The notes under the pieces: model-generated
Databases searched by the model: none
Told to the model about the DNA's origin: nothing
The model's input: only the letters and a program-made list of their open reading frames with translations
Part shown: positions 1-64,000 of the stretch, piece by piece
Position numbering within the stretch: position 1 is the stretch's first letter
Layout of the letters: each line of letters opens with the position of its first letter
Position numbers and translations under genes: made by a program
From: Glaciecola amylolytica
GTDB taxonomy: Bacteria; Bacteroidota; Bacteroidia; Flavobacteriales_D; Crocinitomicaceae
Assembly (NCBI GenBank): GCA_003856375.1
Contig: CP034120.1
Span: 1,116,001-1,180,000 of the forward strand
Direction of reading: 5' to 3'
DNA length: 64,000 bases

Positions 1-902
1 GTGGATCAACTCGTATCCCGGTTATTCAGGATGCAGTGCAGCGTTTCTTCGGAAAAGCTCCTTCAAAAGGAGTAAACCCGGATGAAGTAGTAGCAGTTGG
101 TGCGGCAATTCAAGGTGGTGTATTGACAGGTGAAGTAAAAGATGTCTTATTGTTGGATGTTATTCCATTGTCTTTGGGAATCGAAACAATGGGTGGTGTA
201 TTCACGAAGTTGATCGAAGCGAATACAACTATTCCGACTAAAAAATCTGAGACTTTCTCAACAGCAGCAGATAACCAACCGGCAGTAGACATTCACGTAT
301 TGCAAGGTGAGCGTCCGATGGCAGGCGACAACAAAACATTGGGTCGCTTCTCATTGACAGACATTCCGCCTGCACGTCGTGGTGAGCCGCAAATTGAAGT
401 AACATTCGATGTGGATGCTAACGGAATCATGCATATTTCTGCAAAAGACAAAGGAACAGGAAAAGAGCAGTCTATTAAAATTGAAGGTTCTTCCGGTTTG
501 TCTGACGAAGAAATCAAGCGTATGAAAGCTGAAGCTGAAGCAAATGCAGATGCTGACAGAAAGCGTAAAGAAGAGGTAGAAACGTTGAACAAAGCGGATT
601 CATTGATCTTCCAGACTGAGCGTCAGTTGAAAGAGTACGGTGATAAAATTCCTGCTGATAAAAAACAACCGATCGAAGATGCTTTGACAGCATTGAAAAC
701 GGAGTTTGAAGCGAAAAACACAGCAAACTTAGAGCCGGCAATGGATCGTTTGAATACAGCATTCCAGGCTGCTTCTCAGGAAATGTATAACGCAGCAAAC
801 GCTGGTGGTGCAGATGCAGGAGCTCAAGGTGGTAACGCCGGAGGAAATGCAGGAGATGAAGTGACAGATGTTGACTTCGAAGAAGTAAATGATAAGAAGT
901 AA
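1..902 (+). CDS. dnaK: Chaperone protein DnaK (Hsp70), C-terminal part, 5' truncated by window edge
   Basis: The reading frame is open from the first base (first full codon at position 3), so the gene starts outside the window. The first residues GSTRIPVIQ form the Hsp70 phosphate-loop signature, and [15 protein letters not shown] closes the ATPase domain. The substrate-binding beta domain follows, with the interdomain linker [15 protein letters not shown], and then the helical lid. The tail is a Gly/Ala/Asn-rich linker ending [11 protein letters not shown], the usual bacterial DnaK terminus. DnaK is the ATP-driven cytosolic folding chaperone that works with DnaJ and GrpE; neither partner is in the window. 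A clear terminator follows. Confidence 0.97.
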
Positions 903-961
903 CAAAGTTACTGATAAGGAGAAGCGTTAGTGTTTCGAACTTGAAAAGTAATTAATAATAA

Positions 962-1000
962 GAAAAGCCCGTTGATGAATTGTCAGCGGGCTTTTTGTTT
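962..1000 (+). terminator. Intrinsic terminator after dnaK
   Basis: The arms AGCCCG and CGGGCT are extended by a G-T pair and TGA/TCA around a short loop, and are followed by a run of five T. It sits 60 bases after the dnaK stop and ends its transcription. Confidence 0.8.
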
Positions 1001-1020
1001 AATATAAGTTTTGAAACCAG

Positions 1021-1611
1021 TTAAAAATTGGGTTTCACATGAGTTTTATTGTATTCTTCCGATTCGTAATCTTCTACCCAATTTTCGGATTCACTTTCGG
1101 TAGATCCTTTTCGATAAACTTTCTCATTTAATATACGCTGTCCCCATTCCTGAATGAAGGATTCAAACGATTCGGAAACGATTGTAATCGGATCGCCTTC
1201 AAAGCTGTCTTTTGCGCGATTGATGATGCATCCCTTTTTACCGCTTACTTTTCCACTGGTGTCAATTGCCAGAGTATCGTAAGAATAATCATCCGCAAAA
1301 GGAAGCCAGTCGGTGTGCCAGGTGAAAAACTCGTTTTCCGCATGTTTTTCTTCCATAATTTCATCAAATATCTTTTTGTTTCTCAGGATTCGTTCCAATG
1401 AATAGAAACACATTCCTTCAATATCCACCGTTTCGTAAGGTTCTCCTCCGTTCGCGATTTCGTAGAAACTCAAAAAGTTTTCGGGAATAGAAACATCGGC
1501 CTGTTTTTGGAAATCAGCTGTTTCTTCGCTTGTTGCACCGGCCCTTAGAATTTTCTGATATACAGGAGCAAATGCTTTTATCTGATCGACGAGTTGTTTG
1601 TAGTCTGGCAT
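1021..1611 (-). CDS. SMI1/KNR4 (SUKH) family protein
   Basis: A 196-residue soluble protein with the SUKH-fold signatures: an IPENFLSFYEIANGGEP segment (about residues 42-58) and the later WLPFADDYSYDTLAID strand region. SUKH proteins are often immunity proteins against polymorphic toxins, but many are orphans of unknown role. No toxin, effector or secretion gene lies beside it, so an immunity role is only possible. The C-terminal about 30 residues are acidic and probably disordered. It converges with dnaK and is probably monocistronic. Confidence 0.8.
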   Translation of the reverse strand: MPDYKQLVDQIKAFAPVYQKILRAGATSEETADFQKQADVSIPENFLSFYEIANGGEPYETVDIEGMCFYSLERILRNKKIFDEIMEEKHAENEFFTWHTDWLPFADDYSYDTLAIDTSGKVSGKKGCIINRAKDSFEGDPITIVSESFESFIQEWGQRILNEKVYRKGSTESESENWVEDYESEEYNKTHVKPNF

Positions 1612-1652
1612 GATTTGTTTTTTGAAAAATCAGATGCTAAGATAAAAAATCG

Positions 1653-2438
1653 TCAAATATAAATTTCGCCTTTCAGATACATCACGGCTTTCCCGCCAAG
1701 TTCAACGCGGTTTCCCAATAAACGGCAGGATATAACTCCGCTTCTTTCCGAAAGTTGAAATGCCGTTAAGTCTGTTTTGTTCAGTTGTCCGGCCCAGAAA
1801 GGAGTCATCGTGGTGTGTGCCGAACCACAAACCGGATCTTCATTGATGCCAACTGCAGGGGCGAAAAACCGGGAAACAAAGTCGCTGTGTTCTCCTTTGG
1901 AAGTCACGATCAACCCTCTGGCATGAAGTTCTTTGATCAGAGAAAGATTGGGTTTCAAGGTTCGGATATCCTCTTCTTGCCCGAAAACAAGCATGTAATC
2001 CGTTTTTCCCTGATAAGCTCCAAGGGGCACTTTATCAGTAAGTGCTGACAGTTCTTTGGTAAGCGGAATTTCTTTGATTTGATCAACTGGAAAATTCAAT
2101 ACGAGATTTCCATTTTTCCGGGTAACACTTAGTTTACCGCTGCGAGGCGAATAAAACTGAATCGTTTCTCCGATATAACCTTCCGCTTCAAATAAAACGA
2201 AAGACGCGGCAAGTGTTGCATGCCCGCAAAGGTCAACTTCTGTTTCAGGAGTGAACCACCGAATTTCAAATTCATCATCTTTCGGAACATAAAATGCTGT
2301 TTCTGAAAGGTTGTTCTCCGCAGCAATTTTAAGCAGGATGCTGTCTTCCAGCCATTCATTTAAAGGGCATACAGCTGCCGGATTTCCTTTGAATACGCTG
2401 TCTGTAAATGCATCTATTTGATAGATTCTCAATTTCAT
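1653..2438 (-). CDS. PhzF family isomerase
   Basis: A 261-residue protein of the PhzF/diaminopimelate-epimerase-fold family, near the usual 260-300. The N-terminus has QIDAFTDSVFKGNPAAVC, then the catalytic-type glutamate in NNLSETAF (E46), the DLCGHATLA motif (C71-G72-H73) and the second-lobe motif EDPVCGSAH. The family catalyses isomerisations or epimerisations of small acids; the substrate here is not predictable, and phenazine synthesis is not implied. It lies downstream of the MocR gene and has its own promoter-like box and the direct-repeat operator candidate 45 bp upstream, so MocR control is inferred. Confidence 0.9.
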   Translation of the reverse strand: MKLRIYQIDAFTDSVFKGNPAAVCPLNEWLEDSILLKIAAENNLSETAFYVPKDDEFEIRWFTPETEVDLCGHATLAASFVLFEAEGYIGETIQFYSPRSGKLSVTRKNGNLVLNFPVDQIKEIPLTKELSALTDKVPLGAYQGKTDYMLVFGQEEDIRTLKPNLSLIKELHARGLIVTSKGEHSDFVSRFFAPAVGINEDPVCGSAHTTMTPFWAGQLNKTDLTAFQLSERSGVISCRLLGNRVELGGKAVMYLKGEIYI

Positions 2439-2454
2439 AACGATTACTTTTCAA

Positions 2455-2462
2455 TAAAAGTA
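2455..2462 (-). promoter_or_regulatory. -7 box candidate for the PhzF gene
   Basis: On the minus strand this reads TACTTTTA, one base from the Bacteroidota consensus TAnnTTTG. It starts 17 bp upstream of the start codon, exactly as in the promoter of the gene at 4979-5377. Confidence 0.45.
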
Positions 2463-2480
2463 TGGAATCGGTATCAGAGG

Positions 2481-2519
2481 CTACAGATTCAGTTGTTTGT
2501 ATTTTATAGGGTACAGATT
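2481..2519 (-). promoter_or_regulatory. Direct-repeat operator candidate upstream of PhzF gene
   Basis: TACAGAT occurs at 2482-2488 and 2512-2518, 30 bp apart centre to centre. The nearest copy lies 45 bp upstream of the PhzF start codon. An equivalent pair with the same 30-bp spacing and the same 45-bp offset lies at 5421-5457. MocR regulators such as GabR are known to bind paired short direct repeats, and a MocR gene lies adjacent, so this is a plausible binding site (inference). Confidence 0.6.
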
Positions 2520-3939
2520 AAAGAGCGTTTTTTACAATCTGTCCCAGTTTTTTCAAATCGAAATGCAGTTTATCGTTCCATTCCAAAGCATAGTTCAGAC
2601 GCATGCAGTTGTTGAACTGATCTTGAAGTGTGAACATTCTTCCGGGCGCAAAACTGATATTTTGCTGGATCGCGGTATCGTACAACTGAGCGGTATTAAT
2701 TCTTTTATCCAGTTCGAGCCAAAGCATGAAACCACCCTGAGGTTGGGATATCTTGGTGTTATCGGGGAAATATTCTTCAATGGCGCGTTGAAATTGCAAA
2801 CAGTTGGAATAGAGTTTGCTTCGGAAAGTGCGCAGATGATGGTCGTATCTGCCGTGTTCCATGAAATCGGCAACCACTTCCTGATAAAGAATGGGAGTGG
2901 AGATGGTTTGCAATAGTTTCTGCCGGATGATTTTGTCTTTGAACTTTCCGGGAGCAACCCACCCAACCCGATAGCCGGGAGCTAAGGTTTTTGAAACGGA
3001 ACTGCACCACATAACGATTCCAGCTTCATCAAATGCTTTGCAGGGTTTGGGTCTTGTTGCGCCAAAAAAGAGGTTTCCGTAAAGGTCATCTTCGATTAAG
3101 GGAACATTTGCTTCCGTAAGCATTCTCACCAATTCTCTTTTGTGATCTTCGGGCATTAAACTTCCCAAAGGATTACTGAAATTGGTGGTAAAACAACAAA
3201 CGTTGATCCTGGGAAGTACTTTTTTCAATGCATCCAGATCGACTCCCGTAATCGGATGTGAAGGGATTTCAACGACATTCAATCCGAGTGATTTTGCGAT
3301 CTGAATGGTGACAAAATAAACCGGTGTTTCAATGGCGATCGTATCGCCCGGTTTGGTGACCGCTATCAAACAATTGAAAATGGCATTGATCACTCCGGAT
3401 GTGGTTACCAGATCGTCTTCTGTTAATTGACTGTCGAAAACCATGCTCCATTTCGCAACTGTTCTTCTCAAATTGATACTTCCCTGCACGGGTTCGTAAC
3501 TTGTGCCGCCATCTTCCAGTCTGCGAACGGTGTTGATCACTCCTTTGTTCAATTTGGAAACGGGTAACATGCTTTGAGCCGGAACCCCAAGGGAAAATTG
3601 AGTGATTTCCTCCTTTTTTAAGGTGTTAAACACTTTGTCGATCAGATCCTGCGGAGGTTTCTCTTCGGCTGAAGACCGGATTTTTGCTACAGACGGAAGT
3701 GCGAATTTACGCTGTGATGTTTTGCTCACAAAGTAACCCGATCTGGCTCTGGGTTCAATCAGCGATTTACTTTCCAGTTCCAGGAAGGTTTGTTTGGCTG
3801 TATTGATGCTGACACCGTATATCTTCCGGATATTTCGAATGGAAGGAAGTTTGTCGCCAAGTTTTAATGTTCCGCTGGCAATTTGTTCCTCCATTACATT
3901 GGCGATCTGCAGATATAAGGGTTCCTTTTTCAGAGTCAT
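2518..3939 (-). CDS. MocR/PdxR-type GntR regulator with PLP aminotransferase-like domain
   Basis: A 473-residue protein with an N-terminal GntR winged helix (about residues 1-75: EEQIASGTLKLGDKLPSIRNI, then a recognition helix with SINTAKQTF) fused to a fold-type I aminotransferase domain. The PLP-binding lysine is K317 in SVSKTLAPG, and NFSNPLGS and the IEDDLYG motif are present. MocR proteins sense PLP or PLP-amine adducts and usually control nearby metabolic genes. It lies 13 bp after the nitronate monooxygenase gene and is probably cotranscribed with it. Its stop abuts one half-site of the direct-repeat operator candidate upstream of phzF. The effector is unknown. Confidence 0.92.
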   Translation of the reverse strand: MTLKKEPLYLQIANVMEEQIASGTLKLGDKLPSIRNIRKIYGVSINTAKQTFLELESKSLIEPRARSGYFVSKTSQRKFALPSVAKIRSSAEEKPPQDLIDKVFNTLKKEEITQFSLGVPAQSMLPVSKLNKGVINTVRRLEDGGTSYEPVQGSINLRRTVAKWSMVFDSQLTEDDLVTTSGVINAIFNCLIAVTKPGDTIAIETPVYFVTIQIAKSLGLNVVEIPSHPITGVDLDALKKVLPRINVCCFTTNFSNPLGSLMPEDHKRELVRMLTEANVPLIEDDLYGNLFFGATRPKPCKAFDEAGIVMWCSSVSKTLAPGYRVGWVAPGKFKDKIIRQKLLQTISTPILYQEVVADFMEHGRYDHHLRTFRSKLYSNCLQFQRAIEEYFPDNTKISQPQGGFMLWLELDKRINTAQLYDTAIQQNISFAPGRMFTLQDQFNNCMRLNYALEWNDKLHFDLKKLGQIVKNAL

Positions 3940-3952
3940 AACGCGTTTCTGA

Positions 3953-4915
3953 TTAATATTTGAGAAGTGCCAGTTTTTGCTGATTTTCCAAAAGAGCGGC
4001 TTTGTATTCTTTTTTTAATTGATCCACAACAGCAGCTACCGGTTCGATCTTTTCAATTCCGGTAGTTCCTTGTCCCGCAGACCAGATATCTTTCCATGCT
4101 TTTCCGTGTTCGGCCGACAATTTGGAAAAATCCTCCTCTTTTTTCTCAGAGAGATCAATCCCGGATTTTTCAATGCTAGGTAGAAGGAAGTTCGCATTGA
4201 CTCCTGAAATTCCATCGGTATAGATGATATCGTCGATATGAGAAGCAACCAGCATGTTTTTGTATTCGGATTGAGCCATGCTTTCTTCTGTTGCAATGAA
4301 ACGCGTTCCCATATAAGCGAAATCTGCACCCATATTCTGAGCAGCAAGAATGTCTTTTCCTTTGGTAATGGTTCCGGCAAGAATCAAGGTTCCGTTGTAG
4401 AACGATCTGATTTCTTCTACAAGAGCAAAGGGATTTGCTGTTCCTGCATGACCTCCGGCTCCGTTTGCAACGGCGATAATTCCGTCTACACCCGCTTCAA
4501 TTGCTTTTTCAGCGTGTCGTTTCTTGATTACATCATGAAATACCAAACCTCCATAGCTGTGCACTGCATCGACCACTTCTTTCACGGCTCCCAACGACGT
4601 AATGATCAGCGGAACTTTGTATTTGACACAAAGCTGTAAATCGGGCATCAACCTTGGATTTGTCTTGTTTACAATCAAATTGATTCCGAAAGGAGCAGGT
4701 TTTACTTTGGTTTCTTCCTCGAATTTTTTCAACTCACTTGTAATCTCAATCAAAAACTGCTCGAAGTCTGTGGAGCTTCTTCCGTTCAAGGAAGGTAATG
4801 TTCCTATAATTCCATTTTTGCAGCATTCGATGACTAATTTACTTCCGGAAACCAGAAACATAGGTGATGCGATGACAGGTAGTGTGACGCTGTTTTTAAG
4901 TTCTTCGATATTCAT
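3953..4915 (-). CDS. Nitronate monooxygenase / 2-nitropropane dioxygenase family protein (FMN barrel)
   Basis: A 320-residue TIM-barrel flavoprotein. It has the N-terminal PVIASPMFLVSG, the INLIVNKTNP segment, VDGIIAVANGAGGHAG (the family glycine-rich HAG motif) and AGTITKGKDILAAQNMGADFAYMGTRF for FMN phosphate binding. Family members oxidise nitronates or act as FabK/PfaD-like reductases, so the substrate is uncertain. It lies between the 132-residue gene upstream and mocR downstream on the same strand with short gaps. It is a paralogue of the protein at 8541-9485. Confidence 0.88.
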   Translation of the reverse strand: MNIEELKNSVTLPVIASPMFLVSGSKLVIECCKNGIIGTLPSLNGRSSTDFEQFLIEITSELKKFEEETKVKPAPFGINLIVNKTNPRLMPDLQLCVKYKVPLIITSLGAVKEVVDAVHSYGGLVFHDVIKKRHAEKAIEAGVDGIIAVANGAGGHAGTANPFALVEEIRSFYNGTLILAGTITKGKDILAAQNMGADFAYMGTRFIATEESMAQSEYKNMLVASHIDDIIYTDGISGVNANFLLPSIEKSGIDLSEKKEEDFSKLSAEHGKAWKDIWSAGQGTTGIEKIEPVAAVVDQLKKEYKAALLENQQKLALLKY

Positions 4916-4978
4916 AGTTGATTGAATTTTTTAAGCCATACTTTTCAATTGGAAATTACGGATAAATCTTGGATTCTG

Positions 4979-5377
4979 TTATAGATTCAACCAGTAAACC
5001 AATCGTTCGACGGATGCCTTTAACTGTTTTTTTCCTGTTTCGCTGTTGTCGAAAGTTTGATAAAAATTCAGGAATGCTTTTTCCTTTAATTCCTGTTCAA
5101 CGTTTGTTTCGTCCGGTTCATCGGAGAAAAAGCAATTCATTTCCACTTCTCCTGACTGGTTTAATGTTGCAGAAGCAAATCCGATCAATTGTTTATCGTT
5201 AACGGCGATGGTTAATGGCAAACCGAAATGAGATGATAGTTTGTTGTCTTGATGCTGTTTTCCGGGAGACGAAATTTTCGTCATGGCGTTTTTGTAAATG
5301 CCAACGATTTTATTCAATTCGGAAATGTAGACATTGTCATATTGAATTTGTACCGGATTCTTCACTTTTGCCTTCAT
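4979..5377 (-). CDS. Conserved hypothetical protein, possibly GNAT-like
   Basis: A 132-residue soluble protein not assigned to a family. The middle segment IAVNDKQLIGFASATLNQSGEVEMNCFF (read in pieces) resembles the strand-turn-strand core of an acetyltransferase, but the acetyl-CoA P-loop R/Q-x-x-G-x-G/A is absent, so the assignment is weak. It is the first gene of the minus-strand MocR-linked block and carries a good TAnnTTTG box plus the direct-repeat operator candidate, which makes a regulated, functional gene likely. Confidence 0.7.
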   Translation of the reverse strand: MKAKVKNPVQIQYDNVYISELNKIVGIYKNAMTKISSPGKQHQDNKLSSHFGLPLTIAVNDKQLIGFASATLNQSGEVEMNCFFSDEPDETNVEQELKEKAFLNFYQTFDNSETGKKQLKASVERLVYWLNL

Positions 5378-5393
5378 ACACTTGTTATTTAGA

Positions 5394-5401
5394 CAAAATT
5401 A
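5394..5401 (-). promoter_or_regulatory. -7 box of the 4979-5377 gene
   Basis: TAATTTTG on the minus strand matches the Bacteroidota TAnnTTTG consensus exactly and lies 17 bp upstream of the start codon. The PhzF promoter candidate has the same offset. Confidence 0.6.
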
Positions 5402-5419
5402 CGGAGTCCTTAGTTCTGG

Positions 5420-5458
5420 ATACAGATACAGAAATGTTGATTTGAATGGGTACAGATA
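5420..5458 (-). promoter_or_regulatory. Direct-repeat operator candidate, second copy
   Basis: TACAGAT occurs at 5421-5427 and 5451-5457 with 30-bp periodicity. It is followed by a shared A-rich extension, starting 45 bp upstream of the gene start. The similarity to 2481-2519 extends to CAG after the first copy and GG before the second. Confidence 0.6.
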
Positions 5459-5488
5459 AATGCTTTTAAATGGAAATGAGCTGTTGGA

Positions 5489-5586
5489 GTAATTCCGCAA
5501 TATTACGTCCAACTCAATTCAGCAATAGCAGCGATTTCCGGGAGTTTAGTCGTTTTATCCGGACGTAATATTGCGGAATTACGTCC
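5489..5586. repeat. 22-bp perfect inverted repeat downstream of menC
   Basis: The arms 5489-5510 and 5561-5582 are exact reverse complements separated by 50 bases. The right arm is itself nested in a shorter palindrome: 5561-5569 pairs with 5578-5586, sequence GGACGTAAT against ATTACGTCC. The element starts four bases from the menC stop and could form a transcript-end hairpin or be a dispersed palindromic unit. Confidence 0.8.
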
Positions 5587-5589
5587 GAG

Positions 5590-6636
5590 TTAAATAAAAG
5601 ATTGATAGTGCAAATAACCGTTTTCAATCCTCAAAGGAGCCTCAAAATTCGTTTCATACAAACCTCCTGTACCCAATCCTTGTGGTAAAACCGGATTGTA
5701 TTCCGCCGTAAACTGAGCAATGGCATTCAAACCGATATTACTTTCCAATGCAGATGTAATCCACCACGGAATATTTCTGCTGTCAGCCAATTCGATCCAT
5801 TCTTTTGTACCGCTGAATCCGCCGTGCAGACTTGGTTTGAGAATAATGTATTGCGGACGAATCGTATCCAGCAGAGCTATTTTCTCTTCTGTCAGATTAA
5901 TCCCGATAAGTTCTTCGTCCAAAGCAATCGGAAGAGGAGTTTCAGCACATAATTCCGACATGATTTCCGGGAAACCTGCTTTGATCGGTTGTTCGATGCT
6001 GTGAATGTCCAATTTCGAAAGCTCCCCGAGTTTCCATAAAGCATCATCCGGGTTGAAAGCTCCATTTGCATCTACCCGCAAGGTGATCTTGGAAGAGTCG
6101 AAACGCGAGCGAATTCCTCCCAATAAGTTCAGTTCCTGTTTGAAATCAATCGCTCCGACCTTTAGTTTGATGCAAGTGAATCCCGCAGCAAGTTTTTCTT
6201 CGATCTGACTTTGCATATATTCGGGATCTCCCATCCAGATCAGGCCATTGATAGGAATTTGGAATCCGGCATTGCTTTTTCCCGAATTGAAGTAAATTCG
6301 TTTTCCTCCATTCAGCAGATCGAAATAAGCGCTTTCGAGTCCGAATAAAATAGAAGGATAATCAAGCAATAGTTCTTTGTTCTCAATGAACTGAAACGGA
6401 TTCTGACAAACAATTTTCAGTTGCTTTTCGTATTGTTCGTCCGAAATGTAGTCGGGAGACAAGCCCGGAATAATGGAACATTCGCCCAAACCGGTAATTC
6501 CGTTCGGATCAATCAATTTCAGCTTCCAGCCTTTCTTTTGAGTCAAAACACCGCGACTTGTTCCGCTTGGACGTTTGAAATCCAGTACAAATGCTTCAAA
6601 AGAAGCCGTCACTTCGTTTTGATTCACAGAATCCAT
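5590..6636 (-). CDS. menC: o-Succinylbenzoate synthase (menaquinone biosynthesis)
   Basis: A 348-residue enolase-superfamily enzyme that dehydrates SHCHC to o-succinylbenzoate. The catalytic elements are all visible: the KLKVGA lysine pair, metal ligands in LRVDANGAF, SIEQPI and ALDEELIG, and the ring-opposing lysine in ILKPSLHGGF. The start overlaps the 3' end of menA by 13 nt, so menA and menC form one transcript. The other men genes are not nearby. Confidence 0.93.
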   Translation of the reverse strand: MDSVNQNEVTASFEAFVLDFKRPSGTSRGVLTQKKGWKLKLIDPNGITGLGECSIIPGLSPDYISDEQYEKQLKIVCQNPFQFIENKELLLDYPSILFGLESAYFDLLNGGKRIYFNSGKSNAGFQIPINGLIWMGDPEYMQSQIEEKLAAGFTCIKLKVGAIDFKQELNLLGGIRSRFDSSKITLRVDANGAFNPDDALWKLGELSKLDIHSIEQPIKAGFPEIMSELCAETPLPIALDEELIGINLTEEKIALLDTIRPQYIILKPSLHGGFSGTKEWIELADSRNIPWWITSALESNIGLNAIAQFTAEYNPVLPQGLGTGGLYETNFEAPLRIENGYLHYQSFI

Positions 6637-7544
6637 TGGTTGACAGAAACACTGATGACGTAGAGAATACTAATGAAAAATGTTCCCAATGCAACGGTTT
6701 TAAGCTGAGAGTCCAATTCTTTCGGAACCGTATTTTTTGCTACAAAAACAAGATGCTTGATAAACAGAATAGCTGGAATCAATGAGATAAAGCCCAACCA
6801 GTTTTTAGTGAGCACCAGAAACAAAATCCAGCTCAGAAAAGCGGTTGAAATGAGAAAGAAGTGATATCTTTTTGCGTTTTTCGCCCCGAGTTTTACCACT
6901 AAAGTTCTTTTTCCCACTTTTTCGTCATTCTCGCGGTCGCGCATATTGTTCAGATTCAAAACGGCTGTGCTGAGAAAACCGATCGTAACCGCTGGAAGAA
7001 TCAACTCTTTGGAAAGCATGTCGGAAAACAGGGGATAAACACCCATGACACTCACTAAACCGAAGAAAACGAAGACAAATAAGTCTCCTAAACCATTATA
7101 ACCGTAAGCTTTTTTGCCGATCGTATAGGTAATTGCAGCTAAAACGGAAGCAATTGCCAAACCGATGTAGATATAAATACTGGTGACAGAAAGATTTTTT
7201 GTTCCGAAATAAATCAGGAATCCTGCACTGATAAAAGAAACAGCAGAAGTGAAAATAACCGCTTTTTTCATAGCGGTTTTCGAGATTGCTCCTGATTGTA
7301 CGGCTCTCATCGGACCAATTCTCCCGGCATTGTCAGCACCTTTTAAGGAATCCCCCAAATCATTTGCCAGATTAGACAGGATTTGAAACAACAAGGTAGT
7401 TGATAAGGCCAATGAAAAAATAACCGGATTCCAGTATCCCTGATAAACTGCAATGAAGGATCCGACCAATATTCCTGAAATGGATAACGGAAGTGTTCTT
7501 AAACGAAGAGCACTTATCCAGTCTGATGAATTTGCCATGCTCAA
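6624..7544 (-). CDS. menA: 1,4-dihydroxy-2-naphthoate polyprenyltransferase
   Basis: A 306-residue UbiA-family integral membrane prenyltransferase with about nine hydrophobic segments. The first Asp-rich motif is NLANDLGDSLKGAD, followed by RIGPMRAVQSG. The second is NNMRDRENDEKVGKRTL, which distinguishes MenA from other UbiA members. It attaches the polyprenyl tail to DHNA in the inner membrane during menaquinone synthesis. The 13-nt overlap with menC supports an operon. Confidence 0.94.
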   Translation of the reverse strand: MSMANSSDWISALRLRTLPLSISGILVGSFIAVYQGYWNPVIFSLALSTTLLFQILSNLANDLGDSLKGADNAGRIGPMRAVQSGAISKTAMKKAVIFTSAVSFISAGFLIYFGTKNLSVTSIYIYIGLAIASVLAAITYTIGKKAYGYNGLGDLFVFVFFGLVSVMGVYPLFSDMLSKELILPAVTIGFLSTAVLNLNNMRDRENDEKVGKRTLVVKLGAKNAKRYHFFLISTAFLSWILFLVLTKNWLGFISLIPAILFIKHLVFVAKNTVPKELDSQLKTVALGTFFISILYVISVSVNQWIL

Positions 7545-7639
7545 ATTTCGGTATTTTAATTCTTCGAGATGCTAATTCTAAAAGGAAAGTTTATGAATTA
7601 AATAAAAAATGGTTTCTTTGTTTGAATTAAACTGAGTGT

Positions 7640-8317
7640 ATGAAAAAAATTCTAGGAATAATTATTCTATCAACAGTTTCTTTTGGAAGCTATTCACAAG
7701 AAGAATCCGGATATAGAAATTTTGTAATTAAATTTTCTCCAACTCAATTAGTTGCAGGAGAATTTAACTTCAGCTACGAACAGCGTCTGGCAAAAATCAT
7801 AAGTCTGGAATTAGAAGTCGGACCAACCATTTCTCAATTTGGTTTGAACTTAGGAAATCAAAAATTATGGCAAGGAGATTTAGGGATCGGGGATTATGAC
7901 CCGATTGATCCGAATGCAGAGGCTTCAATTGGCTTTCATGCTTCATTGGCTCCCAGATTCTATCCAGCTGCCACTGAAGATAACATGATGAAAGGTTTGT
8001 ACTTGTCTCCGGTTTTTAAATACAGAGTATATAATTACATCAACGAAGACGAGACGGAAGTTCTGGACGATGCAAAATCGAGTCTTTCTCAGATGATCTT
8101 CAGATTCAATATGGGATTGCAGTTTTGGCCAGGAAACGGAAACTTCAGTCTGGATATGTTTTTCGGAATAGGTTTGGGAACTTTTGATATCAAAGGTCAG
8201 CGAATTAATACGTATGATAATGGTTCCGGAGTTTGGATGACCAGATGGGAAACGTATCGCGACAATGGAATCCGATTTAATGCCATTACCGGAATTAAGT
8301 TTGGTTTCGGAATGTAA
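7640..8317 (+). CDS. Exported outer-membrane beta-barrel-like protein
   Basis: A 225-residue protein with a clear signal peptide (MKKILGIIILSTVSFGSYSQ, cleavage after about residue 20). Alternating amphipathic strands rich in aromatic and glycine residues follow (FVIKFSPTQLVAGEFNFSYEQRL, then GPTISQFGLNLG and the C-terminal FNAITGIKFGFGM). This is typical of small outer-membrane barrels with a terminal aromatic strand. The function is unknown. It is divergent from menA and followed by a terminator, so monocistronic. Confidence 0.75.
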   Translation: MKKILGIIILSTVSFGSYSQEESGYRNFVIKFSPTQLVAGEFNFSYEQRLAKIISLELEVGPTISQFGLNLGNQKLWQGDLGIGDYDPIDPNAEASIGFHASLAPRFYPAATEDNMMKGLYLSPVFKYRVYNYINEDETEVLDDAKSSLSQMIFRFNMGLQFWPGNGNFSLDMFFGIGLGTFDIKGQRINTYDNGSGVWMTRWETYRDNGIRFNAITGIKFGFGM

Positions 8318-8341
8318 TTTGAACGAAAAAGAAATTTCAGA

Positions 8342-8378
8342 AGCTCTGCCCGGATTCTTTCGGATGCAGGGCTTTTTT
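8342..8378 (+). terminator. Intrinsic terminator
   Basis: AGCTCTGC pairs with GCAGGGCT (one G-U) around a loop that holds a smaller CCG/CGG stem, followed by six T. Confidence 0.75.
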
Positions 8379-8397
8379 GTTTTAAGTGGTGGAGAAG

Positions 8398-8465
8398 TAA
8401 GAGTCAGGATTTATACCGTCAAAACTGAATGGGAGAATTCATTCCCAGTCTTGACTCTCCTTTGT
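8398..8465. repeat. Imperfect intergenic inverted repeat built on AGAGTCA / TGACTCT
   Basis: AAGAGTCAGGA near 8399 is mirrored by TCTTGACTCTCCTT near 8450, with an inner pair TGGGAGAATTCATTCCCA around 8430. Similar words recur at 18430-18535. Probably a decayed repeat with no gene. Confidence 0.35.
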
Positions 8466-8515
8466 TAGCCTTAAAACTCACTACAATAAATATATGCATG
8501 CATAATTATTTTTTC

Positions 8516-8523
8516 TATATTTG
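8516..8523 (+). promoter_or_regulatory. -7 box of the second NMO gene
   Basis: TATATTTG matches TAnnTTTG, 17 bp before the ATG at 8541. No good TTG -33 element is seen. Confidence 0.5.
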
Positions 8524-8540
8524 ACAGCAATCAATTGGGA

Positions 8541-9485
8541 ATGGAAAAGTTAGCACTTAGTAAGATTTTGAACATCGAACATCCGATTATCATCGCTCCG
8601 ATGTTTTTGGTTTCAAATGAAGACATGATTCTTGCAGGTACGGAAAATGGAGTTGCAGGGGCAATTCCGGCATTGAATTACCGGTCTACAGAACTTTTGA
8701 GAGAAGGTTTGAGAAGAATGAAAGCCAAAACGAAAGGCCCGATCGGGATCAATCTGATTGTGAATGCTTCCAATATTTACATGGAAGAGCAATTGAAGAT
8801 TTGTGTGGAAGAAGGAGTTGATTTCTTCATTACCTCATTGGGTTCACCCAAAAAAGTGATCGATGCATCTAAAGAAAAAGGAATCAAGGTTTTTTGCGAT
8901 GTAACCGATATCGCTTATGCAAAGAAAGTGGAAGACCTGGGAGCTGATGCAGTGATTGCCGTAAATAATCAGGCGGGTGGCCATGCCGGAAAAATTGATC
9001 CGAAGAAGTTGATCAAGAGCATAAAAGAAGCGATTTCAATTCCTGTGATCTCTGCTGGTGGAGTTGGAACAAAAAAAGAAATGGATGAATTGATTGCTGC
9101 CGGAGCAGACGGCTTTTCAATCGGATCAATCTTCATTGCATCCACTGAAGCCGGTGTTTCGGAAGAGTACAAGCAGGCTTGCGTGGAATATGGCGCAAAA
9201 GATATCGTAATGACTTCTAAATTGTCAGGAACACCATGCACGGTAATCAATACGCCTTACGTAAAAGAAATCGGGACGGAACAATCGAAACTGGAACGCT
9301 TTCTGAACCGGAATAAACGCTTGAAAAAATGGGTAAAGGCAATGACTTTTTACAGAGGTATGAAATCTCTGGAGAAGGCGGCTTTTAGCGCAACATATAA
9401 ATCCGTTTGGTGCGCCGGACCAAGTATTGAACACGTAAAATCCGTTCGACCGGTTAAAGAAATTATAGAAAATCTGGTAAAATGA
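8541..9485 (+). CDS. Nitronate monooxygenase / enoyl-ACP reductase-like FMN protein
   Basis: A 314-residue FMN barrel of the NMO/FabK group. It has IIIAPMFLVSNEDM at the N-terminus, GINLIVNASN, VIAVNNQAGGHAGKI with the family HAG motif, and AGGVGTKKEMDELIAAGADGFSIGS (in pieces) for the FMN phosphate loop. The ATG at 8541 is preferred over a TTG six bases upstream. Its stop overlaps the start of the hotdog-fold gene by 4 nt, so the two are cotranscribed; with a thioesterase-like partner, a role in lipid or acyl metabolism is conceivable but unproven. Confidence 0.88.
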   Translation: MEKLALSKILNIEHPIIIAPMFLVSNEDMILAGTENGVAGAIPALNYRSTELLREGLRRMKAKTKGPIGINLIVNASNIYMEEQLKICVEEGVDFFITSLGSPKKVIDASKEKGIKVFCDVTDIAYAKKVEDLGADAVIAVNNQAGGHAGKIDPKKLIKSIKEAISIPVISAGGVGTKKEMDELIAAGADGFSIGSIFIASTEAGVSEEYKQACVEYGAKDIVMTSKLSGTPCTVINTPYVKEIGTEQSKLERFLNRNKRLKKWVKAMTFYRGMKSLEKAAFSATYKSVWCAGPSIEHVKSVRPVKEIIENLVK

Positions 9486-9949
9486 GTACCTCGAACTTAA
9501 AGAAATACGGAATGATGCTGCGCCTCATGGGAATTTTCAAAATCCCGATGATCAGCTATGTGAAACCGCGTTTGATTCAAATTACGGATCACGATGTTTT
9601 GGTGAGAATCAAATTGAGAAGACGAACGAAAAACCATCTGAAAAGTATGTATTTCGGCGCTTTGGCTGTTGGCGCAGATGTAACGGCAGGATTACACGCA
9701 TTCTATTTTTGCGATGAATTGAATGTTCGTCCTTCGTTTGCATTTAAGGGAATGAAAGCGGAATTCATCAAAAGAGCAGAAACAGATGTAGAGTTTAGCT
9801 GTGCAGAAGGTCAGATTATCCGCGAACAAGTCTTGAAAGCTATTCAAACAAACGAACGCCAGAATCATTGGGTGAAGGTCACTGCCAAAGATTTGAACGG
9901 AGACATCGTCGCTTTATTCGAAATGGAGATCTCTGTGAAAATTAAATAA
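9482..9949 (+). CDS. DUF4442 / PaaI-like hotdog-fold protein (possible thioesterase)
   Basis: A 155-residue protein with the pattern of DUF4442 hotdog proteins. RTKNHLKSMYFGALAVGADVTAG is the NH-x-GS-x-H-x-GA segment on the hotdog helix, followed by strands FEFS-type (VEFSCAEGQI) and VTAKDLNGDIVALFEMEISVKI. No experimentally defined substrate is known for the subfamily. It overlaps the NMO gene by ATGA, indicating translational coupling. Confidence 0.75.
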   Translation: MSTSNLKKYGMMLRLMGIFKIPMISYVKPRLIQITDHDVLVRIKLRRRTKNHLKSMYFGALAVGADVTAGLHAFYFCDELNVRPSFAFKGMKAEFIKRAETDVEFSCAEGQIIREQVLKAIQTNERQNHWVKVTAKDLNGDIVALFEMEISVKIK

Positions 9950-10076
9950 AAAGCTAAAAGGGAGAAATTAAAAGTATTATCTGATCAGAGTCGAAGTTAT
10001 CTGTTGATCTTCTCAATTTTAAAATTCTCCATTATTTTCACTTTTACCTTTTACCTTCTCAATTTACAAATAAGTC

Positions 10077-10084
10077 TATCTTTG
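10077..10084 (+). promoter_or_regulatory. -7 box of the rhodanese/DedA/aroE unit
   Basis: TATCTTTG followed by GCC, an exact TAnnTTTG match, 20 bp upstream of the ATG at 10104. The preceding 130 bases hold only CTTTTACC-type repeats and an AAAGGGAGAAATT-like inverted partner. Confidence 0.6.
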
Positions 10085-10103
10085 CCGAAAAAAAAACTTG
10101 AGA

Positions 10104-10418
10104 ATGAACCGCATTTCTTCTGAAGCTTGTAAGCAGCTGATTCAAAATAATGAGGCAGAATTGATTGATATCCGTGAGCCGTGGGAAGTAGAAATTTGCT
10201 CTATCGGAGGAACTAAAATTCCGATGCACCGGATTCCCGAACTGGCAGAAACAATGGATAAAACCAAGCAGTACATTATTTTGTGTAAAACAGGCAGAAG
10301 AGCAGAATCTGTTGCCAATTTACTGGAATGCGGACATGGTTTTCAACATATTGCTATTTTAGAAGGCGGAATAACCAGTTGGTTTGAAAGCTTTGAACCT
10401 ACTTACGAAATGTATTAA
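10104..10418 (+). CDS. Rhodanese-like domain protein
   Basis: A 104-residue single-domain rhodanese. The N-terminal LIDIREPWEVEICSIGG contains the conserved D-x-R-E-x-x-E, and the active-site loop is CKTGRRA with catalytic-type Cys61, a six-residue loop typical of sulfurtransferases. It would carry a persulfide for sulfur transfer in the cytoplasm; the acceptor is unknown. The ATG at 10104 is chosen over an upstream TTG because it fits the family start. It is first in a run with dedA and aroE, only 9 bp before the next gene. Confidence 0.9.
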   Translation: MNRISSEACKQLIQNNEAELIDIREPWEVEICSIGGTKIPMHRIPELAETMDKTKQYIILCKTGRRAESVANLLECGHGFQHIAILEGGITSWFESFEPTYEMY

Positions 10419-10427
10419 TTATCAGCT

Positions 10428-11066
10428 ATGATTGAACTATTCAAACACCTGATTCACCTTGACTTTGAGTGGATTGTTGAAACCTACGGAACAGCGGTAT
10501 ACGTTGTTTTATTTCTGGTAATTTTTATCGAAACAGGATTGGTGATCATGCCTTTTCTTCCCGGAGATTCATTGCTTTTCACAGCCGGAATTTTTGCAGC
10601 ATCCGGACAGTTGAACCTGTTCTATTTGTTGGCATTGCTTTCTGTGGCTGCGGTTTTAGGAGATAATATCAATTACTGGGTTGGAAGAAGAGTTGGTTTG
10701 AGTGTGTTTAATTGGAAAATAAAAGGCAGGCAGTTGGTTAAACAATCCTATTTGCAGCAAACAGAAGCATTTTTTGAAAAAAGAGGTGTTTTTGCAATTA
10801 TCATGGCACGTTTTGTTCCGATCGTAAGAACATTCACTCCATTTGCTGCCGGAGTAGGGAAGATGAACTACCGTAAATTCCTGACATTTGATATTATCGG
10901 AGGTTTGCTGTGGATTTGCAGCATGACAATTGCGGGTTATTTCCTTGGGAATATTCCATGGATCAGAGAAAACAACGAGAAAGTAGTATTGATTATCGTA
11001 TTTATCTCTGTTTTACCGATGTTGATCAGCATTCTGAAATCGAAACTTGCGAAAAAGAATGCCTGA
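10428..11066 (+). CDS. DedA family membrane protein
   Basis: A 212-residue inner-membrane protein with about five hydrophobic segments. It shows the DedA signatures ETGLVIMPFLPGDSLLFTAG, GDNINYWVGRRVG and ARFVPIVRTFTPFAAGVG. DedA proteins are linked to flipping of undecaprenyl phosphate or phospholipids and to membrane homeostasis. Its last codons overlap the aroE start by 8 nt. It lies between rhodanese and aroE genes without an obvious shared pathway. Confidence 0.9.
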   Translation: MIELFKHLIHLDFEWIVETYGTAVYVVLFLVIFIETGLVIMPFLPGDSLLFTAGIFAASGQLNLFYLLALLSVAAVLGDNINYWVGRRVGLSVFNWKIKGRQLVKQSYLQQTEAFFEKRGVFAIIMARFVPIVRTFTPFAAGVGKMNYRKFLTFDIIGGLLWICSMTIAGYFLGNIPWIRENNEKVVLIIVFISVLPMLISILKSKLAKKNA

Positions 11067-11784
11067 ATTCGGATTGATAGGGAAAACACTCGGACATTCC
11101 TTTTCAAAAACTTACTTCGAGGATAAATTTCGTCGGGAAGATCTCAAAAGTACGTTTGAAAACTTTGAATTGGCTGAAATCAGTGAGATTGAGTCTGTTT
11201 TTAGTATTCCTGACCTAAAGGGGCTTTCGGTTACGATTCCTTACAAACAAGCGATTATTCCTTATTTGGATGAATTATCCGAAGAAGCAGCCGAGATCGG
11301 CGCTGTGAATTGTATCTCGTTTCAGAACGGAAAGAAAACAGGATACAATACGGATGCTTTCGGATTTCACCAAATGATCAAACCTTTCCTAACGAATGAG
11401 CACGAACGTGCTATTATTTTGGGAACGGGCGGAGCCTCAAAAGCTGTTGCATATGTTTTGAAAAAGATCGGACTGAATGTGATTTGGGTTTCGCGAAATC
11501 CTCAAAGCGGAGAGTTTTCGTACGATGCAATCAATGAGCATATGCTGAGGGCTTGTAAAGTGGTTGTCAATTGCACGCCGCTTGGCACATTTCCGGATGT
11601 GGATGCTTGTGTGCCTTTTCCTTTTGAATATTTAACAGAAAGCCATTTGTGTATCGATTTGATCTACAATCCGGAGGAAACAAGATTTCTGAGAGAATCC
11701 GCGATGCACGGAGCTGCGACTTTGAACGGACTTTCGATGCTGAAAGAGCAGGCAAATAAGGCCTGGGAGATTTGGAATAAGTAA
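11059..11784 (+). CDS. aroE: Shikimate dehydrogenase
   Basis: A 241-residue protein that reduces 3-dehydroshikimate with NADPH. The substrate site is GHSFSKTYFEDKF and LSVTIPYKQAI with the catalytic lysine, plus GYNTDAFGF with the shikimate-binding aspartate. The nucleotide fold is ILGTGGASKAVAYVL, and the C-terminal LNGLSMLKEQANKAWEIW is typical. It is shorter than the E. coli enzyme, as is common in Bacteroidota. The ATG at 11059 overlaps the dedA stop. Confidence 0.94.
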   Translation: MPEFGLIGKTLGHSFSKTYFEDKFRREDLKSTFENFELAEISEIESVFSIPDLKGLSVTIPYKQAIIPYLDELSEEAAEIGAVNCISFQNGKKTGYNTDAFGFHQMIKPFLTNEHERAIILGTGGASKAVAYVLKKIGLNVIWVSRNPQSGEFSYDAINEHMLRACKVVVNCTPLGTFPDVDACVPFPFEYLTESHLCIDLIYNPEETRFLRESAMHGAATLNGLSMLKEQANKAWEIWNK

Positions 11785-11858
11785 GAATAGATAGGGTTTA
11801 AAGTTGAAGAAGTTTTCGCTTATAATACTGTTTTGCAAATAATTACCCGGGTACTTGT

Positions 11859-11872
11859 TCGCAATATTGCGA
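11859..11872. repeat. 14-bp perfect palindrome TCGCAATATTGCGA
   Basis: Perfectly self-complementary intergenic palindrome. It shares the core CGCAATATT with the inverted repeat at 5489-5586, and a further AATTGCGAATTAACG follows. The rest of 11785-11976 shows no gene. Confidence 0.6.
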
Positions 11873-11976
11873 TATTGAAAAATTGCGAATTAACGAGGTA
11901 AAATAAATTAACAGGACATAAATCACCGAATAAAAGCTTTCAAGCGAACCCACAAACTCAGATTGCTTTTTCTTTT

Positions 11977-11984
11977 TAAATTTG
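11977..11984 (+). promoter_or_regulatory. -7 box directly before the AlbA_2 gene
   Basis: TAAATTTG, an exact consensus match. It ends only 4 bp before the ATG at 11989, so the transcript would begin at or beside the start codon (leaderless). Confidence 0.5.
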
Positions 11985-11988
11985 CCTC

Positions 11989-12618
11989 ATGCAGTCGGTA
12001 AAATCATTGATCAAAGAAGGGGAGCACCAGCAGCAAGATTTCAAATTTCGAATCGACGACTCCAAAAAAATAGCCAGAACTTTGGCCGCTTTTGCAAATA
12101 CGGACGGAGGAAGACTTCTGATCGGGGTGAAAGACAATGGAAAAATCACCGGAATTGACCCTACGGAAGAAATTCACATGATAGAAGCTGCGGTCGACAT
12201 GTATTGCAAACCCAAATTGGAATTTCAGTCGAGAGTTTGGCAGGAAGACATGAAATTGGTGTTGGAAGTATCGGTTGAAAAAAGTATGCAGCGCCCGATT
12301 CTGGCTTTGGACGAAGAAGGTAAATGGAAAGCTTACGTTCGCCGCAAAGATCACACGCTTTTAGCGAATAAGATTCTGCTGAATGTCTGGAAAATAGAGC
12401 GTTTTGATCAAAAAAGACCGGAGAAGATCGGAGAGGAGGAAACTCAACTACTGAACATTATAGCACAAAATCCGCAGATCACTTTGAGTAAGATCTATCG
12501 TTTTTCAACGTTGGAAAAGTCGAACATTGACCGTCTGCTTCCTTTGTTTATTTGCTGGGATTTGGTTTCAATGGAGATCAATGAAAACGGTTCTTTTTAC
12601 CAGATAAAGGAAGATTGA
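11989..12618 (+). CDS. AlbA_2 (Schlafen-like) DNA-binding domain protein, putative ATP-binding
   Basis: A 209-residue protein with an N-terminal AlbA_2 domain: EGEHQQQDFKF, KKIARTLAAFANTDGGRLLIGVKDNGKITGI (in pieces, about residues 10-60), and RPILALDEEGKWKAYVRRKDHTLLAN at about 105-130. A C-terminal winged-helix-like region (TQLLNIIAQNPQITLSKIYRFS) suggests regulation by DNA binding. The domain needs the EGEHQQQDF start, so the ATG at 11989 is secure despite the abutting promoter. Target unknown. Confidence 0.85.
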   Translation: MQSVKSLIKEGEHQQQDFKFRIDDSKKIARTLAAFANTDGGRLLIGVKDNGKITGIDPTEEIHMIEAAVDMYCKPKLEFQSRVWQEDMKLVLEVSVEKSMQRPILALDEEGKWKAYVRRKDHTLLANKILLNVWKIERFDQKRPEKIGEEETQLLNIIAQNPQITLSKIYRFSTLEKSNIDRLLPLFICWDLVSMEINENGSFYQIKED

Positions 12619-12674
12619 TAACGGCTATTTTAGTGATAATCAGTTCATTTTTTAGGAATCTCAAAATAAAGTCA

Positions 12675-12682
12675 TATATTCG
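12675..12682 (+). promoter_or_regulatory. Possible -7 box
   Basis: TATATTCG followed by CGCC, one mismatch to TAnnTTTG, 16 bp before the TTG start of the next gene. Confidence 0.35.
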
Positions 12683-12697
12683 CGCCAAATTTGAAGA

Positions 12698-13174
12698 TTG
12701 AATAAAGCCTTTTACATTTCAAGTTTGGTTCTTAGCTTGCTATTCGGGATTATAGTACTTTACTACATAGATTTGGTAACTTCTGTCAGGTACAGTTACT
12801 CCTATTATGGAGACTATACGGGACTTTCTTATAATTCCGGATCAAGTCAAACAGAAGAAGTTGGGTTGATAAGTTTGTTTTTCTTCCTGTTTTTTATCAC
12901 GACATTTTTACTCGGATTAATTAAAATTAAGCGAGTTACAAATAAAGTTTTGTCAATTATTGGCTTGTCTTTAACGGCATTATTCCTGTTGTGGGATTTA
13001 GCCATGTTAAGTTCCCCCGCGGGAATGAGCTTTGACGAAGTAGGTATAGGTTTTTTGTTTTTTACTCCCGTGATTATGGCCTTTTCCATCGTTGGAATCG
13101 TTCAGTCAAACAGGTATAAAAGACAAGGGGTTCTATATAAACAACCAATGGAATCAGATTTGTTAGATTCCTAA
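12698..13174 (+). CDS. Four-helix membrane protein of unknown function, TTG start
   Basis: A 158-residue protein with about four hydrophobic segments (residues 5-26, 50-72, 82-106, 116-138) and a Ser/Tyr-rich first external loop. It starts with TTG: an in-frame TGA lies two codons upstream, and the first internal ATG would remove three membrane helices. No recognised family, and the neighbours give no clue. Confidence 0.6.
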   Translation: MNKAFYISSLVLSLLFGIIVLYYIDLVTSVRYSYSYYGDYTGLSYNSGSSQTEEVGLISLFFFLFFITTFLLGLIKIKRVTNKVLSIIGLSLTALFLLWDLAMLSSPAGMSFDEVGIGFLFFTPVIMAFSIVGIVQSNRYKRQGVLYKQPMESDLLDS

Positions 13175-13239
13175 AAAAATATAATTTTAATCGATGCGTT
13201 TAATGTATTGTTATATTAGGCGTAGAAAAACACAAACAA

Positions 13240-13434
13240 ATGGGTAGACCTCCAACAAAACCAGCAAGATTGCGAGACGGTTTTTACATTGAAGTAAGAA
13301 ATTCAGGATCACAAGGTATACGAATTAGAAGAGATACTAGAGAGCAAATGCTTCTTGCAGCTGAGGATTATTCGCGTACAAAAGACGTAGTGATTCTTGG
13401 TGAAATGAAAGATGATAAGTGGATTGATCAATAA
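13240..13434 (+). CDS. Small conserved Bacteroidota protein
   Basis: A 64-residue basic protein beginning MGRPPTKPARLRDGFYIEVR with a later GIRIRRDTREQMLLAAEDY segment. This pattern is known to me as a small protein family conserved in Flavobacteriia, without known function. The GRPPTKP start resembles an AT-hook-like basic patch, so nucleic-acid binding is conceivable. A strong terminator follows within 30 bases, which supports a real short transcript. Confidence 0.75.
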   Translation: MGRPPTKPARLRDGFYIEVRNSGSQGIRIRRDTREQMLLAAEDYSRTKDVVILGEMKDDKWIDQ

Positions 13435-13457
13435 AATCATTCATCGCAGAATGTGAT

Positions 13458-13492
13458 AAAGAGGTTTTTCGGAATGAAAAACCTCTTTTTTT
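13458..13492 (+). terminator. Intrinsic terminator
   Basis: A 12-bp stem AAAGAGGTTTTT / AAAAACCTCTTT with loop CGGAATG and a run of seven T. It may also stop the convergent M14 peptidase gene. Confidence 0.85.
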
Positions 13493-13515
13493 GTTATAAG
13501 TAATTCGCAATTATT

Positions 13516-15873
13516 TTAATGAATAACCACCAATTTCACCGGAGCTTTCTGCTCAACAGTTCCCCGGTAGCGAACATAATAAACCCCAACGGAAAGCTTA
13601 TCTGTTCTGACTTCCACTTTTGATCCGTCTATCGTTTGAGATGAAACCACGTCTCCGTTCAAATTCAGAATTTCGATTTGTCCGTTTTGGATTCCCTGAT
13701 CAAAAACAATATTTACATAAGAACCTGCCGGATTCGGAACCAAATGGAACAAGGGTTTTTCGTTCTCAGCTATTCCGGTATAATCAATGTTGTAAAGAAC
13801 TTCGAAATCATCGAAATAGAAACCGTCGGCTCTTGTTCCTCCATCTGATTTAAAAACAAAACGAACACGAATACTGTCGCCGATGTAATCACTCAGGTTG
13901 ATTTCTTCCAGAACCCAATTGGTTTCTGTGCCTTCATAAATAGGTTCTCCGTTAGGTTGAACTGATCCGCTTCCGCTTGTTCCAGGTACGGTATAATTTC
14001 CGCATTGACCAACCCAGCTCACACCGTTGTCATTCGAAACCTGAAACTGGCAGTAATCAAAATCTGCTTCGATTTCCCACTTCGCGTAGAATTTGATCAT
14101 GGCTTCCGTTACATGAGTCAGATCAATCGTATTGTTAAACTGAAAATTTCTGGTTGTACTGTTCGGGTAATCTCCGGTCGGAGAATCCGTAAATGAACTG
14201 CTTGGAGAAACATAGGTTGAATTGGTTGTTGCCCAGCTTCCAGTCCAGTTCACTGCAATATTGGCTTCATCAATAAATTGAGGAGTAATATTTCCGAATG
14301 TTTTAACGATTGTGTCGTGTTTTGTCCAACCGATGTATTCAGTGTTGAGTACATACTTGATCTGGTCTCCGAACTGGATTCCAGGATTCAGAACATATGA
14401 AATTCCGCCAATTTCAGAGTCCATAATAGCCAGATCATGAGTCGATGCAGAGCCAACGGACTGAATTCCTGTTATCGGGGTAATGCTGACATTTACAGGA
14501 CCATTTTCCAATCCTAAACGATATGCACTGTGATTGAAATTTCCGCTGCTTGCCGCAATCATTCCAGGATCAACGTCTTTTACCTCGAGATAGCGATGTG
14601 TTAAATGAGACAAGACCAGATTCGGGAAAACCATTTCCTGGCAAATTCCTGTAATTTCACTGCTTGCAGGCCAAAATCCACCGCTTGAATTACTTACTTC
14701 CGGAGTCATGGCAAAGATCTTGGGTTTGATAATGGTATCGACTTTATACATGTAATCGTCGGAATCTCCTGAAGCCGGATAAAGATCTGAAGACTTCTTG
14801 TTCTCGTAGCCGTTATACTGAACCATGTGATGCGTGAAAGCCTGAAAATAGTTGTGATCTGCCGCAAATTCTCCTGTTGTAGTCCCGATTGGGTGAAGAA
14901 TGTCATTTGCGTACGTATGTGCGTTGAAAGCATATTGAAAATCGCGGTTTTCACAAAACCATTTAACAGCCTGAGTTTCCGGTTCGGAAAAAGCAGCAGT
15001 TCCTCTGTATGTTTCGTTGCTTTGGTTGGTGCTTGTCCCGGTTGTTCCCCAGCCGTAAGAGTAGTTCCGATTTAAGTCAACACCATAACTTCCCCCGCTG
15101 TTTAGTCTGCGATTCTTACGCCACATTCCTCCGCCATTCGGGTTTGTGGTTTCGTTGTAGATGTATCCGTCCGGGTTGACCATCGGAACGAAATACATTT
15201 CGGTATTGTCGACCAAAAACTTGATTTCTTCACTTGTGTTGTAGTTTTCAAGCAGATACCACATATAAAAAATCACTTCCGACAAGGAATTAGGTTCACG
15301 AGCATGGTGAATGGCCGTATAAAGCACTTCCGGCTCAGTTTCATCGGTATTTGGGTTGTCACTCAGTCGAACCCAGTAAAGCGGCCTGTTTTCAATACTC
15401 AGAAAATTGCCGATCGTATCTTTTACGGTAATTAAATTCGGATATTGAGCCGCCATTGCGTCAATTTCAGCAATAAACTCCTGGTAGGTGTAAAATCCAC
15501 CCATTGATCCGAGGTTGAAGTTACCTGGAACTGTAGGAGTAAAATCTGAAGAACCGCTGTTTGGCGGGCAGCCGATATTTTTTTCTGTTACAGCCTGACC
15601 TTTGTTTGCGTTTTGACTGACATAATAAGCCTGAACATCCGGAATTAAAATTTCGACCTGAAATCCGGCTTCCCGAATCTGATTTATTTCATCATTGGAG
15701 AAATCAGAAATAAAAAAAGTCTCGCGTTTCACCGTTCCGTGATCAACAGCAATCCCGAGTTCAGCTAAGGTTTGAAGACCTTTGGAGTCGGTAAGTACTT
15801 TGGCTCTGGAATATTCCTGTGAGAATCCCCAATACGAAATCAGGAATGAAAATAATAGGAGAGTTGTTTTCAT
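13516..15873 (-). CDS. M14 zinc carboxypeptidase with T9SS C-terminal sorting domain
   Basis: A 785-residue secreted metallopeptidase. It has a signal peptide 1-19 and an N-terminal prodomain-like region. The M14 domain (about 125-425) has zinc ligands H190 and E193 in HAREP and H319 in FNAHTYAN, and the catalytic glutamate E392 in TPEVSN. An immunoglobulin/MAM-like beta region (about 550-700) follows, then a type A sorting domain (LVPNPAGSYVNI, then GVYYVRYRG near the end). The architecture matches T9SS cargo delivered to the cell surface or medium for protein degradation. It is the longest gene in its neighbourhood other than the kinase. Confidence 0.92.
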   Translation of the reverse strand: MKTTLLLFSFLISYWGFSQEYSRAKVLTDSKGLQTLAELGIAVDHGTVKRETFFISDFSNDEINQIREAGFQVEILIPDVQAYYVSQNANKGQAVTEKNIGCPPNSGSSDFTPTVPGNFNLGSMGGFYTYQEFIAEIDAMAAQYPNLITVKDTIGNFLSIENRPLYWVRLSDNPNTDETEPEVLYTAIHHAREPNSLSEVIFYMWYLLENYNTSEEIKFLVDNTEMYFVPMVNPDGYIYNETTNPNGGGMWRKNRRLNSGGSYGVDLNRNYSYGWGTTGTSTNQSNETYRGTAAFSEPETQAVKWFCENRDFQYAFNAHTYANDILHPIGTTTGEFAADHNYFQAFTHHMVQYNGYENKKSSDLYPASGDSDDYMYKVDTIIKPKIFAMTPEVSNSSGGFWPASSEITGICQEMVFPNLVLSHLTHRYLEVKDVDPGMIAASSGNFNHSAYRLGLENGPVNVSITPITGIQSVGSASTHDLAIMDSEIGGISYVLNPGIQFGDQIKYVLNTEYIGWTKHDTIVKTFGNITPQFIDEANIAVNWTGSWATTNSTYVSPSSSFTDSPTGDYPNSTTRNFQFNNTIDLTHVTEAMIKFYAKWEIEADFDYCQFQVSNDNGVSWVGQCGNYTVPGTSGSGSVQPNGEPIYEGTETNWVLEEINLSDYIGDSIRVRFVFKSDGGTRADGFYFDDFEVLYNIDYTGIAENEKPLFHLVPNPAGSYVNIVFDQGIQNGQIEILNLNGDVVSSQTIDGSKVEVRTDKLSVGVYYVRYRGTVEQKAPVKLVVIH

Positions 15874-15972
15874 TGAGAGTATAGTTTCGATAAAAATAAT
15901 GATTCTTATATATTCTATACTAATTAATTACGCAGTCGGGGCGAAAAAAAATTCGCCTCGATTGTCCGTAAA

Positions 15973-16557
15973 TTATTTCTTCCATTCAACCGTTTCAATC
16001 AAATGAAGCAAATCTGCTTTCAGATAATTTAACGAAGGACGCAATGAGTCGTAATTGGGTTTACAGTTCATTAAAACTTCTCCGCGCAGGAAATGAGAAG
16101 TGGAATCTGTGAGGTAAAATTGAAAATTGGTAGCGACATCTCCTTCGAATTCGAATAAAGTACCGTACACTTTTCTGTCTTTGAAAATAAACTTCTGATC
16201 GCTGATCTTTGTCGCTTTGATCTGATGTTCATCCACTTTATCGTTAGAAAGATTGATGTATCGAACCAAAGTGTCCCGATTTGGAATAGGGTAGTAATTC
16301 AAGTACAAAACTCCGTTCAAAGGTCCCAGAAAAATCTCTTTGTGATTGGTCATTTCTCCTTTGTACGTCAATGGCTTGGCGATATAAGCTTTTGACAATT
16401 CAAACGAATAGGTCGTTGCATCGTCGATTTTTTGATACGAATGTTCCGGAAAATCAGTTCGCAGATAGGTAGACGGTTTCGGAATCAATAATTCATCACT
16501 ACCGCATCGGGTGAAAAGCAAAGCTAAAATCAACGTTGAACCAATTATTCTAATCAT
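15973..16557 (-). CDS. gldD: Gliding motility lipoprotein GldD
   Basis: A 194-residue lipoprotein. The signal peptide ends in the lipobox LLFTRC, then IPKPSTYLRTDFPEHSYQ, the characteristic GldD opening. Its start overlaps gldE by 8 nt. GldD is required for gliding and T9SS function in Flavobacterium johnsoniae; its molecular task is unclear. The order ssb-gldE-gldD seen here is the conserved Bacteroidota arrangement, which raises confidence in the assignment. Confidence 0.9.
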   Translation of the reverse strand: MIRIIGSTLILALLFTRCGSDELLIPKPSTYLRTDFPEHSYQKIDDATTYSFELSKAYIAKPLTYKGEMTNHKEIFLGPLNGVLYLNYYPIPNRDTLVRYINLSNDKVDEHQIKATKISDQKFIFKDRKVYGTLFEFEGDVATNFQFYLTDSTSHFLRGEVLMNCKPNYDSLRPSLNYLKADLLHLIETVEWKK

Positions 16558-17884
16558 TTTCCTGTATCGTTTTAATCATTTTTATTCGGCGCTTATCGGA
16601 ACTTTCAACCACCAATTTGATATTTCCGCAGCGAATGTATTCGTTATTTCGCAAAATCCGGCCGGCTTGCTCAATAATAAACCCGCCAATGGTATCAGAT
16701 TCTCCTTTTGTCTGTTCAAAATCTTTTCCGTCAATTTCGAGAACTTTGTAGAAATCAACCAGTGAAGTCCGGCCTTCAAACAAGTACGTTCCTTCATCAA
16801 TTTTAGTATAAATCAAATCGTCATCATCGAATTCGTCTGTGATATCACCGACAATTTCTTCCAAAACATCTTCCAAAGTCACCAATCCGTTTGCTCCGCC
16901 GTATTCATCCACTACAATGGCCATGTGCATTTTCATGTCCTGAAATTCCTTCAGCAAATCATCGATTTTCTTGTTTTCAGGAATGAAATAGGGCTTGCGT
17001 AAAAGAACTTTCCAGTCAAAAGCCTCATTATTGATGAACGGAAGTAAATCCTTGATGTACAAAATACCGATCACATTGTCGAATGAACTTTCATGAACCG
17101 GAATGCGCGAATAACCGGCATCCAGAATCACGTCCAATACTTCCTGAAAAGTCGCTTCATTGGAAATGGTTACAATATCGAGACGGGATTTCATGATTTG
17201 CCGCACATCGGTGTTCCCGAATTTGATAATTCCTTCCAGAATCCGGTGTTCATCTTCGTTGTCGGAATCTTCTTTTGTAAGCGCAAGCGCATGTTCCAGA
17301 TCATCCGATGAAAGGTTGATTCCCCGCTTTTTTGCGCGTCGGTTAATCATATTCGTTCCGTTTACCAAGAGCCAGCGCAGCCATGAAAAAGGAGGAAGCA
17401 GATTGATAAAAGCAATTGGTCCGGACATGAAACGTGCTGTAGCCAGAATGTTTCTGGAAGCATAGAGTTTCGGCGCTACTTCACCGAGCAAAAGCAGGAA
17501 AGTCGTAATTCCGACAACTTCTACCAGAAAACGAAGCGTATTTGATTCTTCTGATTGAGAGAAAAACTGATCAATGACACCCGTTGAAAGGATAATGATG
17601 CAAACATTGATGAAATTGTTTGTAATCAGAATGGTTGCCAGCAGGTCTTTTGGCTTTGAAATGAGTTTTAAGATGGCTTTTGAGCTTCGGGAATTTTCTT
17701 CCTCGAGGTTTTTCTTTTCGGTAGGACCAAGTGCAAAAAAAGCCACTTCCGATGCAGAGATCAATGCTGAACAAGCAATGAGAATAAGAATAGTGATTAA
17801 AGAAATGATGTTGTCAGAAAAATGAAAACCAGCTTGAATACTGGCGGGAATAATGTCTGAACTTAATTCGGGTATACTGTCCAT
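16550..17884 (-). CDS. gldE: Gliding motility-associated protein GldE (CNNM/CorC-type)
   Basis: A 444-residue inner-membrane protein. A CNNM transmembrane domain (about residues 20-190, including ALISASEVAFFALGPTEKK) is followed by two CBS motifs (DIVTISNEATFQEVLDVI and the KMHMAIVVDEYGGANGLVTLED region) and a C-terminal CorC/HlyC domain from about 355. GldE cooperates with GldD in gliding motility and the type IX secretion system; family members are linked to cation transport. It lies 2 bp after ssb and overlaps gldD, so the three form one operon. Confidence 0.92.
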   Translation of the reverse strand: MDSIPELSSDIIPASIQAGFHFSDNIISLITILILIACSALISASEVAFFALGPTEKKNLEEENSRSSKAILKLISKPKDLLATILITNNFINVCIIILSTGVIDQFFSQSEESNTLRFLVEVVGITTFLLLLGEVAPKLYASRNILATARFMSGPIAFINLLPPFSWLRWLLVNGTNMINRRAKKRGINLSSDDLEHALALTKEDSDNEDEHRILEGIIKFGNTDVRQIMKSRLDIVTISNEATFQEVLDVILDAGYSRIPVHESSFDNVIGILYIKDLLPFINNEAFDWKVLLRKPYFIPENKKIDDLLKEFQDMKMHMAIVVDEYGGANGLVTLEDVLEEIVGDITDEFDDDDLIYTKIDEGTYLFEGRTSLVDFYKVLEIDGKDFEQTKGESDTIGGFIIEQAGRILRNNEYIRCGNIKLVVESSDKRRIKMIKTIQEND

Positions 17885-17886
17885 AG

Positions 17887-18336
17887 CTAAAACGGTAAAT
17901 CGTCATTGGGGTCAATATCCAAATTCATCGGACTTGGATTTTGAGGCTCTTCTGTCGGATATGGAGGAGTTGCCTGATTCATTGGCTTTTCCTGATCATT
18001 TCGGGGAGTCAGAATAGTCAACTCATCCGCTACAACTTCTGTTGTATAACGTGTTGCTCCATTTTGATCCGTCCATGAACGGGTTTTCAATTTTCCTTCC
18101 ACATAGATTTTTTGTCCTTTCCGAACGTATTTTTCAACTACTTCGGCCAAACCTCTCCACACTACAATATTATGCCAATCGGTATTGTCTTTGCGTTCAC
18201 CGGTTGTTCTGTCCGTATAAGTTTCAGACGTTGCAATGGGGAAACTTGCAACAACTGCTCCGTTTTCCAAACGTCTTACTTCCGGGTCTTTTCCCAAATT
18301 TCCGATTAAAATGACTTTGTTTACGCTACCTGACAT
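17887..18336 (-). CDS. ssb: Single-stranded DNA-binding protein
   Basis: A 149-residue OB-fold protein (residues 1-105: VNKVILIGNLGKDPEVR, DWHNIVVWRGLAEVVEKYV, IYVEGKLKTRSW). A Pro/Asn-rich linker precedes the acidic tip DPNDDLPF, which docks SSB-interacting repair and replication proteins. It coats ssDNA in replication, recombination and repair. First gene of the ssb-gldE-gldD operon; mutY lies 200 bp upstream on the same strand. A TATATTTG box precedes it. Confidence 0.97.
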   Translation of the reverse strand: MSGSVNKVILIGNLGKDPEVRRLENGAVVASFPIATSETYTDRTTGERKDNTDWHNIVVWRGLAEVVEKYVRKGQKIYVEGKLKTRSWTDQNGATRYTTEVVADELTILTPRNDQEKPMNQATPPYPTEEPQNPSPMNLDIDPNDDLPF

Positions 18337-18355
18337 AATTTTGAATCTCTTTACA

Positions 18356-18363
18356 CAAATATA
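18356..18363 (-). promoter_or_regulatory. -7 box of the ssb-gldE-gldD operon
   Basis: TATATTTG on the minus strand, an exact TAnnTTTG match, 19 bp upstream of the ssb start. Confidence 0.6.
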
Positions 18364-18429
18364 AAGTTACGAATTTCGAATTCCTAATTACAATGAATTG
18401 ATTTCTTTTTGAACTGAAAATTAAGAATT

Positions 18430-18535
18430 GAAAGACAAGATTTCAAGAGACAGGACTAGAAATATCGTTAAAACACAAAGTGACGTCCTGATTCTTGATT
18501 CTAAAAGTCTTGACTCTTTTTCAATTCGCAATTTA
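18430..18535. repeat. Intergenic repeat-like segment with TCTTGA(C/T) heptamer words
   Basis: AAGAGACAGGACTAGAA is imperfectly mirrored by TCTAAAAGTCTTGACTCTT. TCTTGATTC and TCTTGACTC words repeat, followed by CAATTCGCAATT. It resembles 8398-8465; no gene is present. Confidence 0.4.
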
Positions 18536-18536
18536 A

Positions 18537-19541
18537 TTATCCATTAAAGTCCAGGTATTTTTCCATCAGGCGGTGAATGGGGTAATCCGGAAGATCTTTC
18601 TTGTCGATGAATTTAAAATCAAAGCCCTCCATTTCTGTTTCCGCACTCTTATAGAAATAAGCGTAAATATGCTGATGACTCAGAATATGCTTCGTCTGAT
18701 AGCACAAATTGGCAGAATCCTTAAAAGCAGAAGGAGCAAGATCGTCTTCACTTTCTATTAAAGGAAATTCATAAAGCTTTTCCCAAACATCTTTTCCTGT
18801 TCGCTGATCCAAAGCAATTTGCTGATCTTTTTCAAGGTGTAAATAATGAAAATAACGTTTTCGAACCTTCGTTTTCCCCTTTTTAAACGGTCTTTTCTTA
18901 ATCAGTTCGGGATTGAATGCACTGGCACAGCCGGCTGAAAGGACGCAAGATCCGCAATCCGGATTGTTGGGAACACATTGCATTGCTCCGAATTCCATGA
19001 TTGACTGATTAAACAGGGCAGGAGCCGACTCCGGAATCAGAGAATCCGCCAGTTCCTGAAAGATCTTTTTCCCCGGACCCGAGTCAATTGCTTCATCGAT
19101 TCCGTAATATCTGCTCAAAATACGGTATACATTCCCGTCAACAACAGCATGCGGCAGATCAAAAGCAAAAGAAGAAATAGCAGCAGCAGTATATGGCCCG
19201 ATTCCTTTCAATTGGATAATCTGCTGATACGTTTTTGGGAATTCACCGTCGTATTCGTCTCGTACCTGTTGAGCCGTTTTGTGCAAATTTCGCGCTCGGG
19301 AATAATATCCCAAACCTTGCCAAAGTTTTAAAACGGATGCCTCATCCGCATCGGCAAGATGATTCAAAACGGGGTAATTTTCGATAAATTTCAGGTAGTA
19401 ATTTAACCCTTGATCGACCCTCGTTTGTTGCAAAATCACCTCCGATAACCAGATAAAATACGGGTTTTTGGTGCTTCTCCACGGAAGCTCCCGAGCATTT
19501 AGTCTGTACCAATCGCTTATTAGTAGAACAAAATCAGTCAT
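18537..19541 (-). CDS. mutY: A/G-specific adenine glycosylase
   Basis: A 334-residue base-excision enzyme that removes adenine opposite 8-oxoguanine. The catalytic-glutamate helix is WLSEVILQQTRVDQ, and the helix-hairpin-helix LKGIGPYTAAAISSFAF leads to the aspartate in AVVDGNVYRIL. The iron-sulfur loop has the full C-x6-C-x2-C-x5-C spacing (CVPNNPDCGSCVLSAGC). The C-terminal NUDIX-like domain reads the damaged base. Divergent from the HU gene. Confidence 0.96.
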   Translation of the reverse strand: MTDFVLLISDWYRLNARELPWRSTKNPYFIWLSEVILQQTRVDQGLNYYLKFIENYPVLNHLADADEASVLKLWQGLGYYSRARNLHKTAQQVRDEYDGEFPKTYQQIIQLKGIGPYTAAAISSFAFDLPHAVVDGNVYRILSRYYGIDEAIDSGPGKKIFQELADSLIPESAPALFNQSIMEFGAMQCVPNNPDCGSCVLSAGCASAFNPELIKKRPFKKGKTKVRKRYFHYLHLEKDQQIALDQRTGKDVWEKLYEFPLIESEDDLAPSAFKDSANLCYQTKHILSHQHIYAYFYKSAETEMEGFDFKFIDKKDLPDYPIHRLMEKYLDFNG

Positions 19542-19598
19542 TTAGGGAAAAAATTGAACATTTTTAAAAATAAAGCAAAAATAAACGCTTTTGCTGAC

Positions 19599-19606
19599 TA
19601 CTTTTG
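19599..19606 (+). promoter_or_regulatory. -7 box of the HU gene
   Basis: TACTTTTG followed by CACC, an exact TAnnTTTG match, about 43 bp upstream of the ATG. The leader is A/T-rich. Confidence 0.55.
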
Positions 19607-19649
19607 CACCTGAAAATCACATTGTTGAAAATTTTTAATTTATAATAAG

Positions 19650-19940
19650 ATGACAAAGGCAGATATCGTTGCTGAGATTGCAGAGGAAACAGGATTGGAA
19701 AGAAATGAAGCTCAGAAAGCTGTAGAGGCATTTATGACTTCTATTAAAACTTCTTTGACTAAAGGTCAAAACGTTTATTTGAGAGGTTTTGGTAGCTTCA
19801 TCGTGAAAGAGAGAGCAGAGAAGACGGGGCGCAATATTTCAAAAAACACAACGATTATTATCCCAGCTCACAATATTCCTTCATTTAAACCGGCAAAAAC
19901 GTTTGTTGAAGAGGTGAAGAATAAAGTGATTGTGAAATAA
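19650..19940 (+). CDS. HU/IHF family DNA-binding protein
   Basis: A 96-residue nucleoid protein of the usual 90-100 length. It has an N-terminal helical dimerisation part (TKADIVAEIAEETGLERNEAQ), then VYLRGFGSFIVKERAEKTGRNISKNTTIIIPAHNIPSFKPAK (in pieces), the beta arm and the proline-tipped strand typical of the family. It bends DNA as a dimer. The conserved neighbourhood mutY-HU-rng is common in Bacteroidota. A promoter and hairpin follow immediately. Confidence 0.95.
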   Translation: MTKADIVAEIAEETGLERNEAQKAVEAFMTSIKTSLTKGQNVYLRGFGSFIVKERAEKTGRNISKNTTIIIPAHNIPSFKPAKTFVEEVKNKVIVK

Positions 19941-19964
19941 TTCCATCTTTTTTACAACAACTAC

Positions 19965-19994
19965 TTTGTAGGAAAACTTATTTTGATATCTTTG
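19965..19994 (+). promoter_or_regulatory. Bacteroidota-type promoter for the 30-residue gene
   Basis: TTTG at 19965-19968 and TATCTTTG at 19987-19994, with an 18-bp spacer. This is the best full -33/-7 promoter in the window. Its last base is the first base of the hairpin at 19994-20025. Confidence 0.65.
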
Positions 19995-20025
19995 CACTCC
20001 TGTTTCACGCAGGAGTGCTTTTTTT
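19994..20025 (+). terminator. Intrinsic terminator of HU, overlapping a promoter
   Basis: Perfect 9-bp stem GCACTCCTG / CAGGAGTGC with a 7-base loop and seven T. Transcripts from HU would end here. RNA started from the overlapping promoter begins inside the left arm and should escape. Confidence 0.85.
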
Positions 20026-20078
20026 AAAAGCTGTTGAAATTGAAATAATTGAATTAATAACCATAAAATAATATTGCT

Positions 20079-20171
20079 ATGCCAAGCGGTAAGAAAAGAA
20101 AAAGACATAAAATGGCGACGCACAAGCGTAAGAAAAGACTAAGAAAGAATCGTCATAAGAAGAAGAAATAA
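20079..20171 (+). CDS. AURKAIP1/COX24 domain-like very basic 30-residue protein
   Basis: The ATG at 20079 opens a 30-codon frame beginning MPSGKKRKRHKMATHKRKKR, continuing LRKNRHKKKK and a TAA. About 60% of residues are Lys or Arg. The KMATHKRKKRLRKNRHK core is the signature of the AURKAIP1/COX24 (mS38-like) family, whose characterised members are small-subunit ribosomal proteins. Such a mini gene is conserved between the HU and rng genes in many Bacteroidota. A full promoter lies upstream and a 10-bp-stem hairpin downstream. Confidence 0.85.
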   Translation: MPSGKKRKRHKMATHKRKKRLRKNRHKKKK

Positions 20172-20197
20172 CAACTTCTTGAAGATAGTTGGAAGAG

Positions 20198-20228
20198 CTT
20201 AGTAAGTGTTTTTACTTACTAAGTTTTT
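20198..20228 (+). terminator. Intrinsic terminator or rng leader hairpin
   Basis: Perfect 10-bp stem CTTAGTAAGT / ACTTACTAAG with loop GTTTTT, then TTTTTCTGTTTT. It lies 31 bp before the GTG of rng. It ends the mini-gene transcript, or acts as a leaky leader hairpin for rng, since no clear promoter lies between it and rng. Confidence 0.75.
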
Positions 20229-20258
20229 CTGTTTTAGTTACTTTCTAATTATACGTTC

Positions 20259-21806
20259 GTGAGTTTAGAACTAGTTGTAGACACCCGTGATGGTGGTGTT
20301 TGGCTTGCTCTCTTGCGCGATGGGAAATTGATTGAGTTGCATGAAGAACAGGGAAGTACTGACTTTGCCGTAGGTGATATTTATCTGGGGAAAGTTCGGA
20401 AAGTAGTTCCAAGTTTGAATGCTGCATTTGTGGATGTCGGATACGAAAAAGATGCGTTTTTACACTATTTGGATCTGGGACCGCAATTTCAGTCGTTGAA
20501 TAAATTTACCAAAGACACCCTGCAAGGGAAGCAGAATGTCGCTGATTTATTGTATTTTAAGTCGGAGAAAGACATTCCGAAAGACGGAAAGATTACCGAA
20601 ATTGTATCAACCACATCACCAATATTGGTTCAGGTTGCAAAAGAACCGATTTCAAGTAAAGGACCACGCTTAAGCGCAGAGTTAACACTCGCTGGCCGTT
20701 ATTTGGTATTAGTGCCATTTTCGGAGAAAATTTCAATCTCTCAAAAAATTAAAAGTCAGGAAGAGCGCGATCGCTTGCGCCACCTGATGGATGACATTAA
20801 GCCGAAAAATTTTGGTGTCATCATTCGTACTGTTGCCGAAAACAAAAAAGTGGAGGCAATCGATCAGGACTTGAGAAACCTGATGGAGAAGTGGAAGACC
20901 ATGCATACAAATTTAAAGCAGGCTACTCCGCCTCGTCGTGTTTTAGGTGAAATCGACAAGACATCATCTATTTTACGCGATCTTTTGAATGCAGACTTTT
21001 CAAACATCCACGTCAGCGACGAAAAGCTGATGGCTGAATTGAAAGAATACATCAGCGGAATTGCTCCGGGAAGAGAAAAGATCTTGAAATTGTATGACGG
21101 AAAACTCAATATTTTTGAGCGTTTCGGAATCAATAAGCAAATCAAAACCATGTTCGGGAAGAAAGTTCCGCTTCCTTCCGGTGGATATTTGATCATTGAG
21201 CATACGGAAGCAATGCACGTTGTTGACGTGAACAGCGGAAACCGTAAAGGTGCCGATGGACAGGAATCAAACGCGCTTGCAACGAATATCGAAGCAGCTG
21301 AAGAAATTGCCCGTTTGTTGCAATTACGCGACATGGGTGGAATCGTTTGTATCGATTTCATTGATATGCACGATAAGGAAAACAACAAAGAGTTGTTTGA
21401 GAAGTTGAAGGAATTTATGCGTTCAGACAGAGCGAAACATAATATTCTTCCTCCTTCCAAATTCGGCGTTGTGGAAATCACCCGCCAGCGTGTAAGACCA
21501 GAAACCGATATCAATACTTCGGAAACATGTCCTACTTGTAATGGAACGGGAGAAGTACAAGCTTCCATTCTTTTTGCTGAAGAGATCGAAACAAACCTGA
21601 ACTTCTTATTAACGGATAAAAAGGAAAAGAAAGTTTCTTTGCTGGTTCATCCGTATCTGGAAGCATATTTCAAAAAAGGACTTATTTCCAAACAATGGAA
21701 GTGGTTCTTTAAGTACAAAAAATGGATCGATGTACGCGGTGTAACTGCTCATCATCTTCTGGAGTACAGCTTCCGGGATAAAGATAATAACGAAATTGCT
21801 CTCTGA
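20259..21806 (+). CDS. rng: Ribonuclease G/E family protein
   Basis: A 515-residue endoribonuclease. The N-terminal S1 RNA-binding domain (about residues 35-125) has GDIYLGKVRKVVPSLNAAFVDVG and is interrupted by a longer insertion. The RNase E/G catalytic core holds AMHVVDVNSGNR and IVCIDFIDM, with the metal-binding aspartates, and a CPTCNGTG zinc-link motif near the end. It processes rRNA and degrades mRNA. The start is GTG at 20259. recX follows 1 bp after its stop. Confidence 0.95.
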   Translation: MSLELVVDTRDGGVWLALLRDGKLIELHEEQGSTDFAVGDIYLGKVRKVVPSLNAAFVDVGYEKDAFLHYLDLGPQFQSLNKFTKDTLQGKQNVADLLYFKSEKDIPKDGKITEIVSTTSPILVQVAKEPISSKGPRLSAELTLAGRYLVLVPFSEKISISQKIKSQEERDRLRHLMDDIKPKNFGVIIRTVAENKKVEAIDQDLRNLMEKWKTMHTNLKQATPPRRVLGEIDKTSSILRDLLNADFSNIHVSDEKLMAELKEYISGIAPGREKILKLYDGKLNIFERFGINKQIKTMFGKKVPLPSGGYLIIEHTEAMHVVDVNSGNRKGADGQESNALATNIEAAEEIARLLQLRDMGGIVCIDFIDMHDKENNKELFEKLKEFMRSDRAKHNILPPSKFGVVEITRQRVRPETDINTSETCPTCNGTGEVQASILFAEEIETNLNFLLTDKKEKKVSLLVHPYLEAYFKKGLISKQWKWFFKYKKWIDVRGVTAHHLLEYSFRDKDNNEIAL

Positions 21807-21807
21807 T

Positions 21808-22281
21808 ATGGGGAGCAATTTTTCGTTTCTGGAAGCTAAGCACAAGATAGAATCTTACTGTGCTTATCAGGATCGCTCGCATTTTGAAGTGAAAAACAAG
21901 TTGTTTTCCTGGGGCCAAAGTTCGGAACAGGTCGATCAATTGACAGCTTATCTGATTGAAAATAAATTCCTCGATGAAGGCCGCTTTGCCGATTCGTACG
22001 TTTCGGGTAAACTGAGAATAAAGCATTGGGGAAGAATCAAGATCAGACAAGGACTGCGTTTGAAACAAATCCCGGAAAAGATCATTCAGCTTGCTTTTAA
22101 GACGATTGATCCCGATGAGTATTTTGAGATTCTGAAAAAGGAAATCCTGAAAAAACAAAAGGACCTTTCAAATGAGAAAGATCCCTGGAAAAAGAAGGCG
22201 AAAGTTCTTCGCTATGCGCAATCAAAAGGTTTTGAAAACGATTTGATTTATGATGCTTTAGCTACTCTTGAGGAAGAGTAA
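21808..22281 (+). CDS. recX: Regulatory protein RecX
   Basis: A 157-residue all-helical protein with the RecX repeats YLIENKFLDEGRFADSYVSGKL and WGRIKIRQGLRLKQIPEKII. RecX inhibits RecA filament growth. The ATG at 21808 sits immediately after the rng stop, so the two are likely cotranscribed. The length is typical. Confidence 0.88.
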   Translation: MGSNFSFLEAKHKIESYCAYQDRSHFEVKNKLFSWGQSSEQVDQLTAYLIENKFLDEGRFADSYVSGKLRIKHWGRIKIRQGLRLKQIPEKIIQLAFKTIDPDEYFEILKKEILKKQKDLSNEKDPWKKKAKVLRYAQSKGFENDLIYDALATLEEE

Positions 22282-22335
22282 ACATTTTTGAAAGAGAATT
22301 TTAAGCTTCCCCCTCTCGATCAATAAAGTAAACGA

Positions 22336-22956
22336 CTACTTAAACGTTGATTTCTTAAACAATCCCAGTATTTTCGCTTTATCCGCATTGTTGTTGTAAG
22401 CAATGGTAACGGTCATGAATTTGTTTTTCACGATTGACGTCAGCAATAACTGGTTGGCGAAATTCTTATTGTATCTGTCGTAAAGGGAAATCTGATACGT
22501 ATCGAAAGTTACTCCGTTGATCTTTAATGTTCCTGATACGGAATCCAGTGTCGTTCTCTGATCCAGGTAATTGGTGTAGATCGTTGAGTGAATATTGCTG
22601 ATGATTCGTTTGTATTGTGTCTCATCTCCCGAAAACTCTTCCCAGGAAGATTGGAAGTTGTTGTCAAAATTCTTTTGGAAAGCCAGTGTACGCTTAATTC
22701 CGGACATATTTGATGAAGTGTCGCCTGCAGCTTCTTTACTTCTCAGATCTAAAGATTCCAGGCTGGATTTGGAAGTGATGATCCAGTTATCCGGAAATTC
22801 CATGCTCCATCCTAAAGCTTCACTTGTAAAGGTGTTTCCACTAAAAGTACCTTCATCAACCTCTTTTGAATAATCCTTTTTTGCCCCGCCGCCGCATGAG
22901 CTTAAAAGAAACAATGCAATTGCTAAGACTGGAATGAATGTGTGTTTCGCGTTCAT
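22336..22956 (-). CDS. Predicted lipoprotein of unknown function
   Basis: A 206-residue protein with lipobox ALFLLSSCGGG (Cys21), then a globular region with ALGWSMEFPDNWIITS and a PsbP/DUF-like beta pattern common in Bacteroidota stress lipoproteins. No enzyme motif is visible. It lies 23 bp after the choice-of-anchor B gene on the same strand, and may follow it in one transcript. Confidence 0.7.
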   Translation of the reverse strand: MNAKHTFIPVLAIALFLLSSCGGGAKKDYSKEVDEGTFSGNTFTSEALGWSMEFPDNWIITSKSSLESLDLRSKEAAGDTSSNMSGIKRTLAFQKNFDNNFQSSWEEFSGDETQYKRIISNIHSTIYTNYLDQRTTLDSVSGTLKINGVTFDTYQISLYDRYNKNFANQLLLTSIVKNKFMTVTIAYNNNADKAKILGLFKKSTFK

Positions 22957-22979
22957 ATTATTGGTTTTTAGTTATGCTT

Positions 22980-24371
22980 TTAAACAACGACTATTTTCCG
23001 GATGATCTGCTGCTGCTCTCCGGAATCATCGTAAAGATTCACTTTTATTTGATAAGTTCCTGCAGAAAAAGGAAGAAGAATCTCCGAATAATTAAAATTT
23101 TCACTGCTTCCGGCCGACACTTGTTTTCCCGAAACATCGAAAATCTGCCATTCGGTTTTGATGATTCCCAGAGGAATTGTCATGAACAGGGATTCCTGAT
23201 TCGAAACAGGATTGGGAAACAAACTGAGTTCTTTATCGATCGGAAAGGATTTAAGCATGTTTTCCCGGTCGAAATGCAGGAGAAACAAACCGTGTTGGAT
23301 ATCGGAAACGAGAAGCCTTTTGGATGGAAGATCTGCAAAAATCCCCCAGTTTCCATTCATTTTGTAGGCATTTTCTTCGGGATACGTGTCGTAATGTGCG
23401 ATTTCCAGCGGAACCGGATATCTTAGGTCAAAAATCCTGATTCCTTCATTGTAGTAAGCTACAAATGCAAAATCGTTTGTGGCCTTGATATTATGCGGAA
23501 CTGATCCGTTTTGGTAATTCGTCCCGAAATAATTCTGAATCGTGACAACCGAACCGTTAAAACTGCATTTTTTGACTCTTTTTCCATTGGTTTCGTCTGC
23601 AAAGAGATACGTTTTTCCGTCGGGAGTTAACCAACCCTGATGATTGTATCCCTGATCCGTGTAGATCGATTTCGAATCCAGATAATCCGGGGAACTGGTG
23701 TTCGTGAAGTTATAAACTCTCAATCCGTCGTATCCGCAGTTCAGAATGGCTGTTCCGTTCCGGACATAAATATCATGAACCTCATTGACATCATTTGGCC
23801 CGCTCCAAAGTTCCGTTAAGTTTAGCGGATCAGCAAGGGAAAAGATTTTCATCGGGGCATCGATGACTTGTGTGTTGACCGTACTTCTGTGAATGCAGGA
23901 ATAAAACTTTTCCTGAACGGAATCGATAAAAATATTGTGAACACGGCCAAATTGAAGACTGTCTTCCTTGGCCAACGTAATGGAATCGGGAAGATATTGA
24001 AGGTCGATGATTTGTAGACTGCTTACGCCTTCGTCACAAACTGCGTAGAGGTAATTTTTGAAAACAGCATATTCCCGATGTTGAACAAAAGTGCTGGAAT
24101 AACGTCCTTTTACAAACCCTTTCGGGATGAATTTGTCCTGATCATCAATGAAGAAAACGTGTGTTCCTTCTGTGGATCCGATTACGGCATATTCCTTTCC
24201 GTTTTGAACAAAACCGAAGCAATCGGAATAACGAACCTTGGAAGAATTGGAGATTAGACTGTCCTGATGCCAGTGATCCAACAACGAGATATTCTGAAAA
24301 GACTGTGCTTTCAGCGCGTGATTCTGAAAGAGAATAATTCCCCAAAAAGCTATGTGAAAAATCCGTCTCAT
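22980..24371 (-). CDS. Choice-of-anchor B family protein with T9SS sorting domain
   Basis: A 463-residue exported protein. The start is set at the ATG at 24371 (MRRIFHIAFWGIILF, a signal peptide ending HALKAQ), because the upstream extension is not signal-like. Repeated LVIVD-type beta-propeller strands follow (YAVIGSTEGTHVFFID, GVSSLQIIDL, DGLRVYNF, EGIRIFDLRYP). The C-terminal type A sorting domain begins LSLFPNPVSNQ and ends QQQIIRKIVVV. T9SS would export it to the surface. Function unknown. Confidence 0.85.
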   Translation of the reverse strand: MRRIFHIAFWGIILFQNHALKAQSFQNISLLDHWHQDSLISNSSKVRYSDCFGFVQNGKEYAVIGSTEGTHVFFIDDQDKFIPKGFVKGRYSSTFVQHREYAVFKNYLYAVCDEGVSSLQIIDLQYLPDSITLAKEDSLQFGRVHNIFIDSVQEKFYSCIHRSTVNTQVIDAPMKIFSLADPLNLTELWSGPNDVNEVHDIYVRNGTAILNCGYDGLRVYNFTNTSSPDYLDSKSIYTDQGYNHQGWLTPDGKTYLFADETNGKRVKKCSFNGSVVTIQNYFGTNYQNGSVPHNIKATNDFAFVAYYNEGIRIFDLRYPVPLEIAHYDTYPEENAYKMNGNWGIFADLPSKRLLVSDIQHGLFLLHFDRENMLKSFPIDKELSLFPNPVSNQESLFMTIPLGIIKTEWQIFDVSGKQVSAGSSENFNYSEILLPFSAGTYQIKVNLYDDSGEQQQIIRKIVVV

Positions 24372-24476
24372 CTGAATCAAAGATAATGAATATTCGAGGC
24401 GCGCTTTTGCAAACCCTTTAAATGTAAGGAATATCAAGTGAAATGCGAGTGCGGTTGATTCTATCAGTAATTATTA

Positions 24477-24555
24477 ATTGCGAATTACGAATCATTGATT
24501 CCGATAGCTATGGGAATTTAAACCTTTTGAACTATTTGAATCTTTTAATTGGGAA
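24477..24555. repeat. Dispersed intergenic repeat, copy 1
   Basis: About 80 bases nearly identical to 43091-43171, sharing CGAATTAC, ATCATTGATT, CGATAGCTAT, GGGAATTTAA and CTTTTGAA in the same order. The region 24372-24643 has no gene otherwise. Confidence 0.75.
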
Positions 24556-24643
24556 TTTTGTTACTTAAATTATGTTAGAAACCGTATAAATTCGCTTGAG
24601 GAAGCGGAATTTGACTATTTTTATCACCTGAAATAAAACCCAC

Positions 24644-25357
24644 GTGACGCGAGCTGTTGTAATTATACCAACTTATAACGAAAAGGAGAATGTTGAGCGA
24701 ATGGCTCAGGCAGTTATGAATTTGCCGGTTTCAATAGACATTCTTTTTGTTGATGACAATTCCCCTGATGGAACAGCAGCAATTATCCGCGATCTGATGG
24801 AGCAATTCCCCAACCGGATTTTTCTCGAAGAAAGACAAGGCAAGCTAGGACTTGGTACGGCTTATATTCACGGATTCAAATGGTCTTTGAAGAAGGAATA
24901 CGATTACATTTTCGAGATGGATTGTGATTTCTCTCATAATCCGCTGGATTTGCCGAGATTATTGGCGGCTTGTACGGAAAAAGGCGCTGATGTAAGTATT
25001 GGCTCGCGGTATACAAAAGGAGGGAAGGTACAAAACTGGCCTTTAGGACGGATTTTGATGTCTTACTTCGCTTCGGTTTATGTGCGGATGATTCTTTTTA
25101 TCGGAATTGCTGACACAACGGCCGGCTTCATGTGCTACTCAAGCAAAGTTTTAAAAGCAATTGATCTGGACAATATTCACTTCAAAGGATATGCTTTCCA
25201 GATCGAGATGAAATATGCGGCAAAACGCAAAGGATTTAAAATCATCGAAGTTCCGATTACATTCATTGACAGACAATTCGGAGAGTCCAAAATGTCGTCA
25301 AGTATTTTCAAAGAAGCCTTCTTTGGAGTTTGGAAAATGAGAAATTTGAAGGTGTAA
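24644..25357 (+). CDS. Polyprenol monophosphomannose synthase-like GT2
   Basis: A 237-residue family 2 glycosyltransferase of the DPM1 type. It has VVIIPTYNEKENVERM, then FVDDNSPDGTA (nucleotide-binding DxN), FEMDCDFSHNP with the catalytic DxD, and GRYTKGG-like SRYTKGG. It would transfer mannose or another sugar to polyprenyl phosphate at the inner face of the membrane. The start is GTG at 24644. It overlaps the dihydroorotase gene by one base (TAATG). Confidence 0.9.
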   Translation: MTRAVVIIPTYNEKENVERMAQAVMNLPVSIDILFVDDNSPDGTAAIIRDLMEQFPNRIFLEERQGKLGLGTAYIHGFKWSLKKEYDYIFEMDCDFSHNPLDLPRLLAACTEKGADVSIGSRYTKGGKVQNWPLGRILMSYFASVYVRMILFIGIADTTAGFMCYSSKVLKAIDLDNIHFKGYAFQIEMKYAAKRKGFKIIEVPITFIDRQFGESKMSSSIFKEAFFGVWKMRNLKV

Positions 25358-26694
25358 TGACAAAGGTTTTATTAAGAGGTGCAACACTCGTAAATGAAGG
25401 AAAAGAGTTTGTAGCGGATGTTTTGATCGAAGGGAAACGCATTTCGAAAATTGCCCCTTCTATTTCCGTTGACGGTTTGGTGGAAGAAATCAACTGTGAA
25501 GGATTGCATTTGCTTCCGGGTTGTATCGACGATCAGGTGCATTTCAGAGAACCGGGATTAACGCATAAAGCAAATATTCAATCGGAATCCAGAGCAGCAG
25601 TTGCAGGAGGAATCACTTCTTTCATGGAAATGCCGAATACTGTTCCGAATACTTTGACACAAGAGCTTTTAGAAGCAAAATATCAGCGCGCATCCGAAGT
25701 TTCTCCGGCAAATTACTCTTTTTTCATGGGGGCTTCGAACGACAACTATGATGAGGTCATGCGTACGGATATCCAGAATGTATGCGGAGTGAAGATTTTT
25801 ATGGGATCTTCTACCGGAAACATGCTGGTGGATAATACCAAAACTCTGGAACACTTGTTTGCCAATGTTCCGATGCTCATTGCAACGCACTGTGAAGATG
25901 AAGCTACGATCCGGCAGAATCTCGAATTATACAAAGAAAAATACGGAGAAGATATTCCCATGTCGGCTCACCCGCTGATCAGAAACGCGGAAGCTTGTTA
26001 TTTGTCTTCATCCAAAGCTGTTGAATTAGCTAAAAAGAACAATACACGTCTGCATATTCTGCATATTTCAACGGGAATCGAGACTGAACTTTTCCGGAAC
26101 GATATTCCTTTGGAACAAAAACGCATTACAGCTGAAGCTTGTGTGCACCACTTATGGTTCTCCGATGCGGATTATGATAGCAAAGGTGCGTGGATCAAAT
26201 GGAATCCGGCGGTGAAAACAGCAGTAGACAGAGAACAAATCTGGAAAGCACTTTTAGACAATAGAATTGATGTGATTGCAACAGATCACGCGCCTCATAC
26301 AATCGAAGAAAAACAACAGAAATACCTGCAGGCTCCATCCGGTGGACCTTTGGTTCAACATGCTTTACTTGCGATGCTGGATGCTTCTGCAGAAGGTAAA
26401 ATTCCGTTGGTGCGTGTGGCTGAGAAAATGGCTCATGCAGTAGCTGTTTGTTTTCAGATCAAAGACCGCGGATTTATCCGGGAAGGTTATTTTGCGGATT
26501 TGGTATTGGTAGATCTGAAAAAGAAAACAACTGTTACCAAAGATTCCCTGTTCTACCAATGCGGATGGTCACCATTCGAAGGAACGACTTTCTCATCATC
26601 TGTTGAGAAAACCTTTGTGAATGGAGAGATCGTTTATGAAAACGGACAATTGACCGGAATTCAGAACGGAGAACGATTAACATTCAATCGATGA
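25357..26694 (+). CDS. pyrC: Dihydroorotase
   Basis: A 445-residue amidohydrolase of pyrimidine synthesis (carbamoyl-aspartate to dihydroorotate). The metal-site motif is DQVHFREPGLTHKAN, then GGITSFMEMPNT, the lysine region VKIFMGSSTGN, HCED and the DHAPHT motif near the end. The ATG at 25357 overlaps the preceding stop by one base; an upstream TTG lies inside the glycosyltransferase gene. The DUF4296 gene overlaps its end by 4 nt. Confidence 0.93.
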   Translation: MTKVLLRGATLVNEGKEFVADVLIEGKRISKIAPSISVDGLVEEINCEGLHLLPGCIDDQVHFREPGLTHKANIQSESRAAVAGGITSFMEMPNTVPNTLTQELLEAKYQRASEVSPANYSFFMGASNDNYDEVMRTDIQNVCGVKIFMGSSTGNMLVDNTKTLEHLFANVPMLIATHCEDEATIRQNLELYKEKYGEDIPMSAHPLIRNAEACYLSSSKAVELAKKNNTRLHILHISTGIETELFRNDIPLEQKRITAEACVHHLWFSDADYDSKGAWIKWNPAVKTAVDREQIWKALLDNRIDVIATDHAPHTIEEKQQKYLQAPSGGPLVQHALLAMLDASAEGKIPLVRVAEKMAHAVAVCFQIKDRGFIREGYFADLVLVDLKKKTTVTKDSLFYQCGWSPFEGTTFSSSVEKTFVNGEIVYENGQLTGIQNGERLTFNR

Positions 26695-27065
26695 GAATAG
26701 GTTTGTTCATATTGCTTTTGCTCACACTTCAATCTTGTGATGAAGGACTAAAAGGTTTGGACAAACCGGATAATTTGATTCCGAAGGAACAGATGATTGA
26801 CGTTATGACAGACATGCTCATTTTGGAAGGTCATATTCAAAATACTTACTCAACAGTTAATCGCTATTACAAAGTAATGACTGCATCAGGAAGAGATTAC
26901 CTGAAAACGAAAGGAATTACTGAAAAACAATACGAAGATTCGTTCATTTACTACAACAGCAACCAGTTGGAGTACAAAGAAATTCTGGATAAGGTCATGG
27001 ATCGTTTACAGAAAGAATCGATCGAAATGCAGAAAAAAACGACTGTTAATGACAGTTTGAAGTGA
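26691..27065 (+). CDS. DUF4296 lipoprotein
   Basis: A 124-residue protein with lipobox LLTLQSC (Cys16) and the DUF4296 core IPKEQMIDVMTDMLILEGHIQNTY, then YYKVMTASGRDYLKTKGIT. The role is unknown. In many Bacteroidota it follows a glycosyltransferase and dihydroorotase exactly as here. It overlaps pyrC by 4 nt and the minus-strand gene at its 3' end by 20 nt. Confidence 0.85.
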   Translation: MRIGLFILLLLTLQSCDEGLKGLDKPDNLIPKEQMIDVMTDMLILEGHIQNTYSTVNRYYKVMTASGRDYLKTKGITEKQYEDSFIYYNSNQLEYKEILDKVMDRLQKESIEMQKKTTVNDSLK

Positions 27066-27756
27066 TCTGACTCATTAATTTTCTGAATTCGGAATGGTAA
27101 AGTGTTTCGTTAAACCACACTTTTTGATTTTGAAGAACACAATTCCACCAGCCATAACGCAAAACTTCGATTCTTGCCCATAATTCCTGATCAGTGCTAT
27201 TCCAGTTTTTTTCGAAAGACCGGATGATCGGATCAGGATCCAAAGCTTCGGCAACTTCTTTGTCGTGAATTTCTTTCCAAAGAGCCAATAAGGTTTTTCC
27301 GCCCTTTTCCAATGCCGAAACATAGCGGGAACATTCTTTGCCATACGGCGTTCCTTTCAAAGCCTTCGGATCTGTGAGCGCAATCACGGCCTTCTCTCTT
27401 AAAAGACATTGCTCTTTCAAATCAGCAGCTTTTGCTTTTTTGATATTTGCCCAGTAGGCTCCTTTCGGATATTCCATTGCTTCCAGCTCTTTCTGAAAAT
27501 TTTCACATTCAAAACGGATGTTTTTTACCTTTAAAAAGGCGGTGTCTTTCGGTTGAAATGCCAAAAATGGCTGACTCAGTTCCGATGCCTGAATCAAAGT
27601 ATAATGAGCATTCTGAACTTGCAGATAACTTGCTTTCGTAGTGTCGATCGTTGCGCCAAACAAACAGGAACCTTCAAACCATTCGAAAACTTCCTGAGCT
27701 TTTGCCGTAGAAGCAAGTGTGAAAAGAAGGGTAAGAGATAACAAGAACTTTTTCAT
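27046..27756 (-). CDS. Exported hypothetical protein
   Basis: A 236-residue protein with signal peptide [20 protein letters not shown]. The mature part has an evenly charged, helical-looking body with several cysteines (ECENF, EQCLL, KECSRY, NCVL, SNCH), possibly disulfides. No family recognised. It starts inside the ruvC stop (ATGA), so it is cotranscribed with ruvC, and its end runs 20 nt into the convergent DUF4296 gene. Confidence 0.65.
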
Positions 27757-28310
27757 CTGATTTTTCTATCCGGGTTTTTACTTATGAAACTGGTCCAGCT
27801 GTTTCCTTTCGTTTTGTTGTTTTCACCGATTCCTTTGGAGAAATGATGACAGACAGCTGCTGCCAAACCATCCGTTGCATCCAGGTATTTCGGAAGCTCG
27901 TCGAATTTCAGAAGCGTCTGAAGCATTGCGGCCACCTGCTCTTTTGAAGCGTTTCCGTTTCCTGTAATGGCTTGTTTGATGCGTTTCGGAGTATATTCTT
28001 CATAAGGAATATTTCTGCGAAGTGAAGCAGCAATGGCAACTCCCTGGGCGCGGCCCAGTTTCAGCATGGATTGAACATTCTTTCCGAAGAAAGGCGCTTC
28101 AATGGCCATTTCATCGGGTTTGTATTCTTCCATCAAACCATCAAGACGATCAAAAATCCGTTTCAACTTATCCGGCTGGTTATCGAGTTTACTTAATTGA
28201 ATAATTCCAAAGTTGAGCATCTCAATTTTCGTGCCTTTAATATGAATTAAACCATATCCTAACACCGTTGTTCCGGGGTCAATCCCTAAAATTATTTTAT
28301 CTTCGGCCAT
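27753..28310 (-). CDS. ruvC: Holliday junction endonuclease RuvC
   Basis: A 185-residue resolvase. The start is the ATG at 28310, giving [14 protein letters not shown]. The frame remains open for 99 codons further upstream, but that extension overlaps the divergent gene and looks non-coding. Acidic catalytic residues are D11 (GIDPG), E71 (AIEAPF) and D144/D147 (DATDGLAAA with HH following). It cleaves Holliday junctions with RuvAB. A 4-nt overlap couples it to the exported protein gene. Confidence 0.95.
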
Positions 28311-29232
28311 GCAAATGAAAGAGGAGCTTAAAACTACTAAAAAACGAGCTGGTTTAATGACATTCATCAAATTATTGGTGTTTGTTGCCGTGATTTGGAG
28401 TTTGGTTGTACAATTGGCCAAAGTGGACTGGGAGCATGCAACGGGATTGGAAATCAAACATTGGTGGGCACTGGTTTTAGCCTTTTTGTTACTGATTCCG
28501 AATCTTTGGCTGGAGTTCCTGAAATGGAAAAGAATTACCAGACCATTGAACGTTGACATCAAATTGATTAAAAATGCTTTTTGGGCGGGAGTTGCTTCCG
28601 GATTCATGTCTCCGAACGGCTGGGGAAATTTCCTGGGACGTTTGATCTTCTTCCAAAAACGCGAAACGATTTACATCATTTTCTCAACGGCATTGGCAAA
28701 TCTCAGTCAGCTAATCCCGACTTTGTTATTCGGTCTTTTTGCTGCTTTGGTCACATATGGAAATTCCAATTCGGTGTGGATTGCAACGGCTTCAGGGTCA
28801 TTGATCATTCTTGCCGGATACTTTTACGGCGATTACCTTTTACCTAAAAAAAGAAGTTCTTTTACCTTTGTCAGAAGGCTTCAGAGTATCCGTGGAAGAT
28901 ACCAGAATCTGAAATGGCCTTTCCTGGCTTTTTCCCTGATTCGTTTTGTGGTTTTCAGTCTGCAATACGTGCTTTTGTTTGTGGCTTTCGGATACGAAGA
29001 TTTTTGGTTTTTACTGATCAATGTCTGGCTGATCTATTTGTTCACCTCATTTGTACCGTCATTGTGGTCGGGAAAGGTTCTGATCCGCGAAACAGCAGCC
29101 TTGTTTGTGTTTTCAGGAACCATTGTTTCTGCTCCCGACGTCATTGTGTCGAGCATTATTATTTACCTCATAAACATAGCTTTACCGGCATTTATGAGTA
29201 GCTTTATCTGGTTGCCAAAAAGAAAAAAGTAA
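28309..29232 (+). CDS. Lysylphosphatidylglycerol synthase TM region (LPG_synthase_TM) protein
   Basis: A 307-residue membrane protein with about eight hydrophobic segments of the LPG_synthase_TM/UPF0104 family. It has the motif-like [15 protein letters not shown] and [19 protein letters not shown]. It lacks the cytosolic synthase domain, so it resembles the flippase part of MprF; the substrate is unknown. Its ATG shares two bases with the ruvC start codon on the other strand, and an alternative ATG lies at 28315. The glycosyltransferase begins 4 bp after its stop, suggesting a shared envelope role. Confidence 0.88.
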
Positions 29233-29236
29233 ACAT

Positions 29237-30310
29237 ATGTGGTTGATCGGTTCCTGGGTACTCATTTATATGCTTTCGATTCTGACATTGTTGTTTGGGG
29301 TGAATCGTTTGAGAATCAGCCGCAGCACAAAGAAAATGATGGCGATCGATGAAATTTCGGTGGTGATTCCATTCAGAAATGAGTCGCACAATCTGGAAGC
29401 CTTTATGGAATGCATTTATGCCCAGAAATATCAGCCTGCACAATGGATTTTTGTAAATGACCATTCATCGGATTCTTATCTCGACCTCTTTAAGAAAATG
29501 GATGAATTCCCGATTCGCTTATTGCATTTACCGGAAGAACAACGTGGAAAAAAACGCGCTATTCGTTTCGGAATGGATCATGTGCGAACGGAATATTGCC
29601 TGACAATGGATGCAGACGTGGAATTCGGAAAAGATTACATGAAATCCATGCTGATGCTGCCGGAAGCTGAATTGATCATTCTTCCCGTTGAAATGACCGG
29701 GAAAAAGTGGTGGCAATCGTTTTTTACGATAGAATATCTGTTCACGAATCTGTTGAACAAAGGAATTTCGGGATGGGCAAGGCCGGTGAATTGCAGCGGT
29801 GCGAACTTGTTGATTCACGTTTCAAGTTTCGATGAGGTCGACGATATTGAAGATCACGATCACATTTTAAGTGGAGACGATATTTATACCTTGCGTGCTT
29901 TTCGTGCTTCGGGAAAACGAATCGAAATTGTAGAGAATGAAGCATTGAAAGTGGAAACGGAAACTCCTGAAACGCTTTCGGAAGTGATGGAACAACGGGT
30001 TCGATGGCTGGGAAAAACAAACCATGTAGCCGATCAGTTGAATAATTTTCTGGGAATTTGGGCTGTTGGTCTGCATTTGTACTATTTCTTATTGTTGATC
30101 ATTACCTTTTTTGCCGGAGTTTACTGGCTGACTTTTTTGTTGGCTGCATTCAAATTCGGAATGGATTTCATGTTGGTGAAAATGGATAAAAAGAAGCCGG
30201 GCAGTTTCGATCTGATTGGTTTGGGCTTGTTTGAATTGTTCTATCCCGTTTACCTCTTCGCATTACTTGCCTATCTGATGGTTTCCCAACCGGAGTGGAA
30301 AGGGAGATAA
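29237..30310 (+). CDS. Processive GT2 glycosyltransferase (cellulose/PNAG synthase-like)
   Basis: A 357-residue protein. It has an N-terminal membrane segment, a GT-A domain with VNDHSSD, TMDADVE, SGDDIYTL and QRVRWLG (the D, DxD, D, QxxRW set of processive synthases), and two or three C-terminal membrane segments. It would use a nucleotide sugar to elongate or decorate a surface polymer or lipid. Its gene is cotranscribed with the LPG_synthase_TM gene. Product unknown. Confidence 0.88.
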   Translation: MWLIGSWVLIYMLSILTLLFGVNRLRISRSTKKMMAIDEISVVIPFRNESHNLEAFMECIYAQKYQPAQWIFVNDHSSDSYLDLFKKMDEFPIRLLHLPEEQRGKKRAIRFGMDHVRTEYCLTMDADVEFGKDYMKSMLMLPEAELIILPVEMTGKKWWQSFFTIEYLFTNLLNKGISGWARPVNCSGANLLIHVSSFDEVDDIEDHDHILSGDDIYTLRAFRASGKRIEIVENEALKVETETPETLSEVMEQRVRWLGKTNHVADQLNNFLGIWAVGLHLYYFLLLIITFFAGVYWLTFLLAAFKFGMDFMLVKMDKKKPGSFDLIGLGLFELFYPVYLFALLAYLMVSQPEWKGR

Positions 30311-30461
30311 GTTCCTTTTTATTTAAATCACTTGTCCGGGATACTGAAAAATTTGTTTTTACTGAGAATCGAATAGAAGACACAGGAAGTATCCCTTTAT
30401 TTTAGGTCTTTTTAATAAATGACAGCTTCATTTCTGTGTAATTTTAGGGAAATAGTCAAAT

Positions 30462-32903
30462 TTGGAAAATTCAAAACGATTTACTCAAACAACCCGTGGC
30501 AAGCTCGTTTTGGCTTTTGTCTTGGTTTTATGCGTCTCTCTGCTCACCTGGATTGTTAATCGGAGTGCGTTTGACCGCATCAATAACGTGGTTGAGAATC
30601 TGACAAAACCCAATAATCGTCTGGACGCGTTGAATGATCTTCAAATGGAACTTGGCCGCCTGAATGATTTTTATAGAGTCGAAGCTTTGCAGAATCGTTA
30701 TAAAACTTCCGATAATTACGATACTCGAATCGGACAGATCTCCCAAAAACTAAATCAACTGAAGGATTCTTTTGCTTCGGATCCCACGCAGGTAGAGCGT
30801 TTGATTCAGGTGGATTCCATTTTCAATCAGCGGAACAAACTTTTTGACAAATATCTGAAGATCCGCTATAATTATTTGAATAATGGTAGGGTAGACCGCC
30901 AGTTTGAAGAATTGGCAGATAAGATTGATGAGGAAAATCTAAAAATAGATACGAACGTCGTTACAACCGAAAAGCAAACAAAGACGACAACTTATTACAG
31001 CCCGACTCCCAAGGAAGAGAAACCGGCAAAAAAGCGATTTTTCAGAAAGAAGAAGGAAGTTGAAAAGGAATTGAAACCCTATGTTGTCGTTGAAGAGAAT
31101 CTGAAAGTACATGTGGATACCTTAGCTGTGGCGCAAAAGAAAGACAGTATTCTCGAAAATATCCGTATTTCGTTGGATGAGGTTGAATTGGAACGAAATA
31201 CCGGGCGAAGGTTTCTCCAAAAACAAGAGTTAATCCTGATCAAGAGCAATGAAATCCTGTTTAACCGCTTATTGGAATTGATTGACGAGGTGAAAAATGA
31301 AGAACGGATGGATACTGAGATCAATTCGGGGATTTCCATTCAGATTGCCAGGGAAACTATTTCATTCACGAAAATATTGACGCTGATTTTTGTTTTGGTG
31401 GCTTTTGTATTGATCGTGTTTATTATCGGAGATATTTCCAAATTCAACCGTTATCGGAAACAATTGGAAGCATCCCGCGCGGAAGCTGAATTTCACAGTC
31501 AGGCAAAACAGCGCTTTTTGTCCAATATGAGTCACGAAATCCGCTCACCGCTTCAAACGATTGTCGGATATTCGGAGCTGATGCTGCAGGAAGAAAAGTA
31601 TGATTCTTCCAAGGTTGAAGTCATTTCGAATGCTTCGGAACATTTGCTGCGGGTGGTGAATGAAATTCTCGATTATTCGCGGATTATATCTTCGAACTTC
31701 GCTATTGATAAGAAAGCCTTTGATCTGGAAGAAGTTCTTGCTGAAGTAGTGGATTTATCTGCTTTTCAATGCCGTCACAAAGGAATTCAATGGAAGTTTC
31801 ATTCCGATCAGTTGGAAACAGGTTCCCGGATTGTTTCTGACCCTTTTCGCCTGAAACAGATTCTGATCAATGTGCTCAATAATGCAGTGAAATTCACACA
31901 GGAAGGAGTGGTTTCTTTTGAGGTGAAAATGAAAGAACATGCGAACAAACTGGATGTGGATTTTGTTGTTTCGGATACCGGAATCGGAATGAGCTCTTCT
32001 GATCTGAAAGTGGTGTTTCAGCAATTTGAGCAGGCAAAAAATGCTCCTGTTCAATCCGGAACTGGTTTGGGACTCAGCATTGTGAAAGAATTGGTAGAAG
32101 CTTTGAAAGGAAAGCTGCAGGTGAAAAGTCAATTGGATGAAGGAACGGAATTTACGATCCGCTTTTGCTTCGAAAAGGATAAAAGTGAGCAGGAATCGGT
32201 TGAAAAGACAATAGAAACCGCGCTTCAAGTGGACGGTGTTATTTGGGTGGTGGATGACGATCCGGTGATTCTGAAATTGTGTGAGCATTTATTGGCAAAA
32301 AAACAACTGGAATTCCGCAGTTTTAGTAATCCGGAAGATCTGTTGGAAGCTCCGTGGGACGAACGGGTGAAATTGATTTTCGCCGATGTGCGGATGCCGG
32401 GAATAAGCGGAATTGATTTGTGCAATCAACTCAGAAAACGCGGACATAAGAATGTGAAAATCGTTGCACTTACGGCTCAGGTATTGCCGGATGAGAAAGA
32501 ACTGTTTTTGAGCAGTGGTTTTGACGGAATTGTATTGAAACCGTTCAAAAGTCAGGAGTTTTATGAACCGATTCGGGAGATTTCAGAAAAGGATGCGCAT
32601 TTCGATTTCACAGCGCTCAGAACGCTCATTCCGGATGAGGACGATTTTCAGGAAATCAAAAACCAATTCACCACGGATTCAAAAGAAGATGTGAAAACCA
32701 TTGAAGAAGCATTAAAAACAGGAAATCAGGCGGAATTACTATTGGTTGTTCATCGATTGGCGGGAAGATTCGGGCAAATGGGAGCAAAGGAGCTGGCCCA
32801 CAGATTGAGAAAACTGGAAATGAAATTGAAAGCAGAAGTTTTCGAAACGAATGAAATTGAAGCTGTTTTGCCTGAATTGGAAAAAGCGATTGATAGTATT
32901 TGA
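30462..32903 (+). CDS. Hybrid sensor histidine kinase with receiver and Hpt domains
   Basis: An 813-residue membrane kinase. TM1 is about 14-32 and TM2 about 304-323. The sensor between them is helical and contains a Lys/Pro-rich, disordered insertion (about 175-205). HisKA has H358 (NMSHEI), HATPase has NVLNNAVKF, DTGIGM and GTGLGLSIV, the receiver has D642 (ADVRMPG) and K693, and the Hpt domain has H764 (VVHRLAGRF). It starts with TTG at 30462: a TAG lies three codons upstream and later ATGs would remove TM1. The convergent sigma-54 activator is the likely partner. Confidence 0.93.
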   Translation: MENSKRFTQTTRGKLVLAFVLVLCVSLLTWIVNRSAFDRINNVVENLTKPNNRLDALNDLQMELGRLNDFYRVEALQNRYKTSDNYDTRIGQISQKLNQLKDSFASDPTQVERLIQVDSIFNQRNKLFDKYLKIRYNYLNNGRVDRQFEELADKIDEENLKIDTNVVTTEKQTKTTTYYSPTPKEEKPAKKRFFRKKKEVEKELKPYVVVEENLKVHVDTLAVAQKKDSILENIRISLDEVELERNTGRRFLQKQELILIKSNEILFNRLLELIDEVKNEERMDTEINSGISIQIARETISFTKILTLIFVLVAFVLIVFIIGDISKFNRYRKQLEASRAEAEFHSQAKQRFLSNMSHEIRSPLQTIVGYSELMLQEEKYDSSKVEVISNASEHLLRVVNEILDYSRIISSNFAIDKKAFDLEEVLAEVVDLSAFQCRHKGIQWKFHSDQLETGSRIVSDPFRLKQILINVLNNAVKFTQEGVVSFEVKMKEHANKLDVDFVVSDTGIGMSSSDLKVVFQQFEQAKNAPVQSGTGLGLSIVKELVEALKGKLQVKSQLDEGTEFTIRFCFEKDKSEQESVEKTIETALQVDGVIWVVDDDPVILKLCEHLLAKKQLEFRSFSNPEDLLEAPWDERVKLIFADVRMPGISGIDLCNQLRKRGHKNVKIVALTAQVLPDEKELFLSSGFDGIVLKPFKSQEFYEPIREISEKDAHFDFTALRTLIPDEDDFQEIKNQFTTDSKEDVKTIEEALKTGNQAELLLVVHRLAGRFGQMGAKELAHRLRKLEMKLKAEVFETNEIEAVLPELEKAIDSI

Positions 32904-32983
32904 TAATTTGAATGTCTATTCAAATCCGCTGTATCCGGGATGTTGAGCATAAATGGTAGAATTTCTCAAGTTTGATGATGTTT

Positions 32984-33130
32984 GTTCTTTGCCATTGCCG
33001 CAAAGAACCAAAAGTCTAGACCTGTATTCGAAAATCTGAAAAGTACACGACATTTCGCGAAAGCATTTAAAACTCGTCCGGCAGCTTTGGCTGACGGAAC
33101 TCAAACAACAAATGCTTTTTTTCGCTCCAT
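32984..33130. repeat. Hairpin-rich intergenic repeat-like element
   Basis: A perfect 9-bp hairpin GTTCTTTGC / GCAAAGAAC at 32984-33008 (loop CATTGCC) is followed by a larger imperfect inverted repeat: AAAGCATTT near 33060 against AAATGCTTT near 33110, with CAGC/GCTG at the centre. No gene is seen in the 288 bases between the kinase and the response regulator. Confidence 0.6.
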
Positions 33131-33191
33131 TTGTTCCTTTTTGACGATTTTCAGCATAAGGGTCATCCTGAAATCAGTCGTTCTCGATACT

Positions 33192-34538
33192 CTAGTCCAA
33201 TTGATACTTTTCGATTTTACTGTACAATGTTTTCCGGTCGATGTTGAGCAATTTTGCTGCTTTGGACTTGTTGTATCTGGTTTGAATCAGTGCATTCAGT
33301 ATCGTTTCCCGTTCATTCGTTTCCTGCATCAGTTTCAAATCATTCGGATTGGAAGTTTCGGCACGCAGAATCAATTCTTCCGGTAAGGAATCGATGGTGA
33401 TTTCAGTTCCTTTACTCAGTAAAACCAACCGTTTGATGACATTTCCCAATTCTCTTAAATTTCCGGGCCAATCATATTGCTGGAATATCTGAATAACGTC
33501 TGCCGGAACATGTCTGACATTCCGATCCAATTCTTCGTTGGAACGTTCGATGAAATATTGAATGAATAATTCCAGATCCGCACCCCGATCTCTCAAAGCC
33601 GGCATCTGAATTTTAAACTCATTGATGCGATGGTAAATATCTTCCCGGAAATTTCCCGCTCCGATTTCCTGAAGCAGGTTTTCATTGGTCGCTGTAATCA
33701 AACGAATGTCGATCGGAATATTTTTTCCGCTTCCAACCGGTTCGATGGTTCTTTCCTGCAAGGTTCGCAGGAGTTTGATCTGAACATCGTAGCTGAGATT
33801 TCCGATTTCATCCAGAAAAAGCGTTCCGCCGTTTGCTTTTTCCAACACACCGACCTTATCCTGTAATGCTCCGGTGAAGGAGCCTTTGGCGTGGCCGAAT
33901 AATTCGCTTGCAGCTAATTCTTTGGATAAAACTCCGCAGTCAATGGCTACAAATGAACCTTTGGAACGTTTACTTTGGTTGTGAATCGATCTGGCAACGT
34001 GCTCTTTCCCCGTTCCGCTTTCTCCGATGATCATCACCGACAGATCGGTTGGAGCAACCAGGTCAATGTATTCGTAAAGTTTTTTCGAGATGGCGCTTTC
34101 GCCTTGAATAAAAGATTTGTCTTTGACCTTTTCGTTGGAAGTGCTTGATTTTTTGGTGCTGTTTTCCGGAGTTTCTGTTTTCTTTTGCAGTGCAGCCTGA
34201 ATAACAAGCAGCAACTCATCCGGATTGATTGGTTTGATGATGTATTCAAAAGCGCCGGATTGAATCGATTTTACGGCTGTCCGCACATCGTCAAAACTCG
34301 TAATAATAACTGTTGGAAGCGCAGGGAAGCTGGTTCCCATTTTGGCGATCAGTTCCAACCCGATTCCATCCGGAAGACGGTAGTCCAGAAGCAGCAGATC
34401 GAATTTTTCCGCTTGCAGCAATTTCTCGCCTGCCTGTAAGCCGGATGCCGTACTTATTTCGTATCCCTTTTTGTTGAGAAAAGTTGTAACGATTTTTGAA
34501 AAAGTGGGATCGTCTTCAATTAGCAAGATCTTATTCAA
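33192..34538 (-). CDS. Sigma-54-dependent response regulator (NtrC family)
   Basis: A 448-residue protein. The receiver domain (1-120) has D52 and K102. The AAA+ domain has Walker A GESGTGKEH, GSFTGA at 219-224 (Ser in place of Ala in the sigma-54 contact loop, common in this phylum) and Walker B LFLDE at 240-244. A C-terminal Fis-type HTH (NKSKAAKLLNIDRKTLYSKI) completes it. Phosphorylation would activate sigma-54 promoters. It converges with the hybrid kinase, separated by 288 bp, and the two plausibly form a phosphorelay. Confidence 0.94.
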   Translation of the reverse strand: MNKILLIEDDPTFSKIVTTFLNKKGYEISTASGLQAGEKLLQAEKFDLLLLDYRLPDGIGLELIAKMGTSFPALPTVIITSFDDVRTAVKSIQSGAFEYIIKPINPDELLLVIQAALQKKTETPENSTKKSSTSNEKVKDKSFIQGESAISKKLYEYIDLVAPTDLSVMIIGESGTGKEHVARSIHNQSKRSKGSFVAIDCGVLSKELAASELFGHAKGSFTGALQDKVGVLEKANGGTLFLDEIGNLSYDVQIKLLRTLQERTIEPVGSGKNIPIDIRLITATNENLLQEIGAGNFREDIYHRINEFKIQMPALRDRGADLELFIQYFIERSNEELDRNVRHVPADVIQIFQQYDWPGNLRELGNVIKRLVLLSKGTEITIDSLPEELILRAETSNPNDLKLMQETNERETILNALIQTRYNKSKAAKLLNIDRKTLYSKIEKYQLD

Positions 34539-34560
34539 TGGACATATTTTGAGATTCCTA

Positions 34561-34600
34561 ATAAAAATAAGAAAGGTCTGCCAGAAGCAAGACCTTTCTT
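34561..34600 (-). terminator. Intrinsic terminator of the PepSY-like gene
   Basis: An 11-bp stem AAGAAAGGTCT / AGACCTTTCTT with a 10-base loop. On the minus strand it is followed by a T-rich tail (ATTTTTAT). Confidence 0.75.
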
Positions 34601-34623
34601 AAGATAAATTAAGGAATTTCGGA

Positions 34624-34935
34624 TTATTTAATCACAGTTCCGTCCTCATTAAATTTCACTGTGTTTGCTTCAGCTTTGTCATTTACCAACTCCACCTCGT
34701 AATAAGGCTTTTCAGCTTTCACAATGTATGCTGTTTTAGCAGTCCATCCCTGGAAAGCTTCTGTAGTCAATGCTTTTTGAACAGGAGCAGGAAGCTCTTC
34801 CAATTTGATTTGTACTTTGTCCGGATTAGTTACTGCAGCAACTTCGATTTTTGTTTCTTGTGCTGTTGTATCTGCTTGTGCGTTTGCGAATACTGTTGTA
34901 GTAACTGCTACTGCTGCGATAATAAACTTTTTCAT
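34624..34935 (-). CDS. Exported PepSY-like small protein
   Basis: A 103-residue protein with signal peptide ending VFANAQA. The core (QIKLEELPAPVQKALTTEAFQGW, then YEVELVNDKAEANTVKFNEDGTVIK, in pieces) follows the beta-lactamase-inhibitor-like/PepSY-like pattern of small periplasmic proteins. They are often linked to two-component systems. It lies beside the NtrC-type gene but has its own terminator. Confidence 0.75.
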   Translation of the reverse strand: MKKFIIAAVAVTTTVFANAQADTTAQETKIEVAAVTNPDKVQIKLEELPAPVQKALTTEAFQGWTAKTAYIVKAEKPYYEVELVNDKAEANTVKFNEDGTVIK

Positions 34936-35152
34936 ATCAACTTATTTTAAAAGATTTCTGCAGAGTCTATAAGGAATATGATGCCAAGCAGGAAAGTGAA
35001 AATTGAAAAGGTGAAATTGAGAAGTGTAAAGCTTTTAAAATAAGTGAGTTGAATGGTGGTTTTGTTTTTTGAGTGAATGAATAATCTCTTTTTCAAAAAA
35101 CAGAAAAGTGTGGAGAAAGTCTACAGATTGGGGGAAAGAAGAACAGATGTCA

Positions 35153-35620
35153 TCACAAAATGGTAGGATCTTCCAGACTCAATTGCCGGCTGATTGTCTT
35201 CTTTAATGGAAAAAGGGAAAAGTAATAAAGCAAAGCGGCAAGAGAAATATAAATGAAATATGTATTGCTCGTAATAAGGTAAACGACATTGGAAAACAGA
35301 ATTGCTCCGTCGATCAATCCCAATTGAAGAATCTTACCACTCAGATAGCTTCGGAGTTTCGGCCGGTAATCCGTTTCATTCAGCGTTTGTGCGATGGATC
35401 TTTTCATGATGAAAATCCCGGCAGAAACGGCACTTACAACTACAATCGGAACAATTAATTGAAACAGTTCGTTGGTGTCGTCGTTTTGCAGCGAATTCGG
35501 ATCAACCAAAAGCAAAATCAGAACAGCTGAGAAGCTTAAGAGGCCAAACAACAGTCCGAGATAAATAACCAGAATTTTGGTGTAAACGCTTTGAAAGTAA
35601 GTGTTGAATTGTTCGTTCAT
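35153..35620 (-). CDS. Four-helix membrane protein, unknown function
   Basis: A 155-residue protein with four hydrophobic segments (about 15-33, 50-68, 92-112, 116-134) separated by short charged loops. No family motif is visible. The bases 34936-35152 before it contain no gene. It lies directly downstream of the DUF3127 terminator, so it is probably independently transcribed. Confidence 0.6.
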   Translation of the reverse strand: MNEQFNTYFQSVYTKILVIYLGLLFGLLSFSAVLILLLVDPNSLQNDDTNELFQLIVPIVVVSAVSAGIFIMKRSIAQTLNETDYRPKLRSYLSGKILQLGLIDGAILFSNVVYLITSNTYFIYISLAALLYYFSLFPLKKTISRQLSLEDPTIL

Positions 35621-35634
35621 GTGGTAAAGGGTTC

Positions 35635-35670
35635 AAAAAAAATCCCCTGATGTTTGCTGTCAGGGGATTT
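35635..35670 (-). terminator. Intrinsic terminator of the DUF3127 gene
   Basis: An 11-bp stem AAATCCCCTGA / TCAGGGGATTT with a 9-base loop. On the minus strand it is followed by eight T in a row. Confidence 0.88.
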
Positions 35671-35677
35671 TGAAAGA

Positions 35678-36076
35678 TTAAAACGGTAAATCATCATCGT
35701 CACTCGGAGCCGTAGAAGCGCTTGGTGTAGCGATCGGATCCAGGTTCATTGCACTTGGTCCTCCAGCCGGAATTCCTCCACCCATAGATGAAGCAGCACC
35801 AACTCGCTCGATTCTCCAAGCTTCAAGCGTGTTAAAGTATTTCACTTCTCCTTGCGGACTAGTCCATTCACGACCTCTTAAGTTAAATGATACTTCAATT
35901 TGATCCTGCAGATTAAATCCATCAACCAAACTACACTTGTCTTGCGTTAATTGAAACAAGATATCCTGAGGATACATACTTGCATTATCAGTTAAAACAA
36001 ATTCTCTTTTCGAAAACTTTTCTGATACTTGAACAGTATCATTTTTCACCTTTAAGATTCCGGATATTTTAAACAT
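35678..36076 (-). CDS. DUF3127 OB-fold protein with SSB-like acidic tail
   Basis: A 132-residue protein. The DUF3127 domain (about 1-85: ISGILKVKNDTVQVSEKFSKREFVL, then QIEVSFNLRGREWTSPQGEVKYFNTLEAWRI, in pieces) is an OB-fold. It is followed by a Gly/Pro/Ser-rich linker and the terminus SDDDDLPF. The SSB in this window ends DPNDDLPF, so DUF3127 carries the same type of docking tip. A DNA- or repair-linked role is inferred. It lies 24 bp downstream of the flavin reductase gene. Confidence 0.88.
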   Translation of the reverse strand: MFKISGILKVKNDTVQVSEKFSKREFVLTDNASMYPQDILFQLTQDKCSLVDGFNLQDQIEVSFNLRGREWTSPQGEVKYFNTLEAWRIERVGAASSMGGGIPAGGPSAMNLDPIATPSASTAPSDDDDLPF

Positions 36077-36100
36077 ATTTCTACGGGTTATTTACACTAT

Positions 36101-36994
36101 TTAGTCATTAAAAGAAAGCAGGGTCATCCATGCTCCTTCAATATCATTTTGATTAATTAATTCTTTTGCACGCTGGTGCAGAGCCAGTTCCAATTTTGCA
36201 GGCTCGTCTTCTAAAGTTAAGAATAAATCACTTAATTCCAAGAGCTTATATTCGTTTACATCCGTTTCATTCGGGATTTCGGTAACGCCTGCCAGTTGAG
36301 CCAGATCGTTTCCGGTTAAAACAGAACTCTGAAGAATATCTTCCGGAAGCTGGTCAAAACCAATACCGATAGTGGTAATGGGTTTGGTGATTTCAAACAT
36401 GGAAGCTTCATTTGCGTGGCAGTACCAATTTCCTCCCATTCGGGCCACTAGATTGATCTTTTTTTGATCGATTGTTCCGTCTTCAGCCAGAACTTCTTCG
36501 TGAATATGGATTTTTGTTACTTCACAAATCACCAGATTTCCTGCACCGCCCTGATCTCCCAGTTCTTTTACTTCCAAAACCTTGCATTCAAACTGAACAG
36601 GAGCTTCTAGAACCCGCATGGGTTTGATGGTATCGGAAGCAACGGGAGTCAGTCCTGATTTTACAAATTCATCCACATCCGATGCGAAAGGAGAACTGCT
36701 CAAACTCATTTGATGCAGGATATCGTAATTCACAATGTTGATAACTACCTCCGGAACCTTCTTCACATTGTTGTAAGTGTCCTTGGTTGTATTTGTTCGT
36801 CCGTTACGTGCCGGAGAAAAAATCAATATCGGTGGGGCCGCTGAAAAAACATTGAAAAAACTAAACGGAGATAAGTTGTTTACACCGTTTTCGTCAATGG
36901 TGGAAGCAAATGCGATCGGTCTCGGACCAATTGCACCGAGCAAATAGCCATGTAATTTGGGAATCGGAAGTTCCTTCGGATCGAGCGTTAACAT
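36101..36994 (-). CDS. Flavin reductase family protein
   Basis: A 297-residue FMN-binding split-barrel protein. It has GPRPIAFASTIDENGVNNLSPFSFFNVFSAAPP (in pieces, residues 26-60), and NTTKDTYNN with VVINIVNYDILHQMSLSSSPF. The family reduces flavins with NAD(P)H or uses bound FMN for redox chemistry; the partner is unknown. It ends 24 bp before the DUF3127 start, so possibly one transcript. Confidence 0.85.
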   Translation of the reverse strand: MLTLDPKELPIPKLHGYLLGAIGPRPIAFASTIDENGVNNLSPFSFFNVFSAAPPILIFSPARNGRTNTTKDTYNNVKKVPEVVINIVNYDILHQMSLSSSPFASDVDEFVKSGLTPVASDTIKPMRVLEAPVQFECKVLEVKELGDQGGAGNLVICEVTKIHIHEEVLAEDGTIDQKKINLVARMGGNWYCHANEASMFEITKPITTIGIGFDQLPEDILQSSVLTGNDLAQLAGVTEIPNETDVNEYKLLELSDLFLTLEDEPAKLELALHQRAKELINQNDIEGAWMTLLSFND

Positions 36995-37093
36995 CTGTTG
37001 AATTTTTTACAAAAGTACCAAAATCAAAAAGGCATTTTCAATCGACCGTGAGAATTAATTAACAAAATTCGAAAGTGAATTTCCGGGATGAAA

Positions 37094-38146
37094 TTATCGG
37101 ATAATCTTTTTGCTGATCTTTCCGTTTGCACTTTCCACTGTTATCAGATACATCCCGGATGAATAATTGCTTAAATCAAGAGTTGTTGTTTCTGTGATAG
37201 GTGAATTTACAATGGTTTTTCCGGACAAATCAACTACTGAATAGGTCAGATTATCCTGATGTTCTGTTATTTCTATGGTTGCTTTTTGTGTTTCGGAATT
37301 GTAGAAGACATTCACAAAGTTGTCGAGACTGTTTTCATCCATACTTGCTGTAATTCCGCCTTCTTCAATAAAAACACCTGAATCGAAAGAAGCATCACCT
37401 CCATCGGCAATTAAAATGATGATGTGATAGGTAAATCCCGGATGAACATGCGTTGTTGCGATTAAAGGAATGGTGAAGCCATCATATTGAAGATAAGAAT
37501 CGGAACTGTTGTATGGTGCGTTGCTTCCATTCCCGTTTTCAATAAAATAGGAAGGATTACTTGCCGGAACCGATCCGTTAATCCCATTAGGATTTCCATT
37601 ATTGATATTGTTTGTTGTAATGTAACTATTAGGACCGATTCGGGCAATATTTTCGTTATAAACACCTTCTCCCATGACATAAATTGCAAATGCATCGACT
37701 ATTGAAGATCCAACAGACTCCGGGTATTCTTCTGATCCGAATTGATACTTTATCTTTAATGTATTCCCCTTTGGAACCAAATCAAAATCTATTCGAGCAC
37801 AATTTTGATAAGTTCCTGTTGGAAAGAGAGGAAGGAAGCTCGGATGCGAATTGCCCGGATAACCATTATCTACTCCTGCTTTTGTTTCATCATTCGGGCC
37901 AAGAGCTGAGTACCTGGATCCTGTAGTCATTAAAAGTCCACTGGTAATTGACATATTATTCGTGTTTGCGGAAAAATATGCAACAGCTTCCGGAGCTCCC
38001 TGATAAGTTATATTACTAATAGTTACAGCCGAACCTGCAAGTGATTGAAGAATGGTTTCCTGAAGATTGTTTCCACCAAGAATAAGCTGTCCGGATGAAC
38101 AGAATGGAAGAATGCAGATCAGAATCAGGTGGAAAAATGTTTTCAT
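37094..38146 (-). CDS. Choice-of-anchor L domain protein with T9SS sorting domain
   Basis: A 350-residue exported protein (ATG at 38146; MKTFFHLILICILPFCSSGQ signal peptide). The choice-of-anchor L domain has YQFGSEEYPESVGSSIVDAFAIYV and ASFDSGVFIEEGG. The C-terminal 70-80 residues form a type A sorting domain ending GMYLITVESANGKISKKIIR (in pieces). A surface or secreted role is likely, and it may bind glycans or matrix. Neighbours give no pathway clue. Confidence 0.85.
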   Translation of the reverse strand: MKTFFHLILICILPFCSSGQLILGGNNLQETILQSLAGSAVTISNITYQGAPEAVAYFSANTNNMSITSGLLMTTGSRYSALGPNDETKAGVDNGYPGNSHPSFLPLFPTGTYQNCARIDFDLVPKGNTLKIKYQFGSEEYPESVGSSIVDAFAIYVMGEGVYNENIARIGPNSYITTNNINNGNPNGINGSVPASNPSYFIENGNGSNAPYNSSDSYLQYDGFTIPLIATTHVHPGFTYHIIILIADGGDASFDSGVFIEEGGITASMDENSLDNFVNVFYNSETQKATIEITEHQDNLTYSVVDLSGKTIVNSPITETTTLDLSNYSSGMYLITVESANGKISKKIIR

Positions 38147-38205
38147 TGGTTGATTTTTCCACAAAAGTAATGAAATCAGCCTGACCTTTTAAAGTCCTTT
38201 CCGGA

Positions 38206-39843
38206 TTACTTTTTCAAAATACGGATATAGAGATTGGTGTTCAGTTCAAACGAATAATCATGCCCGATTTGATAGGAGTTCCATTTTGAATTGCAGGCAA
38301 GTCGCTGCTTTCCATTCATGATCGGCATGTCGAAATCCTCGATACAATTGATCCAACGATATTTCACCTTGCTTTTTTTGTGCTTCAATTGCAAAACCGG
38401 CGGATTTTTGGCTCTGAGATACTGATCGAAAACTTTCGACAGATCCATTCCCAATTCTGTGCTCATGAATTGTTCGATTTGTTCAGTTGTAACGGTCTGA
38501 TGGTAAAAAACAGTATTCATTTTCCGCAGCATCATGCGAAACAGCGAGTCGTTTCCATAGATTGTGCGAATGGTATGAAGCATGTTTGCACCTTTGTAAT
38601 ACATATCGCCGCTTCCTTCTTCCTGAACGCCGTATGGCCCGATAATCGGCTTGTCGTTCATGATGTTTTTACGCAATCCGCGGCAATATTTGTCTCCGGC
38701 CTCGGTTCCAAACCAATAATCGGTGAAAAGTGTTTCGCTGTAGCAGGTAAATCCTTCGTGAATCCACATGTCTGCAATATCTTTGGAAGTAATGTTATTT
38801 CCATACCATTCGTGCCCGCTTTCGTGAACAATGATGAAATCCCATTTCAAACCTTCTCCCGTTCCGCTTAAATCGCGCCCCATGTATCCGTTTTGAAATC
38901 CGTTTCCGTAAGCAACTGCACTTTGATGTTCCATCCCCAAATGCGGGGCTTCGACCAATTTGTATCCGTCTTCATAGAAAGGATAAGGTCCGAACCAATA
39001 TTCCAGCGCTTTCAGTGTTTTCGGAGCATCCTGAAATTGTTTTTTTGCTTTTTCTTCGTTTCCTCTCAAAACCCAGTAATCGATTTCCAGGTTTCCCTTT
39101 TCACCGTAGAAATGGTCGTGAATGTTCACGTAATCTCCGATGTAAGGAATCATGCAGTAATTGTTGATCGGATTTTTAACCGTCCAGGAATACCTTGCCT
39201 GATCGTTCTTCAAAACTTCTTTTCCGAGAAATAATCCGTTGCTGACACAAACCAGATCAGCCGGACAAGTATAATGCATTGTTACTCCGTTATCCGGCTC
39301 GTCGTATTGGGAATCTTTGCACGGAAACCAGACGCTGGCTCCCAATCCCTGACAAGCAACAGAAACCCACGGCTTGTCGTTTTTATCTTTCGACCAGATA
39401 ATTCCTCCGTCCCAGGGCGGATTTTGTGCAACACGCGGTTTCCCGTGAAAATAAGCGATCAACTCATTGCTTGTTTGTTCAGCTCCGTCATGTGATTCAA
39501 AAAGAATCAGATAAGCGGCTCCTTTTTTGGTGATTTTCGAATGAGGAACCATGCTTCCATTGATAGAAACACTGTCTAAAATCATTGGATCCTGCAGGTC
39601 AAGCTGTAGTGTACTCACAACAACCACTTCCTTTAATCCGTTTTCTGATTTGTCGAAAGTGATGACATTTTTTCCGCGAATTTCTTTTTTCCCGATATCG
39701 AATTCCACACTCAGATCATAGTGTTTCAAATCCCACCAATTGCGGGTAGGTCCGTATCCTCCGCGCAGCGAATCCGCCTGGGAGAATTGACTATAAGCCG
39801 GAAGTGTAAAGGCCAATAAAAAAATAACAAGTAACAATTTCAT
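38206..39843 (-). CDS. M1 family metallopeptidase
   Basis: A 545-residue exported aminopeptidase-like enzyme (signal peptide MKLLLVIFLLAFTLPAYSQ). It has the M1 exopeptidase-type motif GMEHQSAVAYG and the zinc site HESGHEW followed exactly 18 residues later by the third ligand glutamate in HEGF. It has an N-terminal beta saddle and no C-terminal HEAT domain, so it is shorter than the full 800-900-residue aminopeptidases. It likely trims peptides in the periplasm or outside. Confidence 0.92.
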   Translation of the reverse strand: MKLLLVIFLLAFTLPAYSQFSQADSLRGGYGPTRNWWDLKHYDLSVEFDIGKKEIRGKNVITFDKSENGLKEVVVVSTLQLDLQDPMILDSVSINGSMVPHSKITKKGAAYLILFESHDGAEQTSNELIAYFHGKPRVAQNPPWDGGIIWSKDKNDKPWVSVACQGLGASVWFPCKDSQYDEPDNGVTMHYTCPADLVCVSNGLFLGKEVLKNDQARYSWTVKNPINNYCMIPYIGDYVNIHDHFYGEKGNLEIDYWVLRGNEEKAKKQFQDAPKTLKALEYWFGPYPFYEDGYKLVEAPHLGMEHQSAVAYGNGFQNGYMGRDLSGTGEGLKWDFIIVHESGHEWYGNNITSKDIADMWIHEGFTCYSETLFTDYWFGTEAGDKYCRGLRKNIMNDKPIIGPYGVQEEGSGDMYYKGANMLHTIRTIYGNDSLFRMMLRKMNTVFYHQTVTTEQIEQFMSTELGMDLSKVFDQYLRAKNPPVLQLKHKKSKVKYRWINCIEDFDMPIMNGKQRLACNSKWNSYQIGHDYSFELNTNLYIRILKK

Positions 39844-39948
39844 GGAAAAAGTTTTTTCGAAGGTAATAATTCCTTTTTTATGACTGTATTTAGTAGTTTC
39901 TGATCTTCAGTATTTTCCCTGAAAAGGAATTTCTCATAATTTAGAAGC

Positions 39949-39956
39949 TAATTTTG
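39949..39956 (+). promoter_or_regulatory. -7 box candidate
   Basis: TAATTTTG, exact TAnnTTTG, ending 8 bp before the ATG at 39965, so the leader is very short. Confidence 0.45.
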
Positions 39957-39964
39957 AAATAAAA

Positions 39965-40447
39965 ATGAAATCATCACTAACGGTCATTACAAAGCATATT
40001 CATTTGATATCAAGAATCTTATTGCTGTTTTCAATGGCGATTATTATTTGTTCCTGTGCATCCAGAAAATCGAATGGACAGTTGGTTTGTGAATATGTGC
40101 CCGGAGTGCCTTCCAAATTAATCAGCCAATCTGTTGAACCAATTGATGATACATTGTCCGTTTTTTCACTGCATTTGAATTGGCTGAATAAGGATTCTTA
40201 CTACAATTCCACAGAAATTCTACTTTCCGAGTTGAGATCAAAAACAAATGCTTTGTACGAGTATGATCGCACAAAATCCAATGAAATAACTGTGAAACCG
40301 GGTGATTACTCCATTAAAGTCCTTTGTCGCGAGTCTCCGGATTTTGTTATTGACTCTTTGCACATAGAACCGGGGAATAAGTACCGACTCGAAATTTTGC
40401 TTGGAAGAGAATCAGGATTTCAAACGGTTCAAATAAGGAAAAAATAA
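39965..40447 (+). CDS. Predicted lipoprotein
   Basis: A 160-residue protein with a long charged N-terminus before the hydrophobic segment and lipobox IICSCASR (Cys31). A beta-rich domain follows, with VKPGDYSIKVLCRESPDFVIDSLHIEPGNKYRLEI (in pieces), resembling carboxypeptidase-regulatory-like/Ig strands. The role is unknown. An alternative start may lie nearer the hydrophobic segment. Confidence 0.65.
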   Translation: MKSSLTVITKHIHLISRILLLFSMAIIICSCASRKSNGQLVCEYVPGVPSKLISQSVEPIDDTLSVFSLHLNWLNKDSYYNSTEILLSELRSKTNALYEYDRTKSNEITVKPGDYSIKVLCRESPDFVIDSLHIEPGNKYRLEILLGRESGFQTVQIRKK

Positions 40448-40545
40448 CTTCCGGGCAAGTGCGTTTTTCTTGAAAACCACTGGTAGCGGGCCTCTAAAGG
40501 TTTCTAACGGTTATGAAACGGATAAAATTGTAAACGTAGTCTTCA

Positions 40546-40929
40546 TCAGCTAGCGCTCTTCTTCTTACCGGAACTGTGTTTTTCATGACTCTCCGCCAAC
40601 CGAAACAGCACCATTTCTTTGATCAACTTTATAGGAAGTGGCTCATTCAATGGAAATTGAACAGATCCTTTTCCTTGTTTGTATTTCGATAATTCCTTTG
40701 CAAAGGCTTCATGTCCGGTTGGAGTGGCATAGAATCCGATATGTGATTTGTATCCTGCGAAATAAACCAACGGTTTTCCATTGACTTTATAAGCAGGCAT
40801 TCCATAAGAGATCGATTCGACGGCTTCCGGAGCAGTTTCCAGAATCAATTTTCTGATAGCAATTAATCGCTCCCAGGTTTCGTTTTCAAACTCCAGGATG
40901 TATTCGTCTACGTTGGTGAAAGTCTTCAT
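40546..40929 (-). CDS. DUF1801 (YdhG-like) protein
   Basis: A 127-residue protein with ERLIAIRKLILETAPEAVESISYGMPAYKVNGKPLVYFAGYKSHIGFY (in pieces). This is the DUF1801/YdhG (iron chaperone-like) pattern of about 120 residues, ending in a Lys/Ser-rich tail. The molecular role is not established. It stands alone. Confidence 0.85.
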   Translation of the reverse strand: MKTFTNVDEYILEFENETWERLIAIRKLILETAPEAVESISYGMPAYKVNGKPLVYFAGYKSHIGFYATPTGHEAFAKELSKYKQGKGSVQFPLNEPLPIKLIKEMVLFRLAESHEKHSSGKKKSAS

Positions 40930-41005
40930 TTCCTTTATATTTCAGGACGTTTAGATAGCGACAGCTAGTACCCTGGCGTCCAATTTCAGATAAATATAAT
41001 CCAAA

Positions 41006-41281
41006 TTAAAGTTTGAACGAAAGCCCGTTTTCGATTAGGAGTCTTTTGAGGACAGGAATGGAACTTTTACCGATTCCGTGGAGTTTTAGGATGTCCTTTT
41101 CACTAAAAAGCGACAACTTTTCAAGCGAGTCGATTTGTGCGTTTTCAAGTGCTCTTCTTGCCGGAGCTGAAAGAACGGAAAAGATTCCGCTTTCTGCTTT
41201 TCTCAAATTCTCACAAACAGGACAAGTAGGGCAGTCACTTGTTTTGAAATAACGATGCCCTTTTTCACACTTTTGTTCCAT
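41006..41281 (-). CDS. Zinc-ribbon plus RNA polymerase alpha-CTD-like (HhH) protein
   Basis: A 91-residue protein. Four cysteines (C4, C17, C20, C23) suggest an N-terminal zinc ribbon. The C-terminal part (about 40-90) has FSEKDILKLHGIGKSSIPVLKRLLIENGLSF, a helix-hairpin-helix like the RNA polymerase alpha C-terminal domain. It overlaps the HPP gene by 17 nt. DNA or RNA polymerase interaction is possible but unproven. Confidence 0.75.
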   Translation of the reverse strand: MEQKCEKGHRYFKTSDCPTCPVCENLRKAESGIFSVLSAPARRALENAQIDSLEKLSLFSEKDILKLHGIGKSSIPVLKRLLIENGLSFKL

Positions 41282-41888
41282 CGAGCGGCAGAGCTTTATG
41301 TTTTTTCTTTTTCTTCTTGCGGATGTACTTGGTCAGGCGGTTATTCGTAGGGTATTTTCTGTTTTTGGTCAGATTATTTGCAATCAGTGCAACTACCAAT
41401 AAAATAAGAACGCCTGTTAAAACAGGAGAAAGAACATAGGTAAATCCCAATGCTTTCACTTTCGGAGTTCCGATTACGGCGATCAAAGCAGTTGCTCCTC
41501 CGGGAGGGTGAAGTGTTTTGGTCATTTGCATGGCCACAATAGATAAACTCACTGCCAGCGGTGCCGAAATCCAGACAGGTTCGGGGATCAATTTAAAAAC
41601 GCACACACCGATGAAAGCTGAAATAACATGTCCTCCAACCAGATTTCTAGGCTGTGCCAAAGGACTTTGAATTGCTCCGTAGATCAAAACGCTACTGGCT
41701 CCGAAAGAACCGATCAGGAAAATGTTTTCAAGTCTGTCGAGTGACAGCGACTGAATAAAAGCAATTAAACCGATTCCGAAAAAAGAGCCGAAAAAGGTCC
41801 AGAAATGCTCCTTAAAATCAACCAGTGTTTCTTTGTAGAGAACATACCTTGCTCTTCGAATCGACTTGTTACCTTTCTTTTTATTCAT
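41265..41888 (-). CDS. HPP family integral membrane protein
   Basis: A 207-residue protein with about four to five membrane segments and the family-defining LHPPGGATALIAV motif. HPP proteins are linked to nitrite or anion transport in some bacteria and plastids. Basic tails at both ends (KKKGNKSIRRARY and KYIRKKKKKKHK) suggest cytoplasmic termini. Probably cotranscribed with the alpha-CTD-like gene. Confidence 0.88.
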   Translation of the reverse strand: MNKKKGNKSIRRARYVLYKETLVDFKEHFWTFFGSFFGIGLIAFIQSLSLDRLENIFLIGSFGASSVLIYGAIQSPLAQPRNLVGGHVISAFIGVCVFKLIPEPVWISAPLAVSLSIVAMQMTKTLHPPGGATALIAVIGTPKVKALGFTYVLSPVLTGVLILLVVALIANNLTKNRKYPTNNRLTKYIRKKKKKKHKALPLDGTKV

Positions 41889-41937
41889 GCTTCCCGCAAA
41901 GTTAGCAACTATTTCAGTTTTTTGTTTCTGACCCGAA

Positions 41938-42411
41938 TCAGGAATTTTTCACGGAACAGTTGGCGATGTGAGTTACCGGAAAATTACAGGAGTTCGCAAT
42001 GAAACACTGTTTGCGGGCTTCATGGTGCAAACGGTTGGCTTCTTCAATTCGTGCTGCATCTGTGATCACAACTTCCGGATGAAGTACGACCGAAACAAAA
42101 TGACCACCATTTTTGTCTTCAACCATGGTTCCGAGAGGAGTGTCCTGATAATCTGAAACAATGATTCCTGCATCGGCACAAAGATGTAGATACCAAAGCA
42201 TGTGACAACTTGAAAGGGAGATGATGAATAGGTCTTCCGGGTTGTGTTTTGTGCTGTCTCCGCGGAATGCGGAATCTGCAGAGCACGATAAATCCGGTTT
42301 TCCGGCTACGTGAGCATCGAAGTTCCGATCGTAGGAGGTATAACTGCTTGTTCCTTCGCCTCTGTTTCCCGTCCAGGAAATAAGCGCTTTGTATGTGTGT
42401 TCCCGATTCAT
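41938..42411 (-). CDS. OsmC family protein
   Basis: A 157-residue OsmC/Ohr-fold protein with the peroxidatic cysteine in SLSSCHMLWYL and the second in ANSCNFPV. This pair supports organic-hydroperoxide reduction. SAM methyltransferase lies 1 bp upstream, so the two genes are cotranscribed. The substrate is not inferable. Confidence 0.88.
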   Translation of the reverse strand: MNREHTYKALISWTGNRGEGTSSYTSYDRNFDAHVAGKPDLSCSADSAFRGDSTKHNPEDLFIISLSSCHMLWYLHLCADAGIIVSDYQDTPLGTMVEDKNGGHFVSVVLHPEVVITDAARIEEANRLHHEARKQCFIANSCNFPVTHIANCSVKNS

Positions 42412-42412
42412 T

Positions 42413-43072
42413 TTAAAGTTTGTTTTTCAGAACCAATGTAGAGAAAAATCGCTCTACTGATTCACCTGTTTTTGTTTTTACGACTTCTGTTTGTTCATCC
42501 GCACGATCCAGCTGGAAGTTCGTTCCGGAAATGATCTCAAGAATTTCATCCGGATTGTAGAGTGTGAACCCGAAAGCGGTGAAAGGAAGCATTTCCATGA
42601 AACTGCGGTGAGCAAAGGTAAGAGCAAGTGTTCCGTTCGGTTTCAAAATCCGTGACAACTCGGAAAAAACCATTTTCGGATCTTTCCAGAAATAAATCGT
42701 GTTTACGGTGAAAACTTTGTCGACAGTATCTGCTTCGAGCGGCATTTTCTCTCCGTCATAAAGAAGGAAACGCGCTTTTCCGGATTCAAAAGCATTCCGG
42801 TTTAATTGTTTGGCTTCTTCGTGCATTAAAGTCGAAATTTCCAAACCTGTATAGTGAAGATCGTTTGATTGAGATAACAGAAAATCGAGATGCCCTGCGT
42901 TTCCATGACCCAATTCCAAAATGGAATCGCCTGCTGCTAATTGAAGGTTTGAAATGGAATTTTTGGTCATTCCGATATTGGTTTCATTCATCATTTCAGC
43001 AACTTCAATCCCTTTTTCTCCTGAAGGATTTCCTAGTTGAGCTGCGAGTGCTTCAAGCTGTTCTTTTTCCAT
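42413..43072 (-). CDS. Class I SAM-dependent methyltransferase
   Basis: A 219-residue methyltransferase of the Methyltransf_11 type. SAM motif I is ILELGHGNAGHLDFLL, with motif II LLYDGEKMPLEADTVDKVFTVNTIYFW and ILKPNGTLAL. The substrate is unknown; it precedes the OsmC gene by 1 bp. The segment from 43073 to 43246 carries a dispersed repeat. Confidence 0.88.
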   Translation of the reverse strand: MEKEQLEALAAQLGNPSGEKGIEVAEMMNETNIGMTKNSISNLQLAAGDSILELGHGNAGHLDFLLSQSNDLHYTGLEISTLMHEEAKQLNRNAFESGKARFLLYDGEKMPLEADTVDKVFTVNTIYFWKDPKMVFSELSRILKPNGTLALTFAHRSFMEMLPFTAFGFTLYNPDEILEIISGTNFQLDRADEQTEVVKTKTGESVERFFSTLVLKNKL

Positions 43073-43090
43073 GGGTTCTTTATTTACTAA

Positions 43091-43171
43091 ATTACGAATT
43101 ACGGATCATTGATTTCGATAGCTATCGGAATTTAATCCTTTTGAATTATTTGAACCTTTTTCATCGGGAAT
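43091..43171. repeat. Dispersed intergenic repeat, copy 2
   Basis: Matches 24477-24555 with about a dozen differences. It holds the perfect palindrome CGATAGCTATCG, which is damaged at one base in copy 1. Confidence 0.75.
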
Positions 43172-43246
43172 TGGCATTTCGTAATTAACAATTAATGTTC
43201 ACCTAACATTAAAGCAGTGGAATAAGGAGAATTTTGCAGAAAAAAA

Positions 43247-43873
43247 ATGGAACTTTTTATCAGCATTTTTGCAGCACTATTCTCTGTTTTAAACCCTTTA
43301 GGAACCGTTCCTGTTTTTGTGGGACTGACGAAAGATGATTCGAAACACAACCGGGACAAAACATCACTTTGGACTTCTATTAATGTGTGTATCATTTTAT
43401 TGATCTCTTTTTTCGCCGGAAGTTATGTTCTGAATTTCTTCGGAATCTCGATCAATTCGCTGCGTTTGGCAGGCGGTTTGATCATTACCACTTCCGGATT
43501 TGCGCTGCTTACCGGATCTTTTACCAAACATAAAGGAATGAAGAAAGCAAGTGTTCAGGCTGATATGGAAACAAGGTCCGAAGTTTCATTAACTCCGTTA
43601 GCCATCCCGATGCTGGCTGGTCCAGGTTCTATTTCTTTGTTAATTGCCTACAATCAGTCGTTTACCAATCAATATCAGCAAATTTCATCCGTCTGCGCAA
43701 TTGTTGCGGTTTGCTTGTCTATTTATTTGATTCTGAGAACTTCGCATTTTATCGTGAAAGCTTTGGGAGCGTCGGGAATCAATGCCATTTCGAGAATTAT
43801 CGGATTTATTGTCATTGCAATAGGAGTGGAGTACGTTTCAACGGCTGTGAAGGAGATTTTGAGAATTCAATGA
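43247..43873 (+). CDS. MarC family integral membrane protein
   Basis: A 208-residue protein with six hydrophobic segments of the MarC/UPF0056 family (FAALFSVLNPLGTVPVFVGLT at the start, LTPLAIPMLAGPGSISLLI in the middle, SRIIGFIVIAIGVEYV at the end). Despite the name, a drug-resistance role has been disproved for E. coli MarC; the function is unknown. AAGGAG lies about 20 bp upstream of the ATG. Confidence 0.9.
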   Translation: MELFISIFAALFSVLNPLGTVPVFVGLTKDDSKHNRDKTSLWTSINVCIILLISFFAGSYVLNFFGISINSLRLAGGLIITTSGFALLTGSFTKHKGMKKASVQADMETRSEVSLTPLAIPMLAGPGSISLLIAYNQSFTNQYQQISSVCAIVAVCLSIYLILRTSHFIVKALGASGINAISRIIGFIVIAIGVEYVSTAVKEILRIQ

Positions 43874-43914
43874 TTGCGAATGTTTTTATGTTAGACATCA
43901 GGTAATTCAATTAA

Positions 43915-45153
43915 CTAGCGGTCTTCCTGCGGACTGAAAATGATCTCGAAACTCGTTTCAGGATAAGTCTTTAATTCCATGGTTCCTTCCAGCTGATCGG
44001 TGAGTGATTCGATGAGATCCAAACCAAAAGAGCCTTGTCTTGACGGAGCTTTCCAGGTTCCGCTGTCTTTGTAGATCAGTTTACATTTTTTGCCCTGAAA
44101 ATGCATGAAAGAAATGGAAATGAGGCAGTTTTCGTAATCGTCAAAGGCATATTTCAGAGAGTTCGAAATCAATTCATTCAGAATAAGGGCAATAGGCACA
44201 ATGGATCTCAGACCAATAGATTCAATATCGCATTCGATATTCAGATTGACCGAATAACCGGATTGATAAGACGAAAGTAAATCCGTAGACAGATCATGTA
44301 AATATTCACGTAAATGAAGCGTGGACAAATGATCGCTTTGATACATTTTTTCGTGAATCATAGACATGGCAATCACCCGGTGCGTGGCATCCTTGAATTT
44401 GGCAATGGCTTCCGGGTTCTCTAATTCACGCGATTGCAAACGAAGTAAACTCGTAATAATCTGCAGGTTGTTTTTCACCCGGTGGTGAATTTCTTTCAGC
44501 ATCACGGTTTTTTCTTCGTTTTGCTTGGAAATGATGTTGTATTGAACCCGTAAAACATCTTGTGCTTCACTCAGTTTTTTCTTCGCAACTTCATTTGTGC
44601 GGATGTTTTCCCAACCCAAATAACCGATAATTGCAAAACAAAGCGTTGAATTGACCATTGTACTAATGACCTGTTCGTCGGTAATTTCTCCTAAATGCCG
44701 CATTTGATACGCAAAAAAGAACAGGTAATAACAGGCCATGCATGTTGCATGAAAGATGGAGAAAGCCAGGCCCCATTTTGGGCCGAGAACCAGAAATACG
44801 AACAGAATATTGATGGTGATCCAGAAACTATCTACAAAATGCGGCTGATTGTGAACGAAAAACAGGGTCGTAGTGCAGCAAAGTGCGCCGATAATATTGA
44901 ATACAATGGTCGGGATGAGGTAGCTTTTTGTTTTCCGGATGTATAATGTTGTCGCTACAACTGCAAAAAATGCTATTGATGTGATCAACGCTACAATGAT
45001 ATCGAAGTAGATGAGCAAAACAACAGTCAGCAAACCGATTGTCAGGGATAAGAACAAGGACATTCTGTATGCCAGAACATACTTTGTTTCTAACTCATAA
45101 TCACCGGTTCCGATGGATGGGGGCGTTGTAATACTTTGAAGTAGCGTAGACAT
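43915..45153 (-). CDS. Sensor histidine kinase, HisKA_2 family
   Basis: A 412-residue kinase with six N-terminal hydrophobic segments (about 30-190) and a coiled stretch (about 195-225). HisKA_2 has the phosphorylatable histidine in EIHHRVKNNLQII, and the ATPase domain has LNELISNSLKYAF and GSFGLDLIESL. This family phosphorylates stand-alone receivers. No response regulator lies next to it, so it is an orphan in this window. Confidence 0.9.
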   Translation of the reverse strand: MSTLLQSITTPPSIGTGDYELETKYVLAYRMSLFLSLTIGLLTVVLLIYFDIIVALITSIAFFAVVATTLYIRKTKSYLIPTIVFNIIGALCCTTTLFFVHNQPHFVDSFWITINILFVFLVLGPKWGLAFSIFHATCMACYYLFFFAYQMRHLGEITDEQVISTMVNSTLCFAIIGYLGWENIRTNEVAKKKLSEAQDVLRVQYNIISKQNEEKTVMLKEIHHRVKNNLQIITSLLRLQSRELENPEAIAKFKDATHRVIAMSMIHEKMYQSDHLSTLHLREYLHDLSTDLLSSYQSGYSVNLNIECDIESIGLRSIVPIALILNELISNSLKYAFDDYENCLISISFMHFQGKKCKLIYKDSGTWKAPSRQGSFGLDLIESLTDQLEGTMELKTYPETSFEIIFSPQEDR

Positions 45154-45230
45154 TCCACTATTTTATGTCGTGAATATACTGATTCTTTGAGAGCCTGAAC
45201 CGAATGAAGCACTAATTATTTGGGTCAAGA

Positions 45231-45265
45231 GCAAAAAAAAGTCCTGACTATAAATGTCAGGACTT
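45231..45265 (-). terminator. Intrinsic terminator of the serine palmitoyltransferase-like gene
   Basis: A 10-bp stem AAGTCCTGAC / GTCAGGACTT with loop TATAAAT. On the minus strand it is followed by six further T. Confidence 0.85.
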
Positions 45266-45289
45266 AAATATTTAGAATAGATACTTCTC

Positions 45290-46558
45290 TTACTTTTTTC
45301 GGTCTACTTCAACAGCTGCCAATTCATCAGCCTTGTAAGCTCCTGAATCCAATTTGTCTTTCAACTTCTTGAATGTTTCGATCGTGTAAGTTACATCCTC
45401 CAACGTGTGAGCTGCAGTAGGGATGATACGCAACATGATTACGTCTTTAGGAACTACAGGATAAATAACGATTGAACAGAAAATATTGTAGTTCTCACGT
45501 AAATCGAAAGTCAAATTCGTTGCTTCTGCCAGATTTCCTTTCATGAAAACCGGAGTTACAGGAGAATTACTTGCACCGATATCGAAACCTGCATTTTTAA
45601 ATCCTGATTGAAGCGCATCTGCGATCTCCCACAATTTATCTTTCAATTCAGGACGTGTACGCAACAATTCCAAACGCTTGCGTGCTCCGATCGTAATCGT
45701 GATAGGCAAAGCCTTTGCAAACATTTGCGAACGCATGTTGTAACGGAAGAATTCAACGATTGATTCTTTCGCACAGATAAATCCTCCGATAGAAGACATG
45801 GATTTTGCAAACGTTCCGAACAATACGTCGATTTCGTTTTGAACTCCCTGAGCTTCACCGGCACCTTGTCCTGTTTTACCAAGTGTTCCGAATCCGTGAG
45901 CATCATCAACGAACAAACGGAAGTCGTATTTACCGGATTTACGGAATTCAACGATTTCTTTCAGTTTCCCCTGATCACCTGCCATTCCGAAAACTCCTTC
46001 AGTGATAACCAAAATTCCACCACCTGTTTGTTCTGCCAAACGAGTAGCATTTTTCATTTGCTTATCGAAGCTTTCCATGTCGTTGTGCTGGAATACGAAA
46101 CGCTTACCTGTATGCAAACGCATTCCGTCCAGAATACAAGCATGTGCTTCTGAATCGTATACGATGATATCATTGCGATCAACCAAACAATCGATAGCAG
46201 AAACCATTCCCTGATATCCGAAGTTCAAAAGGATACAATCCTCCATTCCCATGAATTCAGCTAACTCATTTTCCAATTTTTCGTGTTCGCTTGTCTGACC
46301 TGTCATCATACGAGCTCCCATCGGATAAGCCAAACCGTATTGTTCTGCTGCTTTTGCATCAGCTTCACGAACTTCCGGATGATTTGCTAATCCTAAGTAG
46401 TTGTTCAAAGACCAAACCAAACATTCTTTTCCGCGGAAAATCATTTTGTTACCTAGTTCACCTTCTAACTTTGGAAAGGTAAAATAACCATGAACTCCTT
46501 TAGAATATTGACCGATTGGTCCACGGTTACGTTCAATTTTATCAAAAATATCTGCCAT
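45290..46558 (-). CDS. spt: Alpha-oxoamine synthase, probably serine palmitoyltransferase
   Basis: A 422-residue PLP enzyme. It has the substrate loop NNYLGLANHPEV, VDDAHGFGTLG (H221 stacking on PLP) and the Schiff-base lysine K252 in FGTFAKSMSSIGG. The N-terminal half resembles Bacteroidota serine palmitoyltransferase, which condenses serine with palmitoyl-CoA to begin sphingolipid synthesis; KBL (glycine C-acetyltransferase) is the alternative. It is monocistronic, with its own promoter and terminator, and no other sphingolipid gene is nearby. Confidence 0.83.
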   Translation of the reverse strand: MADIFDKIERNRGPIGQYSKGVHGYFTFPKLEGELGNKMIFRGKECLVWSLNNYLGLANHPEVREADAKAAEQYGLAYPMGARMMTGQTSEHEKLENELAEFMGMEDCILLNFGYQGMVSAIDCLVDRNDIIVYDSEAHACILDGMRLHTGKRFVFQHNDMESFDKQMKNATRLAEQTGGGILVITEGVFGMAGDQGKLKEIVEFRKSGKYDFRLFVDDAHGFGTLGKTGQGAGEAQGVQNEIDVLFGTFAKSMSSIGGFICAKESIVEFFRYNMRSQMFAKALPITITIGARKRLELLRTRPELKDKLWEIADALQSGFKNAGFDIGASNSPVTPVFMKGNLAEATNLTFDLRENYNIFCSIVIYPVVPKDVIMLRIIPTAAHTLEDVTYTIETFKKLKDKLDSGAYKADELAAVEVDRKK

Positions 46559-46610
46559 ACTTGTTCATTTTCCATTAACCGATTCGATGTCCGATTAACA
46601 GTTCAGGGTG

Positions 46611-46643
46611 CAAATTTAGCAGTAATAAAGCTGATATTACCAA
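46611..46643 (-). promoter_or_regulatory. Promoter of the spt-like gene
   Basis: On the minus strand, TAAATTTG (46611-46618) lies 52 bp upstream of the ATG, with TTG at 46641-46643 as a -33 element. The spacer is 22 bp. Confidence 0.5.
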
Positions 46644-46858
46644 TTTGTGATGAAAATTAATTAACCAAGAAATGAACAGGGCAGCTAAATCACGGAGCGG
46701 TGTGTAATCCTTCGTGCTTTCTTTTTTCGGGGAATGTCCCGAAATCGGGCTGGTGGCTTTATAAACGTTTGATTAGTCATCTGATAGAAGAGGAGGAATG
46801 AATGTGTTTTCGATCAGTGAGAAACCATGCGAATTTCAGATGAAAATACTCCAAAACA

Positions 46859-46888
46859 AAAAGGGAAGACCTTTCGATCCTCCCTTTC
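46859..46888 (-). terminator. Intrinsic terminator of the OmpA gene
   Basis: The minus-strand arms AAAGGGAGGA and TCTTCCCTTT differ by one G-U pair around an 8-base loop, followed by TTTGTTTTGG. Confidence 0.7.
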
Positions 46889-46908
46889 TGCATCTTTCAT
46901 TGATTTAC

Positions 46909-48378
46909 TTATTCTGAAAATTTCACAACAAACTCCACACGTCGGTTTTCCGAACGTCCTTCTTTTGTATCGTTACTTGCTTTTGGTTTGGTTTCTCCAA
47001 AACCGATAGGATTTAATCTTTCTGCTTCAACTCCTTTTTTCACCAGATACGCTTTTACAGCTTCAGCCCGTTTTTGAGAAAGTGCCATGTTTTTAGCATC
47101 ATCTCCCTGACTGTCTGTATGTCCGTTAATATCCAGTTGATAGCTTGGATTTTCTTTCATGATTTTCACCACATTATCCAAAACTCCGAAGGATGTTTTC
47201 TTAATGATGTCTTTTCCTGTTTCAAACTGGATGCCTTTCAATGCTTTTTCGAAGACTTTGAGTGTTTCTGCTTTGATTTCCGGACAACCGTTGTTTGAAG
47301 CAACACCTGCAATTTTAGGGCATTTGTCTTCATTGTCAGGAACACCATCTTCATCCGTATCCGGACAGCCTTTGAATTTCGCAAGACCTTTTACTTTCGG
47401 ACAGGCATCATCTGCGTCAGTCACTCCGTCACCGTCTGCATCCGGACAACCTTTCATGGAAGCCAATCCTTTGACATTCGGACAAGCGTCTTCTGCATCT
47501 GTGATTCCGTCGCCATCTGCATCCGGACAACCTTTTGCACTGCTCACACCGGCAACTTTCGGACAAGCATCATCTGCATCTGTGATTCCGTCGCCGTCTG
47601 TATCCGGACAGCCATTCATGGAAGAAATTCCTGCAACGTCCGGACATTTATCCTGGTAATCCGCAATTCCGTCTTTGTCTTTATCAAGAGGACAACCATA
47701 AAGGTCTACGCTGACACCTGCCGGAGTATTTGCGCATTTATCGCGTCGATCTCCAACTCCGTCACCATCTGTATCTTTTGTTTTTCCAAGCGGGAACAAT
47801 ACTCCGATCGTGTGAATCATGAACTGATCATTCTTCCCGGTGGAACGATGGTCGCGGTAGTCGCGGCTGGTATAGGCATAATTCAGGTTATAATTGAACC
47901 CGAATTTTTCATTCACCATGATGTTGAATCCCAATCCTGCATTTCCTGTCCAGTCTGTTCCTGCGATATTCAGGTTGTCTTTGTCTTTCAGGTAATGAGC
48001 AAATCCGGTTCCAATGAAAATGTAAGGCTGAAATACGGCATCTTCCTTGATCCATTTTCCATTGTTAAACTTGAATTTCAGATTCAGATTGGCTTGTCCC
48101 ATGTCTGCACGGTACCCCATTCCATTGGGCAAGTGAAAACCCAGTTTTCCGACAGTAGCATCCAAACCGAGGTTAAACCAGGGATTCAGATAGTAGTTTC
48201 CGGACAAACCGAGTTGTCCGCGATAGGCCTTGTTCATATTGAACCATTGCTGATTAAGTTCACCATAATAATCCGATAAACCTCCATTGATGCCAAGGGC
48301 AAATTTCCTGTCGGCGCTTTGTCCGAAAACGGAAACAAAGGCCATACAGATAGCGAAAGTGAATAATGGTTTCTTCAT
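46909..48378 (-). CDS. OmpA family protein with thrombospondin type 3 repeats
   Basis: A 489-residue outer-membrane protein. It has signal peptide 1-19, an N-terminal beta-barrel (to about 200), and six calcium-binding TSP3 repeats of the form DxDGDGxxDxxDxC (about 205-360). The C-terminal OmpA peptidoglycan-binding domain has INGHTDSQGDDAKNMALSQKRAEAVKAYL (in pieces), with the D and R of the DAP site. It ties the outer membrane to the wall. The repeats may bind calcium. Confidence 0.93.
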   Translation of the reverse strand: MKKPLFTFAICMAFVSVFGQSADRKFALGINGGLSDYYGELNQQWFNMNKAYRGQLGLSGNYYLNPWFNLGLDATVGKLGFHLPNGMGYRADMGQANLNLKFKFNNGKWIKEDAVFQPYIFIGTGFAHYLKDKDNLNIAGTDWTGNAGLGFNIMVNEKFGFNYNLNYAYTSRDYRDHRSTGKNDQFMIHTIGVLFPLGKTKDTDGDGVGDRRDKCANTPAGVSVDLYGCPLDKDKDGIADYQDKCPDVAGISSMNGCPDTDGDGITDADDACPKVAGVSSAKGCPDADGDGITDAEDACPNVKGLASMKGCPDADGDGVTDADDACPKVKGLAKFKGCPDTDEDGVPDNEDKCPKIAGVASNNGCPEIKAETLKVFEKALKGIQFETGKDIIKKTSFGVLDNVVKIMKENPSYQLDINGHTDSQGDDAKNMALSQKRAEAVKAYLVKKGVEAERLNPIGFGETKPKASNDTKEGRSENRRVEFVVKFSE

Positions 48379-48614
48379 AACTAAAAAATTAAGTATGATT
48401 TAAACTAAATATAAATAAAAATCTTTACTAAAAACAAGCTTTTTGTTAAAAAAAACCGATTTAATTATGAAGTATAACCATTCGACCACTACCTGTTTTT
48501 AATAGATGTGCCGTATTAAAGAGCAGATAAAGATGAAAATGAGGCCCGGATTTCTATAAAAACAGCGATTTTTCACTGATTGAAAGCAACCGGGAATGGG
48601 GATTGAAGCAAGGA

Positions 48615-49169
48615 TTAAAAGATCTCGTCCGTATCAACCAAATAGCGTTCTTTGATAATATTGCAGTGATGAATTCCGTGTCCGATAATCATCCAGCCAA
48701 GGTTTCTGGCAGTATTCGGGCTGTTGTTTGCAGTTCCGACTTCATCCAGCATAGCCGCAGTCATTCCCCGAAAAAGCGAGATTCCGGCTTTCCGGACATC
48801 GTAAAACTCCTCTTTCAGATCATTCAATGTGCGCTGATCCGTATTGTTGTGCTGTGCATACCATCCTTCGTCAAATCCTTCTATCGGAGTATGATCTTTT
48901 CTCGAGAACCGGAGTGCGCGGTATTGAAAAATGCGTTCTGTTTCGATGATATGAAGAAGCACACCTTTAAGTGTCCATTTGTCGTCAGCGTATTGAAAAT
49001 CGGCTTTGTTTTCCGGAAGACTTTCAATAAAAGAAACCGTTTGTTCCAGATCCCGCTCCATGGTAAGCATCAGATTATCCTGTCCGATTGTTCTGTCGAA
49101 GTAGTACTTGGCATAAGCCGGCGCGAATTCAGTATTTGGTCTTCCGATGAAGTGATTTTGATTACTCAT
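48615..49169 (-). CDS. DinB family protein
   Basis: A 184-residue four-helix bundle with metal-binding histidines at DDKWTLKGVLLHIIETERIF and GHGIHHCNIIKERYL, the DinB/YfiT pattern. Members include thiol transferases and nucleases, but this one has no defined substrate. It lies 2 bp downstream of the M28 peptidase stop, hence cotranscribed. Confidence 0.88.
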   Translation of the reverse strand: MSNQNHFIGRPNTEFAPAYAKYYFDRTIGQDNLMLTMERDLEQTVSFIESLPENKADFQYADDKWTLKGVLLHIIETERIFQYRALRFSRKDHTPIEGFDEGWYAQHNNTDQRTLNDLKEEFYDVRKAGISLFRGMTAAMLDEVGTANNSPNTARNLGWMIIGHGIHHCNIIKERYLVDTDEIF

Positions 49170-49171
49170 GA

Positions 49172-50542
49172 TTACAATGCTTTATCCAATAAATACACAA
49201 AAGCCGCCATACTTGCACAACCCAGTTCCAGTTCGCGTTTGTTGACACTTTCAAAAACATCACTTGCCGCATGATGGAAATCAAAATAGCGCTGAGAATC
49301 CGGTACAAAACCGAAAAGTGGAATTCCGTCGTAGGATCGTTTCAGCGGACTGATATCAACTCCTCCGTATCCGGCTGCAAAATGATGCAGTCCGTAAGGT
49401 TCCAGAATCGGGGCAAAGCCTTTGATCAGTTGAATATAGGATTCTTTTCCATCGCATTCAAATCCGTGTGGTGTAAAACCTCCACGATCGCTTTCTACAG
49501 CTGCAATTTGTTTTTGATTTTCTTTCTTAGCCCATTCTGCGTATGCAATTCCTCCCCGGTTTCCGTTTTCTTCGTTCATAAAGAAAACCACGCGAATAGT
49601 ATGTTTCGGTTTGATTCCGGTAGCTTTCAGAATTCTCAATGCTTCCATGCAGTGAACAATTCCTGCTCCGTCGTCGTGCGCACCTTCACCGGCATCCCAT
49701 GAATCCAGATGTCCACCAATAGTGATGATTTCATTTGGCTTTTCGCTTCCGGTGATTTCTCCCATGACATTGAACGAAGGTTCATCCGGGAAATCTCTGC
49801 AGTCCATTTCCACGATGAGGTTTACTTTTCCTTTGGAAAGTGCTTTGGAAAGTTCGTTAGACGAAACTGTTGATAAAGCCCCGGCAGGAATTTTTTTCGT
49901 TTCAGCTTCGTAATGCATGGAGCCGGTATGCGGAAAATGATCTTCGGGAAGAGCCAGGGAGCGGATGACAACACCAACAGCTCCCAGTTTTGAAGCTTCA
50001 ACAGCTCCTTCTCCGCGAATGCTGTAGCAGCCTCCGTATGCTTTGAATGTCACGATATCGGCAGGATTCATTGCCTGATTCAGAAATACAATTTTTCCCT
50101 GAACAGTTGTTTTCGATGCTTTTCTGAGTTCGTCCAGCGATTTGAATTCGATCACTTCTGCCTTGAGCATGCCGTTTGTTCCGATTGAACCTCCCAATGC
50201 AAGAATATCGACCGGGACAGGTTCTCCGGAAGCACTTTGAAACCAGGCTACTTCCTTGTTTCCTCTTTCCCAATGCGGAACCATGACCGGTTGCAGGTAG
50301 ATTTTGTCAAAACCATAGGCTTCCATTTTTCGTTTTCCCCATTCAACAGCCATCTGAGCCTGAGATGATCCTGACAAACGCGCCCCGATTCCTTTACATA
50401 ACGATCGTAAATCTTCATATGCGTTTCCTCTTAACAATGCTTCGTCAAAAAGCTGCCGGATTTTTAATGAATCACTTTGCTGGCCGTTTGCAGCTCCGAG
50501 AGAAAAAAGTGTGCAGATGAAAAATAGCTTACGAAATAACAT
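49172..50542 (-). CDS. M28 family zinc peptidase (secreted)
   Basis: A 456-residue aminopeptidase with PA-like insert. The ATG at 50542 (MLFRKLFFICTLFSLGAANGQ, signal peptide) is chosen; the frame is open further upstream only because it runs through the heptamer repeat. Metal ligands are in GGHLDSWDAGEGAHDDGAG, MNEENGNRGG, AVESDRGGF and FHHAASDVFE. It likely releases amino acids from peptides outside the cell or in the periplasm. DinB follows 2 bp later. Confidence 0.93.
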   Translation of the reverse strand: MLFRKLFFICTLFSLGAANGQQSDSLKIRQLFDEALLRGNAYEDLRSLCKGIGARLSGSSQAQMAVEWGKRKMEAYGFDKIYLQPVMVPHWERGNKEVAWFQSASGEPVPVDILALGGSIGTNGMLKAEVIEFKSLDELRKASKTTVQGKIVFLNQAMNPADIVTFKAYGGCYSIRGEGAVEASKLGAVGVVIRSLALPEDHFPHTGSMHYEAETKKIPAGALSTVSSNELSKALSKGKVNLIVEMDCRDFPDEPSFNVMGEITGSEKPNEIITIGGHLDSWDAGEGAHDDGAGIVHCMEALRILKATGIKPKHTIRVVFFMNEENGNRGGIAYAEWAKKENQKQIAAVESDRGGFTPHGFECDGKESYIQLIKGFAPILEPYGLHHFAAGYGGVDISPLKRSYDGIPLFGFVPDSQRYFDFHHAASDVFESVNKRELELGCASMAAFVYLLDKAL

Positions 50543-50584
50543 AACGGGAAGATTTGATTTTGCTCCGATGCGAAAATAGTAAAT

Positions 50585-50647
50585 GAATTGCGAATTGCGA
50601 ATTGCGAATTGCGAATTGCGAATTGCGAATTGCGAATTGCGAATTGC
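50585..50647. repeat. Nine-copy heptamer tandem array (GAATTGC)9
   Basis: Nine exact copies of GAATTGC followed by a damaged copy (GAATGC). Each heptamer advances the frame by one base, so all three forward frames read through it. It lies 42 bp upstream of the M28 start and next to the four-helix-bundle gene. Length variation by slippage is expected. Confidence 0.97.
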
Positions 50648-51129
50648 GAATGCATTGATCTTAGACACCAAGAGAATTTTACGGGTAGTTATTTAAGTTT
50701 ACTTCCTGCTGTTTTGATTATTGATGTTAGAATCCTCATTAATTCATCGCATAGCTTAATAAGTCTTGATGCAATTTCCTGTTTTAAGAAATCCGTTGCT
50801 TCAAGTAGATTTAACCAATAAAGTGTTTCGTTTGCTTCTTTTCGTGAAATCTGAAGTTTATGTATGAAATCCTTTGTTGATTGTCCATGAACAGCTTCGG
50901 CAATATTTGCTCCGATTGAAGTTCCTGATCTCAGAAGCTGCTTTGAAAGGACGAATTCTTTTTTTTCAGCAATCAACGATTTGTAAGTTTCAATGATTTG
51001 GATAGAAAAATCAAAGCTCTTTTTTTGAATAATATTTTCTGATATGTAAATAGTGTTTCTTACTTAAGATAATAAAAATTAGGATTTGAATCAATATTTA
51101 ATAGCAACAAATTCAACCATTCGCAATTC
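50641..51129. mobile_element. Putative four-helix-bundle gene unit bounded by 12-bp inverted repeats
   Basis: GAATTGCGAATG (50641-50652, the last heptamer plus) and CATTCGCAATTC (51118-51129) are exact reverse complements flanking a 465-bp interior that holds one gene. Four-helix-bundle (IVP) genes occur in 23S rRNA intervening sequences and as dispersed intergenic units. That this unit moved or was inserted is inference. Confidence 0.4.
50689..50976 (-). CDS. Four-helix bundle protein (23S rRNA-intervening-sequence type), start codon missing
   Basis: 95 residues from a TTG at 50976, carrying the family core KKEFVLSKQLLRSGTSIGANIAEA and ISRKEANETLYWLNLLEATDFL. The frame stays open to a TAA at 51064-51066. 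The extra codons encode the family's usual N-terminus (SENIIQKKSFDFSIQIIETYKS) but contain no ATG, GTG, TTG or CTG. An ATA at 51043-51045 sits where the initiator would be. Either it uses an ATA/ATT start or the gene is decaying. The bundle assembles as a pentamer in known relatives. Confidence 0.75.
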   Translation of the reverse strand: MIAEKKEFVLSKQLLRSGTSIGANIAEAVHGQSTKDFIHKLQISRKEANETLYWLNLLEATDFLKQEIASRLIKLCDELMRILTSIIKTAGSKLK

Positions 51130-51206
51130 TGAATTCGTAATTATCCCTCGTTACTGTCGCACTAACGTTTGTTGTAACTCAGTCTTCAAAAGCTTGAGCT
51201 TTTTCT

Positions 51207-51214
51207 TATCTTTG
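51207..51214 (+). promoter_or_regulatory. -7 box of ychF
   Basis: TATCTTTG, exact TAnnTTTG, 14 bp upstream of the ATG at 51229. Confidence 0.6.
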
Positions 51215-51228
51215 CACAAATTTTTTTT

Positions 51229-52326
51229 ATGGCATTGAAATGCGGAATAGTTGGTTTGCCGAATGTTGGTAAATCGACATTGTTTAATTGTTTATCTAAC
51301 GCTAAGGCGCAATCTGCGAATTTTCCTTTCTGTACTATCGAACCGAATGTAGGAACTATTTCAGTTCCGGATCCTCGTTTGGAGAAATTGGAATCGATGG
51401 TCAATCCTGAAAGAGTGGTTCCTACCACCATGGAAATCGTTGACATTGCAGGTTTAGTGAAAGGAGCTTCGAAAGGTGAAGGTCTTGGAAATCAATTTTT
51501 GGCAAATATCCGTGAAACTGATGCGATTTTACATGTACTGCGCTGCTTTGAAGATGGAAACATTATTCACGTAGACGGACGTGTAAATCCGGTAAGTGAT
51601 AAAGAGATTATCGATATTGAACTTCAATTGAAAGATTTGGAATCAATTGAAAAACGCATTCAATCCTTAGCACGCAACCTGAAGTCGGGAGACAAGGAAG
51701 TGGTAAAAGAAAATGATTTGGCATTGGCAATCAAAGCTACTTTGGAGCAGGGGAAATCTGTTCGTTCCATGAGTTTTGATGAAAAAGAAGCAGAAATCGT
51801 TCAGAAATTCCAGTTGATTACATCGAAGCCGGTTATGTACGTTTGTAACGTGGAGGAATCTGCTGTAAAAACAGGAAACGCGCATGTGGAAGCAGTTCGT
51901 GAGGCTGTAAAGGATGAAAATGCTCAGATTCTGATTGTCGGAGCAAAAATTGAAGCGGATATTACAGAATTGGAAACATACGAAGAGCGCCAGATGTTCC
52001 TGGAAGAACTTGGTTTGGAAGAACCGGGAGTCAATCGTTTGATCCGTTCAGCTTATTCCTTATTGAATCTGCAAACGTATTTCACTGCAGGAGTGAAGGA
52101 AGTTCGCGCATGGACTGTTCCGATCGGTGCAACTGCTCCTCAGGCTGCAGGTGTTATTCACACTGATTTTGAAAAAGGATTTATTCGTGCAGAAGTTATG
52201 AAGTACGAAGATTACACGACCTTGGGTTCTGAAGCAGCTGTGAAAGAAGCAGGGAAATTTAAAGTAGAAGGAAAAGAATACATTGTGCAGGATGGAGACA
52301 TCATGCATTTCAGATTTAACGTTTAA
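51229..52326 (+). CDS. ychF: Redox-regulated ATPase YchF
   Basis: A 365-residue Obg-family P-loop NTPase. It has G1 GLPNVGKST, G2/G3 NFPFCTIEPN and DIAGLVKGASKGEGLG, and NVEES in place of NKxD. This G4 change is what gives YchF its ATP preference. A coiled-coil insert and C-terminal TGS domain (LQTYFTAGVKEVRAWTVP onward) complete it. It binds ribosomes and affects translation and oxidative stress responses. Confidence 0.96.
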   Translation: MALKCGIVGLPNVGKSTLFNCLSNAKAQSANFPFCTIEPNVGTISVPDPRLEKLESMVNPERVVPTTMEIVDIAGLVKGASKGEGLGNQFLANIRETDAILHVLRCFEDGNIIHVDGRVNPVSDKEIIDIELQLKDLESIEKRIQSLARNLKSGDKEVVKENDLALAIKATLEQGKSVRSMSFDEKEAEIVQKFQLITSKPVMYVCNVEESAVKTGNAHVEAVREAVKDENAQILIVGAKIEADITELETYEERQMFLEELGLEEPGVNRLIRSAYSLLNLQTYFTAGVKEVRAWTVPIGATAPQAAGVIHTDFEKGFIRAEVMKYEDYTTLGSEAAVKEAGKFKVEGKEYIVQDGDIMHFRFNV

Positions 52327-52347
52327 GACTGAAAATAAACATATCGG

Positions 52348-52381
52348 AAGGCCCATTCGTAATATCGGATGGGTCTTTTTT
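52348..52381 (+). terminator. Intrinsic terminator of ychF
   Basis: AGGCCCATTCG pairs with CGGATGGGTCT with one or two wobbles, followed by a six-base T tract. Confidence 0.8.
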
Positions 52382-52483
52382 GTTGTACAATGATTTGCCC
52401 GGGAATTTAGTTGGCACATTGTTTTTTTCCGCAGATGATGCGAATTGTGAAACACTAAGAAGCAATTCAATTGAAATTGAAAA

Positions 52484-52513
52484 AGCATCGGTTGTTTGAC
52501 CGGTGCTTTTTTT
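52484..52513 (+). terminator. Orphan intrinsic terminator
   Basis: AGCATCGGT / ACCGGTGCT with one G-U pair, loop TGTTTG and seven T. No annotated gene ends here. Confidence 0.75.
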
Positions 52514-52781
52514 ATTGGGAATTCTTTTTTAGGTATTTTACATGTTTGAGAAGATGAGGTAAGGCTTAAAGAGGTTGTTAATTCCGAAATAGAACCGGGC
52601 TGAATCTGTATTCCGAAGATTGGAAATAAGTCGTCAGATCCATAACTTTTTCATACGGTATCGATGCTTAACCTATGCTATATCCATACTTGATTTATTG
52701 ATGAGGAATGGGAAGGTGTTCTCAATAAACCTTCATCAAGCTCCGTTACTCGAACTGACATGAACAGAAAAGATGGATACA

Positions 52782-52812
52782 AAAAAAGGTTCCCGAATTG
52801 AGAACCTTTTTT
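52782..52812 (-). terminator. Terminator of the DUF2795 gene (bidirectional)
   Basis: An 11-bp stem AAAAAAGGTTC / GAACCTTTTTT with loop CCGAATTGA. T tracts lie on both sides. Confidence 0.8.
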
Positions 52813-52826
52813 AAATAGATATGAAT

Positions 52827-53048
52827 TTAATATTCATCTTCATTGAATAAGAAGTCGTCTTTAGACGGATAATCTGGCCAAATTTCTTCGATGCTTTCAT
52901 ATACATCACCTTCATCTTCTAAATCTTGTAGGTTTTCAACTACTTCTAAAGGAGCTCCTGCACGAATAGCATAATCGATCAATTCGTCTTTTGTTGCAGG
53001 CCATGGAGCGTCTTCCAGGTATGATGCGAGTTCTAATGTCCAGTACAT
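52827..53048 (-). CDS. DUF2795 small acidic protein
   Basis: A 73-residue protein with the DUF2795 core WTLELASYLEDAPWPATKDELIDYAIRAGAP (in pieces), then a highly acidic tail ending FLFNEDEY. It is conserved in Bacteroidota with unknown function. It has its own terminator, and 105 bp separate it from the cobalamin adenosyltransferase gene. Confidence 0.85.
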   Translation of the reverse strand: MYWTLELASYLEDAPWPATKDELIDYAIRAGAPLEVVENLQDLEDEGDVYESIEEIWPDYPSKDDFLFNEDEY

Positions 53049-53153
53049 GTCTTAGTGATATTGTATGTTTATTTGCGCAAAAATAATCTTATTCTAAAAA
53101 AAACCAAGTGTTTTGTCAAGGATTCAAAAAAAAACTTCTTAAGAAGCTTTTAA

Positions 53154-53705
53154 TCAGTTAGTTCTTGGCTTCCATGGGGTTTCCGTCGCATTTAATTCAT
53201 GAGCCAGTTTTCTGGACAACACAAAAAGGTAGTCGCTAAGACGATTCATGTAGGCGCTGATCAAGGGGTTTACCGGCTCGGATTCACTGAGTTGAGCGAC
53301 CAATCGTTCGGCTCTGCGGCAAATGCAGCGGGCAATATGACATTGAGAAACGATCACATTTCCGCCCGGAAGTACAAAAAACTTCATGGGAGGAATGTCG
53401 GCATCCATCGCATCGATGTGATTTTCGAGAAAAGTAATATCGCTTTCGTACAATTCCGGTAAAGTCATTTTAGATTTTACAGGATCAGCCGCCAAATGCG
53501 AACCGATGGTGAAAAGACGATCCTGAATTTCGATCAGTACTTCGGATTTGGAATCTTCATTGATCAAATCACGCAGCAATCCGATATAACTATTCAGTTC
53601 ATCCACCGTTCCGTAGCTTTCAATGCGGATGTGGTGTTTCGGCAGACGCGTTCCTCCAATCAATCCGGTTGTTCCTTTATCTCCTTTTTTGGTATAAACT
53701 TTCAT
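53154..53705 (-). CDS. ATP:cob(I)alamin adenosyltransferase, PduO type
   Basis: A 183-residue trimeric enzyme. The ATP-binding N-terminus KGDKGTTGLIGGTRLPKHHIRIESYGTVDELNSYIGLLRD (in pieces) and the RCICRRAERLV helix are diagnostic of the PduO/MMAB type. It adenosylates cob(I)alamin for B12-dependent mutases such as methylmalonyl-CoA mutase. No cobalamin-dependent enzyme or riboswitch is beside it. Confidence 0.92.
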   Translation of the reverse strand: MKVYTKKGDKGTTGLIGGTRLPKHHIRIESYGTVDELNSYIGLLRDLINEDSKSEVLIEIQDRLFTIGSHLAADPVKSKMTLPELYESDITFLENHIDAMDADIPPMKFFVLPGGNVIVSQCHIARCICRRAERLVAQLSESEPVNPLISAYMNRLSDYLFVLSRKLAHELNATETPWKPRTN

Positions 53706-53772
53706 GATTTAAATGTAGTTATTTTCCGTTTGAATTGAATAAAACAGGGTGGGAGGAATTCGGGAATTTTCT

Positions 53773-53780
53773 TACATTTG
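53773..53780 (+). promoter_or_regulatory. -7 box candidate
   Basis: TACATTTG, exact TAnnTTTG, 20 bp before the ATG at 53801. Confidence 0.5.
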
Positions 53781-53800
53781 GTAGAACGAAAACAAAAACT

Positions 53801-54631
53801 ATGAAATTAATCGCCACTCTCGGGATTTTTTTGCTGTGCCAATTTATGAGCTTTGCACAATCCACTTTGAAAAATGATATCGTCCTGAAAACTTCAGGAG
53901 AAGAACTGACCGGAAAGGTCCAGGAAATAGGAGATACCGATATCAAGTTCGTGTATTCCGGTGAAACGCTGGTTTATCAGATCAAGAAAAGTGATATCGC
54001 GAAGATTACGTTTTCTAGCGGCAGAGTGGAGATTTTCAATTCACCGAAACCAAGTTCAGGCAAAGCAGATTCGATCTCCAAATCAGGCCTGGAGTCGCAT
54101 CAGAACAAGATTGCTATTCTACCATTCAGTTATTTGATGAACAAGCAGGACGCAGGTCAGGAAATGACTTACAAAGTGCAAAACGAAGTTTATTCGATTA
54201 TGAATGCGCATTCGGGCTATATGACTGTGCAGCCAACACAAACAACCAATGCCTTGTTGCTGAAAGCAGGAATTACGGGGGCGAATGTCCGCAGTTTTAC
54301 AATGGGCGAAATTTGCAATATTCTGGGAGTAGAATACGTGATTCAGGGAACAATTACGCAGGATCTGACTTCTGTAAGCAGCAATTCAAGCGGTTCAACA
54401 TCGGTTAATGCAAAAACAAATCAGAACAATAACAGAACAGTCGGAACGGTTAACGGATATTCGTCTTCATATACGACACAAAACTATTCGACGAATGTTA
54501 CCATGAATATATATACAGATAAGGGGGAAACCATTTTTTCACAGGATCACCAATCCTTTTGGAGTTCGGATGATGCGTATAAAGTTACCTTGAACTACCT
54601 CCTGAAAAGAACACCAATATATCAAAAGTAG
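53801..54631 (+). CDS. Exported CsgG/LpoB-like domain protein
   Basis: A 276-residue protein; the ATG at 53801 gives a signal peptide (MKLIATLGIFLLCQFMSFAQ). The N-terminal part repeats a short beta pattern (LKTSGEELTGKVQEIGDTDIKFVYSGETLVYQI, in pieces), then KIAILPFSYLMNKQDAGQEM with a later GEICNILGVEYVIQGTITQDL resembling the CsgG/LpoB Rossmann-like fold. A Ser/Asn/Thr-rich spacer precedes the last 40 residues. The family is inferred. It pairs with a cytochrome c gene 2 bp downstream. Confidence 0.65.
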   Translation: MKLIATLGIFLLCQFMSFAQSTLKNDIVLKTSGEELTGKVQEIGDTDIKFVYSGETLVYQIKKSDIAKITFSSGRVEIFNSPKPSSGKADSISKSGLESHQNKIAILPFSYLMNKQDAGQEMTYKVQNEVYSIMNAHSGYMTVQPTQTTNALLLKAGITGANVRSFTMGEICNILGVEYVIQGTITQDLTSVSSNSSGSTSVNAKTNQNNNRTVGTVNGYSSSYTTQNYSTNVTMNIYTDKGETIFSQDHQSFWSSDDAYKVTLNYLLKRTPIYQK

Positions 54632-54633
54632 TT

Positions 54634-54996
54634 ATGAAGAAGAACCAATTAGTATCAGTAATTGCCTGTACCGTTATGCTGGCAGCGTGCGGAACAGCAA
54701 AAAATAGCGGAGCGAAAGTGGAATCAATGCCTTCTCAGGCAGATGTTGAACGTGTACAGGGGAAATTTCCCGGATATACTTTGACGGATCTGAATGACGG
54801 GAAGAAGTTGTTTGAAGCGAATTGCGCTTTGTGTCACGGATTGAAAAAACCTGCATCACGAACGGAAGAACAATGGAATACGATTGTTCCGCGCATGGTG
54901 AAAAAAGCAAATGCAAAGAACGGAAACACATTGGATGCGGCAGGAGAAGAGAAAATTCTTCGCTATGTCGTTACGATGGGTTCTGCTCCGAAATAA
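54634..54996 (+). CDS. Cytochrome c lipoprotein
   Basis: A 120-residue protein with lipobox VMLAACG (Cys19), one heme motif NCALCHG and a likely distal ligand in VTMGSAPK. This is a class I monohaem cytochrome c anchored by lipid, probably passing electrons in the periplasm. It lies directly after the CsgG/LpoB-like gene, with which it shares a transcript. Confidence 0.87.
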   Translation: MKKNQLVSVIACTVMLAACGTAKNSGAKVESMPSQADVERVQGKFPGYTLTDLNDGKKLFEANCALCHGLKKPASRTEEQWNTIVPRMVKKANAKNGNTLDAAGEEKILRYVVTMGSAPK

Positions 54997-55001
54997 GAAA
55001 T

Positions 55002-55040
55002 AAACCAATGGGGGCGAAAAATTTTCACCCCCATTGGTTT
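55002..55040. terminator. Long palindromic terminator between convergent genes
   Basis: A 19-bp stem with one C-A mismatch: 55002-55020 pairs with 55022-55040. It spans the gap between the plus-strand cytochrome gene and the minus-strand methyltransferase. The trailing sequence is only moderately T-rich. Confidence 0.75.
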
Positions 55041-55832
55041 CTAAAATAATCTGTTTTTAAAGATCTTCGGGCGCAAAACAAAATGCTCTTTCGTTTGTTC
55101 TTCTCTGCGCCACAACAATCCCATTCTTCCCAAATCGATAGAAACGTGAAAGCGTTCATCAGAAACCAACTGCTGCCACATTTCCCACATATCGTCGTTC
55201 CAGCGAATATCATCCAGGATGAAAATTGTTTGATTATGAGATTGCTCAAAAAGCTTGTTGACATAGTTTAATGTGGCTTCTCCCGAATGATTTCCGTCTA
55301 TAAAAGCCAAATCGTATTTTCCGATAGGGGGAAGTTGAAGGAAGTCGTCAAAAGAGCTGCAGATCGTCGTTATTCCTGAAAGTTTCCAGTAGTCAAATTG
55401 CTGCAGAGCCTTGGAAAGAATGGCATCACAGCCTTCAACGGTTATTAAATGCGAATCCGGATTTCCGGCTTTCAGATGAATGCTCCCGGTTCCGATAGAA
55501 GTTCCGAGTTCAAGCATGAATGCCGGCTTGTAGTAATGTGCAATTTTCCACAATAATTCTCCGTAAAGACCATTGCTGCTTGCTTTTTTTGCCAGTTCAG
55601 CAACCGATCTGGTGCTCCCCATTTGCTTTGAACCGACACCTAAATCCGTGATTTTGAAAGTTTCACGGTTCTTTTTGGTGATTTGTTGCCAAATTTTTCG
55701 GGAAGTGAGGAAATTTTTATCCACTTTTGTCGTTAAACAGTTGTCAACAAAGTCAAAAACAAAGGGAGAATGAATACCATGTCTGCCTTTTGATTTAAGT
55801 AAAAATCCGAAAATTGATCTGGAATTTTGCAT
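55041..55832 (-). CDS. Class I SAM-dependent O-methyltransferase-like protein
   Basis: A 263-residue methyltransferase. The SAM site is MLELGTSIGTGSIHL, with VEGCDAI, and the metal-dependent O-methyltransferase-type DLAFIDGNHSGEATLNY. The N-terminal GRHGIHSPFVFDF is a phylum-typical opening. The substrate is unknown. It is divergent from the DUF4301 gene, with overlapping 5' regions only. Confidence 0.85.
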   Translation of the reverse strand: MQNSRSIFGFLLKSKGRHGIHSPFVFDFVDNCLTTKVDKNFLTSRKIWQQITKKNRETFKITDLGVGSKQMGSTRSVAELAKKASSNGLYGELLWKIAHYYKPAFMLELGTSIGTGSIHLKAGNPDSHLITVEGCDAILSKALQQFDYWKLSGITTICSSFDDFLQLPPIGKYDLAFIDGNHSGEATLNYVNKLFEQSHNQTIFILDDIRWNDDMWEMWQQLVSDERFHVSIDLGRMGLLWRREEQTKEHFVLRPKIFKNRLF

Positions 55833-55865
55833 GACACAAAGAAACGAAAAAAGGCTACAGAAAGC

Positions 55866-57257
55866 ATGCTTATGCTAAAAACTACAATAGAAATACAACT
55901 TGAACGCTTGCGTGCACCACAACCGAGTCTGAATCTGATCTCGGCATGTAAGATCCACGAAGGAATTATTGCTTTGGCAGAAGACAAAATAGAGGATCTG
56001 GCACAATCGTTTTACCAGTCGGATAAAAAGATCGCATTCTTTATTCCTGCTTCAGGGTCGGGTTCCCGGATGTTTCATTTCTTGTTTGAGTTTCTGGATA
56101 ATCCGAATGAAAGCAACAGCGGTTATGTAGAACGCTTTTTAACGCACATTGAGGATTTTGCTTTTTTCTATCAGTTTCCGGCATCTATTCAAAAAGCTCT
56201 GAGAAACCGGAGTATGGATCTGGATGCGTTTGTATCCTTCATTCTGAACAACAAAGGATATGGTTTGGCGCATTTGCCGAAAGGATTGATTCCGTTTCAT
56301 AAAAACGGACCTTTTTTATTGTGTCCGATTCAGGAACATGTCGTTCAGGGGCAGCTGCTGAACCAGAATGCGTGTTCGTTTCATTTTACCATTCAACCGA
56401 AATTTCAGGAATATATTCAACGTCAATTGGAATTTCTGGAGGGAATGACATCGAAGAAATTTGATGTGGATTTCTCTGTTCAGAATCCGGAAACGAATGC
56501 CATTGCTTTTGATGATCATTTTGAACCGATTGTTTCGCCGGAAGGTGATATTCTGACTCGTCCGGCGGGTCATGGAGCTCTTTTGGAGAATTTCAATCAG
56601 GTGGATGCGGATCTGGTGTTTATTAAAAACATTGACAACATTCAGCATTACAATCATTCGGAAACTGCGATCAAAACACAGCGTATGCTTGGTGGATTGT
56701 TTCTCGAGGTTCAGAAAGAAATCAATCTGTTGGCAGATGATTTTTCGGAAGGAGCATGGAACTCATTCAATGAAAAGTATCAATTGTTCCATGAATCGGT
56801 GAATGATTTGCCCAACGTGGATAAATTATCGCTGTTGAACAGGCCGCTTCGTATTTGCGGGATGGTTCGCAATGAAGGACAACCGGGTGGAGGCCCTTTC
56901 TGGGTTGAAAACAATGGTGAAATCACCAAACAAATTGTAGAGAAAGCTCAGATCAATCCGAAAAACGATCAGGTTCGTGTGATGGTTCAAAGTTCGCATT
57001 TCAATCCCGTGATGATGGTTTGTCAGGGAAAAAACAGCGATGGTTCCAAACTGGATCTGGAGGCATACAAAGACGATAACGCGTATTTTAAGGTAACGAA
57101 ATCCAATAAAGGGCAAACTGTACAGTTTGTAGAACTACCGGGGCTTTGGAACGGTTCAATGGCAAAATGGAATACTGTTTTTGTGGAGATCCCGAGTACA
57201 ACATTCAGTCCGGTGAAATCAATCCTGGATTTGTTGGATAAGGCGCATCAACCTTGA
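55866..57257 (+). CDS. DUF4301 family protein
   Basis: A 463-residue soluble protein of a Bacteroidota-specific family. The loop FFIPASGSGSRMF (near residue 55) resembles the glycine-rich loop of nucleotidyltransferases, and later motifs are LPKGLIPFH, LTRPAGHGALL, RICGMVRNEGQPGGGPFWV and SSHFNPVMMVC. The ATG at 55866 is chosen; a TTG start at 55827 would overlap the divergent methyltransferase gene. A nucleotidyltransferase-like role is only inferred. Confidence 0.85.
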   Translation: MLMLKTTIEIQLERLRAPQPSLNLISACKIHEGIIALAEDKIEDLAQSFYQSDKKIAFFIPASGSGSRMFHFLFEFLDNPNESNSGYVERFLTHIEDFAFFYQFPASIQKALRNRSMDLDAFVSFILNNKGYGLAHLPKGLIPFHKNGPFLLCPIQEHVVQGQLLNQNACSFHFTIQPKFQEYIQRQLEFLEGMTSKKFDVDFSVQNPETNAIAFDDHFEPIVSPEGDILTRPAGHGALLENFNQVDADLVFIKNIDNIQHYNHSETAIKTQRMLGGLFLEVQKEINLLADDFSEGAWNSFNEKYQLFHESVNDLPNVDKLSLLNRPLRICGMVRNEGQPGGGPFWVENNGEITKQIVEKAQINPKNDQVRVMVQSSHFNPVMMVCQGKNSDGSKLDLEAYKDDNAYFKVTKSNKGQTVQFVELPGLWNGSMAKWNTVFVEIPSTTFSPVKSILDLLDKAHQP

Positions 57258-57318
57258 GCTTAAGATAAAAGTGAAAAAACACGAATCACTTTTTAACTTT
57301 TGCATTTTAACATTTTAC

Positions 57319-58239
57319 TTAATATAGTTTCTGTCTTTTCAATAAGTACTTCACCAGCACATCCTGAATCGGATCTTTGATATCTACTGTATAGAAATCG
57401 ACATTGTACTGCGTACATTTCAAATTCACTTCATTGAAGTAACGATTGATTTCCGTGGTGTATTTTTCTTTGATCTCGGCCGGCTGAAGTTTCATTTTTT
57501 CGCCGGTTTCCATATCGATCAGATTGATCGGGTTGTGTCCTAAATCAAAGTCAATTTCGGTTGCTTTATCCATTACGTGAAACAAAACCACTTCGTGCTT
57601 GTTGTGCTTCATATGCTGAATACTCTGCATGAATTCATCCAATCTGGAAGGATCGTCCAATAAATCGGTGAAGATCACGATCAAACTTCGCTTATGACAT
57701 AATTCCGCCACATCGTGAAGGCAGGAAATAGTTTCTGTTTGTTTCGAATCCACTGCCTGATACTCGTGGAGTTGTTTTTCCATTTCATGCAGCAAAAAAC
57801 GGTGGTGCGCACCGGACGATTTTGCGGGAGTGTGCAGGAATAACCGGTTGTGAAACAAGGAAAGTCCTACTGCGTCGCGTTGCCGTTTCAATAGTTCCGA
57901 CAAGGAAGCTGCCGCTAAAACGGAGAATTCCAGTTTCGAAAGGTCATTTTTTCCACTGTAATACATTGAAGACGAAACATCGATCACCATCTGGCATCTC
58001 AGGTTTGTTTCTTCCTCATACTTTTTCGTGAACATTTTTTCCGAGCGTCCGTAGAGCTTCCAGTCAATGTGACGGGTTGATTCTCCGGGATTGTATAAAC
58101 GGTGTTCGGCAAATTCAACGGAAAATCCATGAAAGGGACTCTTGTGCATTCCGGTGATGAATCCTTCTACAACTTGTTTTGCAAGAAGTTCCAGATTTCC
58201 GAATTGAGCCAGCTGATCTTTTTGTATTGTGGACAACAT
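57319..58239 (-). CDS. DUF58 domain protein (VWA-like)
   Basis: A 306-residue protein with FVEGFITGMHKSPF-like GFITGMHKSPFHGFSVEFAEHR, then the DUF58 signature RLYNPGESTRHIDWKLYGRSEKMFTK (in pieces). A VWA fold follows with MVIDVSSSMYYSG (MIDAS-like DxSxS) and VIFTDLLDD. DUF58 proteins commonly work with MoxR AAA+ ATPases in envelope stress; no MoxR is in the window. Confidence 0.88.
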   Translation of the reverse strand: MLSTIQKDQLAQFGNLELLAKQVVEGFITGMHKSPFHGFSVEFAEHRLYNPGESTRHIDWKLYGRSEKMFTKKYEEETNLRCQMVIDVSSSMYYSGKNDLSKLEFSVLAAASLSELLKRQRDAVGLSLFHNRLFLHTPAKSSGAHHRFLLHEMEKQLHEYQAVDSKQTETISCLHDVAELCHKRSLIVIFTDLLDDPSRLDEFMQSIQHMKHNKHEVVLFHVMDKATEIDFDLGHNPINLIDMETGEKMKLQPAEIKEKYTTEINRYFNEVNLKCTQYNVDFYTVDIKDPIQDVLVKYLLKRQKLY

Positions 58240-58288
58240 GATTCGAAAATAAGTATAAATGTGTTAGTTTTCCGAAGTTTCACGAATT

Positions 58289-59230
58289 TTAGGAAAGTAT
58301 TTCGGATTGCGTTTCCAGTTGGGCTTCATCAAGCCGTTTGGCTTCCTTTTTATTTCTGAAAAGAGTGCCCAGAATTACGCCGGATACCACGAGGCAAACT
58401 CCAAACAAAGAGGCGAGTTCCAGTTTCTCATCAAAAATGAACCATCCGGAAAACAAGGCATAAATCGCCCCGATATACTGGAATGGAGCTACGATAGCCG
58501 TATTGGCAGCCAAAAATGCGCGGGTCATTAAGACCTGTGCAATCTGTGTGAATACTCCGATTGTGAGCAAGATCAGCCATTCAGCACCTTTTGGAAACGT
58601 GAAATCAAACAAACACCAGATTCCGGTTAATGGCAGTGCCAGCATCGGAAAGTAAATAACAATGTTGATCGTTTCTTCGGTTTCCTTCAATTTGGAAATC
58701 GCATTGTAAGCCACGCCGGATAAAACTGCGGAAATGACACCCATGAACATCCAGAACAAGTCAGGTCCCTGATTTCCGAAACCACTCAGAAGTCCGTTCA
58801 GACCAATGAAAACAACACCTGTGAAAGCAATGACGCTGCTGATGTACTGAACCTTGCTTACTTTTTCTCCAAACAAACTGGAGGCAATCAAAACCGTGAA
58901 AATCGGCGAAAGATACTGAAGGGTAGAAGCAATGGCAAGCGGTAATTTGTGGAGGGTGAAAAAGAACAGAGTCAACGCAATCATCCCGGCCGTTCCTCTG
59001 AGAAAAAGCCATCTTCGGTTGTTCCCTAAAAGAGAAAGTCCTCTGTATTTGATGATTACGGCGCTGATGGTGAACGAAACCAAACTGCGGAAGAATACCA
59101 ATTCGTGAGCCGGATATTTCTGCAGATCGGGAATAATCGAATTGTCGGGATTTCCGAGCATCTTTACAAAGAAATTAACCACAAAAAATGCCATTCCGGA
59201 AAGAATGATGTACATAATGCCCCTGATCAT
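58289..59230 (-). CDS. EamA/DMT superfamily transporter
   Basis: A 313-residue protein with ten hydrophobic segments arranged as two EamA repeats (first FVVNFFVKMLGN to about 145, second AYNAISKLKETEE to about 295). The DMT family exports metabolites or drugs; the substrate cannot be read from the sequence. Its ATG is 83 bp from the next, divergent gene. Confidence 0.88.
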   Translation of the reverse strand: MIRGIMYIILSGMAFFVVNFFVKMLGNPDNSIIPDLQKYPAHELVFFRSLVSFTISAVIIKYRGLSLLGNNRRWLFLRGTAGMIALTLFFFTLHKLPLAIASTLQYLSPIFTVLIASSLFGEKVSKVQYISSVIAFTGVVFIGLNGLLSGFGNQGPDLFWMFMGVISAVLSGVAYNAISKLKETEETINIVIYFPMLALPLTGIWCLFDFTFPKGAEWLILLTIGVFTQIAQVLMTRAFLAANTAIVAPFQYIGAIYALFSGWFIFDEKLELASLFGVCLVVSGVILGTLFRNKKEAKRLDEAQLETQSEILS

Positions 59231-59312
59231 GAAGCAAAGTTACGATCTATCTATCATTCGAGCATGAAGCATAGAAATACTTTTTGTAAATTTAGACTTA
59301 TAAACAGGTATT

Positions 59313-60026
59313 ATGAAAAAGGTTTTTGCGCTGTTCTCTATTCTCTCCTTCCTTACGAATTCCAATGCCCAAATCGGAAACGATAAGTGGAGCATTACCG
59401 GTGAGATAGCACTTCCTATCGGAATGGGGAATAAGATGTTCAAAAATTACCTGAATGGTTTGATCAACGTACATCCCAAAATTCAATACAAACCGTTTAA
59501 ACACTGGTATGTGGCTTTCGGGCCAAGATACATGTATTACAAGGTAAACGAGTACAAAATACCTTTTGAACCGGGAATCAATGACGATGATGTGGTGAAT
59601 CACCAGAAAGTGGTTTCCATGAGAGGCGGAATGCATGTCATCGGCGGTGATGTTGAATTGGGCTGGACGAGCTGGGTTGGGCCGCGTCTGGGATTGGAAA
59701 TGGGCGTACGTTTCGGAGTAGCGAATCACCGGTTTATGACAACAGGTACAAAAAACTATGGTCCGCAGCAAGTAACGGCGGGTTATATCGAACCTGCATT
59801 TTCAATTATTCTGGCTTCCGATGAAGCGGTTGCTTACCGTTGGATTGTCGGGTACAATGTTTCAGGATACAATTTCCAGAACTACCGGATCGGTTCCACT
59901 ACGTCAGGAGGTTATACTGCCAAAGATCTGGCGGGACCAACTCATTCATTATTGATCGGTTTTGCGATGACCTATTACTTTAAGAATAAGCGTTCAGACG
60001 TTTTTATTGACGGTCCTGCAGAGTAA
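59313..60026 (+). CDS. Exported outer-membrane protein of unknown function
   Basis: A 237-residue protein with signal peptide MKKVFALFSILSFLTNSNAQ. The body is beta-barrel-like, rich in Gly and aromatic residues (YVAFGPRYMYYKVNEY, GGMHVIGGDVELGWTSWVG, SLLIGFAMTYYFKNKR near the end). No catalytic motif is visible. A TAAATTTA -7-like box at 59287-59294 precedes it. Confidence 0.72.
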   Translation: MKKVFALFSILSFLTNSNAQIGNDKWSITGEIALPIGMGNKMFKNYLNGLINVHPKIQYKPFKHWYVAFGPRYMYYKVNEYKIPFEPGINDDDVVNHQKVVSMRGGMHVIGGDVELGWTSWVGPRLGLEMGVRFGVANHRFMTTGTKNYGPQQVTAGYIEPAFSIILASDEAVAYRWIVGYNVSGYNFQNYRIGSTTSGGYTAKDLAGPTHSLLIGFAMTYYFKNKRSDVFIDGPAE

Positions 60027-60293
60027 TCTTTTTCTTTCTTATCGGGAGGAGTGGTCTGAAATCCAGATGATATTAGCCACTAATTGCACGAATGCCGATT
60101 TCATCGGCTGTTGGCCTACCGGACTCACCGGTTGAATTGTGGCCACTGGGCAAGCATCACCAATAGCTGCGCATCAGTGGGATTTTGAAAAAAGACAAGT
60201 ATATAAAGATCATTCTTCTTAGAAATCATTAATTAATTTTGCAAACAAGTCATCTTTTTATTTCCCGTAGAAGTTTGCAGAAATACTAAGGTT
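60027..60293. other. Gene-free hairpin-rich segment
   Basis: Small perfect hairpins occur: GCCGAT-TTC-ATCGGC at 60094-60108 and ACCGG-ACTCA-CCGGT near 60118. ATTAGCCACTAATTGCACGAAT words look like a decayed repeat. No coding frame or RNA gene is recognised. Confidence 0.4.
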
Positions 60294-60470
60294 TTAAGGA
60301 TTGACATCCACATTGTTGATCGAGGAAAAACAATCGGAATTTACCAAACGAAGACCACCTGTTTTCAGGGCGTAATTTTCATGTTTGGATCGGTTTATTC
60401 GATCATTTCCACCATTGACAGGACTGAGGTTACCGTTCACCGATTTTTCGTAGTTGGTATTAAATTTCAT
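60294..60470 (-). CDS. Possible small peptide gene (58 residues), doubtful
   Basis: A 58-codon frame from the ATG at 60470 (MKFNTNYEKSVNGNLSPVNGG, in pieces: MKFNTNYEKSV, then NLSPVNGG, then INNVDVNP at the end). No family is recognised. The GG near residue 21 is reminiscent of a double-glycine leader, but there is no maturation gene nearby. It could be a chance frame in an intergenic region. Confidence 0.25.
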   Translation of the reverse strand: MKFNTNYEKSVNGNLSPVNGGNDRINRSKHENYALKTGGLRLVNSDCFSSINNVDVNP

Positions 60471-60483
60471 ACTCAAATTTGTT

Positions 60484-60514
60484 GCGTTTAAAGGCTGATT
60501 TAAACGCTTTTTTC
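60484..60514 (+). terminator. Intrinsic terminator upstream of tetR
   Basis: Perfect 9-bp stem GCGTTTAAA / TTTAAACGC with loop GGCTGA, then TTTTTTCTTTT. It insulates tetR from upstream transcription. Confidence 0.78.
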
Positions 60515-60574
60515 TTTTGTTTACTCCTTTATTATCAGGGATGTTGGCGGATTTTAACAATTAAAACAAGAGAA

Positions 60575-60592
60575 TTTAAACAAGTGTTTAAA
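60575..60592. promoter_or_regulatory. Palindromic operator candidate for the TetR regulator
   Basis: TTTAAACAAGTGTTTAAA is a perfect 8-2-8 inverted repeat, ending 9 bp before the -7 box at 60602. Its size and position match TetR operators; autoregulation is inferred. Confidence 0.65.
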
Positions 60593-60601
60593 ATTTGTAT
60601 T

Positions 60602-60609
60602 TAAATTTG
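60602..60609 (+). promoter_or_regulatory. -7 box of the tetR-efflux unit
   Basis: TAAATTTG, exact TAnnTTTG, 16 bp before the ATG at 60626, directly downstream of the palindrome. Confidence 0.6.
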
Positions 60610-60625
60610 CGGCGATTTTAAAATT

Positions 60626-61243
60626 ATGAGCAAAGAACTATCAACAGAAGAAAAAATCCGGGAAGCAGCAAAACGCGTGTTTGTTGAAAAGGGTTTTGAT
60701 GGTTGTACATCCCGCGAAATTGCCAAAGAAGCAGGAATGAATGTCGCTCTGGTGAATTACTACTTCTGTTCGAAAAAACAGCTGTTTAAATTGGTCTTCG
60801 AAGCGGTTATGGAGGATTTTATGCTTTCAACGGTGGAAGTTTTCAAAAAAGACCTTAGCCTGGAGTCCAAAATGCGCATTTTTATCGAAAAAGAATACGA
60901 GTTTTTAACACTTCACCCGGATATTCCCCGCTTTATTTTATCAGAGCTTTCGCGCGGTGATAAATGTGAGTTCGATCATGCAAAAATTTTAGAAAAGGTA
61001 GGAAAAACGGGAGTTTTTGAAGAGTTGATTGAAGCGCAGGAAAAAGGAATTATCCGTAAAATGGATTTGACAAATATCATGTTGCTGATTACGGCAAATT
61101 GTCATTACCCTTTTATGGCAAAGCCCCTGATGAAATACATCAACAAGCTTGAAGAGGAGCAATATACAGAACGTTTGATGCTTCAGAAACAATATGTTAC
61201 GGAAATGCTAATCGGATATTTGTTTATCCAAAAAAATAAATAA
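60626..61243 (+). CDS. TetR family transcriptional regulator
   Basis: A 205-residue repressor. The N-terminal HTH (residues 7-55) has IREAAKRVFVEKGFDGCTSREIAKEAGMNVALVNYYF (in pieces), with the TetR-typical recognition helix ending in NYYF. The C-terminal helical domain would bind an unknown ligand. It is first in a run with TolC, MFP and RND genes 29 bp downstream and is the likely local repressor of the pump. Confidence 0.92.
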   Translation: MSKELSTEEKIREAAKRVFVEKGFDGCTSREIAKEAGMNVALVNYYFCSKKQLFKLVFEAVMEDFMLSTVEVFKKDLSLESKMRIFIEKEYEFLTLHPDIPRFILSELSRGDKCEFDHAKILEKVGKTGVFEELIEAQEKGIIRKMDLTNIMLLITANCHYPFMAKPLMKYINKLEEEQYTERLMLQKQYVTEMLIGYLFIQKNK

Positions 61244-61272
61244 TACACACTTCATTTAAACAAAGATTTAAT

Positions 61273-62574
61273 ATGAGAAAAGTTTTTTTAGGTGTACTCA
61301 TGGTTTTAGGGGTTGGAAGTGGCATTTCAGCTCAGGTATTGGACCTTGAAACATGTTTAAGAATGGCGGATACTGCGAATTTATCCATTGTTAACTCCAG
61401 ATTGGACGTAGCAGCGAATAAAAGCCAGATTTCGTCTTATTTAGCCGCCCGACTGCCAAAAGTTACCTTTACAGGTGATTACAAGTACAATGCGATCATT
61501 CCCGGACAGTTGATTCCGGCTGAAATGTTTGGTGGTGCACCGGGTTCCTATACTACTGTAGCCTTCGGGGTTCCCTACAACTTGTCGAATACGGTTCAGT
61601 TGCAGCAAATTTTGTTTAATCCGCAGGTAAACTACGGAATCAATACTTTGAAAATTCAGCAGCAATTGATCGAAATTCAGCAAAAAGTAACAGCGCGCGA
61701 CAGTAAAACTGAAGTGGCGAATGTGTTTTTTAATTTACAGGCTGTAAACAAACAAGTTGCATTCATCGATTCGAATCTGACCAATATCGAAAAGTTGATT
61801 CACAACATGGAAGCCATGGAGAAACAACAAATGGTGATCAAAACAGAAGTAGATAAACTGCGAATCAACCGGTTGAATTCGGTGAATCAGAAGCAGACAC
61901 TTCAGGCTAACAAAGATCAATTGGAGATGATGTTGAAGATTCTGATCGGAATTCCGGAGGAACAAACCATCACGCTTGCTTCGGATGATTTGGTTGAGAA
62001 ATCGATTTTGGTAGACGGTGCAACAATCAATTACCCTGAATTGGAATTGATCAGCGCTCAGGTTCGAATGAATGAAGAAGAACGCAAAGGAACCAATATG
62101 AATTATCTTCCGTCGCTTTCATTTATAGCAGCTTACAATTACACTTACAACACGAAGCCTTCTGATAATGTACGCGCAGGAATCGAGTCGGCATTTTTAG
62201 GTTTGCGTTTGGATTGGACTTTGTTTGACGGATTGGAAAAATACCACAAGCAAAAAGTGACCAAGATCAATCACATGAAACTGGAAAATCAGGAAGCCTT
62301 GTTGAAACAACAATTGCATATGCAGACTGAAAATGCGAAAAAGCAGATCGAAATTCAGATCAACTCTTTGGGAATCGCACAAGAGCAGTTGAAATTGGCT
62401 GAAAGCGTTTACAGACAAACCGAATTGCAATACAATGAAGGAACCGTTGATTCAAATGATCTGGTGAATTCAAGCAACAGCCTGCAGCAGGCACAAACCA
62501 ACGTAGTTCTTGCTTACGTAAAATTGCGTCAGGCAGAGTTGGAATATTTAAAAAACATAGGAGGAATTAAATAA
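61273..62574 (+). CDS. TolC family outer-membrane efflux protein
   Basis: A 433-residue protein with signal peptide MRKVFLGVLMVLGVGSGISA. It has two OEP repeats rich in Gln and Leu heptads (about 25-220 and 235-430), LRLDWTLFDGLEKYHKQK as the conserved beta-barrel re-entry, and ETELQYNEGTVDSNDLVNS-type (QTELQYNEGTVDSNDL) in the C-terminal helix. It forms the trimeric export tunnel for the MFP and RND genes that follow. Confidence 0.94.
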   Translation: MRKVFLGVLMVLGVGSGISAQVLDLETCLRMADTANLSIVNSRLDVAANKSQISSYLAARLPKVTFTGDYKYNAIIPGQLIPAEMFGGAPGSYTTVAFGVPYNLSNTVQLQQILFNPQVNYGINTLKIQQQLIEIQQKVTARDSKTEVANVFFNLQAVNKQVAFIDSNLTNIEKLIHNMEAMEKQQMVIKTEVDKLRINRLNSVNQKQTLQANKDQLEMMLKILIGIPEEQTITLASDDLVEKSILVDGATINYPELELISAQVRMNEEERKGTNMNYLPSLSFIAAYNYTYNTKPSDNVRAGIESAFLGLRLDWTLFDGLEKYHKQKVTKINHMKLENQEALLKQQLHMQTENAKKQIEIQINSLGIAQEQLKLAESVYRQTELQYNEGTVDSNDLVNSSNSLQQAQTNVVLAYVKLRQAELEYLKNIGGIK

Positions 62575-62597
62575 AAACAGATTAACCGAAAAAAAAG

Positions 62598-63647
62598 ATG
62601 AAAAGAGTTATCACAATCGTTATAGTTGCTGTGGTTCTTATCGCACTTGTAGTTGTAAAATTAAAGTCGAATCAGAAGGAAGTACAAGCTAAAATATTTA
62701 TTAATGACCCGGAAGCTGCTGTTTTGGTTAAAATCGCTTCTCCTGAAATTCACCAGTTTGAAAGCTCGTTTTCTTATTTGGGAACTTTCGATCCTTCAAG
62801 ACAAAATGTGGTAGGTTCGGATGCAAACGGAAAGATCGTCAGCATCAAATTTGAAGAAGGCGACCAGGTGAGACAAGGACAATTGCTTGCAAAAGTAGAC
62901 GACGAAATGCTTCAATTGCAATTGGATAATGCAGAAGTTGGTTTGGAAGGAAACAAAAACGATGACAATCGTTATTCCAACCTGGCAAAAGAGAATGCAG
63001 TATCCGGTGTGCAGGTTGAAAAAACAAAGTTGGGTGTTCGTTCCGGAGAAATTCAGAAAAAGCAAATCCAGAAACAGATTAAAAGTACTTCCATTACAGC
63101 TCCATATGCGGGTGTGATCACGAAGAAAATGATCGATTTGGGATCTTTCGTAGGAAACGGTACTCAGTTGTTTGAGATTACGGACATTTCAAGCTTGAAA
63201 CTGACTGTAAACGTTCCTGAACGCGATGTATTGAAATTCCGTCAGGGAGAACAGGTATCCGTTCGTGTTGATATTTACGGAGATCGCGAGTTTAAAGGAA
63301 AAATCACCAATATCAGTGTGGTTGCCGACAGAGCGCACAATTTCAAGGTTCAAGTAGTGGTTCCAAACCCGAAACGCGAATTGATGGCGGGAATGTACGG
63401 TTCGGTTCGAATCGGAAACGCAGCCAGTAAAAAAGCATTATCCGTACCTCGTCTGGCTTTGGTGGGTTCATCGAAAAATCCACAGGTATACGTTGTTCGC
63501 AACAACAAAGCGATCCTGACAAACTTTACTGCAGGAACATCAGACGGAGACTATATTGAAGTAGTAGACGGTATTAAAAAAGACGATAAAATCGTTGTGA
63601 AAGGACAAGTGAACCTTCAAAACAATTCAAATGTTAAAACCCAATAA
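62598..63647 (+). CDS. RND efflux periplasmic adaptor (membrane fusion protein)
   Basis: A 349-residue protein with an N-terminal membrane anchor (residues 3-22). The biotinyl-like barrel-sandwich halves are ANGKIVSIKFEEGDQVRQGQLLAKVDD and STSITAPYAGVITKKMIDLGSFVGNGT (in pieces), around a short coiled-coil hairpin. The beta-barrel and membrane-proximal domains close it. It bridges the RND pump and TolC. It is 23 bp after the TolC gene. Confidence 0.94.
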   Translation: MKRVITIVIVAVVLIALVVVKLKSNQKEVQAKIFINDPEAAVLVKIASPEIHQFESSFSYLGTFDPSRQNVVGSDANGKIVSIKFEEGDQVRQGQLLAKVDDEMLQLQLDNAEVGLEGNKNDDNRYSNLAKENAVSGVQVEKTKLGVRSGEIQKKQIQKQIKSTSITAPYAGVITKKMIDLGSFVGNGTQLFEITDISSLKLTVNVPERDVLKFRQGEQVSVRVDIYGDREFKGKITNISVVADRAHNFKVQVVVPNPKRELMAGMYGSVRIGNAASKKALSVPRLALVGSSKNPQVYVVRNNKAILTNFTAGTSDGDYIEVVDGIKKDDKIVVKGQVNLQNNSNVKTQ

Positions 63648-63658
63648 TTGAAAAGGTC

Positions 63659-64000
63659 ATGACATTAACGGAACTATCCATAAAAAGACCCTCCTTCATT
63701 ATTGTGATCTTCACAATTCTGATCGGAGGAGGTCTATTAAGTTATAATCAATTGAGCTATGAGCTCTTACCGGATTTCTCGCCGCCAATTCTGACGGTTA
63801 CGACAATGTATCCGGGAGCTTCTCCTGCTACGGTGGAAACACAGGTAGCAAAACCCCTTGAAGATGCCTTGAGCGGCTTGGAAAACATTTCGGAAGTAAC
63901 CACTTTCTCGATGGACAACGCCTCTATTGTATTGCTTGAATTCAAAGCATCGGCAGATATTGACATGGCATTGGAAGATGCCCAGCGGAAAGTAAATAAT
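63659..64000 (+). CDS. RND efflux transporter permease, N-terminal part (3' truncated by window edge)
   Basis: The ATG at 63659 opens 114 codons that run to the window end. MTLTELSIKRPSFIIVIFTI is the RND first helix, followed by SYELLPDFSPPILTVTTMYPGASPATVE (in pieces) and VAKPLEDALSGLENISEVTT, the start of the porter domain. This is the AcrB/hydrophobe-amphiphile type proton-driven pump. It is 11 bp after the MFP gene. Confidence 0.95.
   Translation, partial: MTLTELSIKRPSFIIVIFTILIGGGLLSYNQLSYELLPDFSPPILTVTTMYPGASPATVETQVAKPLEDALSGLENISEVTTFSMDNASIVLLEFKASADIDMALEDAQRKVNN

Follow-up and report, generated by a model that had tools for sequence, protein, structure and literature searches.

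An S23 gene between inverted heptamer arrays: a candidate dispersing unit with possible relatives in rRNA intervening sequences

The S23 gene of the window, its start codon and its flanking arms

The window analyzed here, a 64,000-nucleotide stretch of the 4.6-Mb, single-contig genome of Glaciecola amylolytica (G000; contig CP034120.1), carries a gene of the S23, or 23S rRNA IVP, four-helix-bundle family, located not in an rRNA gene context but between an M28-family peptidase gene and ychF [Table 1]. The product matches the Pfam profile PF05635 with an E-value of 1.3e-29 (102.9 bits against a cut-off of 33.8) and the TIGR02436 profile with an E-value of 2.3e-33 (114.7 bits against a cut-off of 24). 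Its AF2 model consists of four helices (pLDDT 92) and superimposes on PDB entries 2rld and 2gsc with TM scores of 0.90 and 0.82, respectively, thus displaying the four-helix-bundle fold. Entry 2gsc represents XCC0516, the S23 protein of Xanthomonas campestris pv. campestris ATCC 33913. Solved S23 structures contain five chains, and the S23 protein of X. campestris is described as a homopentamer in passages of PMC4990558. The fold is shared, at a TM score of about 0.75, with Avd (PDB 4dwl, 8ub7), which likewise assembles several chains per complex and is a ribonucleoprotein component of DGRs; binding of nucleic acid by S23 is therefore plausible. PF05635 and Avd are also treated together in PMC10053308. 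A search of PHROGs returned no match for the window protein and 'Avd protein of DGR' for the S23 protein of another locus (L006), and PADLOC yielded no match for three proteins. Unlike Avd, the window gene has the M28 peptidase and YchF as immediate neighbors, not a reverse transcriptase.

Table 1 Features of the S23 locus and of an arms-only remnant, in window positions
Feature	Position	Strand	Remark
Downstream gene for an M28-family peptidase, in the same direction as S23	49172..50542	-	start is the first ATG past the array
Downstream (3') arm, (GAATTGC)9.6 heptamer array	50585..50651	-	TRF, 100% matches
Exact 12-bp inverted repeat, array-side copy	50641..50652		GAATTGCGAATG
S23 / 23S rRNA IVP four-helix-bundle gene	50689..51045	-	118 codons from ATA, plus stop
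ATA at the initiator position	51043..51045	-	ATG in 7/7 aligned relatives
Conserved 5' leader of the window S23 subfamily	51046..51080	-	present at different genus sites
Upstream (5') arm	51118..51142	-	exact 12-bp repeat and decayed extension, 88% complementary to the array
ychF GTPase gene, divergent upstream neighbor	51229..52326	+	none of the S23 matches listed for the other 13 genus genomes is located here
Arms-only remnant	43090..43197		AATTACGAATTACG ... TTCGTAATTAACAATTAATG, by eye

An earlier note, made from the letters alone, had described the gene as devoid of a canonical start codon, and this holds. The minus-strand frame is open from 51063 down to its stop at 50689-50691, and no ATG, GTG, TTG or CTG is found in it upstream of the TTG that opens a 95-residue ORF. 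In alignment A2, the initiator column holds isoleucine in the window protein and methionine in 7/7 relatives; the leader ahead of it, read by eye, is conserved in the window, L065, L087, L068, L107, L106, L061 and L084. The coding frame itself is intact, and its divergence from relatives is not raised (pN of 0.13-0.17 to four relatives, compared to 0.168 between two intact relatives, L065 and L107). Given this lack of acceleration, either the start was lost very recently or the ATA still works. That the gene is intact and translated from its ATA would fit both the 118 open codons and these pN values, no larger than that of the intact pair, but we hold it to be doubtful given the ATG at the same position in all seven aligned relatives, the ATC found by eye at the initiator position of a broken copy (L106), and the breakage of 10 of the 63 genus S23 loci among the matches listed. 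The latter count, which does not include the window copy, defines as broken any locus with an internal stop or an open frame shorter than 100 residues; L067, L071, L072, L082 and L112, with no internal stop and open frames of at least 100 residues, were counted as unbroken. The window copy belongs to a subfamily characterized by AATTNCG arms (see below) and has either just lost its ATG or is read from ATA; we lean towards recent loss. Since a single assembly is the source, the ATA is possibly a sequencing error. The suggestion that the unit is decaying accordingly stands in part: the start is missing and broken copies occur in the genus, but the coding frame shows no acceleration.

The second exact copy of the 12-bp repeat lies at 51118-51129 (CATTCGCAATTC), and the repeats extend to 25 nt at 88% identity (50628-50652 / 51118-51142). 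The exact repeats reported earlier, one of them within the heptamer array, are thereby confirmed and lengthened, whereas the array that had been placed next to the unit is in fact its downstream arm. Among the period-7 arrays of the window, it scores highest (60; the sole other array above 11 scored 11.6). Because it is open in the M28 frame, ORF calling carries the peptidase through it (50543-50671) to a TTG at 50671. The inverted flank score of the gene, as defined below, reached 17.5, against control maxima of 14.5 for the 94 other ORFs of the window and 13.0 for 233 ORFs of other loci, and its own downstream flank ranked second among the flanks of 80 loci. S23 is the only gene of the unit, in which neither a known transposase nor a Y1/HUH gene was found. 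The arms-only remnant precedes a gene with a homologue in G013 that bears a broken S23 unit (L106). That gene (42572-43197) is about 8 kb from the window S23 unit, and in G013 the L106 unit is about 12 kb from ychF. A local move between the ychF site and the site homologous to that of L106 is possible.

Most S23 genes examined lie between inverted heptamer arms that follow the protein clade

In most of the loci examined outside one armless clade, the S23 gene lies between inverted arrays whose repeat unit follows the protein clade across sites. Flanks were scored by local alignment of the 300 bp upstream of a gene with the reverse complement of the 300 bp downstream, at thresholds of 12.5 and 14.5. 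Among 200 S23 loci, which are not independent trials because they were best-scoring or motif-selected and are related by descent, 140 scored above 12.5 (138 of the 196 distinct loci, four named loci duplicating genus loci) and 112 above 14.5, compared to 6 and 0 of 327 control ORFs. The respective proportions were 41/63 and 31/63 for the genus Fluviicola, 14/17 and 10/17 for other families of the order, 13/30 and 10/30 for the phylum sample (the best-scoring 30 loci from 148 phylum genomes), 63/80 and 52/80 for the named set (the best 80 of at least 318 loci from a protein-motif search), and 9/10 at both thresholds for plasmids (10 of the 25 plasmid records with a match: eight cyanobacterial, one from Bernardetia and one from Chlorohelix). 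The 63 genus loci stem from 67 PF05635 matches, of which two fell in loci already taken and two weak ones, in G002 and G003, were not listed. No arm pair above 12.5 was found in the other 60 of the 200 loci, including L053 and L055 of the window genome and L061 and L084 of the window subfamily. The window genome harbors four S23 genes; two of the other three have flanking repeats of their own by eye, and only L054 (16.0) passes the flank score, L053 and L055 failing it. No Rfam match was found in the 20 scanned of the 80 named loci.

The match between flanks was specific to orientation and locus. For the 63 genus and 17 order loci, the median inverted score was 15.0, compared to medians of 9.5 for the same flanks aligned directly and of 9.0 both for flanks taken from different loci and for neighboring ORFs. 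The partner flank of the same locus ranked first of 80 in 25 loci and among the top five in 57. On plasmids, the own flank beat the best foreign one in 8/10 cases, and a foreign flank fitted equally well or better in 2/10. In the named set, loci of the same subfamily share units, which inflates the mismatched-pair control; 38 of the 80 loci exceeded the 95th percentile of mismatched pairs and 19 the 99th. That slippage arrays merely happen to stand beside an ordinary gene, a reading to which the heptamer arrays standing alone in genus genomes would lend themselves, is extremely unlikely in view of flank inversion and matching far above those of the 327 control ORFs, of the way in which the unit follows the protein clade, and of the armless S23 clade, which serves as an internal control.

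The arms of above-threshold loci were arrays of a locus-specific 7-bp unit, or 8-bp unit in some, examples being GAATTGC, AATAGTG, AGACTAA, AATTGAG, GAGTTTT, GAAGTCG and CCAGTGA. Identity at a lag of 7 in the named set was 0.58, compared to 0.33 in shuffled sequence, with echoes at 14 and 21, and 7 was the best lag in 122 of the 126 arms of named loci over threshold. Of the 82 genus arms, 53 had a best lag of 7 and 21 of 8, together 74; for the 54 remaining arms, the figures were 38 and 10, together 48. The true length of simulated arrays was recovered, with a lower detection rate for short ones. Among detected arms, those downstream comprised five units in 26/55 of the named set and six in 3/55, and five in 18/42 and six in 2/42 of the other sets. 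The distribution was less sharp upstream, with five units in 19/65, four in 16/65 and six in 9/65 arms of the named set, and a peak at four units (13/37) in the other sets. Five heptamers per downstream arm match the five chains of S23 structures, a correspondence that is suggestive, not proof. The downstream arm of L084 has a palindrome, TCCCGATAGCTATCGGGA, embedded within its heptamer array, and at about position 4363957 of G000:C1 (L059), GAATTGC-like units occupy the loop of a hairpin (GGTTACAAAAAATTG...CAATTTTTTGTAACC).

In the genus tree, the window gene belongs to the ENIIQKKSFDF clade, which had AATTNCG-like arms at five sites, decayed to below threshold in L061 and L084; the HNFR clade had AAGAC/TTCAGGA arms at several sites. 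Protein identity, from which eight truncated S23 genes were left out, correlated with downstream-flank similarity (r 0.313; 45 loci, 935 different-site pairs, 0/2000 permutations). At shared sites, the own partner arm fitted better than that of the orthologue in 35 of 55 pairs, with five ties and 15 reverse cases, giving moderate support to the notion that the two arms may change together. Both the broken L106 and the intact L107 of G013 bear the same unlike arms, AATTCCT upstream and AATTACG downstream; thus, arms travel with the gene. One clade of 11 loci, the FDFEKLDVYQKAK clade (L055, L085, L082, L067, L100, L101, L074, L103, L062, L088 and L076), is without heptamer arms: 1/11 scored above 12.5, compared to 40/52 other genus loci, a contrast that was not preset, the clade having been picked by eye from the tree and the scores. 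Three S23-family matches occur within 9 kb in G012.

Arms without a gene, homologous sites and orientation

Arms are also dispersed without the gene, and homologous sites differ in whether they carry a unit or arms. Triplets of AATTNCG, counted as overlapping matches in the 14 Fluviicola genomes (G000 included), numbered 31 in G000, 34 in G002, 67 in G007, 16 in G001, 68 in G008 and 69 in G013, all with a listed ENIIQKKSFDF gene; of the eight genomes without one, six had none, G012 had 2 and G006 had 37, one weak S23 match of G003 being outside the listing used in this comparison. The KSFDFAL-SMEL subfamily is present in two genomes, where AATGNTN triplets numbered 20 and 18, compared to 0-1 in the remaining 12; the reversed AATGNTN pattern is not a neutral control, because it matches the complement of AATTACG arrays. 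As this co-occurrence of units and S23 subfamilies follows clades, descent is a confounder. Twenty array places chosen from the listing were read: solo arrays reached 13 units, and inverted doublets with unrelated interiors were found at seven places (L317, L318, L324, L332, L333, L334 and L336). Across the phylum, 12 of the 14 genomes with an AATTNCG match had a relative of the L107 protein, compared to 101 of 148 overall, and two (G078 and G175) had AATTNCG arrays and no such relative. AATTNCG is thus a weak marker of S23 phylum-wide, as expected if units vary by subfamily, and is no evidence for the link at that scale.

Presence and absence were compared at genus sites and on plasmids. The ychF gene was found in 14/14 genus genomes, and the S23 matches listed for the other 13 all lie elsewhere; the list lacks a weak match in each of G002 and G003. 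No S23 gene was found in the ychF-M28 gap of G012, G004, G005 or G010, the four genomes that keep the M28 neighbor; the gap of G012 holds by eye two arms about 35 bp apart and no gene. The site of L106 (G013), read by eye in seven other genomes, bears an arms-only allele in G001, apparent remnants in G000, G002, G007 and G008, and nothing clear in G006 and G012. On a Dolichospermum plasmid, an S23 unit lies between a helicase gene and the next gene; on three other plasmids, one of Calothrix and two of Nostoc, a methylase gene comes after the corresponding helicase gene, across gaps of 65, 65 and 24 bp that hold no unit. Clean ends with a target duplication were seen neither at the genus sites nor on the plasmids, the homologous sites in both cases being too diverged or carrying remnants. 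Most of these patterns could be due to loss, and since several genus sites are common to many species, movement would be rare. That the window unit had been recently inserted, as proposed earlier, is not demonstrated, because loss in the relatives accounts for the ychF site equally well.

Units were co-directional with both neighbors far more often than opposed to both (30:11 of 52, 35:2 of 47 and 46:8 of 80 loci, the neighbor being the longest ORF nearby and orthologous sites not being merged), a bias that points either to residence within transcripts or to counter-selection of antisense copies. In the window, the unit and ychF are divergent. The genes directly after the downstream arms of L009 and L013 we take, by eye, to be sufC and sdhB. 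On plasmids of Nostoc TCL26-01 (L352) and Anabaena cylindrica (L354), S23 units lie between cas2 and cas1, antisense to both, and on Nostoc plasmids (L356, L359/L368 and L361-L363) they lie beside XisH/XisI genes, the L356 unit adjoining xisI where relatives have xisH. Published accounts mention 18 IVP genes in cas loci (PMC3936711), IVP in 16S and 23S insertions of CPR bacteria (PMC11270868), four-helix genes in Arthrospira (PMC8700078), a four-helix gene between the guanylate kinase and nicotinate-mononucleotide adenylyltransferase genes of F. columnare (PMC5524665), and a similar distribution of TAACTGA arrays and XisH/XisI (MacGregor 2015, PMC4679880).

A candidate dispersing unit and its known counterparts

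We consider it probable that an S23 gene disperses together with its two inverted heptamer arms as one genetic unit, comparable to RAYT/REPIN systems, of which the rRNA intervening sequence would be one habitat. S23, with its five chains, would bind the arms, each subunit probably contacting one heptamer and each arm offering five, and this pairing would hold unit and protein together. Recognition of the arms would let the unit, and in trans the arms-only doublets, spread between genes and within operons, S23 standing where the transposase stands in RAYT/REPIN. The rRNA intervening sequence would then be a unit of this type residing in an rRNA gene. No catalytic site is known in S23, and the host or another element would thus have to supply strand cutting. 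Purifying selection on S23 (dN/dS of 0.04-0.11 in four of eight pairs, dS being saturated in the other four) indicates that the protein does something. Binding of the arms may resemble that of repeated triplets by the TRAP ring. TRAP, the trp RNA-binding attenuation protein, binds tandem short motifs as a ring, one motif per subunit; its fold is unrelated to that of S23, and the likeness is proposed as an analogy only. The mobile-unit origin raised in the earlier note, with its link to rRNA intervening sequences, is supported in a wider form, S23 genes with two arms recurring at different sites.

Movement in trans by Y1 transposases was rejected as an explanation: none of the 21 usable of 23 genus Y1 loci showed S23-type heptamers by eye. 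Five of the 21 scored above 12.5, with palindromic or REP-like repeats in L170, L173, L187 and L191 and an A-rich match in L180. The genus Y1 transposase genes of L173, L187 and L191 are each flanked by REP-like repeats upstream and downstream, an arrangement also found in RAYT systems.

Among the alternatives, S23 could be a post-transcriptional regulator and the heptamer arrays the binding sites of its regulon rather than the ends of a mobile unit. Purifying selection, the co-directional bias and the Avd fold would all suit a regulator, and one acting post-transcriptionally has been proposed for TAACTGA arrays near start codons (MacGregor 2015, PMC4679880). We find this unlikely, because inverted arm pairs flank not only the gene but also unrelated interiors, units are present in some species and missing in others, 10 of the 63 genus loci are broken, and the neighbors are unrelated genes, two units even lying antisense between cas2 and cas1. 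Less likely again is an RNA-level intervening sequence, in which the arms would pair in the transcript, RNase III would cut the stem and the unit would be tolerated as a self-excising insert in operon RNAs. The anatomy is the same as that of the Coxiella IVS (PMC4990558) and the co-directional bias fits; but G·U pairs were no more frequent than A·C pairs (53 and 59, respectively, in 68 arm pairs), leaving an RNA stem unsupported, and the unlike arm units of L106 and L107 would weaken such a stem. The RNA stem was therefore dropped as the main reading.

The proposed unit resembles several known systems, each in part. The rRNA intervening sequence of Coxiella is closed by a 28-bp terminal stem, carries tandem heptamers ahead of its S23 ORF and has been called a selfish element whose origin is unclear (PMC4990558); 23S rRNA intervening sequences with an S23p ORF are also known from Leptospira (Ralph and McClelland 1993, as cited in PMC3936711). 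As in the window, the S23 ORF lies inside terminal inverted repeats with tandem heptamers alongside; the window unit, in contrast, lies between protein genes, and the arms of S23 units consist of heptamer arrays whose sequence tracks the S23 clade, with arms-only copies dispersed in the genome. RAYT/REPIN systems (PMC2817692, PMC3116915) share with S23 units a gene between its own inverted repeats, a repeat that follows the protein, and dispersed singlets and inverted doublets with unrelated interiors. They differ in their HUH tyrosine transposase, of which S23 units are devoid, and in their repeats, which are palindromes with a conserved head, whereas S23 arms are tandem heptamers of period 7. 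Finally, TAACTGA, GGGAATC and cyanobacterial STRR arrays are, like S23 arms, 7-bp intergenic arrays, often of few units. GGGAATC and GGGGA(C/T)T arrays occur in Xanthomonas and Nostoc, and those of GGGAATC form 70 inverted pairs in X. campestris, as S23 arms do, and are 'generally' not associated with mobile elements in the account given there (PMC4692102). Unlike the published arrays, those described here bracket S23 genes; 'S23' and 'four helix' do not occur in the texts of PMC4679880 and PMC4692102. No report in the literature searched, which largely excluded subscription papers, connects heptamer arrays with the S23 genes that they flank outside rRNA, and an earlier description of the link elsewhere is possible.

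S23 may thus be the missing partner of 7-bp repeats in Bacteroidota, cyanobacteria and other bacteria. In its broadest form, put forward tentatively and with rather less than even confidence, the proposal would be that S23 units make up an unrecognized, transposase-free class of mobile elements across Bacteroidota, Cyanobacteria and others, in which a five-subunit ring reads five heptamers per arm and protein and heptamer co-evolve, STRR, TAACTGA and GGGAATC arrays being non-autonomous offspring and rRNA intervening sequences the members residing in rRNA. No origin has so far been agreed on for the heptamer arrays of cyanobacteria, Bacteroidetes, Beggiatoaceae and Xanthomonas, and no function has been assigned to S23 proteins or to rRNA intervening sequences; joining the proteins with the heptamers makes both testable. 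If true, the proposal would describe a REPIN-like system built on a protein that is not a transposase and would account for the 'four helix bundle protein' genes found among those of cas and DISARM-like loci.
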